From positions 558,001-622,000 of the forward strand of contig NZ_JACZCQ010000006.1 in assembly GCF_014904705.1 (NCBI RefSeq): a stretch of DNA of 64,000 nucleotides. Direction: 5' to 3'. The number at the start of each line of letters is the position of its first letter. The stretch's first letter is position 1. Below are positions 1 to 64,000 of this stretch, piece after piece. The notes below the pieces were generated by a model. It made no database searches and was not told the origin of the DNA. It was given only the letters and a program-made list of their open reading frames with translations. Source of the DNA: Nisaea sediminum. Its GTDB lineage: Bacteria > Pseudomonadota > Alphaproteobacteria > Thalassobaculales > Thalassobaculaceae. A program made the position numbers and the translations under genes.

Positions 1-1259
1 GTGAAGGCCTCGTGGCCCGGCGTATCGAGGAAGGTGATCTTCGCGCCGGAAGGCACGGTCACCTGGTAGGCGCCGATATGCTGGGTGATGCCGCCGGCTT
101 CGCCCGCCGCCACGTCGGAGCGCCGGAGCGCGTCCAGCAGCGAGGTCTTGCCGTGGTCGACGTGACCCATGACGGTCACGACCGGCGCACGCGGCTTCAG
201 GTCTTCCGGAGCATCGTCCTTGACCTGGAGCTGCAGCTCGACGTCGGATTCCGACACGCGCTTCGCCTTGTGGCCGAATTCGGCCACCACGAGCTCGGCG
301 GTATCGCTGTCGATCGACTGCGTGATGGTCGCCATCATGCCCATCTTCATGAGCGTCTTGATCACGTCGCCCGCACGTTCCGCCATACGGTTGGCGAGTT
401 CCTGAACGGTGATCGCGTCCGGAATGACGACTTCGCGGACTTGTTTGGCCTGTTCGCCACCCTCTTCGCGCATCCGCTGCTTCTCGCGCTCGCGGGCGCG
501 GCGCACGGAGGCCAGACTGCGGGAGCGTTCGCCGCCGCGATCGTCGAGTGCCTGGGAGACCGTCAGCTTGCCCGACCGGCGGCGCTGCTCGCCACGCCGG
601 CTCGGAGTCGGGGCCGCACGGCGGTCCGGCGCACCGGCACCGCCACCGCCACCGCGGCGTTTGCTGCGCCGGCCTTCACTGTCTTCTTCCGGCATCGCCG
701 GAGCCGCGGCCGCAGCCGGGCCACGATCGGGCTGATTGCGCGGTTCCGTCGGACGGGTAGCGGCACGTTCGGCCTGGGCCTTGGCTTCGCGCGCGGCAGC
801 CTCTTCGGCGAGGCGCGCTGCTTCCTCCTGGCGCTCCTTGCCTTCGGCGTCGGCAATCCGGCGCATTTCCTCAAGTTCGGCCTGACGGCGATCAACCGGC
901 TCCGGCGCCGCGTCCGGCGCGGGTTCGGGCGCCGCTTCGGTAGCCGGCTGCGCCTGCTCGGCGGCAGTCGTCAGCTCTGACGCCTCGGTGCGCGCGGCTT
1001 CCTGCTGCTTCAGGCCTTCCTTCAGCGCCCGGGTACGACGTTCCCGCTCCTCCGCGCTCAGGCCTCCGGAATCACCGGCACCGCCAGGACCGCCGGGACC
1101 GCCGACGCGCTTGCGCCGCCGTTCGACCTGAACAGTCTTGGACCGGCCATGGGAGAAGCTCTGCTTCACCTGATCCTTGTCGACGGACTTTCCGAGGGAA
1201 AGTTTCCCCCGTCCGGACAGGCTCAGTTTCTTGCGATCAGTCTCGTTGCTCGTTGTCAT
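1..1259 (-). CDS. infB: Translation initiation factor IF-2 (N-terminal part, cut by window edge)
   Basis: GTPase that brings fMet-tRNA to the 30S subunit and promotes 50S joining. The ATG at 1257-1259 opens a frame of 419 codons that runs off the left edge. The N-terminus carries the alphaproteobacterial [14 protein letters not shown] stretch and the basic [10 protein letters not shown] segment, followed by a long Ala/Glu/Arg/Pro-rich low-complexity linker. The G domain begins near residue 363 with G1 GHVDHGKTS, then [12 protein letters not shown], and the visible part ends in the G3 motif DTPGHEAF. About half the protein (rest of the G domain and the tRNA-binding C-domains) lies outside the window. 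Last visible gene of the rimP-nusA-ylxR-infB operon, about 50 bases after ylxR. Confidence 0.97.
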
Positions 1260-1310
1260 TCTAGGTCGCGCGTCTTTTCCATGATACCGGGCAGGGGCCT
1301 CAATACACCC

Positions 1311-1950
1311 CTAGCCGTTGTTTTCCAAGCCGAGTCGAGAAATATCGCCCCGGAATCCTGCAAGTCGTGCAAATTCTCGTGTCAAACGGGCCGTCAGACC
1401 CTTCGAATGGTCGCCTGCCGCCAGGATGGCCGCATGCACCGTCTGCTCACGGTCGAAGGCCGCTCCGAGCTCGGAGCGGGTCAGCAGCGCCATGGCCGGA
1501 AGGCCATCGCCAAGCCGCTTCATCTTTTCCCGCGCATCCACGGCGCCGTCCGCCGCTTCGATCAGCAGAACCGCCTTGTGGTGACGCACGGCGTCCTCGA
1601 CCTTGGCATGACCGGCGATGGCCGCTCCTGCCCGCCGGGCCAGCCCGATAAGCGACTGGATCGAGGCAACGAGCATGGCTTCGACGGCCTCGACGAGGTC
1701 GTCGCGCACCGTGACCTTCTGCTTGGCGGCACGGGAAAAGGCCCGCTTGCGGCTGGCCTCGGCAAGCGCATCCCGGCTCGCCGTGACCCAGAGGCCGCGG
1801 CCGGGCAGCTTTTCGGAAAGATCCGGGACCACGTCACCGTCCGGGCCGATCACAAAACGGATCATGCCCTCCGGGCCGCCGCTCGCGCCGGTGGCGATGC
1901 ACCTGCGGTCGCCGCGGCCGGAACGGTCGCTATCGGCTAGCGCGAGGGTC

Positions 1951-1973
<23 letters not shown>
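1311..1973 (-). CDS. ylxR: YlxR-family RNA-binding protein fused to an L7Ae-like domain
   Basis: About 220 residues if started at the ATG at 1971-1973; an earlier in-frame ATG at 1994 is possible. The N-terminal part (roughly residues 20-90) is a DUF448/YlxR domain with RRCIATG, then MIRFVIGPDG and LPGRGLWV. The C-terminal part from SLIGLARRAGAAIAG resembles the ribosomal L7Ae/L30e RNA-binding fold. This two-domain form is common in alphaproteobacteria; elsewhere YlxR and the L7Ae-like YlxQ are separate genes of the same operon. The start lies inside the end of nusA, so the two are probably translationally coupled. Its exact role is not settled; YlxR proteins have been linked to RNA binding and to modulation of RNase P. 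Confidence 0.88.
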
Positions 1974-3519
<1,546 letters not shown>

Positions 3520-3563
3520 GGGTCGCGTCTTCTTGCCGTTTGTTCCGTTTACCCCGGACCGCC

Positions 3564-4061
3564 TCAGATCTCGCCGCGCTCGGCAGCGTCGATCAGAGCA
3601 TCGGTCAATACCAGTTTCGCCGTGCGGATCGCAGCAAAGGGAAAGCTCAGCTTCTCCCCGTCCTGTTCGATCGCGACGGTTCCGTCTTCCGCGGCCCCGA
3701 GGACTTCGCCCCGGAACCGCTTGCGTCCGTCCACCGGCACCTCGAGTTCGATCTTCGCCTCGAAACCGCTGAAACGGTCGTAATCCTCCGGCCGCACCAG
3801 CGGGCGGTCGATCCCGGGCGAACTGACCTCGAGATTGTATTCCCCGGAGATCGGGTCCTCGACATCGAGGATCAGGGAGATCGCCCGGCTGATATCGGCG
3901 CAATCGTCGACCGTCATCTGGGTACGGTCGGTGCGCTCCGCCATAATCTGCAGGACGGCCTTCCGGCCGCCGGTGAAGCTCACCCGCACAAGATCGTATC
4001 CCATCGACTCGACCGATGGCCCGATCATCGCGGCAATGCGCTCGTTAAGCTGTTGCGTCAC
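3564..4061 (-). CDS. rimP: Ribosome maturation factor RimP
   Basis: Cytoplasmic factor for late maturation of the 30S subunit. The 165 residues have the family pattern: an N-terminal alpha/beta domain with GYDLVRVSFTGG and VDDCADISRAIS, the central YNLEVSSPGIDRPL signature, and a C-terminal SH3-like barrel. The start is a GTG at 4059-4061 with a GAGGA ribosome-binding site five bases upstream. First gene of the nusA-infB operon. The terminator at 4121-4146 insulates it from trmB, so its own promoter should lie in the roughly 60 bases between, where I could not pick out clear -35/-10 hexamers. Confidence 0.95.
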   Translation of the reverse strand: MTQQLNERIAAMIGPSVESMGYDLVRVSFTGGRKAVLQIMAERTDRTQMTVDDCADISRAISLILDVEDPISGEYNLEVSSPGIDRPLVRPEDYDRFSGFEAKIELEVPVDGRKRFRGEVLGAAEDGTVAIEQDGEKLSFPFAAIRTAKLVLTDALIDAAERGEI

Positions 4062-4120
4062 CCGGATCCTCTAACAGTCCGACCCGGCCGAAACCGGGAT
4101 AATCGACCCTCCGGAAGCGC

Positions 4121-4146
4121 AAAAAAAAAGTGGGCCGTTGGCCCAC
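4121..4146 (-). terminator. Rho-independent terminator after trmB
   Basis: Read on the minus strand: a perfect 7-base stem GTGGGCC / GGCCCAC (arms 4140-4146 and 4130-4136) with a 3-base loop, followed at once by nine T residues (A run at 4121-4129 on the plus strand). It ends the metK-trmB unit before rimP. Confidence 0.9.
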
Positions 4147-4224
4147 CCTATCAGCGTTACCGATTGGGTCATGTAATGGAAACCCGAATATAACCCAGTG
4201 CGCGAATGCTTCAAGAAAATTCGG

Positions 4225-4956
4225 TCAACCGGTGGTATCGAGACGCTCGAAACGCATGAAGGCCGGCCGCCGGCCCTGCGCCCGGGCCTTGGCCTCGTAG
4301 CGCGTCTCGGGCCAGTCGTCCGGCCGGACCCGCCAATCCTGCGGTCCGCGCGCAAGCCAGCGAAATCCCTCATTCGCCGTCGCCCGCGCCAGCATCCAGC
4401 GCAGATAGCCCATATCGTCGGTTGCCAGCCGGAGCTCGCCACCCGGCTTCAGCAGGCGGTGAAATTCGGCAATGGTCTCGTGCTGGATGATGCGGCGTGC
4501 ATGGTGCCGCTTCTTCGGCCAAGGGTCGGCGAAGAGTACGGCGATCCGGTCGAGGCAGCCATCCGGCAGTACGGCGAGCAGGTCGCGCACGTCGTCCGGA
4601 TAGATCCGCACATTGCCGAGACCGCGATCCTCGCAATGGCGGATCAGGCTGGCGACGCCGTTCATGAAAGGCTCGGAGCCGATGAAGCCGACCCGTGGGT
4701 TCATTTCCGCCTGGGCGGCCAGATGCTCGCCGCCGCCGAAGCCGATCTCGAGCCAGATCTCTTCCGTATCCGGCGGAAACAGTCTCCGTGGATCCAGCCT
4801 GGCGCCGGGTGTGTCCGGCAGCTCCACGCGAAGCTCCGGCAGCCGCGTTTCGAGCAGCGTCTCCATACCCGCACGCAAGCGCCGACCGCGCCTTCTGCCA
4901 TAGAAGACGCGGTCGCGCTGTACAATGTCTTTCGGATCTTCCTTGCCCGTGGGCAC
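4225..4956 (-). CDS. trmB: tRNA (guanine-N7)-methyltransferase TrmB
   Basis: Makes m7G46 in the variable loop of tRNAs using S-adenosylmethionine. The 243 residues have the SAM-binding motif WLEIGFGGGEHL (about residues 67-78), the EPFMNGV segment, FADPWPKKRHHARRI characteristic of TrmB, and a C-terminal TRYEAKARAQGR. Length is usual for the family. It follows metK by 27 bases on the same strand, so the enzyme that makes SAM and a SAM user are co-transcribed. It ends 78 bases before a strong terminator. Confidence 0.95.
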   Translation of the reverse strand: MPTGKEDPKDIVQRDRVFYGRRRGRRLRAGMETLLETRLPELRVELPDTPGARLDPRRLFPPDTEEIWLEIGFGGGEHLAAQAEMNPRVGFIGSEPFMNGVASLIRHCEDRGLGNVRIYPDDVRDLLAVLPDGCLDRIAVLFADPWPKKRHHARRIIQHETIAEFHRLLKPGGELRLATDDMGYLRWMLARATANEGFRWLARGPQDWRVRPDDWPETRYEAKARAQGRRPAFMRFERLDTTG

Positions 4957-4983
4957 GGTTCAGTCCCGTTTCTCGTCAGGTCC

Positions 4984-6153
4984 TTAAGCGAAAGCGCTTT
5001 TCAGATCGTCCACGAGGTCGAGCTTCTCCCAGGTAAAGAACCCTTTGCCGCCATCCTCGCGTCCGAAGTGACCGTAGGCCGAGGTCGGCCGGTAGATCGG
5101 GTTGCTCAGGGCGAGACGCTCGCGAATGCCGCGCGGCGAGAGATCGACCACATCACGGATGACGGACGAGAGCTTGGCCTCGTCCACCTTGCCCGTGCCG
5201 TAGGTCTCGAAATAGATCGAGAGCGGATGGGAGACACCGATGGCGTAGGACACCTGGATGGTGCATTTGTCGGCGAGGCCAGCGGCCACGACGTTCTTGG
5301 CGACCCAGCGCGCGGCATAAGCGGCCGAGCGGTCGACCTTGGTCGGGTCCTTGCCGGAGAAGGCGCCGCCGCCATGCGGCGCGGCACCGCCATAGGTGTC
5401 GACGATGATCTTGCGTCCGGTCAGGCCGGCATCGCCGACCGGGCCGCCGATCACGAAGCGCCCCGTCGGGTTCACATAGAAATGGTCTTCCGGGCACATC
5501 CAGCCCTCGGGGAGAACCTTCAGCACGTGCTTGCGCACCATCTCCCGGATCTCGTCCTGCTCGAGATCCTCGTCATGCTGGGTGGAAACCACGACGGAAG
5601 TCGCGCCGACCGGCTTTCCGCCAACGTATTTCAGCGTCACCTGGCTCTTGGAATCCGGACCGAAGCCCTTCTCGGCTCCGGCCTTCCGTGACTCGGCCAT
5701 GGATTTCAGGATCTGGTGCGAATAGTGGATCGGTGCCGGCATGAGCGCTTCGGTCTCGCGACAGGCATAGCCGAACATGATGCCCTGATCGCCGGCGCCT
5801 TCGTCCTTGTTGCCCGCGGCATCGACACCCATCGCGATATCGGTCGACTGCTCGTGCAGCAGCACATCGATATCGGCCGTCTTCCAGCTGAAGCCTTCCT
5901 GCTCGTAGCCGATGTCGCGGATAGCCTCGCGCGTCGCCTCGACGATCGCATCCTTGGTGACGGATGCCGGTCCGCGCACTTCGCCGGCCAGGATGACCTT
6001 GTCGGTCGTCGCCAGGGTTTCGCAGGCCACGCGGCTCAGCGGATCCGCCGCAAGAAACATGTCAACGACCGTATCGGAGATCCGGTCACAGACCTTGTCC
6101 GGATGTCCTTCGGAAACGGATTCGCTGGTGAATTCGTAGTCGGATTGAGTCAA
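4984..6153 (-). CDS. metK: S-adenosylmethionine synthetase
   Basis: Makes SAM from methionine and ATP. I place the start at a TTG (6151-6153), giving [20 protein letters not shown] and 389 residues, because this is where the family normally begins and because AGGAGAG lies about six bases upstream. The in-frame ATG at 6184-6186 would add 11 residues with no ribosome-binding site. Family motifs include [41 protein letters not shown] and [11 protein letters not shown]. It lies downstream of the XRE regulator and upstream of trmB. I looked for a SAM or SAH riboswitch in the 179-base leader and did not recognise one. Confidence 0.96.
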
Positions 6154-6332
6154 CGGGGGCTCTCCTAGGAAATGAGTTGCACCCATGCCGGCATAAAGCG
6201 TACCCGTGAACGCCTGCCTCGGTCGGAAGCGCCGTACATGAATCTCTATTCGGTGAATCTGTCGAAGGCACCGAGAGGTAGGATTACCTGCCGCTTTTGC
6301 GAATCCCGGTCAAGCAGAAACCGACGCGGTTC

Positions 6333-6824
6333 CTATTCGGACTCCTCGCCGTCGAAAGTGTTCGCGATCGAACGCATCAGATCGAACAGCCGGCGCCGGG
6401 CTTCCGGGTCCGCGATCCGGTAATAGGCACGAACGAGTTCAAGGGTTTCGCGACGGTTCATCGGGTCGTCGGGAAGCTGGTAGGCCTCTGGTTCCTGCTC
6501 TTTTTCGAACAGGCGTCCGGGCGACTGCTCGCGGACTTCCTGTGCCATCTCTTCGAAGAAGTAATTGACCGGAACCTCGAGCACCCGGCTCAGATCGTAC
6601 AACCGGCTCGCGCCAATCCGGTTTGCGCCGCGTTCATACTTCTGCACCTGCTGAAACGTCAGTCCGAGCGCCTGACCGAGCTTCTCCTGGCTGATGCCGA
6701 GAAGCGTACGGCGCATGCGGACGCGCGATCCGACATGAACGTCGACCGGATTCGGTTTCCCCAGGCTGGCCATCCGGCCACCGGGACGACGCTTTCTCGA
6801 CGGCTGCTCCATGTTCAGAACCAT
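6333..6824 (-). CDS. XRE/Cro-family helix-turn-helix regulator
   Basis: DNA-binding regulator of about 163 residues from the ATG at 6824; ATGs at 6812 and 6773 are alternatives, and an upstream in-frame TTG sits in what looks like promoter DNA. The HTH runs from VGSRVRMRRTLLGISQEKLG to VQKYERGANRIGASRL, followed by PVNYFFEEM and a charged C-terminal region (ETLELVRAYYRIADPEARRRLFDLMRSIA). This type is widespread in Rhizobiales and Rhodospirillales, where relatives have been tied to cell-cycle or envelope control; the target here is unknown. It lies between lnt and metK on the same strand. An inverted repeat just upstream (6855-6868) may be an autoregulatory operator. Confidence 0.85.
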   Translation of the reverse strand: MVLNMEQPSRKRRPGGRMASLGKPNPVDVHVGSRVRMRRTLLGISQEKLGQALGLTFQQVQKYERGANRIGASRLYDLSRVLEVPVNYFFEEMAQEVREQSPGRLFEKEQEPEAYQLPDDPMNRRETLELVRAYYRIADPEARRRLFDLMRSIANTFDGEESE

Positions 6825-6854
6825 TAATCTAAAATTGCGCTGAAACCAGTTACC

Positions 6855-6868
6855 CATACAAACGTATG
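6855..6868 (-). promoter_or_regulatory. Inverted repeat upstream of the XRE regulator (putative operator)
   Basis: Perfect repeat CATAC-AAAC-GTATG, 31 bases upstream of the chosen regulator start. A TTGACT (-35-like) at 6870-6875 precedes it on the minus strand. The -10 is not convincing, so the promoter assignment is tentative. A small symmetric site in front of an XRE gene fits autoregulation. Confidence 0.4.
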
Positions 6869-6910
6869 CAGTCAACAGGAAAGCCTTAACAAAAAAAAGA
6901 AAAAAGAGCG

Positions 6911-8524
6911 CTAGCTGGCCCTGCGGAGAAATGCCGCTATTAGTGGCAGAAGTGCCAGCACTATTGCCACGCTGTCTCCGACGCGCGCATAGAGCGTTTT
7001 ACTTGGCAAAGCAGGGGGTAGCGGACTGTCGATCGCGCCCGCCCGCTCAAGAGGAAGCGATGCCAGAATACGTCCGTATGCATCGATGACAGCGGAAATT
7101 CCCGTATTCGCAGCACGGATAATCGGGATTCCCTCTTCCACGGCACGCATCCGCGCGGCCGCGAGATGCTGGTAAGGCCCTGAACTGAAACCGAACCAGG
7201 CATCGTTGGTTACGTTTACCAGAAGCCCGGGACGGGGTCCGGCAGGCGCCGTGACGGCGCCGGGAAAGATGACCTCGTAGCAGATCAGGGAGCCGATCGG
7301 CGGCAGACCCGGCGCCTCAAAGCTGCCCGGACCGGTGCCCGGCGTGAAACCTTGGCCGGTCTTCACCACCGGTCCGAGCGGCAACCATTCGCTGAACGGC
7401 ACATATTCGCCAAACGGAACGAGATGAAACTTATCGTGCCGGGCGATGATCCGGCCGGTGCGGTCGAGCGCTACGACGGCATTGTAGTTCCGGGTGGCGT
7501 CGGGAAATCCGGGTACCGCCTCACGCAGCGGCGCTCCGGTCATCAGCACGGCATCGCCGGCCGGCAGCAGGGAGCCGAGATAGGCCGCGAACTCCGGCTC
7601 GCGATTGAGGGCATAGGGGATTGCCGTTTCCGGCCAGACCACCAGACGCGCAGGCGGCAATGCACCGAACCCGGCCGGGACGGCATCGGCTTCGCGCAAC
7701 CGCGTCAGCATCGCATATTTTGCGACATGCCCTCGGATCAGCTCGCGATTCCACTTGTCCCGCTGGGGAATGTTTCCCTGCACCACGCGCACCGTCGGCG
7801 CAGCCGGATCGAGCGGCGTGGCCGCATCCAGGCGGAACTGGCCATAACCGAGAAAAAGCAGCGGCAGCAGAAGCGAGCAGACACCGATGCCGCGCTCAAG
7901 TCGCCCGGCGCCGTTCCGCAGCAACAACAGCGGAGAGAGTGCGAAGAGCATGACGAAGAAGCCGTAGCCATAGGCGCCGAACAGCGCCAGCGGCTGCATC
8001 AAGACATCGGAAAAGGACCAGGCGGAGGCCGGCAGATTCCAGGGAAAGCCGGTCGCGATCGACCCGCGCAGCATCTCGGCGAGCGTCCAGGCACCGGCGA
8101 AAACCGGCGCCCGCAGCCAGCCGCGCGGCCGGAGCCGGTGATAGAGCAGCGCGGCAAGCCCGCCATAGAGCGCGAGTACGGCCGGCAACCCGACGGCGGC
8201 GAACGGCACCGCCCAGGCGAACCGCTCACCGTCGACCAGCAAGGCGTTCGAAATCCAATAGAGCCCGGCGACGTGATGACCAAAGGCGAAAGCCCATCCG
8301 CACCAGAAGGCCCCGGCCGCGCTCCGCCGGTGCTCCAGCGACAGCATAAGCAGGGAGAATGCGAACAGCGCGGGAACGATGCCGAGGGGCGGCAGCGCGA
8401 GCGCCGCCACTGCGCCCGACGCCACCATCAGAGCAATATTTAACGCTCCCGTCAGGCGCACGAGCCGCAGAACGGTGGTACGGGCGCCCGTGCCCAAACG
8501 GGCAACGGCCGCCCGGGAGCTCAC
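6911..8524 (-). CDS. lnt: Apolipoprotein N-acyltransferase
   Basis: Inner-membrane enzyme that adds the third acyl chain to lipoproteins. 537 residues: an N-terminal block of hydrophobic segments (about 30-220) followed by a periplasmic nitrilase-like domain. The Glu-Lys-Cys triad is visible: E in VVWPETAIPY, K in DKFHLVPFGEYVPF and C in LICYEVIFPG. The start is a GTG overlapping the corC stop (GTGA), so translation is coupled. Membership of the miaB-phoH-ybeY-corC-lnt operon is the usual proteobacterial arrangement. Downstream, at 6889-6910, the minus strand is T-rich without a good stem. Confidence 0.96.
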   Translation of the reverse strand: MSSRAAVARLGTGARTTVLRLVRLTGALNIALMVASGAVAALALPPLGIVPALFAFSLLMLSLEHRRSAAGAFWCGWAFAFGHHVAGLYWISNALLVDGERFAWAVPFAAVGLPAVLALYGGLAALLYHRLRPRGWLRAPVFAGAWTLAEMLRGSIATGFPWNLPASAWSFSDVLMQPLALFGAYGYGFFVMLFALSPLLLLRNGAGRLERGIGVCSLLLPLLFLGYGQFRLDAATPLDPAAPTVRVVQGNIPQRDKWNRELIRGHVAKYAMLTRLREADAVPAGFGALPPARLVVWPETAIPYALNREPEFAAYLGSLLPAGDAVLMTGAPLREAVPGFPDATRNYNAVVALDRTGRIIARHDKFHLVPFGEYVPFSEWLPLGPVVKTGQGFTPGTGPGSFEAPGLPPIGSLICYEVIFPGAVTAPAGPRPGLLVNVTNDAWFGFSSGPYQHLAAARMRAVEEGIPIIRAANTGISAVIDAYGRILASLPLERAGAIDSPLPPALPSKTLYARVGDSVAIVLALLPLIAAFLRRAS

Positions 8525-9483
8525 GAACCGGCCTCCGGCAGGAGCGCGTCCGGCTCCACCCGGCGGATACGGATCCGCTTGATCCGGCGGGAATCCCCCT
8601 CCAGCACCTCGAATTCGATGCCGGCAGGGTGGGTCAGGAGTTCGCCGCGCGCGGCGACCCGTCCGGCGAGAGAGAAGACGAGGCCGCCGACCGTGTCGAT
8701 CTCCTCGCGCTCCTCCTCGTCCAGGACCTCGCCGAACAATTCCTCGAACTCCTCGATCTCGGCCCGGGCGTCGGCGATCGCGGTGTCGGGCCCGACCATG
8801 GAGATCTTCGGACCTTCGTCCACATCGTGCTCGTCGACGATATCGCCGACGATCTCCTCGACCAGGTCCTCGATCGTGATCAGTCCGTCGACCCCGCCGA
8901 ACTCGTCCACGACGAGGGCGAGATGGCGCCGGGTCAGCCGCATTTCCTGCAGCAGATCCATCGCCCGGATCGACGGCGACACGAAGAGCACCTCGCGCAG
9001 CAGCGAGCTGAGCGGGACGTCCTTGCCGGCATGGATATGCGCCAGCACGTCCTTCATGTGGACCATGCCGACGACATCATCGAGGGTCTCGCGATAGACC
9101 GGAACGCGGCTGTGCGCGTCCTTCACCATGTCGTCGACCAGCTTGTCGAGCGAGGTGCTGATCTCGACCCCGGTAATATCCGCGCGCGGGACCATCACAT
9201 CCCGCGCGGTGATGTCCCGCAGCCCGAGGATGTTCCGGATCAGCGCCCGTTCGTGCGGATCGATCGCGAGACCTTCGCCGGGCTCGCCCTTGCTGTCCTC
9301 GTCGATCAGCTCCTCCAGAGCGTCGCGGACGGACGAGCTTCCGTTTCGCTTCAGCCTGAAGGCCTTTACGATCTGCTTGAGCGGTTGCCATGAGGCATCG
9401 CGGCGTTCTTGCGTATCGCTGTGCTCCGCCGGAGAAACCGGCAGTTCTGCATCGGGCGTCGCCTTTTCGGTGTCGGAACTCAT
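8521..9483 (-). CDS. corC: CorC/HlyC-family CBS-domain protein
   Basis: 320-residue cytoplasmic protein with two CBS domains (ITARDVMVPRADITGVEIS and VSPSIRAMDLLQEMRLTRRHLALVVDEFGGVDGLITIEDLVEEIVGDI regions) and a C-terminal CorC_HlyC transporter-associated domain (GLVFSLAGRVAARGELL). There is no membrane domain, so this is the short CorC form. The family is linked to magnesium and cobalt efflux, but the biochemical role of the short form is unclear; its constant company with lnt and ybeY suggests an envelope or RNA-related role. Overlaps ybeY upstream (ATGA) and lnt downstream (GTGA). Confidence 0.92.
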   Translation of the reverse strand: MSSDTEKATPDAELPVSPAEHSDTQERRDASWQPLKQIVKAFRLKRNGSSSVRDALEELIDEDSKGEPGEGLAIDPHERALIRNILGLRDITARDVMVPRADITGVEISTSLDKLVDDMVKDAHSRVPVYRETLDDVVGMVHMKDVLAHIHAGKDVPLSSLLREVLFVSPSIRAMDLLQEMRLTRRHLALVVDEFGGVDGLITIEDLVEEIVGDIVDEHDVDEGPKISMVGPDTAIADARAEIEEFEELFGEVLDEEEREEIDTVGGLVFSLAGRVAARGELLTHPAGIEFEVLEGDSRRIKRIRIRRVEPDALLPEAGS

Positions 9484-10046
9484 CGCACCGGCTCCGCGAC
9501 CGCGTCGTAAGGATCCGCGATGCCGAACCCGGCGAGGATCTCGACCTCGCGGCGCTCCATCTCGACCGCCTCCGCCTCGGTCTCGTGATCGAACCCGAGC
9601 AGATGCAGCACACCATGCACAACGAGATGGCGCAAATGGGAGTCCAGCGATTTTCCGTCCCGGGCCGCTTCCATGGAAACCGTTTCGAAGGCGAGGATTA
9701 CGTCCCCGAGCATATCGGCATCGCCGACTCCGGATGCAAGTCCGGACGGAAATGACAACACATTGGTCGGGCTGTCCTTTTTCCGGTAATCGCGATTGAG
9801 CGCACGGACTTCGTCGTCCGAGGACAAAACAATGCTGAGTTCGGTCGGACGTGACGGACTGCCGAGCGCGGCGACGGCGCTGGCGATGCAGATGCGCTCC
9901 GCATCGGGCAATGCTTCCGTCCAGGCCGGGTTCGGCACGGCGACGGCGATATCCAGATTTCTGTCGGGTTGGTCCGGGTCTTCCGGCGGATCCTGTTCAG
10001 CCAAAGCGCTGAAGCGACTACTTCCTGGCTCCGATTCGTCGGGCAC
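9480..10046 (-). CDS. ybeY: Endoribonuclease YbeY (16S rRNA maturation)
   Basis: Zinc-dependent single-strand RNase for 16S rRNA 3'-end maturation and ribosome quality control. 188 residues with the metal-binding signature HGVLHLLGFDHE (three His) near the C-terminus and the preceding YRKKDSPTNVLSFP motif. The first 30 or so residues (DESEPGSSRFSALAEQDPPE) are a poorly conserved, Pro/Glu-rich extension. The start is a GTG with GGAG nine bases upstream. Stop overlaps the corC start; phoH lies 23 bases upstream. Confidence 0.95.
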   Translation of the reverse strand: MPDESEPGSSRFSALAEQDPPEDPDQPDRNLDIAVAVPNPAWTEALPDAERICIASAVAALGSPSRPTELSIVLSSDDEVRALNRDYRKKDSPTNVLSFPSGLASGVGDADMLGDVILAFETVSMEAARDGKSLDSHLRHLVVHGVLHLLGFDHETEAEAVEMERREVEILAGFGIADPYDAVAEPVR

Positions 10047-10069
10047 GCGCGGATACTCCTCTTTTGTCC

Positions 10070-11092
10070 TTATTTCTTCCCGTCGTCGAGACGGGCCGAT
10101 TCACGATCATTGTAAGCATGGACGATCTTCGTCACCAGCGGGTGACGCACAACGTCCCGGGCGGAAAACTCGACCACACTGACGCCGGGAATGCGATCGA
10201 GCACGCCCATGGCATCGACCAGGCCGGACTTGGCGCCGAACGGCAGGTCGATCTGCGACGGATCGCCGGTGATCGCCATTCGGGAGTTCTCGCCGAGACG
10301 GGTCAAGAACATCTTCATCTGCGTCGGCGTCGTGTTCTGCGCCTCGTCGAGGATGATGTAGGAATTGGCCAGCGTCCGTCCGCGCATGAAGGCAAGCGGC
10401 GCCACCTCGATCTCGCCCGCCGTCAGCCGGCGTTCGACCTGGTCGCCCGGCATCATGTCATAGAGCGCGTCATAGAGCGGCCTGAGATAGGGATCGACCT
10501 TGTCCTTCATGTCTCCCGGCAGGAAACCGAGCCGCTCGCCGGCCTCGACCGCCGGGCGGGAAAGGATCAGGCGTTCGACCTTGCGCTCCATCAGCATCGA
10601 GACCGCCATCGCGACGGCGAGATAGGTCTTGCCGGTACCGGCCGGGCCGAGCCCGAGCACGAGCTCGTCGCGCGACAGCGCCTGGATATAGCGGTGCTGG
10701 TTCGGGGAACGCGGCTGGATTGCCCGCTTCCATGTCGGCACGAAAGCGGAACGGTCATTGAAGCCGTTGGACCCGTTGGCGACGTCATCGTCGCTCTGGG
10801 CCCATTTGACCGCGGCGTCCACCGTCCCGACGTCGAGGCTCTTCAGCTTCTTGCCGGCATCCCGGTCGCCTTCGAGGCGTCTGTAGAGCGAGGTCAGCGC
10901 CGATTGCGCCGTGGTCACCGCATCCTTATCGCCCTCCACCGTGACAGTGTTTCCGAAGCAGGAGAGGGAAACGGGGAGTTTCTGCTCGATCCGCGCGAGG
11001 TTCCGGTCATGCTCGCCGAGCAGCGCCGGCAGGAGATCGTGATCGGCAAACTCAAGCCGGACGCTTTCGGTGGCCTCGTTCGTGATGCTCAA
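10070..11092 (-). CDS. phoH: PhoH-family ATPase (YbeZ)
   Basis: P-loop ATPase of the YbeZ branch, which works with YbeY in RNA metabolism. 340 residues: an N-terminal KH-like region ([24 protein letters not shown]), then the PhoH ATPase with Walker [14 protein letters not shown], Walker [10 protein letters not shown] and [13 protein letters not shown]. The start is a TTG overlapping the miaB stop (TTGA), which implies translational coupling. The name recalls phosphate control in E. coli, but this member sits in the rRNA-processing operon and I see no Pho box near it. Confidence 0.94.
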
Positions 11093-12525
11093 GCAATAGC
11101 CCTTTCATGATCGGGGTTGCGCGGCGAGAACCCGGGAACGCCGCCCCATTCGCTGGTGACCACGGTTCCGGACAGGGAGTTGGCATGGCCGGCATCGATG
11201 CGGACATCGACGATAGTGCCGACGAGCCGCTCCGAGCCTGTGAAATGCACCGACTGCATATAGGGGCCGCGCCCGATCAGCTGACCGTCCTTGTGGCCGG
11301 TACGCTCGACCAGCACCGGCTGCACCGTACCGGCGGACGCGGCGTTGTAGGCAAGCTGCTGCGCGTTCAGAAGCTGCTGCAATGTTTCCAGTCTGTCCGA
11401 TTTCACCGCCTCGTCGACCTGCATGTCCGTGCCCGCGGCCGGAGTGCCGGGCCGGGGGCTGTATTTGAACGAATAGGCCTGAGCGTAGCCGATATCCGTG
11501 ACAAGTTTGAGCGTCTCGGCGAAATCCGCGTCGCTTTCCCCCGGATGCCCGACGATGAAGTCGGAAGAGAGGGCGAGGTCCGGACGCGCCTCGCGCAGCC
11601 GCTCGACGACACGGCGGTAGGCCGCCGCGTCGTGCTTGCGGTTCATGGCTCGCAAAATGCGGTCCGAACCGGACTGCACCGGGAGATGCAGATAGGGCAT
11701 CAGCTGCGGCACGTCGCGATGCGCGGCGATCAGCTCCTCGTCGACATCGTTCGGATGCGAGGTCGTGTAGCGGATCCGCTCCAGCCCGTCGATCTCCGCC
11801 AGCGCACGGATCAGCCGCCCGAGGCCCCATTCCCCGCCGCCGGCTTCGCCGTGATAGGCGTTCACGTTCTGCCCGAGCAGGGTGAGCTCCGAGGTACCGG
11901 ACGCGACCAGCCGGCGCGCTTCCGCCAGCACCTGTTCGGCAGGACGCGAGAATTCGGCGCCGCGGGTATAGGGCACGACACAGAAGCTGCAGAACTTGTC
12001 GCACCCTTCCTGGATCGACAGGAATGCCGCCGCGCTGCTCGCGTGGCGCTCTTCCGGCAGGAAATCGAACTTGCTCTCGACCGGGAAGTCGGTGTCCACC
12101 ACGCCGGCACCGCGGGTGCCGCGTCCGCCGGAAGCGGCTTGCCGCTCGCCAGCCTTGCGCTCGGCTTCGCGCACCAGTTCCGGAAGCCGGTGGTAGGTCT
12201 GCGGACCGAACACGAGATCCACGAAGGGCGCGCGGCGCACGATCTCCTCGCCCTCCGCCTGGGCGACACAGCCCGCGACCGCGATCAGCAGCGGCCTGCC
12301 CTCGGCGGCGCGCGCTTCCTTCTCAAGTCGGATCCGTCCGAGCTCGGAAAAGACCTTCTCCGTCGCTTTTTCGCGGATATGGCAGGTGTTGAGGATCACC
12401 ATGTCCACGTCTTCCGGCGTTGCCACCGGATCGTATCCGAGGGAAACGAGGCTGTCCGTCATACGCTCGCTGTCGTAGACGTTCATCTGGCAGCCATAGG
12501 TCTTGATGAAGAGTTTCTTGCTCAC
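11089..12525 (-). CDS. miaB: tRNA-2-methylthio-N6-isopentenyladenosine synthase MiaB
   Basis: Radical-SAM methylthiotransferase that converts i6A37 to ms2i6A37 in tRNA. 478 residues. The N-terminal domain has the three auxiliary-cluster cysteines ([17 protein letters not shown] and AGCVAQAEG). The radical-SAM domain carries [15 protein letters not shown] (CX3CX2C), and a C-terminal TRAM domain contains [18 protein letters not shown] roughly 25-residue variable linker ([18 protein letters not shown]) separates the first two. First gene of the miaB-phoH-ybeY-corC-lnt operon; about 200 bases separate it from olsA. Confidence 0.97.
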
Positions 12526-12558
12526 GCGCGCTCAGCCTTACCGTCGCTCGAAGGGTCG

Positions 12559-12605
12559 AATTTCAGGAGATCGGCGGCACAAATACGCCGAGTGAAACTG
12601 AAATT
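12559..12605. repeat. Nested inverted repeat upstream of miaB
   Basis: Outer arms AATTTCAG (12559-12566) and CTGAAATT (12598-12605) are perfect 8-base complements; inside them CGGCG and CGCCG can pair. It lies 34-80 bases upstream of the miaB start, in the 206-base gap to olsA, which otherwise shows no gene. It could be an operator, a leader hairpin, or the 3' end of the olsBA transcript; no T-run follows in either direction. Confidence 0.45.
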
Positions 12606-12731
12606 CCAGCGTGCGTTTGCTTCCATCAGGAGAATGCTAACACCGGGCCACCCACAGTCAAGCGACAGTACCGCGCGCAAACCGGGATTCCGCGGCGGGA
12701 ACCGCGAAGCGAGGCGCGATCAGCGAATTTC

Positions 12732-13625
12732 CTAGACGCGTCCCGAAAGCGCGCGCGAAACACCGCGCGAGACGACCTGCTCGCAGTGTGCCGCAAGCGC
12801 CTTGCGGTTCGCGAAAACTGCCGGGTCGACCGGCTCGTGGAACTCGACCTCGACGTCGACCCGGCCGAGCGCCAGCGCTTCCAGCAGGTGCGGCACGAGA
12901 TCCATGTCCCCGTACCAGGCATAGAACGGACGGAGTCCGCGGCCCATCGGCATGCCGTTCAGCCGTGTGTAGGTGATCGAGACCGGCTGTACCTTGAGCT
13001 CACCGGCCGGATCGCGCGCCTCGGCGGCGGCGAACATGGAGCTCTTGAATGGCAGCGTGCGGTTGCCGTCGTTGCTGGTGCCCTCGGGAAACAGCACCAG
13101 GCGGTCCCCGCCGGCGAGCCGGTCGGCGATGGCATTGGCATGGTGCTTCGAACGGCCCCGGCGGCGCTCGACGAACACCGTGCGCTGCAGAATCGCCAGC
13201 AGGCCGAAGCCGGGCCAGCTCTTCACCTCGCTCTTGGCGATGAAGCTCGCCCGGAGCAGGCTTCCCAGAATGACAATGTCGAAATAGGAGGCGTGGTTGC
13301 TGGCGTAGAGCACCGGCCCCTTGGCCAACGGGCGACCCCGCACCTTCACCCTGAAGCCGAGCAGGCGGGCGCAAAGCCCGTGATAGAAGACCGGCAGCGC
13401 CGAGGACATCGGCGAGCGGAATGCCAGCAGGAGCATCTGCAGCGGCAGAAGCGTGCAGGTCAGCGCACCGTAGAGCGCGATCCGGCGCCAGACCAGGGTG
13501 CGCGACGGCGCGACCATGCCCGCCGCTTCGACGGGCTCGAGGTTGCGCTCCCACGATCCCAGGAGACCGGGATCACCGAGGATGTCCTCCTCGTTCAGCT
13601 CCTCAAGCGCTCCGGCGATGCTCAT
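12732..13625 (-). CDS. olsA: Lyso-ornithine lipid O-acyltransferase (1-acylglycerol-phosphate acyltransferase family)
   Basis: Second step of ornithine-lipid synthesis: acylates the 3-hydroxyl of lyso-ornithine lipid. 297 residues from the ATG at 13623-13625. It has a hydrophobic segment (LYGALTCTLLPLQMLLLAF), the acyltransferase HX4D motif NHASYFD, and the FPEGTSND motif. By sequence alone it could be PlsC, but it overlaps olsB by four bases (ATGA), and the pair olsB-olsA is diagnostic for the ornithine-lipid pathway. Expression should follow that of olsB, downstream of the Pho-box-like array at 14660-14699. Confidence 0.85.
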   Translation of the reverse strand: MSIAGALEELNEEDILGDPGLLGSWERNLEPVEAAGMVAPSRTLVWRRIALYGALTCTLLPLQMLLLAFRSPMSSALPVFYHGLCARLLGFRVKVRGRPLAKGPVLYASNHASYFDIVILGSLLRASFIAKSEVKSWPGFGLLAILQRTVFVERRRGRSKHHANAIADRLAGGDRLVLFPEGTSNDGNRTLPFKSSMFAAAEARDPAGELKVQPVSITYTRLNGMPMGRGLRPFYAWYGDMDLVPHLLEALALGRVDVEVEFHEPVDPAVFANRKALAAHCEQVVSRGVSRALSGRV

Positions 13626-14503
13626 TGGATCGAGATCCCGCGCGCTTCGCGTTCGTAGTGCTTGTAGTATTTGTCGGAGACGCTGCTGGTCTCGACGATC
13701 ACGCAGACATCCGTGGTATTGAACTGATGATCGATCACCGCGCCGTGCCCGACATAGCCGCCGAGCCGGAGATAACCCTTGATCAGCGGCGGCAGCGTGG
13801 CCGCGGTGCGGCGCGGATCGATCTCTTCCGCCACCATGCGGTTCATTTCGACATAGCGTTCCGGCAGCGCCGTCGCCCGGATCCGCTCCGGCGCCAGATG
13901 CTGGTGATGGAGATAGGCGAGCTGCGTCCGCAGCGCCTCGGCATCGTTGCCCGGCAGGCTGGCGCAACCGAACATCAGCGAGATGTCGTTCTGGAACACG
14001 TAGGCCGCGATGCCCTTCCAGAGCAGCTGCATGGTCGGACGGGTTCGGTAGCCGCTCGCGGTGCAGGAGCGGCCAAGCTCAAGGATCTCGCCCGGCTGGG
14101 CCTCCAGCCTGGAGATGTCGAATTCATCGGCGGTGTAGAACCCGCCGGCGGTCTCGGCGGCAGAGCGACGGATCAGGCGGTAGGTGCCGACCACCGCTTC
14201 CGGGCCGTTTCCAAGGCTGTGATCGAGCACGAGAAGATGGTCGGCCACATCGTCGAAAGAATCCTCGTCGAGGCGGCTGGCGCTGGCGGCAGCCGACGGG
14301 ATCGCGCCCATCTCCTCATAGAACACCCGGTAACGCAGCTGCTTCGCTGCGAGAATGTCCTCTTCCCCCGAAGCGAGCTTTACTTCCAGGGAGCCGGAGA
14401 GCAGCGGCTGATCGCCAAGCCGGTCCGAACCGGCGATGGAGACCGGGCTGGTTTCGGAGAGCGTCGTGCGCGTCGGAATCGAGAATCCCATGATCAGTCG
14501 CAT
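13622..14503 (-). CDS. olsB: L-ornithine N-alpha-acyltransferase OlsB
   Basis: First step of ornithine-lipid synthesis: transfers 3-hydroxyacyl from acyl-ACP to ornithine. 293 residues from 14503, or 289 from the ATG at 14491. GNAT-type fold: the core begins VKLASGEEDILAAKQLRYRVFYEEMGA and continues through VVGTYRLIRR, EILELGRSCTASGYRTRPTMQLLWKGIAAYV and MFGCASLPG, the pattern of the OlsB/hemolysin-like family. Stop overlaps the olsA start. The upstream gap of about 270 bases holds no gene but contains the Pho-box-like array, which fits the known induction of ols genes by phosphate limitation in rhizobia. Confidence 0.88.
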   Translation of the reverse strand: MRLIMGFSIPTRTTLSETSPVSIAGSDRLGDQPLLSGSLEVKLASGEEDILAAKQLRYRVFYEEMGAIPSAAASASRLDEDSFDDVADHLLVLDHSLGNGPEAVVGTYRLIRRSAAETAGGFYTADEFDISRLEAQPGEILELGRSCTASGYRTRPTMQLLWKGIAAYVFQNDISLMFGCASLPGNDAEALRTQLAYLHHQHLAPERIRATALPERYVEMNRMVAEEIDPRRTAATLPPLIKGYLRLGGYVGHGAVIDHQFNTTDVCVIVETSSVSDKYYKHYEREARGISIQ

Positions 14504-14659
14504 CCCTATCTTCGGGGCCGCAGGTCACCGGAACCGAGGATGCCGCCGCGGCCGCAAATCCATGGCTCCGATATGGGTACGCGTTGCGCCGCCGCCAGAA
14601 AAATCGCCCGGACGGCGTGGCGGATGGATCCGGAAGAGCCTATCCGATGCTCGCTTATA

Positions 14660-14699
14660 CCGACAGACCGATGACAGTTTTCACACATTCGCATGACAG
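14660..14699 (-). promoter_or_regulatory. Tandem Pho-box-like array upstream of olsBA (putative PhoB site)
   Basis: Read on the minus strand, four 7-mers at exact 11-base spacing: CTGTCAT, ATGTGTG, CTGTCAT and CTGTCGG, separated by 4-base spacers (GCGA, AAAA, CGGT). The last two form an almost canonical 18-base PhoB box. The direction faces olsB, whose start is about 157 bases downstream. TATAAG follows the last repeat directly, but the true -10 is not certain. No other match this good was noticed in the window. Confidence 0.75.
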
Positions 14700-14772
14700 T
14701 CTGGTTGCAGCGGAAATCCGCTAAAAACCGGTATCTTCGCCTGATCCGTCGCGCCCGCGCCGGCCGCGATCG

Positions 14773-15249
14773 TCAATCGTCGAAGATTAGCTGCATCATT
14801 ATGGCATCGGCGTGGCTGCCATTGCCCGATTTGTAATAGTTCGGACGGCGGTCGAACGCCGTCATTCCGAGGGCCTCGTAAAGCCGGATCGCCGGCAGAT
14901 TGCCGTCCTGAACCTCGAGAAGCAACCTCTCCGCTCCCGCGTTGCGGGCCTTGTGCATGGCATGCAGCATGAGCAGCCGCCCGAAGCCATGGCGGCGCTG
15001 CTCCGGGGCAACGGCGACAGTCAGGATCTCGGCAAAGTCGCCCAGGCTGCGAAACAGAACGAATCCCGCGAACCGGGGCTGGCCTTCGATATCGAGGATC
15101 GCCGCGCCGGCCGTTCCCGGCACCGCGAGGAGCTCCTCCAGCGCAGCGCGCGACCAAGGCCTCTCGAAGAGCGCGCCGTGCAACCGGGCGGCCTCTGCAA
15201 GATGCGCCGTCAGGCTCTCGTCCAGCACGAACCGTCCGCCTGTCATCAT
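14773..15249 (-). CDS. rimI: Ribosomal-protein-alanine N-acetyltransferase RimI
   Basis: GNAT acetyltransferase; in E. coli it acetylates the N-terminal alanine of ribosomal protein S18. 158 residues with the acetyl-CoA loop VAPEQRRHGFGRLLM (Q/RxxGxG/A type), LLLEVQDGNLPAIRLYEALGM and RRPNYYKSG near the end. It overlaps tsaB by four bases (ATGA), the common tsaB-rimI pairing. The 269 bases between its stop and olsB hold the Pho-box-like array and a short IR (AGCGGA/TCCGCT) without a T-run. Confidence 0.9.
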   Translation of the reverse strand: MMTGGRFVLDESLTAHLAEAARLHGALFERPWSRAALEELLAVPGTAGAAILDIEGQPRFAGFVLFRSLGDFAEILTVAVAPEQRRHGFGRLLMLHAMHKARNAGAERLLLEVQDGNLPAIRLYEALGMTAFDRRPNYYKSGNGSHADAIMMQLIFDD

Positions 15250-15935
15250 GACGATGCCGGATGCGTGACGTCGGGCGCCCTGAGATAGAGAGGCGCGGCC
15301 TGGCTCTCGGTGCCCGCTTCGAGAAGGGCGAGACCGAGCGCGGAAACGTCGTCCGCATCCGGCACTGTGGCCGGGCTGCGGATACAGGCAGACCCGAGCA
15401 ACGCGGCGACCTTGTCCGCGGCGTCGCCCGCCAGCAGCAACGGTGCGGAGACGGCAAGCCTCGCGAGCCGCTCCGCGATGGCGTCAGCCGGGAGAGCTGC
15501 GGGCGCGCCTTCCGGCGTTCCGTCCGCCTTGAATATCTGCAGGAAGAGGTCGGCGCGCCGACTCTCCAGAACAACGGCGAGCGCATTCGAGGCATCGCCG
15601 CATGCCGCGCGCGCCGCGCGTGCGACCGCGGCGAATCCGGTAACCCCGACGACCGGAATGCCGAGCGCCTGGCCCAGCCCCTTGGCAAAGGCGAGGCCGA
15701 TCCTGAGGCCGGTAAAGGAGCCCGGACCGCGGCTGACCGCAATCGCGTCCAGGGCCTCGAAACCGAGTCCGGCTTCCCGCATGATCTCTTCGGTCATCGG
15801 GGCGAGACGCTCGGATTGTCCTCTGGTCATGTCCTCGCGGCGCACCGCGCGCACATCCGCGCCGACGCGCAGAGCAACGGAGCAGGCGCCGGTGCTGCTG
15901 TCGATGCCGAGAATTGTGCGAGGCTGGTGCGCCAT
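15246..15935 (-). CDS. tsaB: tRNA threonylcarbamoyladenosine biosynthesis protein TsaB
   Basis: Non-catalytic ASKHA-fold partner of TsaD in t6A37 synthesis on ANN-decoding tRNAs. 229 residues with the N-terminal phosphate-binding-like loop ILGIDSSTGACSVAL and the TsaB signature SRGPGSFTGLRIGLAFAKGL. Overlaps rimI downstream. Divergent from the polysaccharide deacetylase gene, with about 120 bases between the two starts that should hold promoters for both. Confidence 0.94.
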   Translation of the reverse strand: MAHQPRTILGIDSSTGACSVALRVGADVRAVRREDMTRGQSERLAPMTEEIMREAGLGFEALDAIAVSRGPGSFTGLRIGLAFAKGLGQALGIPVVGVTGFAAVARAARAACGDASNALAVVLESRRADLFLQIFKADGTPEGAPAALPADAIAERLARLAVSAPLLLAGDAADKVAALLGSACIRSPATVPDADDVSALGLALLEAGTESQAAPLYLRAPDVTHPASS

Positions 15936-16057
15936 CTTATTTTCCGCCGCGAAATGCGTATGTTAGAGTGACAACGCGGCCCGAAAGTGCAAATTTTCCA
16001 GTCGCATCGCTGCCTGTAAACCACGTTGGCGGACGACAGCAAAGGAATATAGTGTCT

Positions 16058-17137
16058 ATGCCGAATCGTACGCACTTTCGCCGCCCGGACCGGAGGAACG
16101 CCCTTCGGCCGGCCTCGGCGCGCAAAGTCACGGCCGCTTTCCTCCTGGCCATCTCCTGCCTCTTCGCCGTCTTTTCCGGCCCGCTTGCGGCACAGGAAAT
16201 TTCGGGTGCGGTGATCACGATGTATCACCGTTTCGGCGAGAACGATTTTCCCTCGACCAGCATCCGTATCGAGCAATTCGAAGAGCATATCGAGGAGCTA
16301 AAGAAGGAGCGGTATCACGTTCTGTCGCTTCCCGAGGTCGTCGAAGCGCTGAAATCGGGGAAACCGCTGGCGGACCGCACCATCGCGATCACCGTCGACG
16401 ACGCATATCTCTCCGTTTATGAGCACGCCTGGCCGCGCCTGAAGGAGGCCGGCATTCCCTTCACCCTGTTCGTCGCCACCGGCGCGATCGACCGTCAGGT
16501 GAAAGGTTATATGAGCTGGGATCAGATCCGGGAGCTGCGCGACGGCGGCGTCACGATTGGCAGCCAGACCCGCTCGCATCCGCATATGACGACGCTGGAC
16601 CGTCTCGCGCTCGACCGTGAGCTTGCCGAGTCGAACCAGCGTTTCGTCGACGAGCTCGGCGCTAAGCCCGAACTCTTCGCCTATCCTTACGGCGAATACA
16701 GCCTGATGGTGCGGAAATCCGTTGCCGATGCCGGCTTCACCGCCGCGTTCGGGCAGCATTCCGGCGTCGCCTATACCGGCATGGATCATCTCACCTTGCC
16801 GCGCTTCGCCCTGAACGAGCGGTATGGCGGGATCGACCGGTTCCGGCTGATTGCCAACGCCTTGCCGCTCCCGGTCAGCGACGTGCTGCCGGAGGACACC
16901 TTGCTTGTCGAGAACCCGCCCGCCTTCGGCTTTACGCTGGACGCGTCGATCGGCAGCCCGAACAGTCTGTCCTGCTTTGCCTCGAGCGAAGGCGAGACCC
17001 ATCTCGAATATCTGGAACAGCGCGTCGAAGTACGTCTGAAACAGCCGTTCCCGCCGGGCCGCTCGCGCATCAACTGCACGATGCCCGGACCGGACAACCG
17101 CTGGCGCTGGTTCGGCACGCAGTTCATCGTGCCGTAA
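16058..17137 (+). CDS. Secreted polysaccharide deacetylase family protein
   Basis: 359 residues from the ATG at 16058; a GTG two codons earlier (16052) is better spaced from the AAAGGA at 16041-16046 and is an equally good choice. A basic N-terminus and hydrophobic segment (VTAAFLLAISCLFAVFSGPLAAQ) form a signal peptide or anchor. The NodB-like domain follows: ITVDDAYLS holds the Asp pair and SQTRSHPHMTTL the metal-binding His pair, with FAYPYGEYS after them. The last 120 or so residues (from LPEDTLLVENPPAFGFT) are an additional beta-rich region. Likely removes acetyl groups from a surface or cell-wall glycan; the substrate cannot be read from sequence. Convergent with the Bax-like gene. Confidence 0.87.
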   Translation: MPNRTHFRRPDRRNALRPASARKVTAAFLLAISCLFAVFSGPLAAQEISGAVITMYHRFGENDFPSTSIRIEQFEEHIEELKKERYHVLSLPEVVEALKSGKPLADRTIAITVDDAYLSVYEHAWPRLKEAGIPFTLFVATGAIDRQVKGYMSWDQIRELRDGGVTIGSQTRSHPHMTTLDRLALDRELAESNQRFVDELGAKPELFAYPYGEYSLMVRKSVADAGFTAAFGQHSGVAYTGMDHLTLPRFALNERYGGIDRFRLIANALPLPVSDVLPEDTLLVENPPAFGFTLDASIGSPNSLSCFASSEGETHLEYLEQRVEVRLKQPFPPGRSRINCTMPGPDNRWRWFGTQFIVP

Positions 17138-17155
17138 GGGAGGAGGGGCCGGCGG

Positions 17156-18142
17156 TCAGCCGGCCTGATTGAACGCGGTGACGATATTGCGATTGAGCAA
17201 GGCGTCGTCCAGTTCGTTCAGCCGGTTCTTGTCAATTACCCGGCGCAGGATCTCGACATAACGCTCGCCGATCTCAGCATAGGCGAGCAACCCTCCGGCA
17301 AGCTGCTTGCCGTCCAGCCTCTCGCCGCTTTCGCGCATCGCCTCGCGGCCGATGCGGAACTCCTGGTAACTCGGATGGGTGTTGAGATTATGGATATAGG
17401 AGGAGACCGAACTCAGCAGGGTGTCGTATTTGCGGACAACATGACCCTCGCTGTCGGTGCGCTCTGTCGGGACTATGCCCTTGTCGTCGCTCCAGGCCCG
17501 CTGCCCGAAGAGGGCGTTACCGTGACGGGCGAACCTGGACGAGCCCCAACCGCTCTCGACCGCCGCCTGCGCCAGGGCCAGTGACACCGGAACCACGTCG
17601 ACCCGGCGGTTCAAGGCATCAAGCAGCGGACGGTCGATATCGTCAGAGGACTTCACGCCGTACCGCTCCGCCAGACGGAGAAGCCAGTCTCTTTCGGGCG
17701 GATGCAGGTTGGCGCCGTCGAGCACGCGGTCGCGTAGGCGAATCAGTTTGGCTCGGTCCCGCGAAACGCGTTCGTTCGCGCTCAGGACCAGCGGAAGCAC
17801 TGCGGAGAAGAACAGCTTCTTCTTCCTGCCGACTTCGTCGATAAAGCCGAGATCGCCGGGCAGGCTCGAGACGTAGATCGCCGGAACCGGTTCCGATCCG
17901 CGCCGAACTTCCTTCAGGTCGAATCCGACGGTACCGAATACGAACTCGAGCGCCTGGGTATTGGCGGGTTCGACAACATGCCCCTTCGGCACAGAGGCCG
18001 TCTGGACCGGTCGCTCGGTATGCTCCGGGGGAGCGGTCTCGGGGGGTTCGACTAAAAAGGATATCTGGGTCGCGAGTGCTGCTGCGCCGGCGACGAGCGC
18101 AACCATATGGAATGACGGCATTTTCAGACACTGTTTTGTCAT
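17156..18142 (-). CDS. Bax-like glucosaminidase-domain protein
   Basis: 328 residues from the ATG at 18142. An N-terminal hydrophobic segment (FHMVALVAGAAALATQISFLV) should anchor or export it. It then has a Pro/Thr-rich linker, a region with GFIDEVGRKKKLFFSAVLPLVLSANE typical of Bax proteins, and the glucosaminidase core AQAAVESGWGSSRFARHGNALFGQ, with the likely catalytic Glu in VESGWG. Relatives cleave peptidoglycan glycan strands or belong to the mannosyl-glycoprotein endo-beta-N-acetylglucosaminidase family. Its stop is 18 bases from that of the convergent deacetylase. Confidence 0.83.
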   Translation of the reverse strand: MTKQCLKMPSFHMVALVAGAAALATQISFLVEPPETAPPEHTERPVQTASVPKGHVVEPANTQALEFVFGTVGFDLKEVRRGSEPVPAIYVSSLPGDLGFIDEVGRKKKLFFSAVLPLVLSANERVSRDRAKLIRLRDRVLDGANLHPPERDWLLRLAERYGVKSSDDIDRPLLDALNRRVDVVPVSLALAQAAVESGWGSSRFARHGNALFGQRAWSDDKGIVPTERTDSEGHVVRKYDTLLSSVSSYIHNLNTHPSYQEFRIGREAMRESGERLDGKQLAGGLLAYAEIGERYVEILRRVIDKNRLNELDDALLNRNIVTAFNQAG

Positions 18143-18262
18143 TGAAAAAACCGCTGCCACATTCTGCCGACAACGATCATACCGCTACATATAGATAAAG
18201 GGAATCCCTTGCCACTGCATTTCGCACATAGCTGGTATTCGTCTTATTCTTGATTCGAATAC

Positions 18263-18820
18263 TTACATCGCGGCGGCGCGAACTTCGCGGACTTCCGGGA
18301 TATAGTGACGGAGCATATTCTCGATGCCCATCTTCAGGGTCGCCGTCGAACTCGGGCAGCCGGCGCAGGCACCGCGCATATAGAGCGTCACCACACCCTC
18401 GTCGAAGCTTTCGAAAACGATATCGCCGCCATCCATCGCCACCGCCGGGCGCACGCGCGTATCCAGCAGTTCCTTGATCTGGGAAACGACTTCGCTGTCC
18501 TCGCCGTCGGCACTGTGCCCGGCTTCGGACTCCGCGGTCACGACCGGACGGCCGGCGGTGAAATGCTCCATGATCACGCCGAGCACCGCCGGCTTCATCA
18601 GGTACCATTCCTTGTCGTCGCGCTTGGCCACGGTGATGAAATCGCCGCCGAAGAACACACCCGTCACGCCGTCCACGTCGAACAGCCGTTCCGCCAGGGG
18701 CGACTTTCCGGCCGCTTCCTCTTCCGAACGGAACTCGGCGGTGCCGCTTCCCATCACGTCCTGCCCCGGCAGGAACTTCAGCGTCGCCGGATTCGGCGTT
18801 TCTTCAGTCTGGATGAACAT
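18263..18820 (-). CDS. nfuA: NfuA-type iron-sulfur cluster scaffold/carrier
   Basis: Delivers [4Fe-4S] clusters to client enzymes such as MiaB, LipA and aconitase. 185 residues from the ATG at 18818-18820, which has GGAGAG upstream and gives the usual MFIQTEETPNPATLKFLPG start. An N-terminal Nfu_N domain is followed by the NifU C-domain with RPAVAMDGGDIVFESF and the CXXC in MRGACAGCPSSTATLK. The frame stays open for 32 more codons upstream, but these do not look like Nfu. Divergent from the cyclase gene across a 232-base gap that contains ACTATATAGAG, a possible -10 region on either strand. Confidence 0.94.
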   Translation of the reverse strand: MFIQTEETPNPATLKFLPGQDVMGSGTAEFRSEEEAAGKSPLAERLFDVDGVTGVFFGGDFITVAKRDDKEWYLMKPAVLGVIMEHFTAGRPVVTAESEAGHSADGEDSEVVSQIKELLDTRVRPAVAMDGGDIVFESFDEGVVTLYMRGACAGCPSSTATLKMGIENMLRHYIPEVREVRAAAM

Positions 18821-19052
18821 CCCATTCTCTCCTTGAGGGACCCCCGGCCCGGCCGGCGCCTTCTTGAGCTGTGCGCCGGTCCTGACGGGGCCCGCGACTT
18901 GCAATTCGTCGGGCACTAAATTGGTACTATATAGAGTGACCCTGGGGAAAGCGAATTCAAGCCCACTTTTTGCGATGAGCGCGCTGCCTTATCATTGAAT
19001 TGCCGTCACGGCGCAAGGAAAGACAGTCTTTCCAGAACGGAGCCCGGATCCT

Positions 19053-20354
19053 TTGAAAGCGAAATCGGTGACCGACCGGCAGATCGACCCCATACGTCCG
19101 CATATCCGGATCACCCACCAGGGCGCCGATCCCGAAGCGGCCCTGCCACCCGGCAGCTCGCTCTCCGCGGAGGATCTCACAATGGCGCCCGACCGCTGGC
19201 TCATGGAGCGCTCGGCCGGGATCCTGTCGATGCGCGAACTGATGCGCGATCTCTGCAATCTCCTCGTTGCGCAGGGCATGCCGATGCTGCGCACCACCTG
19301 TTTCATCCGCACCCTTCATCCTCAGGCCCGGGGCCGCTCGGTCATCTGGCGCAAGACGATGCGCGATCCGGAAGAAATCATGGTGCTGCACGGTATCGAG
19401 GAGACGGAAAGCTTCCAGCGCAGCCCCTTGCCGCTGATCTTCGAGGGCGCCGGCGCCATCAGGCGACGGCTCTGCGAACCGGCGACACCGATGGACTTTC
19501 CGGTGCTGCACGATCTGAAGGCGGAAGGGGCGACGGACTATGTCGCCATGCCTCTGAAGTTCAGCGACGGCGCGTTGAATTTCGTAACCTGGACCTCCGA
19601 TGCGGAGAACGGCTTCACGTCCGATCAGCTCAGTATCCTTGACACCCTGCTCCCCGCCCTCAGCATGAGGATCGAGATCCTGGAGCGGCAAAAGCTGACC
19701 CGGGACCTGCTCGAGGTCTATCTCGGACGCGATACCGGACGCCGGGTCCTGAACGGCGCGATCCGCCGCGGGACCTCGGAAACGATCCGCGCCGCGATCC
19801 TCTATGCCGACGTGCGCGGTTTCACCGCTGCATCCGATAACCTGCCCAGCGCCGAGATCATCGAAATGCTGAACGACTATTTCGAGATCATGTCGCAACC
19901 GATCGAGGAAAGGGGCGGCGAGATCCTGAAATTCATCGGCGACGGGCTGCTGGCGATCTTCCCGCTCGGCCGCGACAGCGTTGCCGGGGAAGCGGACGCG
20001 GCGCTGAAGGCCGCCATGGAGGCACAAACTCTGCTGCGCAGCCGCAACGCGCTCCGGGAAAAGCACGGCAAACCGCGGATCGAGCATGCGCTCGGCCTGC
20101 ATGTCGGCGATGTCAGCTACGGCAATATCGGCAGCCCGACACGGCTCGATTTCACCGTGATCGGTCCTGCGGTGAACCTGGCGAGCCGCCTGCAGGGCCT
20201 CGGCAAGGATCTCGGCCACACGATCGTCGCCTCCGATGCCATCGCCCGGATGGCGACGCTGTCGCTCAAGACCCTCGGCAGCCATCCGGTGCGCGGCCTG
20301 CGCGCACCGGTGGAAGTGTTCACGCCTTACGGCGTGGAGCCGGTCACGGCTTGA
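19053..20354 (+). CDS. Class III adenylate/guanylate cyclase
   Basis: Synthesises a cyclic nucleotide, probably cAMP. 433 residues from a TTG at 19053 (GGAG nine bases upstream); a GTG at 19068 is an alternative. The N-terminal 230 residues have no motif I can name with certainty, but the end ([24 protein letters not shown]) resembles the tail of a GAF-type sensor. The catalytic domain has both metal Asp residues ([10 protein letters not shown] and [10 protein letters not shown]), the purine-selecting Lys (EILKFIGDG) and Asp (LDFTVIG), and the transition-state Asn/Arg (AVNLASR), so it should be active and favour ATP. No membrane segment is visible. Its stop overlaps convergent trpS by 11 bases. 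Confidence 0.9.
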
Positions 20355-21345
20355 GGAAGCCGACGATTTCCTTGGCTTCACGCACCACCGGCTCGGCGAT
20401 CTCGCGCGCCCGGTCGGCGCCGCGCTTCAGCACCGCATCGACCGCAGCCGTATCCTCGGTCAACCGTTTCATTTCCGACCCGATCGGACCCAGCACCTCG
20501 ACGGCCAGCTCGGCGAAGGACTTCTTGAAGTCCCCGAAGCCCTTGCCCGCGAACTGCTTCAGGACGGCATCTGTGTCCGTGCCCTCGAGCGCGGCATAGA
20601 TCGCGATCAGATTCTTCGCCTCGGGCCGGTCCGCCATCTCCGCCGCCGTCTCCGGGATCGGATGCGGATCGGTCTTGGCCTTGCGGATCTTCTGCGCGAT
20701 CTCGTCCGCCTCGTCGGTCATGTTGATGCGCGAATATTCGGACGTGTCCGACTTGCTCATCTTCTTGGTGCCGTCGCGGAGACTCATCACCCGCGTCGCC
20801 TCGCCGAAGATCATCGGCTCCGGCAGCGGGAAGAAATCGACACCGTACATCGAGTTGAAGGCCTGCGCGATGTCGCGCATCAGCTCCAGATGCTGCTTCT
20901 GGTCATCGCCGACCGGCACGTGCGTGCCCTTGTAGACCAGCACGTCGGCCGCCATCAGCACCGGATAGTCGTAGAGCCCGACCGTCGCGTTCTCGCGGTT
21001 CTTGCCCGCCTTCTCCTTGAACTGGGTCATCCGGTTCAGCCAGCCGATGCGGGCGACGCAGTTGAAGATCCAGGTCAGTTCGGCATGTGCCGGAACGGCG
21101 GACTGGTTGAAGATGATGCACTCGTCCGGATCGATACCGGCCGCGATCATGCCGGCCGCGACCTCGCGGGTCGCACGGCGGAGGTCCGCCGGATCGTGCG
21201 GCGGCATGGTGATCGCATGCATGTCGACGACGCAGAAGATCGAGTTGTAGTCGCGCTGCAGCTGCACCCAGTTGCGGATCGCGCCGAGGTAATTGCCGAG
21301 ATGCAGGTTACCTGTGGGCTGCACGCCCGAGAAAATCCGGTTCAT
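20344..21345 (-). CDS. trpS: Tryptophanyl-tRNA synthetase
   Basis: Class I aminoacyl-tRNA synthetase that charges tRNA-Trp. 333 residues from the ATG at 21343-21345. It starts [19 protein letters not shown], holding the HIGH-like motif, and carries KKMSKSD as the KMSKS loop, with the usual CVVDMHAIT and [13 protein letters not shown] segments. Length is normal. Last gene of glnD-murJ-trpS; 80 bases separate it from murJ. Confidence 0.97.
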
Positions 21346-21425
21346 GTCACGCGATCCATAAGACTGAAGCGAAAAAGGGCCTGATTTATCGCGGCACGCT
21401 CGCCACTGGTCAAGGCCGTACTGGC

Positions 21426-22991
21426 TCAGCGTGCCGGGGAGCGCCGGAACGCCGTCTTGAGCTCCGCCGGGCGGAAGGCGCCGAGCAGGGTCGCGGCACC
21501 GAAATAAACCGCGAGCGCCAGCAGGATGAAAGCGAGCAAGGCCAGAGAACCGACCAGCGTTCCCTGCCCGAAGAGCGCAAGCTCTGCACGGTCCGCAAGC
21601 CAAAGAGCCGCGAACAGCGAGGCTCCCATCAAGAGAGCGGAGACAAAGATGCGTGGCAGCCGCTTGCGCGAGCGCTGGTCGAGGCTGAAGACCCCGTCGC
21701 GGCGCAGCAGCCAAGCCAGCGCGAAGCCGTTGACCCAGGAGGCGATGGCGGTGGCGAGCGCGAGGCCGACATGGGCGAGGAACTGCATCAGGATCAGGTT
21801 CAGCACGAGGTTGAGCACCACCGCGCCCGCCGCGACCTTGACAGGGGTCTTTGTATCCTCGCGGGCGAAGAAGCCCGGCTGCAGCACCTTGACCAGAACG
21901 AAGGCCGGCAGACCGGCAGAAAAGGCGATCATCGCCGCCGAGGTCGCGGCCGCGTCAGCCGCGCTGAAGGCACCGCGCTCGAAGAGTACGGTGATGATCG
22001 GCCCGGCCAGCACCGCGATCCCGACCGCGGCCGGCACGGTCAGCAGGGCGCCGAGCTCAAGGGCGCGGTTCTGGGTCGTCAGGGCGCCGGCCTCGTCGCC
22101 GCCGCGCCACTGGCGGGAGAGCATGGGCAGCAGCGCGGTCCCGATCGCGACACCGATCACTCCGAGCGGCAGCTGGTTCACCCGGTCGGCGTAATAGAGG
22201 AAGGAGATCGAGCCGAGCGGCAAGGTCGAGGCCAGCACCATGTCGATCAGCAGGTTGATCTGCACCACCCCGGCACCGAGCATGGCCGGCAGCATCAGGC
22301 GGAACAGCTTGCGCACCCCGGGCGTCAGCCTCGGCATACGCAGACGGAGCGAGAACCCGGCCCGCGAGGAGGCGCCGATCAGCCAGAGCAGCTGAGCGAG
22401 CCCCGCGGCCGCGACGCCCCAAGCGAGCACGTGACCCGGCGTCTCCAGCCGGTCCGCGAACCCGACCATGGCGCCGATCAGGATCAGGTTCAGCAGGATC
22501 GGGGCCGAGGCCATGGCGGCGAAGCGGTCGAGACTGTTCAGCACACCGCCATAGAGCGCGACGATGGAAATCAGCGGCAGATAGGGAAAGGTGATGCGGG
22601 TCAACTCGACCGCGATGCCAAAGCGTTCCGGTGTCGCAACGAAACCGGGCGCCAGCACATGCATGACCCAGGGCATGGTCAATTCCATCGCCAGGGTCAG
22701 CGCCGCCAGCACCGCACACATCATCGCCAGAGCATCCTCGGCAAACCGCTTCGCCTCGGCTCGGCCCTCTGCCTCGAGCGAACCGGCGAAGAGCGGCACG
22801 AAAGCGACGGTGAAAGACCCTTCGGCGGTCAGGCGGCGGAAGAAGTTCGGCAGCTTGAAGGCGACGAAGAAGGCATCCGCCACCGGCCCCGCGCCAAGGA
22901 TCGCGGCGATCAGCACGTCGCGCAGAAAGCCCGTGACCCGGCTGATCATGGTGTAACTGCCGACTGTGGCGGCGGCGCGGATCAGGGACAT
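21426..22991 (-). CDS. murJ: Lipid II flippase MurJ
   Basis: Integral membrane protein of the MOP superfamily that flips lipid II for peptidoglycan synthesis. 521 residues from the ATG at 22989-22991, giving [24 protein letters not shown]; the family has an essential Arg in the RVTGFLRD loop. It then has [25 protein letters not shown], a MurJ signature, and about 14 hydrophobic segments. An upstream in-frame extension to 23111 is not family-like. It lies between glnD (76 bases upstream) and trpS. Confidence 0.96.
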
Positions 22992-23067
22992 GGCACTTTC
23001 GGCTTTGCGGCGGCGGAGCGGGAAGACTGCATTGGAACCGGGGCAGGAAAAAGGCTGCGGAAAGCCA

Positions 23068-25893
23068 TCAAGAGCCGCTGTCGGATCGCGGCGGTGCCGC
23101 ATCGTCGGCAAGCGCGGTCAGCAGAGCGTCGCGGATCTCCTGGATCCGCGAATCGGAATCGATCTTCAGCCCGAACAGGTCCTTCACATAGAACACATCG
23201 ACGAAGCTCTCGCCATAGGTCGAAATCTTGGCCGAGAAGATCTGGATCTTGATCTCCCGGAGCGCCCGCGCGATGCGATAGAGCACACCCGGCCGGTCGG
23301 TCGCGTTCACCTCGATGACGGTGTGGGTGACGCTCGCCTTGTTGTCGACCAGCACGCGGGTCGGGATTTTCATCACCCGGGCCCGGCGCTCGATACTGCG
23401 GCGGCGCTTCACCAGCTCGGCGAGCAGATTCAATCGTCCGGTCAGGGCCTGTTCGATCGCCACGGAGAGCTTCGCCAGCTTGTCCGGCCGGTCGAAGGCC
23501 TTGCGGTCCTCGTCCTGGATCCAGAAAACGTCGAGCGCCATGCCGTTGCTGAAGGTCGCGATCCGCGCATCGACGATGCTCGCGCCGGAAATCGCCATCG
23601 CGCCGGTGATGCGCGAAAAGAGGCCGGGATGGTCCGAGGTATAGACGATGATCTCGGTCACCTCGCGGGCGGCATCGACCCGGCTTTCGATCGCGAGCTC
23701 ACGGTCCTCGATCTCCGCGGCGCGGACCATGCGGGCATGGCGCACATGGGTTTCGAGGTCGAAAGCGAGCCAGTAATCCGCATAGCCGAGCGAGAGGTGG
23801 CGCTCGATATCTTCGGCTGGCCAGTCGACCAGCGCTTTCGCCAGCGCTCTCTTCGCCTTTTCGATGCGGCGCTTGCGGCCGGCCTCCTCGCCCTGTCCGG
23901 TCAGCGCTTCGTCCGAAGCCCAGTAAAGCTCGCGCAGCAGCGCCGCTTTCCAACCGTTCCAGACATTCGGTCCGACCGCGCGGATATCGGCGACGGTCAG
24001 CACCAGCAGCAGTCGCAGGCGCTCCGGAGACTGCACGATGGCGGAAAAATCATGCACGGTCTTCGGATCGTTCACGTCGCGCTTGAAGGCGGCATAGCTC
24101 ATCAGCAGATGCCACCGCACCAGCCAGGCGACGGTCTCGGTTTCCTCCTCGCTCAGACCAAACCGCGGGCAGAGCCGCCGCGCGACCCGCTCGCCGAGGC
24201 GCGAATGGTCGCCGCCGCGGCCCTTGGCGATGTCGTGCAGGAACACCGCGACATAGAGCGCCCGCCGGGAAATCACCTTGTGGATCACCTCGCTCGCGAT
24301 CGGCGCGATCTCCGCAAGCTCGCCTTTCTCGATCCGGTGCAGGATGCCGAGCATGACGATGGTGTGCTCGTCCACGGTGTAGACATGGTACATGTCGTAC
24401 TGCATCTGGGCGACGACACGGCCGAAATCCGGCACGAAGCGGCCCAGAACCTGGGCCTCGTTCATGCGGCGGAAGATCCGTTCCGGGCCTTGCGGCGCTT
24501 CCAGCATCTCGACGAAAAGCCGGTTCGCCTCTTCGTCCTTGCGCAGGTCCTTGTCGATCCGCTTCAGGTTCTGGGTCACCAGGCGCAGCGCGTGCGGATG
24601 CAGCTCCAGGTCGTGTTTCTGCGCGGTGTGAAAGAAGCGGATGAGGTTCACCGGATCGCGGGAAAAGACCTCGTCATCCACCACGTTCAGCCGGTCGCCG
24701 TCGACCTGGAAGTCGCCGAGATCCCTTTTCCGCTGGAATCCCCAGGAGAGCCTGAGCCGGGGCTTGCGGCGGTTCTCCGCCTCGATGCTGGCGCAGAAGA
24801 TGCGGGTCAGATCTCCGACATCCTTGGAGACCAGGTAATAGTGCTTCATGAAACGCTCGACCGCGACGGCGCCCGCACGGTTCGTGTAACCCATGCGCTT
24901 GGCGATCTCGGTCTGCAGATCGACGGTCAGGCGTTCCTCGGCTCGGTCGGTCAGATAGTGGAGATGGCAGCGGATGGTCCAGAGCAGCTTCTGCGCCTTG
25001 GCGAACTTACGGGCTTCCGCCGCCGTCAGCACCCCGCGCTCCACCAGGTCGGAGACCTGGTCGACCTTGTAGACATATTTGCCGATCCAGAAGAGCCGGT
25101 GCAGATCGCGCAACCCGCCCTTGCCGTCCTTGATGTTCGGCTCGATGACATAGCGGCTGTCTCCCAGCCGCTCGTGCCGTTCGTCCGCCTCGGAAAGCTT
25201 GGCCTCGACGAACTCCATCTCGGTCCCGGTCTCGACATCCTTGCGGAAGCGCCCGCGCAGGTCCGCGAAGAGCGGCTCGGCGCCCCAGAGATAGCGGAGC
25301 TCCAGCAGCGAGGTCCGGATCGTCATGTCCGCCTTTGCCTGGCGAATGCATTCATCGACCGACCGGGTCGCGTGCCCGACCTTCAGACGCAGATCCCAGA
25401 GCAGGTAGAGCATGTATTCGACCACCTGCTCGCTGTAGGGGGTCTGCTTGTAGGGCAGCAGGAAGAGCAGATCGAGGTCGGAATAGGGCGCCATCTCGCC
25501 GCGCCCGTAACCTCCGACCGCGGCGACACAGATCTGCTCGCCCTGGGTCGGATTGGCATTGCGGTAAATTCTTGTCGTCGTCGTGTCGGCGATCGCCCGG
25601 ACGATTACATCCGTTAGATAGGCGTTGGCCCGGACCGCCTCGGCGCCATCGTTGCTTTCGAGAAAGCGGCGCTCCACCTCGGCCCGGCCATCGTCGACCG
25701 TATGCCGCAACAGCTTCAGGAACGCGGGCCGGAAAGAGTCGGCATTCTCGCTGTCCTGCCAGAGCGCGTCGATGGCCCCTGCAAGCGCGGCCGGGTCCAC
25801 GATCTTCTTGCGGCTCTTGACCTTCGGCGCTTGCGCCGCCACGGCGGCGTCCGTCCCGGCCCCGCTTTCCGGCATCAGATTGTCGACGGCCAT
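23068..25893 (-). CDS. glnD: Bifunctional uridylyltransferase/uridylyl-removing enzyme (PII regulator)
   Basis: Senses glutamine and uridylylates or de-uridylylates PII proteins, the top of the nitrogen regulation cascade. 941 residues from the ATG at 25891-25893. The nucleotidyltransferase domain has AVGGYGRGEMAPYSDLDLLFL with the catalytic Asp pair; the HD domain has YVAVFLHDIAKGRGGDHS; two C-terminal ACT domains follow (TSDHPGLFSRITGAMAISGA and TDRPGVLYRIARALREIKI). All motifs for both activities are intact. First gene of glnD-murJ-trpS, divergent from the FAD oxidoreductase across 125 bases. Confidence 0.97.
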   Translation of the reverse strand: MAVDNLMPESGAGTDAAVAAQAPKVKSRKKIVDPAALAGAIDALWQDSENADSFRPAFLKLLRHTVDDGRAEVERRFLESNDGAEAVRANAYLTDVIVRAIADTTTTRIYRNANPTQGEQICVAAVGGYGRGEMAPYSDLDLLFLLPYKQTPYSEQVVEYMLYLLWDLRLKVGHATRSVDECIRQAKADMTIRTSLLELRYLWGAEPLFADLRGRFRKDVETGTEMEFVEAKLSEADERHERLGDSRYVIEPNIKDGKGGLRDLHRLFWIGKYVYKVDQVSDLVERGVLTAAEARKFAKAQKLLWTIRCHLHYLTDRAEERLTVDLQTEIAKRMGYTNRAGAVAVERFMKHYYLVSKDVGDLTRIFCASIEAENRRKPRLRLSWGFQRKRDLGDFQVDGDRLNVVDDEVFSRDPVNLIRFFHTAQKHDLELHPHALRLVTQNLKRIDKDLRKDEEANRLFVEMLEAPQGPERIFRRMNEAQVLGRFVPDFGRVVAQMQYDMYHVYTVDEHTIVMLGILHRIEKGELAEIAPIASEVIHKVISRRALYVAVFLHDIAKGRGGDHSRLGERVARRLCPRFGLSEEETETVAWLVRWHLLMSYAAFKRDVNDPKTVHDFSAIVQSPERLRLLLVLTVADIRAVGPNVWNGWKAALLRELYWASDEALTGQGEEAGRKRRIEKAKRALAKALVDWPAEDIERHLSLGYADYWLAFDLETHVRHARMVRAAEIEDRELAIESRVDAAREVTEIIVYTSDHPGLFSRITGAMAISGASIVDARIATFSNGMALDVFWIQDEDRKAFDRPDKLAKLSVAIEQALTGRLNLLAELVKRRRSIERRARVMKIPTRVLVDNKASVTHTVIEVNATDRPGVLYRIARALREIKIQIFSAKISTYGESFVDVFYVKDLFGLKIDSDSRIQEIRDALLTALADDAAPPRSDSGS

Positions 25894-26018
25894 GTCCCTA
25901 TCGCACCTCGCGAAATCACCTCGCGGGACATTAGTGCATAATCGACCGCCATGCCATGTCCCGCGCTGCAACATGGTCGCTGGACCTCGGCCTCGCCCGA
26001 AGATAAGAACGACGGAAG

Positions 26019-27251
26019 ATGTCTCTCGTTCCTTGCGTCCTTTCCGGAGCGGTCCCCGTGGCAGACAAACCAGCCAGCGATGTCGTCATCATCGGCGGCG
26101 GCGTGATCGGCAGCGCCATCGCCTACTTTCTCGCCTCCGTGTCCGGCGCTCCCGGCTCGATCACCGTCATCGAGCGCGACTCAAGCTATGCGACCGCGTC
26201 CACACCCCGCTCGGCCGGCGGTATCCGCCAGCAGTTCTCCAATCCGGAGAACATCGAGATCGGGCTCTTCGGCCATCACTTCGCGACCCATCTTGGCGAA
26301 TATCTCTCTGTCGACGGCGAATGCCCCGACCCAAGTTTCGTCGAGGGTGGATATCTGTTTCTCGCGGGCCCGGCCGGCCTTGAGGTGCTGCGCCAGAACC
26401 ACGAGGAACAGACACGTCACGGCGCCGATATCGCGCTTCTCGATTCCGTTGCCACTTCCGAACGGTTTCCCTGGCTGAACATGGACGGCATCGCCGGCGC
26501 GGCATTCGGCTTGCGCGGCGAGGGCTGGCTCGATCCGAACACCCTGATGCAGGCCTTCCGCCGCAAGGCGCGCAGCCTCGGCGTCACCTATCTTGAAGTC
26601 GAAATCTCCGGCCTTGAGCAGGACGGCAGTCGGGTAACGGCGGTACGGCTCGCGGACGGAGGCAAGATTTCCGCGGGAACCGTCGTAAACGCGGCCGGAC
26701 CGAATGCGGGCAGGATCGCCGCAATGGCCGGGATCTCCCTGCCCGTCGTGCCGCGCAAGCGCAACGTCTTCGTGTTCGACTGCCGCGAGGTGCTGGCGCC
26801 GGCCGTGCCACTGCTGATCGACCCTTCCGGCGTCTATGTCAGACCCGAGAGCGGCGGTTATATCTGCGGGGTTTCGCCGCCGGCGGATCAGGATCCCGAC
26901 AGCGATACGAATGATCTCGAGGTCGAGTATCACTGGTTCGAGGAGGTCGTCTGGCCCGCCCTCGCCCACCGTGTTCCCGCCTTCGAGGCGATCAAGCTGA
27001 CGGGCGCCTGGGCCGGTCATTACGATTACAACACAATCGACCAGAACGGCATCGTCGGAGCGCACCCGGAACTTACCAACTTCGTCTTCGCGAACGGCTT
27101 TTCAGGTCACGGCCTGCAACAGGCGCCGGCGGTCGGACGGGCAGTCGCGGAACTGCTGACGACGGGTCGTTTTCAGACCATCGATCTGGCCCGCTTCGGT
27201 TTCGAGCGCTTCGCCAGCGGCGCGCTCGTGCTGGAGCGCAATATCGTCTAG
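26019..27251 (+). CDS. FAD-dependent oxidoreductase (DAO / FOXRED1-like family)
   Basis: 410 residues. The FAD-binding Rossmann loop is [19 protein letters not shown], followed by [19 protein letters not shown]. The middle region [19 protein letters not shown] and the C-terminal [22 protein letters not shown] are typical of the D-amino-acid oxidase/sarcosine oxidase/FOXRED1 group. The substrate is not readable; an amine or N-methyl amino acid is likely. It is a lone gene between glnD and mutS, with no subunit partner nearby. The ATG at 26019 has GGAAG just upstream; a GTG at 26058 is an alternative. Its TAG stop shares the CTAG tetramer with the mutS stop on the other strand. Confidence 0.86.
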
Positions 27252-29971
27252 CTCTCCCGCTCCTTCAGCGCCCGCAGCTCGTAGATCAGGTCGAGCGCCG
27301 CGCGCGGGGTCAGGTCGTCCGGCCGGATTTCCGCCAGCCGCGCCTCGACCGCGCTTTCCTTCGCGGCCACGGCTTTCGGCGCCGGCGCGAGTGCCTGGAA
27401 GAGCGGCAGATCGTCCGCCAGGCTGACGGCGGCGCTGGCCACCTTACCCTTCTCCAGCCGCTCCAGAACTTCTTCCGCCCGGGAGACGACCACGGAAGGC
27501 AGCCCGGCGAGCTTGGCGACATGGATGCCGTAGGAACGGTCGGCGGCGCCGGAGACGACCTCGTGCAGGAACACCACGTCGTCGTTCCATTCCCGGATCC
27601 GCATGGTGTGGCAGGCGAGGCTGTCGAGCTTGGATTCGAGCCCGGTCAGCTCGTGGTAATGGGTCGCGAAGAGCGCGCGGGCGCGGCTTATCTCGTGCAA
27701 ATGCTCCACCGTCGCCCAGGCAATGGAGAGACCATCGAAAGTCGCCGTACCGCGGCCGATTTCGTCGAGGATAACCAGCGAGCGCTCGGTCGCCTGGTTC
27801 AGGATCGTCGCGGTCTCGACCATCTCGACCATGAAGGTCGAGCGGCCGCGGGCGAGGTCGTCCGCCGCGCCGACCCGGCTGAAGAGCCGGTCGACCACGC
27901 CGATATGCGCGCTTTCCGCCGGCACGAAGGAGCCTGCCTGGGCCATCAGCGCGATCAAGGCGTTCTGGCGCAGAAAGGTGCTCTTACCGGCCATGTTCGG
28001 ACCGGTGATAAGCCAGAGCCGCTCCGGGTCCTGCAGCACGCAATCGTTCGGCACAAAGCCGCTCTCGCCGGGATTGAGCGCCTCGACCACCGGATGACGG
28101 CCGCCGCGGATCTCGAAGGCACGGCTACCGTCCACCTCCGGGCGGCAATAGCGGCGCTCGGCGGCAAGCTCAGCCAGCGCGGTCAGCACGTCGAGCCGCG
28201 CCAGCGCGTGGGCCGCGAGCGCGATGTCGTCGGCCTCGGCCAGGACCGCCGCGACCAGCTCCTGGAAGAGTGACTGTTCGAGCGCCACCGCCTTGTCGGC
28301 CGCCTGCGAGAGATCGCGCTCCAGCTCGCCCAGCTCCACCGTGGTGAAGCGGACCGCATTGGCCATGGTCTGGCGGTGAATGAAATCCTCACGCCCGAGC
28401 AGCTTCTCCCCGTGTGCAGCCGTCACCTCGATAAAATAGCCGAGCACGTTGTTGTGCTTGATCTTCAGCGCCGAGACACCCGTTTCGGTGACGTAACGGG
28501 CCTGCAGTCCGGCGATCAGGCGCCGGCTCTCGTCGCGCATGGTCCGCAGCCGGTCAAGCTCCGGGGCAAAACCCTGGGCGATGAAACCGCCGTCGCGAGC
28601 GAGCAGCGGCAGCTCCGGCGCCAGCGCGCGATCGAGCCTGTCGGTCAGCGGGACGTGGTAGCCGAGATCCTCGAAGATGACCTTCGCTTCCTCGGGCGCA
28701 CCGCCGGCATCGCCGGTCAGCCCGCTCGCCATCGCATCGGCGCGGGCAAGCTGGTCGCGCAGCGGGCCGGTGCCGGAGAGCCCGTCGCGGATCGCCGCCA
28801 AGTCCCGCGGTCCGCCGCGGCCGAGCGCGAGCCGGGAGAGGGCGCGTTCGACATCGGGCAGAGCGCGGAGCGTGTCGCGGATCTCGCCGCGCAGCCGCTC
28901 GCCTTCGCGAAAATGGACGACCGCGTCGAGCCGTCGGGAAATCTCGGCGACGTCGGTCACCGGAGCGGAAAGCCGCTGCGCCAGCAAGCGCCCGCCGGCG
29001 CCGGTGACGGTCCGGTCCAGCACGCTCAGGAGCGAGCCGCGCTTCTCCCCGCCGAGGGTGCGCAGAATCTCGAGGTTGCGCCGGGTCGAGGCGTCGATCT
29101 CGACCAGACCGCCTGCCTGCCAGCGGCGCGGCGGCTGCAGCCGCGGCATGGAGGAGATCTGGGTCAGTTCGAGATAATCGACGAGCGCGCCGGCCGCAGC
29201 CAGTTCCGCCCGTTCGAAGGCGCCGAACCCTTCAAGAGACGAGACTTCGAACAACGCCTCGAGACGCCGCCGCCCGTTCTCGCTGTCGAACCGGCTCGCG
29301 GGCTGCGGGACGCTGGCGCCGCTCCATTCCTCGAGCAGCCCGGCGAAACCGCTTTCCGGCTCCAGCAGACTGTCCGGGAAAAGCAGCTCGCTCGGCCCGA
29401 TTCGTGCCAGCGCCGCACCGAGCCCGGCGGCGGTCACCGGCTGGGCGTGGAAATCGCCCGTCGAGACGTCGATCCAGGCAACGCCGAAACCCTCATGCGC
29501 CTTCGCCAGCGCCGCCAGATAGTTGTTGCTGCGGGCATCGAGCAGCGCGTCCTCGGTGATGGTTCCGGGCGTCACCACCCGGACGACCTCACGTCGCACA
29601 ACCGACTTGGAACCGCGTTTCTTGGCCTCGGCGGGATCCTCGGTCTGCTCGCAGATCGCGACGCGGTAGCCCTTGCGGATCAGGCGGGCGAGATAACCTT
29701 CGGCGGAGTGATGCGGCACGCCGCACATCGGGATCGGCTCGCCACCATGCTGGCCTCGTTTCGTTAGCGTAATATCTAACGCCGCCGCCGCCTGTTCCGC
29801 ATCCTCGAAGAAGAGCTCGTAGAAATCCCCCATGCGGTAGAACAGCAGGGCATCGGGATGCTGGTCCTTGACCTCGAAATACTGCTGGAACATCGGCGTC
29901 GCTTCCGCCCGGTCGCGGGAGGAGGCGGGGGCTTCGGCGGGTTTGCTGTCGGAAGGCGAAATCGTGTTCAC
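27248..29971 (-). CDS. mutS: DNA mismatch repair protein MutS
   Basis: Recognises mismatches and recruits MutL. 907 residues from a GTG at 29971; an ATG at 29893 ([18 protein letters not shown]) is an alternative that removes a variable 26-residue N-terminal extension. The mismatch-binding Phe-X-Glu is in [11 protein letters not shown]; the ATPase has Walker [30 protein letters not shown], and the ATHYHEL segment. The C-terminus ends in the short clamp/tetramer region ([17 protein letters not shown]). No mutL is nearby. Convergent with the oxidoreductase. Confidence 0.97.
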
Positions 29972-30274
29972 GGCCGGAATGTCACTCGTGTCCCAGGAGC
30001 ATCGATGCGCGCGGCACGGGCCGCGACAAAAACGGCGGGGACCTTAGCATGAGGGCGGCGGCCACTTCCAATGCGGAGAAACGGGCATCGCAGGCAAACG
30101 GGTCAGGTCGGAAGCGAAAGTGGATTTCGATTCCGGGATATGAAATTGCCCCTGCCGCCGGTCCCGCCTATCGTGAGCTAATCCGGTTTCAATGTATTCA
30201 ACGAAGCGGCACGGACGGCCCGATCCGACGCGCGTTCTGTCGGGCCAACAAGAGTTCTCAGGGAGAGAAACGTC
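29972..30274. other. Intergenic region mutS-maeB with a leader hairpin
   Basis: About 300 bases between divergent mutS and maeB with no gene I can support. The maeB-proximal end holds an inverted repeat GGCCCGA (30217-30223) / TCGGGCC (30240-30246) with a 16-base loop, ending 28 bases before the maeB start and followed by a GGGAGAG ribosome-binding site. The rest should contain both promoters, but I see no convincing hexamers. Confidence 0.5.
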
Positions 30275-32539
30275 ATGGATGATGCGAAGCGCATGCTTGA
30301 GGCGGAGGCACTGGAATTCCATGCCTCGGGGCGTCCCGGCAAGCTGGAAGTCGCCGCCACCAAGAATCTGACCACCCAGCGCGAGCTCGCCCTCGCCTAT
30401 TCGCCCGGCGTCGCCTATCCCTGCCTCGCCATCGAGAAGGACGAGAGCAAGGCCTACGAATATACCGCCAAAGGCAATATCGTCGCGGTGATCTCGAACG
30501 GCACCGCCGTGCTCGGCCTCGGCGATATCGGCGCGCAAGCAGCCAAGCCGGTGATGGAGGGCAAGTCCGTCCTCTTCAAGCGCTTTGCCGATGTCGACGG
30601 CTTCGATCTCGAGGTCGATACTAAGGATGTCGACGAGTTCGTCAACTGCGTGCGCTTCCTCGGCAAGACCTATGGCGGGATCAATCTCGAGGACATCAAG
30701 GCGCCGGACTGCTTCATCATCGAGCAGCGCCTGAAGGAACTCATGGACATCCCGGTGTTCCATGACGACCAGCACGGCACCGCCATCATCACCTCCGCCG
30801 GCATGATCAACGCACTCGACCTGACCGGGCGCTCGCTGGAAACCGCAAAGATGGTGGTGAACGGCGCCGGCTCCGCCGCGATCGCCTGCGTCGAGCTGCT
30901 GAAGAGCATGGGCATGAAGGACGAGAACGTCATCATGTGCGACAGCAAGGGCGTGATCTATCAGGGCCGCGATGCGGGCATGAACCAGTGGAAATCCAAA
31001 CACGCCGTCGACACGCCGCTGCGAACCCTCGCGGAAGCGGTCGAGGGCGCGGATATTTTCTGCGGTCTCTCCGCCAAGGGTGCGATGACGCAGGACATGG
31101 TGAAGTCCATGGCCGCCCGGCCGATCATCTTCGCCATGGCCAATCCGGACCCGGAAATCACCCCGGAAGACGTCGCTGCGGTGCGCCCGGACGCGATCGT
31201 CGCCACCGGCCGGTCGGACTATCCGAACCAGGTGAACAATGTTCTGGGCTTCCCCTACATCTTCCGCGGCGCGCTGGACGTCCGGGCGAGCGAGATCAAT
31301 GACGCGATGAAGATCGCGGCCGCCAACGCGCTGGCGGAACTGGCCCGCGAGGACGTGCCGGACGAGGTCGGCAAGGCCTACGGCAAGACCCTGCATTACG
31401 GCGAGGGCTACCTCATTCCGGCGCCGTTCGATCCGCGCCTGATCGTGAGGGTCTCCTCGGCCGTCGCCCAGGCGGCGATGGATACCGGCGTCGCCCGCAA
31501 GCCGATCAAGGACATGAACGCCTACAGGGCCCAGCTCGGCGCCCGGCTGGACCCGACCTCCTCCAGCCTGCAGGTCATCTTCGACCGGATCCGCGCCAAC
31601 CCGCGCCGGGTCGTCTTCGCCGAGGGCGAGGAGGAGCGGGTGATCCGGGCCGCCGTCGCCTTCCGCAACGGCGGCTACGGCACGCCGGTGCTGATCGGCC
31701 GGGAGGAAGTGATCAAGGAGCAGGTCGCACGGCTCGGCGTGAAGGGCGCCGAGACCCTCGAGGTCCACAATGCCCGGCTTTCCGAGCACAACGCGGCCTA
31801 CACCGAAATGCTCTACAAGCGCCTGCAGCGGAAGGGCCATATCCACCGCGACTGCCAGCGCATGGTGAACCAGGACCGCAACGTCTTCGGAGCCTGCATG
31901 GTCGCCGCCGGCCATGCGGAGGCGATGGTCACCGGACTGACCCGCAATTTCGGCGTGACCCACGAATACGTCACCCGTGTGCTCGACCCGAAGCCGGGGC
32001 AGCGCGTGATGACCTATTCCATTGTGGTCGCGCGCGGCCGGACGATCTTCATCAGCGACACCAACGTCAACGAGCTGCCGAGCGCCGAGGAACTCGCGGA
32101 CATCGCGATCCAGACCGCCGAGCACGCCCGCGCCTTCGGCCACACCCCGCGGGTCGCGCTGCTCTCCTTCTCCAATTTCGGCTATCCGCCGCGCGAGAAG
32201 GCGGTTCGCATCCGGGACGCGGTCAAGGTGCTCGACGAGCGCGGGGTCGATTTCGAATATGACGGCGAAATGTCCGCAGACATTGCGCTCGACCACGATC
32301 TGATGAAGCGGAACTACCCGTTCTGCCGCCTCACCGGACCGGCCAACGTGCTGGTCATGCCGGCGCTGCATTCGGCCAACATCACCTACAAGATGCTGCA
32401 GGCCCTCGGCGGCGCGGCGATCATCGGTCCGATGCTGGTCGGCCTGGAGAAGCCTGTTCAGATCGTGCAGATGAGCGCCACCGTAACCGATCTGGTGAAC
32501 GCGGCGGCGATCGCCGCACATGACGCCCTGACCGACTAG
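30275..32539 (+). CDS. maeB: NADP-dependent malic enzyme with phosphotransacetylase-like domain
   Basis: Oxidative decarboxylation of malate to pyruvate with NADPH formation. 754 residues: malic N-domain ([19 protein letters not shown], and [19 protein letters not shown]), NAD(P)-binding domain ([20 protein letters not shown]), then from about residue 430 a phosphate acetyl/butyryltransferase-like domain ([20 protein letters not shown] to the end), the usual long MaeB architecture. In this class the C-terminal domain mediates oligomerisation and acetyl-CoA regulation. GGGAGAG precedes the ATG. A stand-alone transcription unit, probably ending at the hairpin at 32561-32605. Confidence 0.96.
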
Positions 32540-32560
32540 ACCGATCCGCGATTGGTCCGG

Positions 32561-32605
32561 ACGGCGCGTTTCCGGAAGCTGGGAGTGCGCCGTTCTTTCT
32601 GTATT
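32561..32605 (+). terminator. Possible terminator after maeB
   Basis: Arms ACGGCGC (32561-32567) and GCGCCGT (32587-32593) are perfect complements with a 19-base loop, followed by the T-rich TTCTTTCTGTATTTT. The loop is long and the T tract interrupted, so this is a moderate call. Confidence 0.5.
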
Positions 32606-32739
32606 TTGTCGGTTTTTCGGCTCCCGGATGTGTTTTACGGACGGTATGATAGAAATCGTCACACTCCAGGAGCTACAGATCCCGGTCATGTGAGCCGCCG
32701 AGCCCCGGCCCCGAGAAACCGTCCATAGACCGAAAGACC

Positions 32740-34236
32740 ATGAGCGAACAGCCGAGCGATACGCAGTCCGGTACGACGAACGACCTTCCCGTCGCGCTAC
32801 CGGTCTGGGACGTGTTCCGCGGCGGCCTCGTCGTGTCGCTGCCGGCGGCGATCGCGCTGGGTGCCATCGCGGCGCTCGATGCGGTCGAGCCGCTCCACGC
32901 GGCCGGTGCGTGGTGTCTGTCCCTTCTGATCGCCATGGCGATCGTGCGCCGGCATTACAGCCTGCTCGACGCCGTCAAGCGGCACATCCAGCGCCGCGCC
33001 GGATCGAACGCGCCGGAAAGGGCCTCTAAAGCGGGCGACGTACTCTCGAACATCGCCGAGGGGATCGGAGAGACCGCGGAGCTGGCTTCGGCGCTGACCC
33101 GGCTCTTCCGCGCGATCGCCGACCGCCGCAACCAGCTTCAGGCACTGAACGAGCGACATGTCTCGATCATCGACAATATTCCCGATCCCCTTCTCTTCCT
33201 CAATCAGAAGGGCAGGGTGCAGAGCATGAACAGAGCGGCGCGCGAGCAGTTCGGTGGCCGCATCATGGGCCGCGAACTGTCCCAGGTGGCCCGCGACCCG
33301 GCCTTGCTCGAGGCCGGCAACGCCGTGCTGGCGCATGGCGGCTTCCGAACCGTGGAGATTTCCCTCTCTGATCCGGTGATCCGGGTCTTCAATGTCCGCA
33401 TCGAGGCGCTTCCCGGCGAAGAGGAGGAGCAGCGCTCGGCCCTGGTGATCTTCCGCGACCTGACCGAGATCCGGCGGATCGAGAGCATGCGCGTGGATTT
33501 CGTCGCCAATGTCAGCCACGAACTGCGCACACCGCTCGCCACGCTGCACGGCTTCATCGAAACCCTGCGCGGCCCGGCACGGGACGATCTCGAGGCACAT
33601 GAGCGATTTCTCGAGATCATGGACCAGCAGACGAGCCGCATGACCCGTCTGGTCACGGATCTGCTGTCGCTCTCGCGCATCGAGGCGGCGGAACACACCG
33701 CTCCGGACCAGGAAGTGGCGCTGCGCCCGCTGGTCGAACATATCGCGGCGGCGACAGAGTTGAGCGCGGCCCGGCGCGGCATCCGCATAGCGCTGGATAT
33801 CGACCAGGAGCTGCCGCCGCTCATCGCCAACAGCGACGAGATTTCCCAGGTTCTGCAGAATCTGGTCGAGAATGCGATCAAATACGGCCGCGAACAGAGC
33901 ACGGTCACGGTTCGCGCCACTGTCGCCACCGACCTCCCCGCCTCGGTGTCGCTACAGGCCGAGGATATCGTCGCCATCAGCGTCATCGATCAGGGAGACG
34001 GTATTCCGCGCGAGCACATTCCACGCCTGACCGAACGCTTCTACCGCGTGGACACCGCCCGGTCGCGCGAAATGGGCGGCACCGGACTCGGTCTTGCCAT
34101 CGTCAAGCATATCGTCAGCCGCCACCGGGGAGCGCTGACGATCGACAGCAAGGTCGGAAAAGGCAGCACTTTCACGGTCTTCCTTCCGTGCAGGGCGCCC
34201 GGCGTCATGAAACCGAAACATTTGGCCGCCGGCTGA
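32740..34236 (+). CDS. phoR: Phosphate regulon sensor histidine kinase PhoR
   Basis: Inner-membrane kinase that phosphorylates PhoB under phosphate limitation. 498 residues: two hydrophobic segments near the N-terminus (VVSLPAAIALGAIAALDAV and AAGAWCLSLLIAMAIV) with almost no periplasmic loop, a PAS domain (ERHVSIIDNIPDPLLFLNQKGRV), the HisKA box FVANVSHELRTPLATLHGFI with the phospho-His, and HATPase motifs NLVENAIKYG, DQGDGIPREH and GGTGLGLAIVKHI. The lack of a sensing loop fits PhoR, which takes its signal from the Pst/PhoU complex encoded downstream. First gene of phoR-pstSCAB-phoU-phoB. Confidence 0.95.
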   Translation: MSEQPSDTQSGTTNDLPVALPVWDVFRGGLVVSLPAAIALGAIAALDAVEPLHAAGAWCLSLLIAMAIVRRHYSLLDAVKRHIQRRAGSNAPERASKAGDVLSNIAEGIGETAELASALTRLFRAIADRRNQLQALNERHVSIIDNIPDPLLFLNQKGRVQSMNRAAREQFGGRIMGRELSQVARDPALLEAGNAVLAHGGFRTVEISLSDPVIRVFNVRIEALPGEEEEQRSALVIFRDLTEIRRIESMRVDFVANVSHELRTPLATLHGFIETLRGPARDDLEAHERFLEIMDQQTSRMTRLVTDLLSLSRIEAAEHTAPDQEVALRPLVEHIAAATELSAARRGIRIALDIDQELPPLIANSDEISQVLQNLVENAIKYGREQSTVTVRATVATDLPASVSLQAEDIVAISVIDQGDGIPREHIPRLTERFYRVDTARSREMGGTGLGLAIVKHIVSRHRGALTIDSKVGKGSTFTVFLPCRAPGVMKPKHLAAG

Positions 34237-34297
34237 AACAAAAGCTTCACATTTTCGTAGTAATACGGTCTCCGGACCAGCGTAGGAACGGGGCGTT

Positions 34298-34316
34298 CTG
34301 ACATACACGGTGTCAG
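34298..34316. repeat. Inverted repeat upstream of pstS
   Basis: Perfect arms CTGACA and TGTCAG around a 7-base centre, 40 bases before the pstS start. The halves recall PhoB half-sites but are inverted rather than direct and have the wrong spacing, so I do not call it a Pho box; it could be a different operator or a hairpin in the phoR-pstS message. Confidence 0.4.
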
Positions 34317-34355
34317 GTACGTCCGATCACACTCCTATGTCCCGGAGGCAAAATC

Positions 34356-35396
34356 GTGCTTAGGAATTCTCTTCTGAAGGCAATCCCGCTCGCCCTTGCC
34401 GGCGTTGTCGCCATTGCCGCGGCCGCGGAAGCCCGCGACCAGATCCGCATCGTCGGGTCCTCCACCGTTTTCCCGTTCTCCACGTCGGTTGCTGAAACCT
34501 TCGGCAAGACCAGCGGCTTCAAGACGCCGGTCGTCGAAAGCACCGGTTCCGGCGGCGGCCTGAAGCTGTTCTGCGCCGGCGTCGGCGTGCAGCATCCGGA
34601 CATCACCAACGCGTCCCGCCGGATCAAGAAGTCCGAAGTCGAGACCTGCGCCAAGAACGGCGTTACCGACGTTGTCGAGGTCAAGATCGGCTTCGACGGC
34701 ATCGTCATCGGCAATGCGAAAGACGGCGCCACGTTCAACGTGACCAAGCAGCAGCTCTTCCTGGCCCTCGCCGCTGAAGTTCCGGTCGACGGCAAGATCG
34801 TCAAGAACCCGTACAACAAGTGGTCCGACATCGATAAGTCCCTGCCGGATCAGGAAATCGAAGTGCTCGGCCCGCCGCCGACCTCCGGTACCCGCGACGC
34901 CTTCGTCGAACTCGCGATGCGCCCGGGCGCCAAGTCCTTCAAGATGCTGGCCGACATGCGCAAGGCCGACAAGAAGGCGTTCCGCAAGATTTCCGACTCC
35001 ATGCGGGAAGACGGCAAGTTCATCGAAGCCGGTGAGAACGACAACCTGATCGTCCAGAAGCTGCAGGCCAATCCGGTTGCCATGGGCATCTTCGGCTTCA
35101 GCTTCCTCGACCAGAACAGCGACAAGATCAAAGGCGCTTCGGTTGCCGGCGTGCAGCCGACCTTCGACAACATCGCTGCCGGCGAATACGGCATCTCCCG
35201 CTCGCTGTACTTCTACGTGAAGTCGGCCCACATCGGTGTGGTTCCGGGCATCGAGGAATATGTTGCCGAATTCACCTCCGAGAAGGCCATCGGCGACGAA
35301 GGATACCTGACCGACAAGGGTCTGATCCCGCTGCCGCAGGCCGACCGCGAGAAATATCGCGCCGCGGCCGCGAACAAGACCAACCTGACCATGTAA
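34356..35396 (+). CDS. pstS: Phosphate-binding periplasmic protein PstS
   Basis: Periplasmic receptor of the high-affinity phosphate ABC importer. 346 residues, starting at a GTG with GGAGG seven bases upstream. A Sec signal peptide (LLKAIPLALAGVVAIAAAAEA) probably ends at AEA. Phosphate-binding segments: RIVGSSTVFPFSTSVAETF, ESTGSGGGLKLFCAGVG and SGTRDAFVEL. Codon use is cleaner and more biased than in its neighbours, as expected of a highly expressed protein. A strong hairpin pair lies between it and pstC. Confidence 0.96.
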   Translation: MLRNSLLKAIPLALAGVVAIAAAAEARDQIRIVGSSTVFPFSTSVAETFGKTSGFKTPVVESTGSGGGLKLFCAGVGVQHPDITNASRRIKKSEVETCAKNGVTDVVEVKIGFDGIVIGNAKDGATFNVTKQQLFLALAAEVPVDGKIVKNPYNKWSDIDKSLPDQEIEVLGPPPTSGTRDAFVELAMRPGAKSFKMLADMRKADKKAFRKISDSMREDGKFIEAGENDNLIVQKLQANPVAMGIFGFSFLDQNSDKIKGASVAGVQPTFDNIAAGEYGISRSLYFYVKSAHIGVVPGIEEYVAEFTSEKAIGDEGYLTDKGLIPLPQADREKYRAAAANKTNLTM

Positions 35397-35405
35397 TCAG
35401 GTCTC

Positions 35406-35431
35406 GGGAGAGGCGGTTTGCCGCCTCTCCC
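35406..35431 (+). terminator. Strong hairpin after pstS (attenuator/stabiliser)
   Basis: Perfect 11-base stem GGGAGAGGCGG (35406-35416) / CCGCCTCTCCC (35421-35431) with a TTTG loop, ten bases after the pstS stop, followed by CTGTCTTTAT rather than a long T run. Likely a partial terminator or 3' stabiliser that lets pstS be expressed above pstCAB. Confidence 0.7.
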
Positions 35432-35473
35432 CTGTCTTTATGGACCCGCATGGCGCCGGATCCATAAAGACAG
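35432..35473 (+). repeat. Second hairpin in the pstS-pstC gap
   Basis: Perfect 13-base arms CTGTCTTTATGGA (35432-35444) and TCCATAAAGACAG (35461-35473), loop of 16 bases in which CCG/CGG can add three pairs after a mismatch. It begins on the base following the first hairpin, so the two stems stack in tandem. It ends 63 bases before pstC. Confidence 0.7.
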
Positions 35474-35536
35474 CGCCATTTACGGCCCCGGACCGGTATC
35501 GGGGTCAAGTGAAGCACTCTCCGCCGGCGGGGCACA

Positions 35537-36919
35537 ATGAACAGCTTTTTCCTTCTTCTCGTCGTCATCGGGCTCTCGGTGGCGGGCTATGCCGCCGGAC
35601 GGGCCCGCTCCGTCCTCGCCGCTTCGGGCGATGTCCGCATCCTGCACTCCCTGCCGAGCTATTACGGCATGTTCGTCGCCCTCGGCTGCGGCCTGCCGGC
35701 GATCCTGCTCCTGGCGCTCTGGCTGATCATCCAGCCGCAGATCGTCGAGCACATGGTGATGGCCGGCCTCGATCCCTCGATCATGCCGCAGAACGCGGAC
35801 GAGTATTCGCTGATGCTGACCGATATCCGCAATCTGGCCAGCGGCAACGCCGTCAGCCGGGAAGCGAGCCCGGCGATCATGGCCGCGATGGAACGTTACA
35901 AGTCGCTGCAGAATATCGGTTTCTGGGGCATGGGCGCCGGTGTTGTCTGCGTCGCCATGCTGGGTCTCGTCTGGGCCCGCTCCCAGGTAAGCCGCAATTT
36001 CCGGGCCCGGAATGCCGTGGAAGGCATCATCCGGGTTCTTCTGATCATCTGCTCGATGATCGCGATCCTGACGACCGTCGGCATCGTGCTGTCGCTGATC
36101 TTCGAGAGTCTCCGCTTCTTCGCCCGGGTCCCGTTCTTCGACTTCCTGTTCGGGATCCACTGGAGCCCGCAGACCGCGATCCGCGCCGAACAAGTCGGCG
36201 CCTCCGGCAGCTTCGGCGCCGTCCCGCTCTTTGCCGGCACCATGCTGATCACCCTGATCGCCATGCTGGTCGCCGGTCCGATCGGCCTGCTCTCGGCGAT
36301 CTACATGGCGGAATATGCCAACCCGAAATTCCGCGCCGTCGCCAAGCCGATGCTGGAAATCCTCGCCGGCATCCCGACCGTGGTTTACGGCTTCTTCGCC
36401 GCGCTCACCGTCGCCCCGCTGATCCGCGGCTGGGGCGAGAGCATCGGACTCGATGTCGCCTCGGAAAGTGCGCTCGCGGCGGGCGTGGTCATGGGTATCA
36501 TGATCATCCCCTTCGTCTCGTCGCTCTCCGACGACGTGATCAATTCGGTCCCGCAATCCCTGCGCGACGGCTCCTACGGGCTCGGCGCGACCAAGTCCGA
36601 GACGATCCGCCACGTGATCATCCCGGCCGCCCTGCCGGGTATCGTCGGCGCCTTTCTGCTCGCGGTTTCGCGGGCAATCGGCGAGACCATGATCGTCGTC
36701 ATGGCCGCCGGCCTCGCCGCCAATCTGACGGCCAACCCGCTGGAAGCGGTCACCACGGTCACGGTGCAGATCGTCACTCTGTTGGTCGGCGACCAGGAAT
36801 TCGACTCCGCCAAGACCCTCGCGGCCTTCGCCCTCGGTCTGGTGCTGTTCTTCGTCACCCTCGGCCTGAATGTGATCGCCCTCCGGGTGGTCCGGAAGTA
36901 TCGGGAAAAATATGACTGA
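35537..36919 (+). CDS. pstC: Phosphate ABC transporter permease PstC (long form)
   Basis: Membrane subunit of the Pst importer. 460 residues, about 150 more than E. coli PstC. The extra N-terminal part has two hydrophobic segments (FFLLLVVIGLSVAGYAAG and FVALGCGLPAILLLALWLII) and a soluble region (about residues 75-125), as found in many alphaproteobacteria. The permease core (from about residue 170) contains the coupling loop with LGATKSETIRHVIIPAALPGIVGAF and AIGETMIVVMAAG. GGCGGGG precedes the ATG. Overlaps pstA by eight bases. Confidence 0.95.
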   Translation: MNSFFLLLVVIGLSVAGYAAGRARSVLAASGDVRILHSLPSYYGMFVALGCGLPAILLLALWLIIQPQIVEHMVMAGLDPSIMPQNADEYSLMLTDIRNLASGNAVSREASPAIMAAMERYKSLQNIGFWGMGAGVVCVAMLGLVWARSQVSRNFRARNAVEGIIRVLLIICSMIAILTTVGIVLSLIFESLRFFARVPFFDFLFGIHWSPQTAIRAEQVGASGSFGAVPLFAGTMLITLIAMLVAGPIGLLSAIYMAEYANPKFRAVAKPMLEILAGIPTVVYGFFAALTVAPLIRGWGESIGLDVASESALAAGVVMGIMIIPFVSSLSDDVINSVPQSLRDGSYGLGATKSETIRHVIIPAALPGIVGAFLLAVSRAIGETMIVVMAAGLAANLTANPLEAVTTVTVQIVTLLVGDQEFDSAKTLAAFALGLVLFFVTLGLNVIALRVVRKYREKYD

Positions 36920-38228
36920 CGCGATCATGAACTCGAAACCGGGTACCGCCGAGATCCGCCGGCCGACCGCGAGCGGCGAGCGCCTGAAGAAGCGCTACGC
37001 CGCCGAGCGGCGTTTCCGCCTGTACGGGCTGTGCAGCATTCTCGCCGCCGGCCTGATGCTGGTTTTCCTCGTCGGCAGCATTGCCGGCACCGGCTGGAGC
37101 GCGTTCCTGCAGACCTATGTGAAGCTCTCCATCACCTTCGATGCGGAATATCTCGATCCGGCAGGCACGGGCGATCCGGAGCAGCTTCAGAACGCCGACT
37201 ACGGCGCGCTGATGAAAAAGAACCTGCGCGACAACTTCCCCGAGGTGACCGGCCGGAGCGACAAGCGCAAGCTCTATAATTTCGTCTCACCGAATGCCGG
37301 TTACGTGCTCCGGAACATGGTCATCGCCGATCCGTCCCTTGCCGGAAGGACTCTCGATCTCTGGGTCAAGGCCTCCGACGATGTCGACATGCTGGCCAAG
37401 GGATATGTCGACCGCGGCGAGGCGGAGGGCAACCGCCGCGTCAGCGATACGGAGCTCGGCTGGTACGACAAGCTCGATGGCGCGGACCGCGTGGAGACCC
37501 GGTTCAACACCGATTTCTTCGTCAACGCGGACAGCCGCGAGCCGGAAGAGGCCGGGATCCTCGGTGCCGTGACCGGATCGGCCCTGACGCTGTTGATCAC
37601 ACTGCTGCTGTCCTTCCCTGTCGGTGTCATGGCCGCGGTCTATCTCGAGGAATTCGCGCCGAAGAACAACTGGACCGACCTGATCGAGGTGAACATCAAC
37701 AACCTCGCCGCGGTGCCGTCGATCGTCTTCGGCCTGCTCGGTCTCGCGATGTTCCTGAACTTCTTCGGCTTCCCGCGCTCCGCCCCGCTCGTCGGCGGCA
37801 TGGTGCTGGCGCTGATGACGCTGCCGACCATCATCATCGCGGCGCGCTCGGCCCTGAAGGCGGTGCCGCCCTCGATCCGCGAGGCCGCGCTCGGCCTTGG
37901 CGCCTCCCCGCTGCAGGTGGTCACCCATCATGTGCTGCCGCTGGCGATGCCGGGCATCCTGACTGGAACCATCATCGGCATGGCGCAGGCACTCGGCGAG
38001 ACCGCGCCGCTGCTGATGATCGGCATGATCGCCTTCATCGTCGACATTCCGGGCGGCTTCGCCGATCCCGCCACCGTGCTTCCGGTGCAGATCTATCTCT
38101 GGGCGGACAGTCCCGAACGCGCCTTCGTCGAACGCACTTCGGCCGCCATCATGGTGCTGCTGGCGTTCCTGATTTTCATGAATTTCGTCGCCGTCCTGCT
38201 CCGCAGGAAGTTCGAGCGGCGCTGGTAG
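36912..38228 (+). CDS. pstA: Phosphate ABC transporter permease PstA (long form)
   Basis: Partner permease of PstC. 438 residues. After one membrane segment ([18 protein letters not shown]) comes a roughly 150-residue extracytoplasmic insertion (from [18 protein letters not shown] to [12 protein letters not shown]), which corresponds to the DUF3333-type N-terminal region seen in alphaproteobacterial PstA. The core has [28 protein letters not shown] and [14 protein letters not shown]. Its start lies inside pstC, and pstB follows after seven bases. Confidence 0.95.
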
Positions 38229-38235
38229 GTTTCCG

Positions 38236-39045
38236 ATGAGCGAGAAAGCAAAGATGAGCAAGACGAGCGGTTCCTCGGCCTCCACCGCGACGCCGAAGAT
38301 GAAGGGCGACAAGGTCAAGGTCTTCTACGGCGAAAAGCAGGCGCTGATGGATGTCGATCTTGAGATCAAGCCGAACGAGGTGACGGCACTGATCGGTCCG
38401 TCCGGCTGCGGCAAGTCCACCTTCCTGCGCTGCCTCAACCGGATGAACGACGTCATCGACATCTGCCGGGTCGAAGGCAAGATCACCCTCGACGACGAGG
38501 ACATCTACAGCTCTGACCTCGATCCGGTGCAGCTTCGCGCCCGGGTCGGCATGGTGTTCCAGAAGCCGAACCCGTTCCCGAAATCGATCTATGACAACAT
38601 CGCCTACGGCCCGCGCATCCACGGCACGGCCGCGAGCAAGGCCGAGATCGACGAGATCGTCGAGACCAGCCTGACCAAGGCCGGCCTCTGGGAGGAGGTG
38701 AAGGACCGCCTGCTGGAACCCGGCACCGGTCTCTCCGGCGGACAGCAACAGCGGCTCTGCATCGCCCGCGCGATCGCGGTCAACCCGGAAGTGATCCTGA
38801 TGGACGAGCCCTGCTCGGCGCTCGATCCGATCGCGACGGCGAAGATCGAGGAGCTGATCGACGAGCTGCGCGAGAACTTCACCATCGTGATCGTCACTCA
38901 CTCCATGCAGCAGGCCGCCCGCGTCTCCCAGCGCACCGCCTTTTTCCATCTGGGCGAGCTGGTCGAGGTCGGCGATACCGAGCAGATCTTCACCAATCCG
39001 ACGGATTCCCGCACCCAGGGATACATCACCGGGCGGTTCGGCTGA
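38236..39045 (+). CDS. pstB: Phosphate ABC transporter ATPase PstB
   Basis: ATP-hydrolysing subunit of the Pst importer. 269 residues: Walker [15 protein letters not shown]-loop [17 protein letters not shown] (the PNPFP is typical of PstB), signature [17 protein letters not shown], Walker [14 protein letters not shown], switch His IVTHSM. The N-terminal 20 residues are Ser/Lys-rich and not conserved. Also the likely contact point through which transport status reaches PhoU and PhoR. Confidence 0.97.
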
Positions 39046-39068
39046 TCCGGGCCATTGAGAGCACACAG

Positions 39069-39782
39069 ATGCCGATGAACGACCACATTGTCCGCTCCTT
39101 CGACGAGGATCTCGATACCCTGAAAGCCAAGATCGCCCAGATGGGTGGGTTGGTCGAAGCGCAGTGTGAGTCCGCAGTCCGCGCCGTGCATCGCCGCGAT
39201 CAGGCGCTGGCGCAGAAGGTGCGCGAAGCGGACGGCCGGATCGACGCGCTCGAGGCCGAGATCGAGGCGATGAGTCTCCGCCTGCTCGCGCTGCGCCAGC
39301 CGCTCGGCGGCGATCTTCGAACCGTCGTTGCCAGCCTCAAGATCGTCAGCGACCTGGAACGGATCGGCGACTATGCCGCCAATATCGGCAAGCGGGCGAT
39401 CGTGCTCAGCGGCCTGCCGGAAATTCCGCCGGCCAACGGCATCGTGCGGATCGGCAGCCTGGTGAAGTCGCTGATCAAGGACGTTCTGGACGCCTATGCC
39501 GATGACGATCTCGAGCTCGCCGTCGCCGCCTGGCACCGGGACGAGGACATCGACGAGCTCTATACCAGCCTGTTCCGCGAACTCCTGACCTACATGATGG
39601 AGGATCCGCGCAACATCACGGCATCGACTCACCTTCTCTTCATTGCCAAGAACCTGGAGCGGATGGGCGATCACGCGACCAACATCGCCGAGACCGTGCA
39701 CTTCCAGATCAAGGGAAAGAAAATGGAAGCGGATCGCCCGAAAGGCGAGGACGCCAGCTACGTCGTCGAAATGCCTGAGTAA
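39069..39782 (+). CDS. phoU: Phosphate signalling protein PhoU
   Basis: Negative regulator that links Pst activity to PhoR. 237 residues forming two PhoU three-helix repeats: LKAKIAQMGGLVEAQCESAVRAV with LRTVVASLKIVSDLERIGDYAANIGKR, then a second copy with STHLLFIAKNLERMGDHATNIAETV. The E/DxxRxxDH-like metal sites are present in both repeats (LERIGDYAANI and LERMGDHATNI). An ATG two codons later (39075) is an alternative start. 24 bases after pstB, 26 before phoB. Confidence 0.96.
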   Translation: MPMNDHIVRSFDEDLDTLKAKIAQMGGLVEAQCESAVRAVHRRDQALAQKVREADGRIDALEAEIEAMSLRLLALRQPLGGDLRTVVASLKIVSDLERIGDYAANIGKRAIVLSGLPEIPPANGIVRIGSLVKSLIKDVLDAYADDDLELAVAAWHRDEDIDELYTSLFRELLTYMMEDPRNITASTHLLFIAKNLERMGDHATNIAETVHFQIKGKKMEADRPKGEDASYVVEMPE

Positions 39783-39808
39783 GCGTTGAAATCGAGAGTA
39801 GAAGTCCG

Positions 39809-40516
39809 ATGAATATGATGAGTCAGAAGATCCTGGTGGTGGAGGACGAGGCGCCGATCGTCACCCTCCTGCGCTACAATCTGGAACGGGAAGGCTTCGA
39901 GGTCCTGGAGGCCGGTGACGGCGAGGAAGCGATGCTTCTCGCGATGGAAAAGAACCCCGACCTGATCCTGCTCGACTGGATGCTGCCGCTGCTCTCCGGC
40001 GTCGAGGTCTGCCGCCGGCTCCGCCGCACGCCCGAGACCAAGGCCATCCCGGTCATCATGCTGACCGCCCGCGGCGACGAGGGGGACCGCATCCGCGGCC
40101 TCAATGCCGGTGCCGACGACTACATCACAAAACCGTTCAGCCCGAGCGAGCTGATCGCCCGCATCCGCGCGGTCCTGCGCCGGACGCGCCCCGCAAGCGA
40201 CGCGGAAACGCTGCAGTTCGAGGATCTGGAAATGGACCTGGCCGCCCACAAGGTGCGCCGGAACGAGCGCGAGATCCATCTCGGCCCGACCGAGTTCCGG
40301 CTGCTGCGCTATTTCCTCGAGCATCCGGGGCGGGTGTTCTCCCGCGAGCAGCTGCTCGACCGGGTCTGGGGACCGGATATCTATGTCGAACCGCGCACCG
40401 TGGACGTGCATATCCGCCGTCTGCGCAAGGCGATCAACATCGATACCGAATCCGATCTGATCCGCACCGTGCGGTCGGCAGGCTACGCGCTCGACCGACC
40501 GAGCGCCGCCGCCTGA
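39809..40516 (+). CDS. phoB: Phosphate regulon response regulator PhoB
   Basis: OmpR-type response regulator that activates the Pho regulon. 235 residues: receiver domain with acidic pair VVEDEAPIV, phospho-Asp in LILLDWMLPLLSG, and conserved Lys in DYITKPFSPSEL; winged-helix domain with LGPTEFRLLRYFLEHPGRVFSREQLLDRVWG and RTVDVHIRRLRKAI, the PhoB recognition helix. Last gene of the phoR-pst-phoU-phoB cluster. It is the expected ligand of the array upstream of olsBA. Confidence 0.96.
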   Translation: MNMMSQKILVVEDEAPIVTLLRYNLEREGFEVLEAGDGEEAMLLAMEKNPDLILLDWMLPLLSGVEVCRRLRRTPETKAIPVIMLTARGDEGDRIRGLNAGADDYITKPFSPSELIARIRAVLRRTRPASDAETLQFEDLEMDLAAHKVRRNEREIHLGPTEFRLLRYFLEHPGRVFSREQLLDRVWGPDIYVEPRTVDVHIRRLRKAINIDTESDLIRTVRSAGYALDRPSAAA

Positions 40517-40532
40517 TCAGTCCGCCGGCTAA

Positions 40533-41843
40533 TCAGTCCAATGCCTGGGCCCCGCCGGTCTTCTCCGGCGGGAACATCCGCATCAGCACCAGAAGCAGGA
40601 TCAGCCCCGGCACGGCGATCGCCGTCGAGGCGATGAAGAAGCCGATCCAGCCGATATGGTCCGTGACCGCGCCCGCACCGGAGCTCAGCACCGTGCGTCC
40701 GAACGCCATGAAGGACGAGAGCAGCGCGTACTGCGTCGCCGTGAAGGCGACATTGGTCAGGCTCGAGAGATAGGCGACGAACGCCGCCGTCCCCATCCCG
40801 CCGGTGAAATTCTCCACGCCGATCGTCACGGTCAGCATCCAGACATCGTGCCCGGCCAGCGCCTGGGCGACGAAGATGAGGTTGGACGCCGCTTGCAGCA
40901 CGCCGGAGACCAGCAGCGCTTTGAGCAGACCGAGGCGCTTCACCAGCGCGCCACCGGCGAACAGCCCGACCAGCAGCGCCACCAATCCGAACAGCTTCGT
41001 GACTTCGGCGATCTCGGTCTTGCTGAAGCCGAGATCGATATAGAAAGGGTTCGTGAGTGTCCCGAGAAAGGCGTCCCCGAGCTTGTAGAGCAGGATGAAG
41101 GCGAGGATCAGCAGCGCGCCACGCCGGGTCAGAAACTCCGCGAACGGCTCGTAGACGGCGCTCCGCAGCCACTCTGCCGGGGTATTCGCCTTCGGTTCCG
41201 GGACACCGGTTTCCGGCTCCGGGCTGGATAGCACGGTGAAAATCCCGACCAGAACCAACCCGGCCATCGCAAGATAGGCGGTGAACCAGCCGGCCTGGTC
41301 CGCGACGATCAGCGCGCCCGCTCCGGCGGCGAGCATGCCGACACGGTAGCCGAGCGTATAGGCGGCCGCCCCCGCGCCCTGCTCGTCCTCGCTGAGAGAT
41401 TCGATTCGATAGGCGTCAACGACGATGTCCTGACTTGCGGCGCAAAAGCTGACGACGACCGCGAAGAGCGCCATCAGCCAGGGTGTTGCCACCGGGTCGG
41501 TCGCGCCCATGAGCACAATCGCCGACATCAACAGAAGCTGTGTCGTCAGCAACCAGGCCCGGCGCCGCCCGAGCAACCGGCCAAGCAGCGGGACCGCGAG
41601 CCGGTCCATCAGCGGCGCCCAGAGGAATTTCAGCGTGAAGGGCGTCCCGACCAGCGCGAAGACGCCGATGGTCGTCAAATCGACGCCCGACTCCCGCATC
41701 CAGGCGCTGAGAGTCGAAAAGGAAAGCAGCAGCGGAAGCCCGCTTGAGAAGCCGAGAAGCAGGACGACCAGGACACGGCGTTTCAGATAAAGCGCCGCCG
41801 TCTCGACCGCCCAGTCACGGATGCCGCGCGCGGTCTCAAGCAA
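40533..41843 (-). CDS. ampG: AmpG-family muropeptide transporter (MFS)
   Basis: Inner-membrane permease that imports GlcNAc-anhydroMurNAc peptides for cell-wall recycling. 436 residues with about 12 hydrophobic segments. The AmpG pattern is visible: LLGFSSGLPLLLSFSTLSAWMRESGVDLTTIGVF near the start, then FTLKFLWAPLMDR and SQDIVVDAYRIE. No beta-lactamase or AmpR is adjacent. Its start overlaps the end of the upstream PfkB kinase gene by eight bases, and it is convergent with phoB (16 bases apart). Confidence 0.9.
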   Translation of the reverse strand: MLETARGIRDWAVETAALYLKRRVLVVLLLGFSSGLPLLLSFSTLSAWMRESGVDLTTIGVFALVGTPFTLKFLWAPLMDRLAVPLLGRLLGRRRAWLLTTQLLLMSAIVLMGATDPVATPWLMALFAVVVSFCAASQDIVVDAYRIESLSEDEQGAGAAAYTLGYRVGMLAAGAGALIVADQAGWFTAYLAMAGLVLVGIFTVLSSPEPETGVPEPKANTPAEWLRSAVYEPFAEFLTRRGALLILAFILLYKLGDAFLGTLTNPFYIDLGFSKTEIAEVTKLFGLVALLVGLFAGGALVKRLGLLKALLVSGVLQAASNLIFVAQALAGHDVWMLTVTIGVENFTGGMGTAAFVAYLSSLTNVAFTATQYALLSSFMAFGRTVLSSGAGAVTDHIGWIGFFIASTAIAVPGLILLLVLMRMFPPEKTGGAQALD

Positions 41844-42828
41844 GCCGGGCCGCCAGCAGGTCTTTGAGATCCGCTTCGGGCCGCGCGCCGTAATGCGAGA
41901 TCACTTCGGCGGCGGCGACGCTGCCGGCCCGGCCCCAGTCGGCCGGCGTCATGCCCTGGGTGTAGCCGTAGAGGAAGCCCGACGCATAGAGATCGCCGGC
42001 ACCTGTAGTGTCGACCACCTTTTCGATCGGCTCCGCATCGATCACATGCACCTCGTCCTTGTGCAGCACGAGCGAACCTTTCGCCCCGCGCGTCACGCCG
42101 GCGGACTCGCAGCTCCAGCGCAGCTTCTGCAAAGCGTCGTCGAAATTGTCCGTCTGGTAGAGCGACAGCAGCTCCTGCTCGTTCGCGAACAGAATGTCGA
42201 TATGATGGTCCACCAGTTCCAGGAAGGCGTCGCGGTGCCGATCGACGCAGAACGGATCGGACAGGGTCAGCGCGACCTTGCCGCCGCTCGCATGGGTCCT
42301 TTTCGCCGCCTCAATGAAGGCCTTCTTCGCTTCCGGCGGATCGAACAGATAGCCTTCGAGATAGACCACCTTGCTGGCGGCGATCCGGTCGCCGTCGATA
42401 TCCTGCGGGCCGAGCTGCACGCAGGCCCCGAGGAAGGTGTTCATGCTGCGCTGGGCGTCCGGTGTCACCATGATGAGGCTGCGCGCCGTCGGCGGGCCGT
42501 CGAGCGTCGGCGGCGTGTCGAAGCGGACGCCCATCGCCGTAATGTCATGACGAAATACCTTGCCGAGCGTGTCGTCATGGACCTTGCCGATATAGGCCGC
42601 AGCGCCGCCCAGGGCGGCAATCCCGGCAGCGGTGTTTCCCGCCGATCCGCCGGACATTTCGATCCCCGGCCCCATCTTGTCGTAGAGGCTCTCGGCGCGC
42701 TCCGCGTCGATCAGGTTCATCGCGCCCTTCTCGATCCCGTTCTCCGAGAGAAAGCTGTCATCGGCTCGGGCGATGACATCTACGATGGCGTTTCCGATGC
42801 AGGTAACGTCGATGGTCTTGGCTGACAT
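41836..42828 (-). CDS. PfkB-family carbohydrate/nucleoside kinase (adenosine-kinase-like)
   Basis: 330 residues from the ATG at 42826-42828. Ribokinase-fold motifs: GNAIVDVIARADDSFL, the di-glycine region MSGGSAGNTAAGIAALGG, and the C-terminal DTTGAGDLYASGFLYG with the catalytic Asp. The overall pattern matches the group often annotated as adenosine kinase in alphaproteobacteria. The true substrate (adenosine, inosine-guanosine or a sugar) cannot be decided here. It overlaps ampG. An extension upstream to 42900 is open but lacks homology-like sequence. Confidence 0.87.
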   Translation of the reverse strand: MSAKTIDVTCIGNAIVDVIARADDSFLSENGIEKGAMNLIDAERAESLYDKMGPGIEMSGGSAGNTAAGIAALGGAAAYIGKVHDDTLGKVFRHDITAMGVRFDTPPTLDGPPTARSLIMVTPDAQRSMNTFLGACVQLGPQDIDGDRIAASKVVYLEGYLFDPPEAKKAFIEAAKRTHASGGKVALTLSDPFCVDRHRDAFLELVDHHIDILFANEQELLSLYQTDNFDDALQKLRWSCESAGVTRGAKGSLVLHKDEVHVIDAEPIEKVVDTTGAGDLYASGFLYGYTQGMTPADWGRAGSVAAAEVISHYGARPEADLKDLLAARLA

Positions 42829-42959
42829 ACGCGGGCGGCTCCCGGAAGCAAGGTGAGGGACTGGATCGCGGAACTGCGGTCCGCCGAATTCGGGCGACAA
42901 GGTACTGGAGCGGCGATGGCATTGGAAGACGCTTCGCCCGACAGGCCTTGTACTCGCCG

Positions 42960-42972
42960 GAGCACTGTGCTC
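42960..42972. repeat. Small palindrome between the PfkB kinase and EI24 genes
   Basis: GAGCAC-T-GTGCTC, a perfect 6-base inverted repeat with a 1-base centre, inside the 226-base divergent gap (42829-43054). The gap shows no gene; it should hold promoters for both directions, and this symmetric site could be an operator. Confidence 0.35.
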
Positions 42973-43054
42973 TTAGGGGCACGAAATGCTTGGTCCCGGC
43001 TGATGAAGTCCCATCTAATCCGTTGCGGGACGGACCAAAGAGAAGAGAGGATCG

Positions 43055-43720
43055 ATGTTTTCTGCCCTGACGGCCACACTCGGCCAGCTTTCCGATCCGA
43101 AACTGCGCAATCCGATCATCCTCAGCGTCATCGGCTCGCTCGCGACCATCCTGTTGCTCGGCGTCGCGGCTTGGTACCTGCTGGACCTCATTGCCTATTT
43201 CGGCAGCTGGGTCGACGATCTCCTCGCCTGGGTTGGAAGTCTGGTGGTGATCGTGCTCGGCCTCCTCTTCTTCCCCGGTGCCTCGAACGCAATTTCGAGC
43301 CTGTTTCTGGACTCCGTATCGAAGGCCGTCGAAGCCCGGCACTATCCGAATCTCGGCCCCGCACGGCCCCAGCCGATCAGCGAAGCCATTCTCGAAGGCT
43401 TGCGCTTCCTCGGGATCACCATCCTCGTGAACCTCGTGCTGCTGCCGTTCTATCTGCTCCCCGGCATCAACCTTGTGCTTTTCTACGGGGCAAACGGCTA
43501 TCTGCTCGGCCGGGAATTCTTCGAGATGGTGGCCCTGCGCCGCATGGAACCGGCGGAGGCGAAAGCCCTGCGAAAGCAGAAATCAGGGTCGGTTTTCCTC
43601 AGCGGCGTGCTGATCGCAGCGATCATGACGATCCCCGTCCTGAACCTCGCCGGCCCGGTCATTGCGACCGCTTTTATGCTGCATCGCTTCGAATACTTGC
43701 GGAACGACATGAAGAAATGA
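43055..43720 (+). CDS. EI24-domain (CysZ-like) integral membrane protein
   Basis: 221 residues with four to five hydrophobic segments (IILSVIGSLATILLLGVAAWYLLDLIAYF, LVVIVLGLLFFPGASNAI, FLGITILVNLVLLPFYLLPGINLVLF, VFLSGVLIAAIMTIPVLNLAGPVIATAFML). The segment NGYLLGREFFEMVALRRM is characteristic of EI24/CysZ proteins. CysZ mediates sulfate uptake in some bacteria, but members without cys neighbours like this one have no assigned role. GAAGAGAGGA precedes the ATG. It stands alone upstream of the bactofilin gene. Confidence 0.82.
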   Translation: MFSALTATLGQLSDPKLRNPIILSVIGSLATILLLGVAAWYLLDLIAYFGSWVDDLLAWVGSLVVIVLGLLFFPGASNAISSLFLDSVSKAVEARHYPNLGPARPQPISEAILEGLRFLGITILVNLVLLPFYLLPGINLVLFYGANGYLLGREFFEMVALRRMEPAEAKALRKQKSGSVFLSGVLIAAIMTIPVLNLAGPVIATAFMLHRFEYLRNDMKK

Positions 43721-43788
43721 TAATAAGTCTTTGAGTATTAAGGTCGATGACCGCGAAATCCAATCATCACATATGAGTTGACGATCTG

Positions 43789-44391
43789 ATGTTTCGGCGT
43801 AAAAAATCCGGCTCCGGGGCTACCACGGGCAGCGGCGGAGAAATCACTCCCGGCGTGAGTGCACGGGAGCCTCGTGCGGAGGACCGCTTGGAACCGGCGG
43901 CGCCGTCCTTCACTGAGGTCAAATCAGACAAGCCGGACGGGGAGTCCAAAATGCAGCCGAGCAAACCTTCCTCATCCGGTTACGTCCCGGAAATCCCGCG
44001 GCGGACACTCGATCTTCCGGGCGCACCCAGCCGGCGCGGTACGCCCCCGCGCGGCGGCGAGGCCAAGAAGCTGACGGTCGGACCGGAGATTTCGCTGACC
44101 GGCGAGATCACCGCCTGCGACTCTCTCGTCGTCGAAGGCAATGTAGACGCCACGCTGGAAAACAGCCGCCATCTCGAAGTGACGGAGACCGGCCGCTTCA
44201 AGGGCAAGGTCATCATCGACGAAGCGGTGATCGGCGGACATTTCGAGGGCACGCTGGTGGTCCGCGATACACTGCGCGTCCGGGGCACCGGTCACGTGAA
44301 GGGCACCGTGCGTTTCGGCCGTCTGGAAGTCGAACTCGGCGGCGAGATCGACGGCACCATCACGGTCTACAAGGACGACGCGAGTTCGTGA
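43789..44391 (+). CDS. Bactofilin (polymer-forming cytoskeletal protein)
   Basis: 200 residues. The bactofilin beta-helix occupies about residues 98-195 (LTVGPEISLTGEITACDSLVVEGNVDA to LEVELGGEIDGTITVY), preceded by a disordered Ser/Pro/Gly-rich N-terminus. Bactofilins polymerise without nucleotide and place wall-modifying enzymes or stalk and shape factors. The ATG at 43789 has no clear ribosome-binding site, whereas an in-frame ATG at 43951 has GGGGAG six bases upstream and would give a 146-residue form with the full beta-helix; either or both may be used. The next gene is a small lipoprotein on the same strand. Confidence 0.88.
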   Translation: MFRRKKSGSGATTGSGGEITPGVSAREPRAEDRLEPAAPSFTEVKSDKPDGESKMQPSKPSSSGYVPEIPRRTLDLPGAPSRRGTPPRGGEAKKLTVGPEISLTGEITACDSLVVEGNVDATLENSRHLEVTETGRFKGKVIIDEAVIGGHFEGTLVVRDTLRVRGTGHVKGTVRFGRLEVELGGEIDGTITVYKDDASS

Positions 44392-44418
44392 CCTGCCGCC
44401 GCGGAGACTGATTTTATC

Positions 44419-44895
44419 GTGCGTCTAATCCTGAGCGTCCTGATCGCGATCGCATTGCACGCCTGCGGCAGCGAGGTCCAGAAGACCGGCGATGCGGGCC
44501 GCGCCGCCGCGGTCAGCGCACCGACCGAAGTCACCAAGGCCGACGAGGTCGCGCCGGTGACCGAACCGGTGCGCCGCGCGGGGACGGAAACGACGGCACA
44601 GCTCCCGCCCGGTTTCAGCGCGGCCGAGCGGGACCCGAGCCGGCTGCTCGACCTGCGGCGCCGCGATCTCTCGGCGATCCTCGGCGAACCGGCCTTCGTG
44701 CGCCGGGACATGTCCGCGGAGGTCTGGCAATACAGGACCGAGGCCTGCGTCCTCGATCTCTTCCTCTATGAAATCGGCCAGAGCCTCGCGGTCACCTATT
44801 ACGAATTCCGCTCCCGCCGCGAACAGGAAGTGGCCCGGGACGAGTGTTTCGTCACTCTGCTGCGCCAGGGCATATCGCGCTCCGCGCGGAACTGA
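44419..44895 (+). CDS. Small lipoprotein of unknown function
   Basis: 158 residues from a GTG at 44419. The N-terminus MRLILSVLIAIALHACGS is a lipoprotein signal peptide with lipobox LHAC. A Pro/Thr/Ala-rich spacer is followed by a compact domain with LRRRDLSAILGEPAFVRRDMSAEVWQYRTEACVLDLFLYE, which resembles the SmpA/BamE-like fold seen in small outer-membrane lipoproteins; this is only a pattern-level guess. It sits 27 bases after the bactofilin gene and converges on nth. Confidence 0.75.
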   Translation: MRLILSVLIAIALHACGSEVQKTGDAGRAAAVSAPTEVTKADEVAPVTEPVRRAGTETTAQLPPGFSAAERDPSRLLDLRRRDLSAILGEPAFVRRDMSAEVWQYRTEACVLDLFLYEIGQSLAVTYYEFRSRREQEVARDECFVTLLRQGISRSARN

Positions 44896-44908
44896 ACCCC
44901 GTTCGCCC

Positions 44909-45562
44909 TCACGCCGGCTCAACCGTCTTGTCCTTGAAATTGCAGAGATCGCTGACCGGACAGACCGGACAATTCGGCTTGCGCGCCTTGCAGATATAAC
45001 GGCCGTGCAGGATCAGCCAGTGATGCGCGTGCAGTAGCCATTTTTCCGGGATCCGTTTCTCCAGCGCCGTTTCCACGGCAAGCGGAGTCTTTCCCGTCGC
45101 CATGCCGGTCCGGTTGGCGACGCGGAAGAGGTGGGTGTCGACGGCGATGGTCGGCTGACCGAAGGCGATGTTGAGCACCACATTCGCGGTCTTGCGACCG
45201 ACACCGGGGAGCTTCTCCAGGGTCTCCCGGTCCTCTGGGACCTGGCTGCCATGCTCGCGGATCAGGATTTCCGAGAGCGCAATGACGTTCTTGGCCTTCG
45301 AATTGAACAAGCCGATCGTCTTGATGTAGTCGCGGACCGTCTCCAGTCCGAGCGCGACCATCTTCTCCGGCGTGTCGGCAACCTTGAAGAGCGGGCCCGT
45401 CGCCTTGTTCACCCCGACATCGGTCGCCTGGGCGGACAGCACAACGGCAACGAGCAGCGTGTAGGGGTTGACGTAGTTCAGTTCGCCCACGGGCTCGGGA
45501 TCGCGGTCGCTCAGGCGCTGAAAAAAGGCGTCGACCGCCGCGTTCGTCATCCGTTTGGCCAT
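44909..45562 (-). CDS. nth: Endonuclease III
   Basis: DNA glycosylase/AP lyase that removes oxidised pyrimidines in base excision repair. 217 residues from the ATG at 45560-45562. The helix-hairpin-helix is LPGVGRKTANVVLN, with the catalytic Lys in GRKTA and the catalytic Asp in VDTHLFRVANR; the [4Fe-4S] loop is CKARKPNCPVCPVSDLC (C-X6-C-X2-C-X5-C). Length is normal. Divergent from the DUF2244 gene, 94 bases apart. Confidence 0.96.
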   Translation of the reverse strand: MAKRMTNAAVDAFFQRLSDRDPEPVGELNYVNPYTLLVAVVLSAQATDVGVNKATGPLFKVADTPEKMVALGLETVRDYIKTIGLFNSKAKNVIALSEILIREHGSQVPEDRETLEKLPGVGRKTANVVLNIAFGQPTIAVDTHLFRVANRTGMATGKTPLAVETALEKRIPEKWLLHAHHWLILHGRYICKARKPNCPVCPVSDLCNFKDKTVEPA

Positions 45563-45656
45563 GGGTCCGGTACTCTCCTGCGCGCAAACGCCGCGCCCTG
45601 CTTGGCTCTTGTCATTCCGGCGCGGCGGCCACAGGTTAGAGCCTTCGGGAATCGCC

Positions 45657-46178
45657 ATGCAACAGAGCCGGGCGCGAGAAATGGACAAATTCGACGATTC
45701 AGCGCCGGCGGGACGGGACGAGCCGGTCTTCGACGCCGTGCTCTATCCGCACAGGAGTCTTTCGCCCAGCGGTTTCCTCATCCTGATGCTCGCGATTGCC
45801 GGCTGCAGCACCGCGGTCGGTATTCTGTTCTGGATTGCCGGCGCCTGGCCCGTGGTCGGTTTCCTAGGGCTCGACGTGCTGCTTATCTATGTCGCCTTCC
45901 GTCTCAGCTACCGCGACGCACGGCGTTACGAGATCCTGAAGCTCACCGCCAGCGCACTCTCCGTGGAGCGTTTCGTGCGCGGACGCCGCGTGCTCGCCGA
46001 GGAGCTGCAGCCCTACTGGCTGAATGTGCTGATCGAGGAGGAGCGGAGCGGCCAGAACCGGCTCATTCTCCGCAGCCACGGCCGCACGCTCGAAGTCGGC
46101 GCGTTCCTGTCCCCGCCGGAGAAATCCGAACTCGCAGACAGTCTGCGCGCCGCCCTCGCCGGTCTCCGCCCGGCCTGA
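45657..46178 (+). CDS. DUF2244 membrane protein
   Basis: 173 residues from the ATG at 45657; the ATG at 45681 (MDKFDDSAPAG) is an equally likely start. Two adjacent hydrophobic segments (FLILMLAIAGCSTAVGILFWIAGAW and VVGFLGLDVLLIYVAF) are followed by a cytoplasmic region with FRLSYRDARRYEILKLTASALSVER and RTLEVGAFLSPPEKSELADSLRAAL, the pattern of DUF2244. The function of the family is unknown. In alphaproteobacteria it often sits next to nth, as here. Confidence 0.82.
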   Translation: MQQSRAREMDKFDDSAPAGRDEPVFDAVLYPHRSLSPSGFLILMLAIAGCSTAVGILFWIAGAWPVVGFLGLDVLLIYVAFRLSYRDARRYEILKLTASALSVERFVRGRRVLAEELQPYWLNVLIEEERSGQNRLILRSHGRTLEVGAFLSPPEKSELADSLRAALAGLRPA

Positions 46179-46193
46179 CCGCTTCCCTGCCGT

Positions 46194-47000
46194 CTAGAGG
46201 CCGAGCACGTCCGGCATCGCGTAGAGCCCCGGCTCTCGCCCCGCCGCCCAGATCGCGGCACGCACCGCGCCGGAAGCGAAAATTTCCCGGCTGGCGGCCT
46301 TGTGGGTCAGCTCGATGCGTTCGTTGGGCCCGGCGAAAATGACCGTATGATCGCCGACGACGTCGCCGCCGCGCAGGGTCGCGAAACCGATCTGCCCGGA
46401 TTCACGCGGCCCGGTGACGCCTTCGCGGGATAGCACGCCCTTCTCCTCAAGCGTCACGCCGCGGCCCGCGGCGGCCGCCTTGCCGAGACCAAGCGCCGTG
46501 CCCGACGGGGCGTCGACTTTGCGGCGATGATGCATCTCGACTATTTCGATATCGAAACTTTCATCGAGGGCCGCCGCGACCTTCTTCACCAGATCGAACA
46601 GCAGGTTCACGCCGAGGCTCATGTTCGGAGCGTAGACGAGCGGAATATGTTTTGCGGCCTGTGCGAGCTCGGCTTCCTGCTCCGTCGTCATGCCGGTGGT
46701 CCCGACCACGAACGCCGTCCCCGAAGCCGCGGCGAGTTTGGCGTGCGCCACCGTTGCCTCCGGAGCCGTGAAATCGATCACGACATCCGCCTCCGCGAAG
46801 ACCGGCATGGCATCGGAAGTGGTTTTGGGAGTATCACCCTCGAAACCGGAAAGCTTCGCGATTTCAATACCTTCTTCGGTACTACCCTTGAGTACTGTAC
46901 CTCCGGCGATGATTGCGCCTTCGGTCTGGTGCACCTGTTTCGCGATCATCCGGCCCATGAAGCCGCCGACACCCATGATTCCGATCTTCACTGCTGCCAT
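46194..47000 (-). CDS. dapB: 4-hydroxy-tetrahydrodipicolinate reductase
   Basis: Second committed step of the lysine/diaminopimelate pathway. 268 residues from the ATG at 46998-47000. NAD(P)H-binding loop IGIMGVGGFMGRMI; catalytic region EIVEMHHRRKVDAPSGTAL with the His pair and the Lys; VVGTTGMTTEQ and APNMSLGVNLLF also conserved. A longer in-frame upstream extension exists but is not DapB-like. Divergent from the PadR regulator (124 bases), with no other lysine gene adjacent. Confidence 0.96.
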   Translation of the reverse strand: MAAVKIGIMGVGGFMGRMIAKQVHQTEGAIIAGGTVLKGSTEEGIEIAKLSGFEGDTPKTTSDAMPVFAEADVVIDFTAPEATVAHAKLAAASGTAFVVGTTGMTTEQEAELAQAAKHIPLVYAPNMSLGVNLLFDLVKKVAAALDESFDIEIVEMHHRRKVDAPSGTALGLGKAAAAGRGVTLEEKGVLSREGVTGPRESGQIGFATLRGGDVVGDHTVIFAGPNERIELTHKAASREIFASGAVRAAIWAAGREPGLYAMPDVLGL

Positions 47001-47124
47001 TTCGAGGCCCTCCCGGCTCTCCTGCGATCCCTGCAAGGCGTAGCCGCCTTTTCCGCCCCTGTCGAGCCCGCAGGCGAGACATCCAGAAAATCCCATTCTA
47101 AGCTCTCGATTCCTATGATTTTTT

Positions 47125-47673
47125 ATGATATATCGCGCTGATAAAATGTTTGAAATCAGCGATATCATTCTCGGTGCCTTGTCCAAAGGACCGGCGAACG
47201 GATACCAGATCCGGCGCCGGATCAATGCCGATTTCGCGCATTTCCAGAGCGTCAGCACCGGGGCGCTTTACCCCGCCCTCGCCAAACTGAAGGCACGCGG
47301 CGGCGTCACCGAGACCGGCACTCCGAACGCCCCTCTGGAGCAGCGACAGTTCGAAATAACCGACATCGGTCGTAACTTGCTATGTGAGCGGGTCGCGGCA
47401 TCGGGTGCCGACGAGCGCCTCAGATCGGACTTTCTGGCTGCGGTCTATTTTTCCGATCTCGCCGGGCCGGGGGAGGTCGAGCGGCTGATGGAGGAGCGGG
47501 TCGGTGTCCTGAACCAGGAGATCAGGGCGCTTCTGGCCTTACCCTTGCGCGAGATGTCCAATACCGAGCGCTTCACGGTACGATACGCACTGGCGATCCG
47601 CCGGGCAGCGCTGGAGTTCCTCCGGCACGAGGGCCGCGCGATCGTCAATGCCATCGAAATTGAATCAAGATAA
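47125..47673 (+). CDS. PadR-family transcriptional regulator
   Basis: 182 residues; starts at 47125 or at the ATG at 47146 (MFEISDIILG), the usual family start; neither has a ribosome-binding site. The winged helix runs from ISDIILGALSKGPANGYQIRRRI through GALYPALAKLKARGGV to EITDIGRNLLCERV, followed by a C-terminal helical dimerisation region. The effector and target are unknown; PadR genes often regulate themselves and a neighbour. An imperfect inverted repeat (TGATATATCGCGCTGAT at 47128-47144 against ATCAGCGATATCA at 47154-47166) spans the start and could be its operator. Confidence 0.84.
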   Translation: MIYRADKMFEISDIILGALSKGPANGYQIRRRINADFAHFQSVSTGALYPALAKLKARGGVTETGTPNAPLEQRQFEITDIGRNLLCERVAASGADERLRSDFLAAVYFSDLAGPGEVERLMEERVGVLNQEIRALLALPLREMSNTERFTVRYALAIRRAALEFLRHEGRAIVNAIEIESR

Positions 47674-47763
47674 TCAATGCATTAAAGAGTAATACCCAAA
47701 GGAATACCGGTGCTCCCGGTGCCCGACCGGATTTTCGCCAAGATAGCGGCCCTACCGATTTGG

Positions 47764-47795
47764 AAACAAAAACGCCGGCCTCGATGGGCCGGCGT
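47764..47795 (-). terminator. Rho-independent terminator after dnaJ
   Basis: On the minus strand a perfect 9-base stem ACGCCGGCC / GGCCGGCGT (arms 47787-47795 and 47772-47780) with a 6-base loop, followed by TTTTGTTT. It lies about 30 bases after the dnaJ stop. Confidence 0.85.
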
Positions 47796-47824
47796 CCTGT
47801 ATCGGAGAGCAGCTCGAAAAGGGA

Positions 47825-48955
47825 TCACTCCCTCAGGTCATCCCAGAGTTCTTTCACCTTGTCGAAGAATCCGGCCGACTGCGGGCTGGTCTTCTCGTTC
47901 TGCTCGCCGGCGAACTCCTCCAGCAGCTCGCGCTGCTTCTTGGTCAGGTTCACCGGGGTTTCGACCGCGACCTCGACATACTGATCGCCGCGGGCGGGAC
48001 TGCGCAGAACCGACATGCCCTTGCCCTTGAGACGGAACTGCTTGCCGGTCTGAGTGCCGGGACCGACCTGGATGCGGGCACGCCCGCCCTCGATGGTCGG
48101 AACCTCGATCTGTCCGCCCAGTGCGGCCGTCGTCATCGGCAGGGGTACGCGGCAATAGACGTCTGCACCCTCGCGCTTGAAGATCGGATGCTCGGCGATG
48201 GAGAGGAAGAGATAGAGATCGCCCGGCGGGGTGCCCCGCGGTCCGACCTCGCCCTCGCCGCTGAGCCGGATCCGGGTGCCGTCCTCGACGCCCGCCGGGA
48301 TGTTTACCGACAGGGTCTTTTCCTTCTGCGTGCGGCCGGCGCCGCCGCAGGTTTTGCACGGTTTCTCGATCCGCGTGCCGTTGCCGCCGCAATGGGGGCA
48401 GGTCCGCTCGATCGTGAAGAAGCCCTGCTGGGCCCGCACTTTGCCATGTCCCTGACAGGTCGTGCAGGTCACCGGATCGGTGCCTTTCTCGGCGCCGGAT
48501 CCGTGGCACTCCTCGCACTGCACGGAACTCGGAATGTGAATCTCGGCCTGCTTGCCCTTGAAAGCTTCTTCCAGCGTGATCGACATATTATAGCGGAGGT
48601 CGGAGCCCCGGCGGTTGCCGCCACGCCGCCCGCCCATGAAGTCGCCGAACATCTCGTCGAAGATATCGGCGAAACCGCCAAAACCGGCACCGCCGAACCC
48701 GGCGCCTCCACCGGCGCCGCCCATGCCGCCCTCGAAGGCGTCGTGGCCGAAACGGTCGTAGGCCGCCCGCTTCTGCTCGTCCTTCAGGACGTCATAGGCC
48801 TCGTTCAGCTCCTTGAACTTGGCCTCCGCGTCCGGATTGTCAGGATTTCGGTCGGGGTGATACTGCATCGCGAGCTTGCGATAGGCGGATTTCATCTCCG
48901 CATCTGAAGCACCGCGCTGGACCCCCAGAACCTCGTAATAATCTCTTTTTGCCAT
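47825..48955 (-). CDS. dnaJ: Chaperone DnaJ
   Basis: Hsp40 co-chaperone that delivers substrates to DnaK and stimulates its ATPase. 376 residues: J domain with [10 protein letters not shown] (HPD motif) at about 32-41, Gly-rich linker ([19 protein letters not shown]), four CXXCXGXG zinc motifs ([32 protein letters not shown]), and the C-terminal substrate-binding domains. All key residues are present. It is downstream of dnaK across a 131-base gap that contains a strong hairpin, and ends at a good terminator. Confidence 0.98.
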
Positions 48956-49029
48956 GGCGCGTCATCGTCCCCGCAACGGTGTCGGCAGTCCGGCAAAGAT
49001 GTGAACCGCCTGCCTTTCCGGATCGGAAC

Positions 49030-49075
49030 CGGGCGGAGGACGATGCCAGGGACTGGTCATCGGCTCCTCCGCCCG
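49030..49075 (-). other. Long hairpin between dnaK and dnaJ
   Basis: Arms CGGGCGGAGGA (49030-49040) and TCCTCCGCCCG (49065-49075) pair perfectly over 11 bases; inside, CGATG/CATCG and CCAG/CTGG extend the stem with small bulges. It begins 12 bases after the dnaK stop and has no T run, so it looks like an attenuation, processing or stability element rather than a full terminator. Confidence 0.7.
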
Positions 49076-49086
49076 AACCGTTGGGA

Positions 49087-51036
49087 TCAGGCGGACTTGT
49101 TGTCGCGGTTCTGATCGTCGACTTCTTCGAAGTCCGCATCGACGACGTCATCGCTGGACGCGCTGTCGCCGCCCGCGGAACTCCCCGCGTCGCCGCCCAT
49201 GTCCGGGCCGGCTTCACCGGCGGAGGCATCCTGCTGCGCCTTGTACATGGCTTCGCCGAGCTTCATCGAGGCCTGCTGGAGAGCTTCCATCTTGGCCTTG
49301 ATCTCGGCCCCGTCCTCGCCTTCCATCGCGGTGCGCAGGGCGGTCAGGTGGCCGTCGATCTCACCCCGCTCGGCCTCGGAGATCTTGTCTCCGTGTTCGG
49401 CCAGCATCTTCTCGGTGCCATGGACCGCGGCATCGGCCTGGTTCTTGGTCTCGACCAGCTCGCGACGGGCCTTGTCGGACTCGGAATTGGCTTCCGCTTC
49501 CTTGACCATCCGCTCGATATCCTCGTCGGACAGGCCGCCGGAGGCCTGGATGCGGATCTGCTGTTCCTTGCCGGTGGCCTTATCCTTGGCCGAAACGTTG
49601 ACGATGCCGTTCGCGTCGATGTCGAAGGTGACCTCGATCTGCGGCACGCCGCGCGGCGCACCCGGAATGCCGACAAGGTCGAACTGGCCGAGCAGCTTAT
49701 TGTCGGCCGCCATCTCGCGTTCGCCCTGGAACACCCGGATCGTCACGGCGGTCTGGTTATCCTCGGCGGTGGAGAAGGTCTGGCTCTTCTTCGTCGGGAT
49801 CGTCGTGTTGCGATCGATCAGACGGGTGAAGACGCCGCCCAGGGTCTCGATGCCGAGCGACAGCGGGGTCACGTCGAGCAGCAGGACGTCCTTCACGTCG
49901 CCCTTCAGAACGCCGGCCTGGATCGCCGCGCCGAGCGCCACGACCTCGTCCGGGTTCACGCCGCGATGCGGCTCACGGCCGAAGAAGTTCTTCACCGTCT
50001 CGACGATCTTCGGCATGCGGGTCATGCCGCCGACCAGGATCACCTCGTCGATCTCGCCGGCGGAGACGCCCGCGTCCTTCAGGGCCGCCTTGCAGGGCTC
50101 GACCGTCCGCTGCACCAGATCGTCCACCAGCGCCTCGAGCTTCGCCCGGGTCAGCTTGATGTTCAGGTGCTTCGGACCGGACTGATCCGCAGTGATGAAG
50201 GGCAGGTTCACTTCGGTCTGCATCGAACTGGAGAGCTCGATCTTGGCCTTTTCGCCGGCTTCCTTCAGGCGCTGCAGCGCAAGCTTGTCCTTGCGCAGGT
50301 CAATGCCGTTCTCTTTCTTGAACTCGTCGGCCAGATAATCGATCACGCGCTGGTCGAAATCTTCACCGCCGAGGAAGGTATCGCCGTTGGTGGACTTCAC
50401 CTCGAACACGCCGTCGCCGATCTCCAGGATCGAGACGTCGAAGGTGCCGCCGCCAAGGTCATAGACCGCGATGGTGCCGGTATTCTTCTTGTCGAGACCG
50501 TAGGCGAGCGCGGCAGCGGTCGGCTCGTTGATGATGCGCAGAACCTCGAGGCCCGCGATCTTGCCGGCATCCTTGGTCGCCTGGCGCTGGGCGTCGTTGA
50601 AGTAGGCCGGGACGGTGATGACCGCCTGGTCGACCGTATCGCCGAGATAGGCCTCGGCATCTTCCTTCAGCTTGCGCAGGGTGAAGCTGGAGATCTGGCT
50701 CGGGCTGTATTTCTCGCCGCGCGCTTCAACCCAGGCGTCGCCGTTCTCGCCGGAGACGACCTTGTAGGGGACCAGGTCGTTGAAGCGCTTGGAGGCCTTG
50801 TCGTCGAAGCGGCGGCCGATCAGGCGCTTGATCGCGAAAAGGGTATTTTCCGGGTTGGTTACTGCCTGGCGCTTCGCGGCCTGGCCGACGAGACGTTCGC
50901 CGCTTTCGGCGAAGGCCACCATCGACGGCGTCGTGCGCGCGCCTTCGGCATTCTCAATCACTTTCGCGTCCTTGCCGTCCATGAACGCGATACAGGAATT
51001 GGTGGTTCCCAGGTCGATACCGATTACTTTGCTCAT
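49087..51036 (-). CDS. dnaK: Chaperone DnaK (Hsp70)
   Basis: ATP-dependent chaperone. 649 residues from the ATG at 51034-51036 ([14 protein letters not shown]). Actin-like ATPase motifs include [45 protein letters not shown] and [14 protein letters not shown]; linker [15 protein letters not shown]; beta-sandwich and lid follow, with the acidic [12 protein letters not shown] tail close to the end. A further six residues (QNRDNKSA) after the EVDD differ from the E. coli tail. A promoter-like site lies at 51119-51147. Confidence 0.98.
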
Positions 51037-51118
51037 GTTTTCCTCGTCTTTCAGCAAACGTTGACGGCCTTCTCGAAGCGCCGTTCCCGTTCCCGATTGG
51101 TACGTTCAAGCCAACCGC

Positions 51119-51147
51119 TATATAGGCGTGGTGTGGCCGCGCTGCAA
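51119..51147 (-). promoter_or_regulatory. Likely dnaK promoter
   Basis: On the minus strand, TTGCAG (51142-51147) and TATATA (51119-51124) are separated by 17 bases, preceded by CTTGG and followed by a leader of about 75 bases to dnaK. The CTTG...CTATAT arrangement also resembles alphaproteobacterial heat-shock (RpoH) promoters. Confidence 0.6.
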
Positions 51148-51215
51148 CCAAGTGGAATAGGATTTCGCGACCCGCAAGTCCCATTAGAGCCAATTTTCCG
51201 GGAATCGGCGCCGAT

Positions 51216-52091
51216 ATGATCATCTCCGCGAGCTACCGCACCGACATCCCGGCCTTCTACAGCGCGTGGCTGAAGGCGCGGATCGAGGCCGGATACGCTC
51301 TTGTACCGAACCCCTACAGCGGCAAACCGTCACGGGTCGGGCTCCGGCCGGAGGAGGTGGACGGTTATGTCTTCTGGACCCGAAACGCCAGGCCGGCCCG
51401 GGCAATATTCGAAACCCTCGCCGCGGATCGCGTGCCCTTCGTCGTGCAATACACGGTCACCGGATATCCGTCCGCGCTCGAGCAGCGCGTTCCGCCGGTC
51501 GAGACCGCCCTCGCCGATATTGTTTCTTTATCGGAACGGTTTGGACCAAGGGCAGTGGTCTGGCGCTACGATCCGGTTTTCTGGTCCAGTCTCACGCCGC
51601 CGGATTTCCACCGGGAGACCGTAGCCCTCCTCGCCCGCGCGCTCGCCGGCAGTGTCGATGAAGTCACTTTCTCTGCCGCGCATATCTATCGCAAGAGCCG
51701 CCGCAACACCGAGGAAAGCGCCCGGCAGAGCGGCTTCGATTGGCGCGATCCCGGGCCGGAAGAGAAATCCGCGTTGTTGCAGGAACTCGCCGCGATCGCC
51801 GCGGAGGCGGGTCTTCGCCCGACGCTATGTTCGCAGCCCGAGCTTCTCGGCGGAGCCCTCTCACCCGCACGCTGCATCGACGCGGAACGGCTCGCGGATA
51901 TCGCCGGACGCCCGCTCAAGGTCCGGCAGAAAGGCAACCGTCCGGGGTGTCTCTGCGCGGAATCCCGGGACATCGGCAGCTATGACAGCTGTCCACACGG
52001 ATGCGTCTATTGTTATGCGGTCGAGAAGCGGGAGCGGGCGAAAACCGCCCTGAAGCGGCACGATCCGGCCGGTGAGGCGCTGCTGCCCTGA
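51216..52091 (+). CDS. DUF1848 protein with C-terminal CX3CX2C motif
   Basis: 291 residues; function unknown. It starts MIISASYRTDIPAFYSAWL, the conserved DUF1848 opening, and continues with FWTRNARPARAIFETL, FVVQYTVTGYP, VVWRYDPVFWS and HIYRKS, a repeating strand/helix pattern that suggests a TIM-type barrel. The C-terminal part carries GCLCAESRDIGSYDSCPHG followed by CVYCYA: a Cys pair plus SCPHGCVYC, which is CX3CX2C as in radical-SAM enzymes, but at the end instead of the beginning of the fold. This suggests an iron-sulfur cluster. It is the only plus-strand gene in the dnaJ-dnaK-grpE-hrcA region and has no obvious partner. Confidence 0.85.
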   Translation: MIISASYRTDIPAFYSAWLKARIEAGYALVPNPYSGKPSRVGLRPEEVDGYVFWTRNARPARAIFETLAADRVPFVVQYTVTGYPSALEQRVPPVETALADIVSLSERFGPRAVVWRYDPVFWSSLTPPDFHRETVALLARALAGSVDEVTFSAAHIYRKSRRNTEESARQSGFDWRDPGPEEKSALLQELAAIAAEAGLRPTLCSQPELLGGALSPARCIDAERLADIAGRPLKVRQKGNRPGCLCAESRDIGSYDSCPHGCVYCYAVEKRERAKTALKRHDPAGEALLP

Positions 52092-52127
52092 CGCCGGCCG
52101 GATGATGAAGCGCTGGCGCGGAATGCG

Positions 52128-52769
52128 TTACGCCGTGGTGTCGACCGTTTCCTTCTTATCGTCCGGGCTCTTCGAGACCCCAACCATCGCGGCCCGCAGA
52201 AGGCGGTCCTGCAGCACGTAGCCCGGCTGCATCACCTGCACGACGGTGCCCGGCTCTGTCTTGGCGTCCGGAACCTCGAACATTGCCTGGTGCAGGTTGT
52301 AGTCGAACTTGTCGCCGAGCGGATCAATCTTGCGGATGCCGTGCTTCTCGAACACGCCGAGCAGTTCCTTCTCGGTCATCTCGACACCGATCACCAGGTT
52401 CTTCAGGGTGATGTCGAGCTCGTCGCGGTCTTCCGGCGCGGATTCGAGCGCCCGGCGCAGATTATCGGACGCGCTGAGCAGATCCCGGGCGAAATCGGTG
52501 ATCGCGAACTTGCGCGCCTGCGCGACATCGCGCTCCGCCCGTTTCCGCGTGTTTTCCAGCTCCGCGAGCGTGCGGATCAGCTGATCCTTGAGCTGTTGAA
52601 CCTCGTCGTCGGCGCGATCATCGTCGGCCTCCGCGTCGCTATCCTCGTTCTTCAGGCCGCCCATCAGCGCGTCCATGTCGAGAATCCCGTCATCCGGATT
52701 GACAAGCGGCTCGTCGCCCGGCGCGTCCTGGTTGGCGTGTTGCTCGGTTTTCTTGCCTTGTTCGGCCAT
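52128..52769 (-). CDS. grpE: Nucleotide exchange factor GrpE
   Basis: Releases ADP from DnaK. 213 residues from the ATG at 52767-52769. An acidic, disordered N-terminus (DALMGGLKNEDSDAEADDDRADDE) leads to the long dimer helix (VQQLKDQLIRTLAELENTRKRAERDVAQARKF) and the C-terminal beta-wing with GDKFDYNLHQAMFEVPD and VVQVMQPGYVLQDRLLRAAMVGVSK, the GrpE signature. Downstream of hrcA across a 134-base gap with a hairpin. Confidence 0.96.
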   Translation of the reverse strand: MAEQGKKTEQHANQDAPGDEPLVNPDDGILDMDALMGGLKNEDSDAEADDDRADDEVQQLKDQLIRTLAELENTRKRAERDVAQARKFAITDFARDLLSASDNLRRALESAPEDRDELDITLKNLVIGVEMTEKELLGVFEKHGIRKIDPLGDKFDYNLHQAMFEVPDAKTEPGTVVQVMQPGYVLQDRLLRAAMVGVSKSPDDKKETVDTTA

Positions 52770-52824
52770 CGGTCTGGCTCTTTCCCGTCTAGAGATCCTG
52801 AAAGTCAGGCCCAAATGTGGGCGG

Positions 52825-52850
52825 CCGGAATGGGAAATCAATCATTCCGG
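52825..52850 (-). repeat. Hairpin in the hrcA-grpE gap
   Basis: Perfect arms CCGGAATG (52825-52832) and CATTCCGG (52843-52850) with a 10-base loop, extendable outward by GGC/GCC around a single bulged G. No T run. It lies in the grpE leader, about 56 bases before its start. Confidence 0.55.
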
Positions 52851-52903
52851 GCCCGGAGCGCCTGCTTTAGCGCGGCTCGGCCCCCGGATCAACGCTCCTC
52901 TGA

Positions 52904-53956
52904 TCAGCCAATGACGCGGCCGATCAGCCGTGCGGTGTAATCGACCATGGGAATGATGCGGGCGTAATTCATCCGCGTCGGTCCGATTACGCCAATGGCA
53001 CCGACCACACGCTTCTTCGTATCCCGGTAGGGCGAGAGGATCATCGAGCAGCCGGTATGTTCGAATAGCTGGTTTTCCGCCCCGATGAAGATCTGCACGC
53101 CGTCGGCATCGCCCGTCGCCTGCAGCAGCTTCAGCATGCCCTGCTTCTGTTCGAGCTGGTCGAACAGCAGGCGGATCCGCTCCAGATCCTCGACCGCAGA
53201 GACATCCTCAAGCAGGCGCGACTGGCCGCGCACAATGAGCGAACCGTCGTCGGGCCCACCCGCCAGCAGCGCGAGACCGTCCTCGACCACGCGCGCCGTG
53301 AGCTCGTCGAGCTCTATCCTGCGGTGCTCGATCTCCGCCTTGATGGACTTTAGCGCCTGATCGAGCGAGGCTCCGTGGAAGCGGGTATTCAGGAAGTTGG
53401 TCGCCTGCACGAGCGCCGAAGCCGGAAGATCGACAGGCAGCTCGATCACCCGGTTCTCCACCAGGCCGAGCTCGTTCACCAGCACGACGAGCGCCCGTCC
53501 GGCAGCCAGCGGCACGAATTCGATGTGGCGCAGCGACGGCTCCGATTTCGGGGAGATCACCAGACCGGCGCAGGACGAAAGGCCGGCCAGCGCGCGCGTC
53601 GCCTCGTCCAGAACCTCGTCATAACCGCGGCCATTCGCGGCGAGCAGGGAGTCGATCTTGCCCCGCTCTTCCTCGCTCAGGTCGCCGCCGATCTCCAGCA
53701 GCCCGTCGACCACGATGCGCAGGCCACGCTCGGTCGGCAGCCGGCCAGCGGAGGTATGTGGGGCGTAAAGCAGGCCCGCTTCCTCGAGATCGGCCATGAC
53801 ATTGCGGATCGTTGCCGGGGACAGCACCTCGCCGAGGCGGCGCGAGATCGTCCGCGAGCCGATCGGCTCGCCCGTCTCTACATAAGTGTCGACAATCTGT
53901 TGCAGGATTTCCCGCGAGCGGGCGTTCAGAGCCCCGATGCCTGACATGTGTTCCAT
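52904..53956 (-). CDS. hrcA: Heat-inducible transcription repressor HrcA
   Basis: Repressor that binds CIRCE operators, typically at groESL. 350 residues from the ATG at 53954-53956 (an ATG three codons later is an alternative). It has an N-terminal winged helix (ALNARSREILQQIVDTYVETGEPIGSRTISRR and LSPATIRNVMADLEEAGLL), then the inserted and GAF-like domains, ending GAIGVIGPTRMNYARIIPMVDYTARLIG, the C-terminal HrcA signature. I found no CIRCE (TTAGCACTC-N9-GAGTGCTAA) in the window, so its targets are elsewhere. Divergent from rph; a near-consensus promoter lies directly on its start. Confidence 0.96.
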   Translation of the reverse strand: MEHMSGIGALNARSREILQQIVDTYVETGEPIGSRTISRRLGEVLSPATIRNVMADLEEAGLLYAPHTSAGRLPTERGLRIVVDGLLEIGGDLSEEERGKIDSLLAANGRGYDEVLDEATRALAGLSSCAGLVISPKSEPSLRHIEFVPLAAGRALVVLVNELGLVENRVIELPVDLPASALVQATNFLNTRFHGASLDQALKSIKAEIEHRRIELDELTARVVEDGLALLAGGPDDGSLIVRGQSRLLEDVSAVEDLERIRLLFDQLEQKQGMLKLLQATGDADGVQIFIGAENQLFEHTGCSMILSPYRDTKKRVVGAIGVIGPTRMNYARIIPMVDYTARLIGRVIG

Positions 53957-53963
53957 GACGGAA

Positions 53964-53992
53964 AATCTAGGGAGCCCCCGTCGCACCGTCAA
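53964..53992 (-). promoter_or_regulatory. hrcA promoter abutting the start codon
   Basis: On the minus strand TTGACG (53987-53992), 17 bases, TAGATT (53964-53969), then seven bases to the ATG at 53956. Transcription would begin at or next to the A of the start codon, implying a leaderless message; no ribosome-binding site is visible. Confidence 0.65.
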
Positions 53993-54123
53993 TGCGCCTT
54001 GAATGATGGACGTACCGTGCCGCCGATAGTAGGTTGCGCGCGATTTCGAACAGACGATCCAGAGACCGGCATGGACCCGCAGGACGCGGGCCTATCAGGC
54101 CGGATACCGAAGAGGAGACTTCC

Positions 54124-54855
54124 ATGGCCGGAACCGCCGAACGCCCGTCCGGGCGCAGCCCCGACCAGATGCGCAACGTCATTCTGGAGCCGGGTTTCGC
54201 CAAATATGCCGAGGGTTCCTGCCTCGCCAGATTCGGCGATACCCATGTGCTCTGCACCGCGTCCGTCGAGGACCGCGTGCCGCCGTTCCTGCGCAATTCC
54301 GGCAGCGGCTGGGTGACCGCGGAATACGGCATGCTGCCGCGCTCTACCCACACGCGGACCGACCGCGAGGCCGCGCGCGGCAAGCAGAGCGGACGGACCC
54401 AGGAAATCCAGCGCCTGATCGGGCGCTCGCTGCGCGCCGTCACCAATCTGAAGGCCATGGGCGAGCGGCAGATCAAGGTCGATTGCGATGTGCTGCAGGC
54501 GGACGGCGGCACCCGCACCGCCTCGATCACCGGCTCTTTCGTCGCCCTGCATCTTGCTTTCCAGAAGCTGGTCAAGCTCGGCGCGCTGCCCGAGGTCCCG
54601 CTGATCGACCATGTCGCGGCGGTTTCCTGCGGCATCTATAAAGGCACCCCGGTGCTCGACCTCGACTATATCGAGGATTCCGGCGCCGAGGCCGATGCCA
54701 ACTTCGTTCTGACAGGCAATGCCGGGATCGTCGAGATCCAGGCGACGGCGGAAGAGGACCCGTTCGGCGACGAGGCCTTCACCGAGATGCTGAAGCTGGC
54801 GCGCGCCGGGGTCGCAGACCTGGTCGCGCTGCAGAAAAAAGCCATCGAGGGCTGA
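54124..54855 (+). CDS. rph: Ribonuclease PH
   Basis: Phosphorolytic 3' exoribonuclease that trims tRNA precursors. 243 residues from the ATG at 54124 (AGAGGAGA just upstream). Motifs: [39 protein letters not shown], the Arg-rich [16 protein letters not shown], and the catalytic Asp region [20 protein letters not shown]. Forms a unit with rdgB (three bases apart) and hemW, divergent from hrcA, as in many alphaproteobacteria. Confidence 0.97.
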
Positions 54856-54858
54856 GCA

Positions 54859-55494
54859 ATGGGCCGGGCTTTTACCGATAAGAAGCTGGTCATCGCGAGC
54901 CACAACCAGGGCAAGCTGCGGGAGATCCGGGATCTGGTCGGCCCGCTCGGCATCGAGGTGGTCTCCGCCGGCGAGCTCGGGCTGCCGGAACCGGAAGAAA
55001 CCGGAACCACCTATATCGCCAACGCGGAGCTGAAGGCCTGCGCCGCGGCGGAACGGTCCGGCCTGCCGGCGCTGGCGGACGATTCCGGGCTGAGCGTGAC
55101 CGCGCTGGACGGCAATCCGGGGATCTACTCCGCGCGCTGGGCGGGACCGGAGAAGGATTTCTCGATCGCCATGCGCAAGGTCGAGGACGCGCTTCAGGAA
55201 AAGGCCGCCGCCGGCAACACGGATCGTTCGGCCGCCTTCGTCTGCGCGCTCACGATCTGCTGGCCCGACGGACATACGGAATCCGTCGAGGGCCGCGTGT
55301 GGGGCGATCTCGTCTGGCCGCCGCGCGGCGCGAACGGCTTCGGCTACGATCCGATGTTCGTCCCCGAGGGGCACGAGAAGACCTTTGGTGAAGTCAATTC
55401 GGATTGGAAACATTCCGTCAGCCATCGGGCCGTCGCCTTCGAGAAGCTGCTGAAGCAGGTCGGTCTCGACGGCACCTCAGGCGATGCCGGATAA
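54859..55494 (+). CDS. rdgB: XTP/dITP diphosphatase (RdgB/HAM1 family)
   Basis: Hydrolyses non-canonical purine triphosphates to keep them out of DNA and RNA. 211 residues with the nucleotide-binding start [17 protein letters not shown], the [23 protein letters not shown] signature, and the C-terminal [20 protein letters not shown] and [10 protein letters not shown]. Three bases after rph; its end overlaps the hemW start by 11 bases. Confidence 0.96.
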
Positions 55495-56698
55495 GGCAGA
55501 GATGGAGCGCGCGGCGGCGGAGCCGTTCGGGGTCTATGTCCACTGGCCCTTCTGCCTCTCCAAATGCCCCTATTGCGACTTCAACAGCCATGTCTCGGCG
55601 CGGATCGACCACGCACGCTGGCGCGCGGCGCTGAAAACCGAGCTTGCGCATTTCCATGCACTGGCGCCGGAACGGACCGTTTCCAGCATCTTCTTCGGGG
55701 GCGGCACGCCGTCGCTGATGGAGCCGGAGACCGTCGCCGCCGTGATCGACGAGATCCACCGGCTCTGGCCCTGGCGCAACCAGGTCGAGATCTCCCTCGA
55801 GGCCAACCCCACCTCGGTCGAGGCGGAGAAGTTCGCCGCGTTCCGGGAGGCAGGGGTCAACCGGGTCTCGCTCGGTATCCAGGCGCTGAACGACCGGGAT
55901 CTGGCGTTTCTCGGCCGCACCCACGACGCGGCGCAGGCCCGCGAGGCGATCGCTGTCGCGCGGGATAATTTCGAGCGCATGTCCTTCGACCTCATTTATG
56001 CCCGCCCGGAGCAAACCGTGGCGGCCTGGAAGGCCGAGCTGAAGGAGGCGCTGGTCCTCGCGGCCGACCATATCTCGCTCTACCAGCTCACGATCGAGCC
56101 GGAGACCCCGTTCTTCGCCCGCCATGCGAAGGGCGAGATCGTGTTGCCGGAGGACGAGAACCAGGCCGCGCTCTACGAGGCGACCCAGGAGGTTCTGGAC
56201 GCTGCGGGGATGCCTGCCTACGAGGTCTCGAACCATGCCCGCGCCGGCGCGGAATGCCGGCACAACCTGATCTACTGGCGCTATCACGATTATGCGGGCG
56301 TCGGTCCGGGCGCCCATTCCCGCCTGCGTGGCAACAGCCCCAACGGTTCACTCGTTACGCGTGCGATACATACCCGCCGCGCCCCGGCGATCTGGCTCGA
56401 CCGGGTCGAGAAGACAGGAAGCGGGATCGCCGCAAGCGAAGAGGTCGACCGCGCCGGACGCCTGACCGAAATGCTGATGATGGGCCTCCGCCTCGCCGAG
56501 GGCATCGACCGGGCGCGGCTCGAAGCGGAAGCGGGGCGCGACCTGGAGTCCCTGTTCGGGCGCCCGCTGCTCGCAGATCTCGAAGAGGCCGGCTATATCG
56601 AGCCGATCGGAGACCGGCTCGCGGCCACACTGGAAGGCCGGCAGCGCCTCAATGCGGTCATCGCCGCCTTGACGGCGCGTCTGCCCGAACTCGCCTAG
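55484..56698 (+). CDS. hemW: Radical-SAM haem chaperone HemW
   Basis: Formerly annotated as oxygen-independent coproporphyrinogen oxidase; members of this type bind haem. 404 residues. The radical-SAM cluster motif is [16 protein letters not shown] (CX3CX2C); [22 protein letters not shown] and RVSLGIQAL follow, and the C-terminal winged domain holds [14 protein letters not shown]-like sequence. It lacks the extra N-terminal residues of true HemN. Overlaps rdgB; convergent with the LpoA-like gene (4-base overlap). Confidence 0.93.
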
Positions 56699-58134
56699 TT
56701 CGTCAGACCGTCAAACCGTTCCGGTGCCGTATCGATAACCTCGAGGGCGCGGTCCTTGATTTCGAAAATCGCGAGGCCGCGCTGGTTGGTGCCGTCGGCG
56801 ACGAAGCGAAAGAGACCGTTCAATGCCACGAACCCGCTTTCCGCCATCAGCGCACCGCCGCCGAAATCCGGTCCCGTCTCGCCACGCTGCAGCGAAACCG
56901 TGAGCGCGATGCTGTCATAGGCGAGCGCGGCAAGGCCCGAGGGCCGCCGTCCGAAGGCCGCCTCGTAGCGCAGCGCGAAATTCTCCCGGTAGAGCGCGGG
57001 CGGCGCGGCGAACCAGCCGCCGACCAGGCTCGGCTCGGTCCCGAGGCTCGGATCCTCCCACTGCGCCGTTCCGAGCAGTTTCACACGCCGCGTGTCGACA
57101 TCGTAATAGGCCAGCAGCGGCGCGATGGTCCGCAGCACATTGCCGCCTTCGGGAATCAGGATCGCGTCATAGGGCGGATCGCCGAGCGTATCCATCGACT
57201 GGAGTCGAGCCAGCGTCTGGCGGGAGATCTCGTCCGTTCGTCCGGCGAGTTCGTCCTTCTGGATCTTCAGAGATTCCCGTCGGCTGTCATACTCGGCGAA
57301 GGCACGGGCCGTTTCAGTGAAATCGGTGGCGAGTGGATCGTAGTAAGCGATCCGGGTGATCTCGGCGCCGGCACCGATCGAGGCCGAGCGCGCGCTCTCG
57401 AGCACCAGATCGCCGTAACTTCCATGCGGCAGAAGCAGGCCGAGCCGGCGATATCCCTTCTGCACCGCGTAGCGGATGACGCGCTCGATCTGCTGCTGCG
57501 GCATCAGGCCCATCAGATAGACCGGCGGGCCGGCGACGCTGCGGTCGTTCGAGAAGGCAACGGCATTGATCCCGGCCCCCGCGATGATCGGCCGGACGGC
57601 TGCCGCAGAGCGGCCATAGAGCGGGCCGAGCACGATCCGCGCGCCGTCGGCGACGGCGAGCCGGGCCGCATCTTCCGCACCTTCGGGTGTCCCCTGGGTG
57701 TCGTAGACCATCAGATTGAAATCTTCGCCGGCAATATCGAAGACGGCCATCTGCGCAGCATCGAGCATGGCCCGACCGACAGAAGCGCGCTGACCGCTCA
57801 GCGGCAGAAGCAGGGCAATCCCGTCAGGAGCGCCGGGCACCGTGGTCAGAGGAATTTCGGTCTGAGGACGCTCGAAGGAGAGTTCCGCATCCGGAACGAC
57901 CGTGGCCGGTCGCTCTGCCGTGGTCCCGCGCTCCACGGCTCCCGGTTCGGCCGGAGCCGGCTCCTGACGCGGCGCGACGCGCTGTTCCGGCTGCCGCGCG
58001 AGTTCCGGCTGCAGTCCGGGCAAACCGGGTGTCTGACATCCGGCAAGCGTCAGGCCCAGCAGCAGCAGCGGCAGGCACGCGGCACGCGGCAGGCGTGAGA
58101 AAAGCGCTTGGAGAAAGCCGCCGCTTCCTCCCAT
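56695..58134 (-). CDS. LpoA-like penicillin-binding protein activator (periplasmic lipoprotein)
   Basis: 479 residues from the ATG at 58132-58134. Lipoprotein signal LPLLLLGLTLAGCQT with lipobox LAGC, a Pro/Glu-rich linker (about 70 residues), then a periplasmic-binding-protein type I domain starting IALLLPLSGQRASVGRAMLDAAQMAVFDIAG with GARIVLGPLYGRSAAAVRP. This matches the C-terminal domain of LpoA, which activates PBP1A in gammaproteobacteria; alphaproteobacterial members lack the LpoA TPR domain. The position divergent from rsmI and near yraN is the same as for E. coli lpoA, which supports the call. Confidence 0.85.
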   Translation of the reverse strand: MGGSGGFLQALFSRLPRAACLPLLLLGLTLAGCQTPGLPGLQPELARQPEQRVAPRQEPAPAEPGAVERGTTAERPATVVPDAELSFERPQTEIPLTTVPGAPDGIALLLPLSGQRASVGRAMLDAAQMAVFDIAGEDFNLMVYDTQGTPEGAEDAARLAVADGARIVLGPLYGRSAAAVRPIIAGAGINAVAFSNDRSVAGPPVYLMGLMPQQQIERVIRYAVQKGYRRLGLLLPHGSYGDLVLESARSASIGAGAEITRIAYYDPLATDFTETARAFAEYDSRRESLKIQKDELAGRTDEISRQTLARLQSMDTLGDPPYDAILIPEGGNVLRTIAPLLAYYDVDTRRVKLLGTAQWEDPSLGTEPSLVGGWFAAPPALYRENFALRYEAAFGRRPSGLAALAYDSIALTVSLQRGETGPDFGGGALMAESGFVALNGLFRFVADGTNQRGLAIFEIKDRALEVIDTAPERFDGLTN

Positions 58135-58181
58135 AACTCGGTCATCGCCCTGACAAAGGCCCCGTGGGTTCCCGGTACGGT

Positions 58182-59174
58182 ATGAAAAAGCGCGCACCAC
58201 AGACATCCTCCCGCTCTTCGGCGCCAAAGGCTAATCAAGGCGCGGGCCAGAGTAAACTGCCGCAAGATGGCACCAATGTGACTGCCCCAGTTTCCGCGGA
58301 GGAGAACGGGTCCACTCAAGCGCCGGCAGCAGTCCCCGTCGGGGGATTGATACTGGTAGCGACACCGATCGGCAATCTCGGCGATATCTCCCGGCGCGCC
58401 CTGGAAACGCTCGCGGCAGCCGACATCGTCGCCTGCGAGGACACGCGGCTGACCGGCCGCCTGCTGCAACGCTTCGCCATCAAGGCACGCCTGCTCGCAT
58501 ACCAGGACCACAATGCCGAAAAAAGCCGGCCGGAGCTGCTACGTCTGCTTGCCGCGGGCAAAAGCATCGCGCTGGTGACCGATGCCGGGACACCGACGAT
58601 CTCCGACCCCGGCTACAAGCTCGTGCGCGAAGCGGCCGCTCAGGGCACGCCGGTAACCGCCGTGCCGGGACCGGCCGCGCCGGTGGTCGCCCTTTCGATT
58701 TCCGGGCTGCCGACGGACCGGTTCTTCTTCGGCGGTTTCCTGCCGACCAAGTCGGGCGAGCGCCGCCGTATCCTCGAGGAAGTGGCGCGGCTTCGGGCCA
58801 CGCTGATCTTCTTCGAGGCACCGCGCCGGCTGGCCGAGACCCTCAAGGATGCCCTGGAGATCCTCGGTCCGCGGGAAATGGCGGTGGCACGGGAGCTGAC
58901 CAAGCGGTTCGAGGAGGTGACGCGCGGGCGGATCGACGACCTCGCCCGGCATTATGCCGAAATCGAACCGCCGAAGGGCGAGGCCGTGCTGATGTTCGGC
59001 CCGCCGGAGACCGAGGAAAAGCCGAGCGAAGAAGCCCTCGACGCCCTGCTCGGCGAAGCGCTCACGCGCCTCAGCCTGAAAGACGCTGCGAAGGAGGTCG
59101 CGGCGGAGACCGGGCTCCCGCGCAAGCAGGTCTACGAGCGGGCTTTGCAGCTTCGCGGCGACGGCGCGGGATGA
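58182..59174 (+). CDS. rsmI: 16S rRNA (cytidine1402-2'-O)-methyltransferase RsmI
   Basis: Methylates C1402 in the ribosomal P site. 330 residues from the ATG at 58182; a GTG at 58164 is an alternative. The first 50 residues are a Ser/Pro/Ala-rich extension; the tetrapyrrole-methylase fold begins GGLILVATPIGNLGDISRRALE and includes ACEDTRLTGRLL, LVTDAGTPTISDPGYKLV and GFLPTKSGERR. The C-terminal LKDAAKEVAAETGLPRKQVYERAL is conserved in RsmI. Overlaps yraN by four bases (ATGA). Confidence 0.95.
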   Translation: MKKRAPQTSSRSSAPKANQGAGQSKLPQDGTNVTAPVSAEENGSTQAPAAVPVGGLILVATPIGNLGDISRRALETLAAADIVACEDTRLTGRLLQRFAIKARLLAYQDHNAEKSRPELLRLLAAGKSIALVTDAGTPTISDPGYKLVREAAAQGTPVTAVPGPAAPVVALSISGLPTDRFFFGGFLPTKSGERRRILEEVARLRATLIFFEAPRRLAETLKDALEILGPREMAVARELTKRFEEVTRGRIDDLARHYAEIEPPKGEAVLMFGPPETEEKPSEEALDALLGEALTRLSLKDAAKEVAAETGLPRKQVYERALQLRGDGAG

Positions 59175-59572
59175 ATACCGGGGCGTGGCGGTCTGCGGAC
59201 ACGGTGCGCGCCAAGAGGCGCGCGCAGCGGTTCGGGCTCTACGCCGAGGCATTCTGCCGCCTGATCCTGCGTTTGAAAGGGTACAGAATCATCGCCAGCC
59301 GGCTCCGTACCAAGGTCGGCGAAATCGACATCCTGGCCGAACGGGGGCGGACCCTAGCGATCGTCGAGGTCAAGGCGCGTCCCGACCTGGCCGCCGCGCA
59401 GGAGTCCGTTACGCATGCGCAATGGCGCCGCCTGCAGAGAGCGGCGCTCTGGGTGCAAAAGGGAAATTCGCGGCTTGCCGGCCATCGCCTTAGATTTGAC
59501 CTATTCGCGGTGGCACACTGGCGCTTTCCCCGCCATATTCAGAATGTCTGGATCGCCGACCACAAGATGTAG
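59171..59572 (+). CDS. yraN: YraN/UPF0102 endonuclease-like protein
   Basis: 133 residues with a restriction-endonuclease-like core: GLYAEAFCRLILRLKGYRIIASRLRTKVGEIDILAERGRTLAIVEVKARPD, where the D and the EVK form the D-E-X-K signature. The family is nearly universal next to rsmI; a role in RNA or DNA processing has been proposed but is not settled. The arrangement LpoA-like / rsmI / yraN / BON protein matches the E. coli lpoA-yraN-dolP region. Confidence 0.88.
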   Translation: MNTGAWRSADTVRAKRRAQRFGLYAEAFCRLILRLKGYRIIASRLRTKVGEIDILAERGRTLAIVEVKARPDLAAAQESVTHAQWRRLQRAALWVQKGNSRLAGHRLRFDLFAVAHWRFPRHIQNVWIADHKM

Positions 59573-59581
59573 AGTGACAGC

Positions 59582-60172
59582 ATGCCAAGAGCCGCACTTC
59601 TCCTCCTCACATTGCTTGCCCTCCCGCTTGCCGCCGGCGGCTGCACGCCGGTCGGCGTCGCGATCGGTGCAGGCGCCACCGCAGCGACCGCGAGCCAGTC
59701 CGAACGCGGTCTCGAAGGCACCGCCAAGGACCTCGCGATCAAGACCGAGATCAACCATTACCTCTTCCAGAAAAACGTGGACCTGTTTTCCGCCGTCGGT
59801 CTTTCGGTGGAGGACGGCCGCGTCTTGCTGACAGGGTCGGTACCAAAACCCGAAGACCGGATCGAGGCGGCGCGGCTGGCCTGGCAGGCAAGCGGCATCC
59901 GCGAGGTGATCAACGAGATCCAGGTGGTCGACAAATCCGACATCGTGGACAAGGCGCGGGATACCTGGATCGAAACCCAGCTCGAGACCAAGCTGCTGTT
60001 CGACGGCGGTGTCAGCTCGATCAATTACGATATCGATACGGTCAACGGCACGGTCTATCTGTTCGGCATCGCCCAGAACAATGCGGAGCTGCAGCGCGTG
60101 ATCGATCATGCCCGCAATCTGGAATATGTGCGCAATGTCGTGAGCTACGTCCGGATCAAGGGCGCTTCCTGA
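59582..60172 (+). CDS. BON-domain outer-membrane lipoprotein (DolP/YraP-like)
   Basis: 196 residues with a lipoprotein signal (LLLLTLLALPLAAGGCT; lipobox AGGC) and two BON domains (DLAIKTEINHYLFQKNVDLFSAVGLSVEDGRVLLTG and DTWIETQLETKLLFDGGVSSINYDIDTVNGTVYLFG). E. coli DolP supports outer-membrane integrity and BAM activity and is encoded in the same neighbourhood, downstream of yraN. Ten bases after yraN and four before the SirB1-like gene, so probably the same operon. Confidence 0.87.
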   Translation: MPRAALLLLTLLALPLAAGGCTPVGVAIGAGATAATASQSERGLEGTAKDLAIKTEINHYLFQKNVDLFSAVGLSVEDGRVLLTGSVPKPEDRIEAARLAWQASGIREVINEIQVVDKSDIVDKARDTWIETQLETKLLFDGGVSSINYDIDTVNGTVYLFGIAQNNAELQRVIDHARNLEYVRNVVSYVRIKGAS

Positions 60173-60176
60173 AGCC

Positions 60177-60998
60177 ATGGTTCCCGACCCGGACGGCACC
60201 CGCACCACGCTGGCGGAGATCGGAGAGAGAGGCTTTGGCGAGGTCGGGCTCGGGGAAGCAGCGCTGCTCCTGGCGTCGCTCGACCGGCCGGGCGTTCCGC
60301 TGGAGCGGTACCGAGATCACCTCGCCGCCCTCGTGGAGAGTGCGAAAAGCTCCGATGCCGGGACGCCGGCGGCCGCGCTCGCCGCGACCCTCGGCGGCGA
60401 GTTCAGCTACGAGGGCGACAGCAAGACATATGACGATCCGCAGAATGCCAACCTGATCCGGGTGATCGACCGCCGCAAGGGCCTGCCGGTCGCGCTCGGT
60501 ATTCTCTATATCGAGACCGCCCGCGGGCTCGGCCTGGACGCTGGCGGGCTGAACTTCCCGAATCATTTCCTGATCCGCGTCCAGGGCGACGGCGTGCGGC
60601 AGATCCTCGACCCTTTCCATGGCGGAGCGGCACTTGACGCGCCGGCGCTCCGCCGCCTGCTCACCAGTTTCCAGGGTGAGACAGCCGAACTCACGCAGGC
60701 GCATTACCAGGATGTCAGCGATCTCGATATTCTGTTGCGCCTACAAAACAACATCAAGTTGCGGCTGCTCCGGGACGGCAGGCTGGAGCCCGCGCTCCAG
60801 ATCATCCGCGACATGCGGCTGCTCGCCCCGCGCCTTCCGGGACTGATGCGCGAGGAGGGCATGCTGCTCGCCCGCAAGGGCGAACGCAGGGCCGCGATAG
60901 GCTGTCTCAGGGACTTTCTCGCCAGCGGCAATATCCGCGAGCCCGAACGGCTCGAAGTGGCACGCGTCCTTCAAGTTCTGGAAAGTCAATTGAACTGA
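60177..60998 (+). CDS. SirB1-family protein (transglutaminase-like fold plus TPR-like tail)
   Basis: 273 residues. The transglutaminase-like region has the typical KTYDDPQNANLIRVIDRRKGLPVALGILYIETARGLGL and GGLNFPNHFLIRV, followed by FHGGAAL; the C-terminus (IKLRLLRDGRLEPALQIIRDMRLLAPRLPGLMREEGMLL) is TPR-like. The position of the catalytic Cys in active transglutaminases is Ala/Leu here (LPVALGIL), as in most SirB1 proteins, so it is probably not an enzyme of that type. Function unknown. Four bases after the BON gene. Confidence 0.83.
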   Translation: MVPDPDGTRTTLAEIGERGFGEVGLGEAALLLASLDRPGVPLERYRDHLAALVESAKSSDAGTPAAALAATLGGEFSYEGDSKTYDDPQNANLIRVIDRRKGLPVALGILYIETARGLGLDAGGLNFPNHFLIRVQGDGVRQILDPFHGGAALDAPALRRLLTSFQGETAELTQAHYQDVSDLDILLRLQNNIKLRLLRDGRLEPALQIIRDMRLLAPRLPGLMREEGMLLARKGERRAAIGCLRDFLASGNIREPERLEVARVLQVLESQLN

Positions 60999-61093
60999 GC
61001 CGGAAAGGCGGTTGATCCGGCGGCGGCAATCGCCACATAGTCGCCGCTCGGAACAATAGCGGCCCGCATCGGGCCCACCGCATGGAGGAAGCA

Positions 61094-62035
61094 ATGGGGC
61101 TCGGCGTCGCCATCCAGATGGACCCGATCGAGGCTATCGACATCAACGGGGACAGCAGCTTCGTCATGGCTCTCGAGGCCAAGCGCCGGGGCCACAAGCT
61201 CTATCATTACCAGCCGAAGGATCTGAGCTTCCGCGACCGCAAGGTGCTGGCCCGGGTCCGCGCACTCGACGTGCGCCGCGAGAAAGGCAACCACTTCACG
61301 CTCGGCGAGCCGGAAATGATCGACCTGTCGGAAATGGACGTGGTGCTGATGCGCCAGGATCCGCCCTTTGACATGTCCTACATCACCGCGACCCACATCC
61401 TGGAACATATCCACCCGAAGACGCTGGTGGTGAACGATCCGGTGCATGTGCGGAACGCGCCGGAGAAGCTGTTCGTCACGCATTTCGAAGACGTGATGCC
61501 GCCGACCCTGATCACCAACGACCGGCAGCAGATCATGGAGTTCCGCGCCGAGCACGAGGACATCATCGTCAAGCCGCTGTTCGGCAATGGCGGGGCCGGC
61601 GTCTTCCACCTGAAGCCGGGCGACGAGAACCTGAACTCCCTGCTTGAGCTCTTCACCGAGATGTATCGCGAGCCGGTGATCGTGCAGCGCTATCTGCCGG
61701 AGGTCCGCCAGGGCGACAAGCGGGTGATCCTGATCGACGGCAAGGCGGTCGGCGCAATCAACCGGGTTCCGGCGGCGGGCGAGGCACGCTCGAACATGCA
61801 TGTCGGCGGCCGTGCCGAGAAGGCGGAGCTGACCAAACGCGATCACGAGATCTGCGAGATCATCGGCCCGACCCTGGCGGAAAAGGGACTGATCTTCGTC
61901 GGCATCGACGTGATCGGGCGCTATCTCACCGAGATCAACGTGACCTCCCCGACCGGCCTGCAGGAACTCGGCCGCTTCGACGGCCGCTCGATCGAGGCCG
62001 AGCTCTGGGACGCCATCGAGTCCAAGCTCGGTTGA
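61094..62035 (+). CDS. gshB: Glutathione synthetase
   Basis: Joins gamma-glutamylcysteine and glycine using ATP. 313 residues from the ATG at 61094, chosen because GGAGGA lies four bases upstream; the ATG at 61082 overlaps that site. It begins [28 protein letters not shown], then [19 protein letters not shown], the ATP-grasp region [16 protein letters not shown] and [12 protein letters not shown] at the end, all GshB hallmarks. Convergent with the nuclease gene (four bases apart); no gshA in view. Confidence 0.96.
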
Positions 62036-62038
62036 GGC

Positions 62039-62863
62039 TCAGTCGGGTAGCGCACTGACTTTCACGGCATCGCGGCAGCCGAGCCGGGACCTCAGATCCC
62101 CGCCGGCGGCCGCGGCGACGCCGGGTGCGAAGGTGAGGGTGCTGCGCCGAGCGATCTCCGTGACCACGATATTGAAGCCGCCGTCGCAATAGCTCGCCTG
62201 GCGCGGCGTTTCCTGGTCGAGCACGAAACCCGCGACCAACACCGTGCCTGCGCGCGTCAGCACGACAATCTTCCAATATCCGCTCGGCACCCTGTGGGGC
62301 TCGTCCGCCCGCGGGAGCGGCGGCATCTCGCGCTCGTAGAGCGGGCCGGTCAGCACATGGACCCTGCCCGCCTCCGATTTCGCGAGCAACCGGACAGCCT
62401 CCTCGAGATTCTTCCACGGGCCCTGATTGAGCGCGCTCTTCTGCGGCGTGATGTTGGAGAGATAGTTCGTCGTCTCCCAGTCCGGCGCGCCGGTGAAGCT
62501 GGCGAGCGGCGCCTGGTGGCCGCGGTCGGTCTTCAGCGCCTTGTGGGCGCCCCTATAGTCGTCCGGCTCCAGCGTCTGGTCGGCGGGAATATCGGGATCG
62601 GCGCGCCAGACCCGCTTCTGGGATTTGCCGATAGCGGCCGGGACGACCTCATAGGCAACCCAGTCGGCGAACTTGGTCTCTGCATTGTTCGAGAGCGTGT
62701 GGCTCGCCCGGCGGACGATAAGGCTGACGCCCGTCGTCACGGGACAGGCTTCGAGGCAGTTCGGGTCCAGCCCCTCTGCGACCGGCCTTTCGAGCGGCAG
62801 CAGAAGAAGCAAGAGGAGCGCCGGTAGAACCGGCAACAGAAACCGTCTCGGCAGGCAAGACAT
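62039..62863 (-). CDS. Secreted DNA/RNA non-specific endonuclease (NUC1 family)
   Basis: 274 residues from the ATG at 62861-62863; a GTG at 62875 lies inside a palindrome. A signal peptide (RFLLPVLPALLLLLLLPLERPVAEG) indicates export. The beta-beta-alpha-metal motif is present: TDRGHQAPLASF (DRGH, catalytic His) and NYLSNITPQKSALNQGPWKNLE with the Mg-binding Asn in ALNQ. Relatives degrade DNA and RNA for nutrients or defence, or act at the cell surface. No immunity-type gene is adjacent. Converges on gshB. Confidence 0.88.
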   Translation of the reverse strand: MSCLPRRFLLPVLPALLLLLLLPLERPVAEGLDPNCLEACPVTTGVSLIVRRASHTLSNNAETKFADWVAYEVVPAAIGKSQKRVWRADPDIPADQTLEPDDYRGAHKALKTDRGHQAPLASFTGAPDWETTNYLSNITPQKSALNQGPWKNLEEAVRLLAKSEAGRVHVLTGPLYEREMPPLPRADEPHRVPSGYWKIVVLTRAGTVLVAGFVLDQETPRQASYCDGGFNIVVTEIARRSTLTFAPGVAAAAGGDLRSRLGCRDAVKVSALPD

Positions 62864-62867
62864 GGAC

Positions 62868-62895
62868 AATCGCACCGATGGTTATCGATGCGATT
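62868..62895 (-). promoter_or_regulatory. 28-base near-perfect palindrome at the nuclease start
   Basis: Arms AATCGCA / TGCGATT (62868-62874, 62889-62895) and inner CGAT / ATCG around GGTT, with a single C-A mismatch. It ends four bases before the nuclease ATG, so it would act as an operator or as a hairpin that masks translation initiation. Confidence 0.5.
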
Positions 62896-62938
62896 GAATA
62901 ACATATTATTCTCACTCTTGAGTAGAAATTTATTCAGC

Positions 62939-64000
62939 TTACGCAGCCTGTTTCAGAACGATCCCCCTGTAGGCCAGTGCTTCCGCCACGTGATGACGCC
63001 GGACGGTCTCCGATCCCTCCAGGTCGGCGATGGTGCGGGCGACGCGGAGAATGCGGTGATAGCCGCGGGCGGAAAGCGAGAGGCGGTACGCCGCTTCCTC
63101 CATCAAGGCCTGCCCCGGCTGCTCCGGCCGTGCCGCCTGCTCCAGCAGCTTGCCCTCCAGTGCGGCATTGGTCCGGTGAAGCGTCTCCAGTCCGGCCACG
63201 TCGAAGCGTTGCCGCTGCATCAGCCGTGCGGCAGCGACCCGGCCGGCGACCGCCGAGGAGGGTTCCGTCTCGAGGGGTGCTGCCAACGCCCGCGCGGAAA
63301 CAGGTTCGATCTCGATCCGGAGGTCGAACCGGTCGAGCAGAGGGCCGGACAATCGCGCCTGATAGTCGAGCCCGCATTTCGGCGCCCGCCCGCACGCCTG
63401 GGCCGGATCGGCGAGATAACCGCAGCGGCAGGGATTCATCGCCGCGACAAGCTGAAAACGTGCCGGATAGGTTACCCGGTTGTTGGCCCGGCTGACCACC
63501 GCCTGCCCGGTCTCGATGGACTGACGCAGCGAGTCCAGAACCGTACGGGGGAACTCCGCCAGTTCGTCGAGGAAGAGCACGCCGCAATGGGCGAGCGAAA
63601 CCTCCCCCGGCCGCGCATGCAGCCCGCCGCCGACCAGCGCTGGCGTGGAACTCGAATGGTGCGGATCCCGATAGGGCCGCGCGCGGGAGATCCGGCCGCC
63701 CTTCAGGTCACCGGCGACGCTGCGGATCATCGCCACCTCCAGCGCCTCGCGCGGTTCCAGCGGCGGCAGCAGGCCGGGCAGGCGAGCGGCGAGCATGGAT
63801 TTCCCCGCGCCCGGGGGGCCGGTCATCAGGAGATTGTGGCCGCCTGCCGCGGCGATCTCGAGCGCGCGCTTGGCGCTTTCCTGACCCTTCACGTCTGCGA
63901 GGTCCGGCAGGTCTCCCGCCTCTTCCGGTCCGGCCGGATCGGGCGGGGTCAGAACCTGGCTGCCCTTGAAATGGTTGATCAGCGCCAGCAGCGTGCGCGG
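62939..64000 (-). CDS. comM: ComM/YifB-family Mg-chelatase-like AAA+ ATPase (C-terminal part)
   Basis: The frame is open to the right edge, so the N-terminal Lon-protease-like domain lies outside; 353 residues are visible. Walker A GPPGAGKSMLAARLPG, Walker B VLFLDELAEFPRTVLDSLRQSIE, AAMNPCRCGYLADPAQACGRAP (Cys-rich insertion), and the C-terminal lid RGYHRILRVARTIADLEGSE. ComM is a hexameric helicase that promotes branch migration in natural transformation; the gene occurs widely in non-competent bacteria as well. About 75 bases of AT-rich DNA separate it from the nuclease start. Confidence 0.93.
   Translation of the reverse strand, partial: PRTLLALINHFKGSQVLTPPDPAGPEEAGDLPDLADVKGQESAKRALEIAAAGGHNLLMTGPPGAGKSMLAARLPGLLPPLEPREALEVAMIRSVAGDLKGGRISRARPYRDPHHSSSTPALVGGGLHARPGEVSLAHCGVLFLDELAEFPRTVLDSLRQSIETGQAVVSRANNRVTYPARFQLVAAMNPCRCGYLADPAQACGRAPKCGLDYQARLSGPLLDRFDLRIEIEPVSARALAAPLETEPSSAVAGRVAAARLMQRQRFDVAGLETLHRTNAALEGKLLEQAARPEQPGQALMEEAAYRLSLSARGYHRILRVARTIADLEGSETVRRHHVAEALAYRGIVLKQAA

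Follow-up and report, generated by a model that had tools for sequence, protein, structure and literature searches.

A predicted PhoB-controlled promoter for the ornithine-lipid genes olsBA in Nisaea

The olsBA locus and the register of its half-sites

The window, by which we mean the whole 64-kb stretch of DNA analyzed, carries on its minus strand the adjacent predicted genes olsB and olsA and, in the 269 bases that separate a rimI-like gene from olsB, an array of 7-mers in sense orientation toward olsB. The features of this region are as follows.

12732..13625, minus strand: olsA, predicted lyso-ornithine lipid O-acyltransferase; start inferred
13622..14503, minus strand: olsB, predicted L-ornithine N-acyltransferase; its top NCBIfam matches are two OlsB models
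14654..14659, minus strand: predicted -10 element TATAAG, 11 nt past half-site 3; invariant in 5/5 genus genomes
14660..14666, minus strand: CTGTCGG, unit 4 of an earlier note, read here as spacer; only the TCGG beside the -10 element is invariant
14671..14677, minus strand: putative PhoB half-site 3 (CTGTCAT), promoter proximal; TGTCA invariant in 5/5 genus genomes
14682..14688, minus strand: putative PhoB half-site 2 (ATGTGTG), degenerate, 3/7 to consensus
14693..14699, minus strand: putative PhoB half-site 1 (CTGTCAT), consensus; TGTCAT invariant in 5/5 genus genomes
14704..14710, minus strand: putative PhoB half-site 0 (CTGCAAC), absent from the earlier note's list, in 11-base phase with the others
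14773..15249, minus strand: rimI-like gene; the array lies in the gap past its stop codon

The two OlsB models matched olsB with 285.5 bits (cut-off, 320) and 279.6 bits (cut-off, 350), and olsA, scanned as 12732-13634, reached 294.6 bits against the NCBIfam OlsA model (cut-off, 300). Within the window, the olsA ATG overlaps the olsB stop codon (ATGA). The rimI-like gene has rimI as its top NCBIfam match (82.2 bits; cut-off, 86.4), and TsaB and MiaB, encoded in the same minus-strand gene run, scored above their cut-offs.

Read on the minus strand from 14699 to 14660, the sequence is CTGTCATgcgaATGTGTGaaaaCTGTCATcggtCTGTCGG, in which four 7-mers follow each other in exact 11-base steps and match CTGTCAT at 7, 3, 7, and 5 of 7 positions. 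This confirms the earlier note, which had described four 7-mers in 11-base phase on the minus strand, pointing toward olsB. Tandem Repeats Finder returned 0 rows for 14000-15500.

We compared the region among five genomes of the genus, including the window's own; their upstream regions align well in blocks only. Across 14660-14699, 72.5% of the bases were invariant, compared to 38.5% in the intergenic region outside 14650-14710, and the stretch directly at the olsB start was at least as conserved as the array. The invariant runs were TGCAACCAG, TGTCAT, TGTGTGAAAA, TGTCA, and TCGGTATAAGC. Despite its poor match to the consensus, half-site 2 kept TGTGTG and the AAAA after it in all five genomes. 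CTGTCGG was rejected as a fourth half-site, as three of the five genomes lack it: G019 has the same 7-mer, and ATCTCGG, AAGTCGG, and CAGTCGG take its place in G016, G018, and G017, respectively. Because its first bases vary whereas the TATAAGC behind it stays invariant, CTGTCGG would not be part of the array. At the other end, half-site 0 matches CTGTCAT at 4/7 positions, has TGCAAC invariant in 5/5 genomes, and falls within the top four-unit score. Averaged over the genus, that score was 13.97 bits in the shifted register versus 8.53 bits in the register of the earlier note. Judged from these alignments, the conserved four-unit register is 14671-14710 (CTGCAAC, CTGTCAT, ATGTGTG, CTGTCAT), and the earlier one is one unit off.

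Phosphate genes of the window and PhoB-matrix scans

The window also contains phoR-pstSCAB-phoU-phoB, as previously proposed; NCBIfam matches place these genes at 32740-40516 on the plus strand.

32740..34236, plus strand: phoR, sensor kinase (TIGR02966, 334.5 bits; cut-off, 334.2)
34233..34250, plus strand: predicted pstS Pho box, weaker, CTGAAACaaaaGCTTCAC, with TAATAC at 34261-34266; kept in 5/5 genus genomes
34356..39782, plus strand: pstS, pstC, pstA, pstB, and phoU (NCBIfam matches)
39809..40516, plus strand: phoB, regulator (TIGR02154, 356.6 bits; cut-off, 296.2)

PstS stayed under its NCBIfam cut-off (138.2 versus 206.6 bits), while PstC, PstA, PstB, and PhoU exceeded theirs. phoR and pstS are closely consecutive, and the pstS box overlaps the phoR stop codon, so that the predicted promoter would separate phoR from pstS. 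Before phoR, a conserved stretch at 32644-32664 (consensus, GTATGATAGAAACCGTCATAC) is part dyad and part Pho-box-like; as TATGATAgaaaCYGTCAY it may be a poor Pho box, and its matrix rank is low.

To score PhoB half-sites, we used a matrix that is independent of the window and derived from E. coli: ten boxes, some with common half-sites, from the K-12 promoters of phoA, phoB, pstS, ugpB, and phoE (phnC was also used and gave no box). When four units in 11-base phase were scanned along the two strands of the window, 14671-14710 ranked first with 17.6 bits and 14660-14699 second with 17.1 bits; the third place, the pstS promoter, was far lower at 5.9 bits. A two-unit half-site scan also put the olsB site first and second. 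With phases of 9, 10, 12, and 13, the best scores were 12.3, 12.3, 7.3, and 6.1 bits, all at other places.

Chance was gauged with 60 64-kb windows simulated by first-order Markov resampling, which is not an exact shuffle; the estimate gives no credit for the placement and orientation of the site in the gap of 269 bases ahead of olsB. On average, the best four-unit score of such a window was 5.4, and a single window of the 60 reached 17.07; with three units, the observed 15.54 was reached by 3 of the 60. The pattern CTGTCATN4CTGTCAT with up to two mismatches occurred once in the window and at least once in 15 of 100 shuffles, and the 5.02-Mb genome contained 11 matches versus 4 when the pattern was reversed as a control. 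By itself, the two-unit pattern is therefore much weaker evidence than the four-unit scan. Elsewhere, an 11-phased array at 1479-1518 of locus L008 (CGGTCACcaaaCCCCAACgaaaCTGTCATcgagCGGTCAC), flanked by frames that we read as ribosomal protein S20 and DnaA, is directed away from the DnaA frame and was set aside as chance.

We further ranked aligned positions, on both strands, at the loci of olsB, pstS, three phnC genes, and btaA (five genomes each) and of phoR (four genomes, without G018, whose contig ends there). Here btaA denotes the gene for a protein of PF11899, which we take to be the BtaA family; it is present in 5/5 genus genomes with a conserved box upstream. Because these loci were chosen around phosphate genes, whose promoters are over-represented, the ranking is favored; within it, the highest genus-mean four-unit score among the 44,628 aligned positions of the seven loci, 13.97 bits, was at olsB. 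The olsB promoter took the first and second places, followed by a place past the start of one phnC gene and by the pstS promoter. With an 18-column E. coli matrix, the top four of 44,936 positions were the promoters of phnD, pstS (ranked second), olsB (units 0-1), and btaA, all in sense orientation. In the two-unit half-site ranking, olsB led, ahead of a place within the pst genes; the pstS promoter came third and btaA only seventh, with coding positions intervening among the promoters. Among the three phnC sets, the phnC_A promoter had no box and phnC_C only an uneven array.

Promoter plan and the predicted lipid switch

The promoters found in this way have a common plan. At olsB it reads ATGTGTG-aaaa-CTGTCAT, 11 nt, TATAAG; at pstS, CTGAAAC-aaaa-GCTTCAC, 10 nt, TAATAC; at phnD of the phnD-phnC operon, CCGTCAT-caaa-CGGTCAA, 10 nt, TATGGT, where CTGCAAC also occupies the next step upstream, like at olsB; and at btaA of the window's genome, CTGAAAC-aaag-CTGAAAC, 10 nt, TATGAG. 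By eye, a hexamer beginning with TA stands 10 nt past the last unit at btaA, pstS, phnD, and E. coli phoA. The pstS, phnD, and btaA boxes are conserved in the genus, and their half-sites are weaker (CTGAAAC, CCGTCAT). A composite scan scored units 0 and 1 together with an A-rich hexamer higher than the arrangement ending in TATAAG; since it picks a different hexamer, the assignment of TATAAG as the -10 element rests on invariance. Taken together, we read the olsB element as a tandem pair of Pho boxes that substitutes for a -35 element, as at E. coli phoA.

Allowing one mismatch, a pattern of the composite plan matched olsB in 5/5 genus genomes. It had one further match in the window's own genome, read as coding, and the reversed control also had one. 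This further match (L148; same place in G016 and G019) was rejected, being the reverse complement of a coding start read from its translation as phosphoglycerate mutase. The pattern TGTCAN6TGTCAN{7,14}TATAA matched in 0/5 genus genomes. An earlier model, R1, based on sequence only, returned no place in the genome; in the window it placed the olsB site first (5.2 bits; E, 3.1). Model R2 was built from btaA, pstS, phnD, E. coli phoA and pstS, and olsB of G012, G013, and L107, without the window's olsB. In the window, the olsB site was its best match outside the training set, though at 7.3 bits (E, 0.69), and in the genome search, with E up to 10, the olsB site was not reported. That search returned four places, the btaA, phnD, and pstS promoters used in training and a new one, L188. 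L188 (G000:C2:93903-93931, minus strand; CTGAAATcgaaCTGTCAC; 15.0 bits; E, 0.16) lies upstream of a gene for a BMP-family (PF02608) substrate-binding protein and is a possible further Pho promoter.

Given its matrix rank, its 5/5 conservation, the invariant -10-like hexamer, and the boxes at pstS, phnD, and btaA, the best reading of 14671-14710 is a PhoB-driven Pho promoter for olsBA. We consider very likely the following account, in which low phosphate would raise ornithine lipid through this element and betaine lipid through btaA. The array sequence, its rank, its conservation, and the common promoter plan were observed directly; from them we infer that PhoB binds, where transcription starts, and that phosphate alters olsBA expression and the membrane lipids. 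In this protein family, it is established that PhoR phosphorylates PhoB in low phosphate. As phosphate falls in Nisaea, the PhoB so phosphorylated would bind as head-to-tail dimers on the four half-sites, as two tandem boxes on one face of the helix, and the promoter-proximal box would substitute for the -35 element and hold RNA polymerase at TATAAG (14654-14659). Transcription would start at about 14647 and run through olsB and the overlapping olsA, giving more ornithine lipid. Through the btaA box, betaine lipid would go up as well, and phospholipid would be replaced by the two phosphorus-free lipids.

The membrane-lipid switch foreseen in the earlier note gains support, as a prediction, from the conserved box before olsBA. 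It probably covers two phosphorus-free lipids, ornithine and betaine lipid, and not one: betaine lipid should rise too, because the conserved box upstream of btaA follows the olsB plan, and a methyltransferase gene beside btaA in the window's genome (G000) is, by position, a candidate btaB. The case for a double switch also draws on Sinorhizobium meliloti, in which btaA and btaB are listed among highly induced phosphate-stress genes (PMC8829014), their expression is placed under PhoB regulation (PMC3972451), and ornithine lipid synthesis is described as PhoB induced and regulated (PMC7814305).

OmpR/PhoB-family regulators other than PhoB also bind head-to-tail direct repeats, spaced about 10 to 11 bases. 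One of them could bind the olsB repeats, and olsBA would then answer another stress, such as acid or envelope damage. Half-site 2, unlike the consensus yet invariant, fits this explanation, as do the weak score of olsB under a model built on other Pho promoters of the genus and the reported links of ornithine lipids to other stresses (PMC12186959). Nevertheless, the two perfect CTGTCAT units, and the first rank in the window under a matrix made purely from E. coli Pho promoters, make it improbable. Still less probable is a PhoB-bound promoter that mainly makes a short RNA from the leader of about 145 bases or does no more than supplement constitutive transcription reading through from rimI, leaving ornithine lipid nearly unaffected by phosphate. 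In its favor are the length of the predicted leader and the rimI-like gene upstream in the same orientation; against it, olsB follows directly downstream and olsA overlaps it. A chance cluster of 7-mers is hardly credible as a full account, for although the two-unit pattern recurs in the genome (11 matches versus 4 in the reversed control) and a few simulated windows reach the four-unit (1/60) or three-unit (3/60) score, the site is conserved in 5/5 genomes amid a much-diverged flank and stands before the expected gene.

Under the preferred reading, a PhoB-driven olsBA promoter, the strongest Pho box in the window belongs to olsBA, with consensus CTGTCAT and two tandem boxes, and pstS and btaA have CTGAAAC-type units. 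A speculative and rather doubtful extension is that the genus might begin ornithine lipid synthesis at a milder phosphate shortage than high-affinity transport, sparing phosphate before scavenging it; the earlier onset would follow if half-site strength sets the threshold. If true, sister genera without a recognizable box would make ornithine lipid irrespective of phosphate.

Distribution beyond the genus and known systems

In a survey of the order, whose counts concern olsB, the gene was found in 34 of 36 genomes, 29 of them outside the genus; it was not found in G007 and G035 (68% and 73% complete). At the 95% control level of the composite scan, 11 of the 34 passed in the sense orientation versus 4 on the opposite strand. 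Those passing were all five of the genus, G012, G013, G021, G003, G032, and G002, the last two probably by chance. G012 and G013, which belong to a different genus sampled by three genomes, have a clear TTGTCAC, 10 nt, and TATGTT or TATGAT; in G021 and G003, the box and -10 plan is weaker. The remaining 23 of the 29 fell below the control level, with a scan matrix that is of distant origin and can miss divergent boxes, as the Burkholderia case below illustrates. Among those failing are Thalassobaculum litoreum and its group, the strain BAL199 group, and Endolissoclinum, whose aligned promoters show no box by eye. Hence, retention of the repeats in relatives with olsB, which the earlier note had raised, held inside the genus (5/5) but not outside it, and because 23 of the 29 other genomes have no passing box, we predict the phosphate switch in this genus and a few further lineages rather than across the family.

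A second set consisted of named loci, the best 80 of 400 confirmed relatives, with orders further off outside the sample; at least six of the 80 (L072, L081, L082, L095, L096, and L102) overlap the order set. Ten of the best 80 passed the composite scan versus seven on the opposite strand, and four-unit scores did not differ as a set between sense and antisense (Wilcoxon P = 0.10). Scores of at least 5 bits occurred in 4/80 sense versus 0/80 opposite-strand scans, and the only convincing arrays in these best 80 were at three Thalassospira loci and one MAG, L107.

Four loci of the Thalassobaculum group (L021, L022, L023, and L025) share another conserved block close to the start of olsB, in which GATGTC precedes GATAGCGGCA; upstream of it stands GACATC in three of the four and GGCATC in G026, and no Pho box was seen there. 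In L029 (G023) and L020 (G010), the olsB match contains one internal stop (TAA and TGA, respectively), which may be the gene end.

A parallel in promoter structure is E. coli phoA (NC_000913), in which a half-site, 4 nt, and a half-site are likewise followed by a -10 element instead of the usual -35/-10 pair. There, TATAGT stands 10 nt past the last half-site, whereas the distance at Nisaea olsB is 11 nt, and phoA has one clear box where olsB has two in tandem. S. meliloti resembles the case predicted here in that its ornithine lipid synthesis and btaAB are described as PhoB controlled or phosphate-stress induced; regulation there is experimental, whereas the Nisaea side is predicted.

PhoB-type boxes before olsB are on record as well. 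For Agrobacterium tumefaciens, a putative Pho box is reported in the olsB promoter, as predicted for Nisaea, and both ornithine lipids of strain A208 are reported to accumulate at low phosphate (PMC3972451); those lipids were measured, while the Nisaea case is wholly predicted. In Acinetobacter, the predicted olsB box resembles CTGTCATN4CTGTCAT, a likeness to the Nisaea element, and phosphate limitation is reported to induce olsB, with the lipids lost upon deletion of phoR (PMC11828411). Acinetobacter olsA is described as having no box and not responding, whereas Nisaea olsA, which overlaps olsB, should be co-induced. In Burkholderia sensu lato, a first matrix predicted Pho boxes before olsB in 21/43 genomes, a patchiness like that in the order of Nisaea, and a matrix re-made from those sites gave boxes in 43/43, with the data described as not shown in that source (PMC7814305). 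Patchiness can thus depend on the matrix in Burkholderia, and the same may apply to the order of Nisaea.

Within the literature library searched, no paper turned up on ornithine lipid and phosphate in Thalassospira or on ornithine lipid in Nisaea. By prediction, the present analysis extends phosphate-controlled lipid replacement to a genus in the family holding Thalassobaculum and provides a compact list of promoters for joint study (olsBA, btaA, pst, and phn). The patchy box among relatives that keep olsB also offers a natural comparison of phosphate-switched with possibly unswitched ornithine lipid. Altogether, with predicted olsB Pho boxes previously published for Agrobacterium, Burkholderia, and Acinetobacter, Nisaea is, by prediction, a new instance of a known arrangement.
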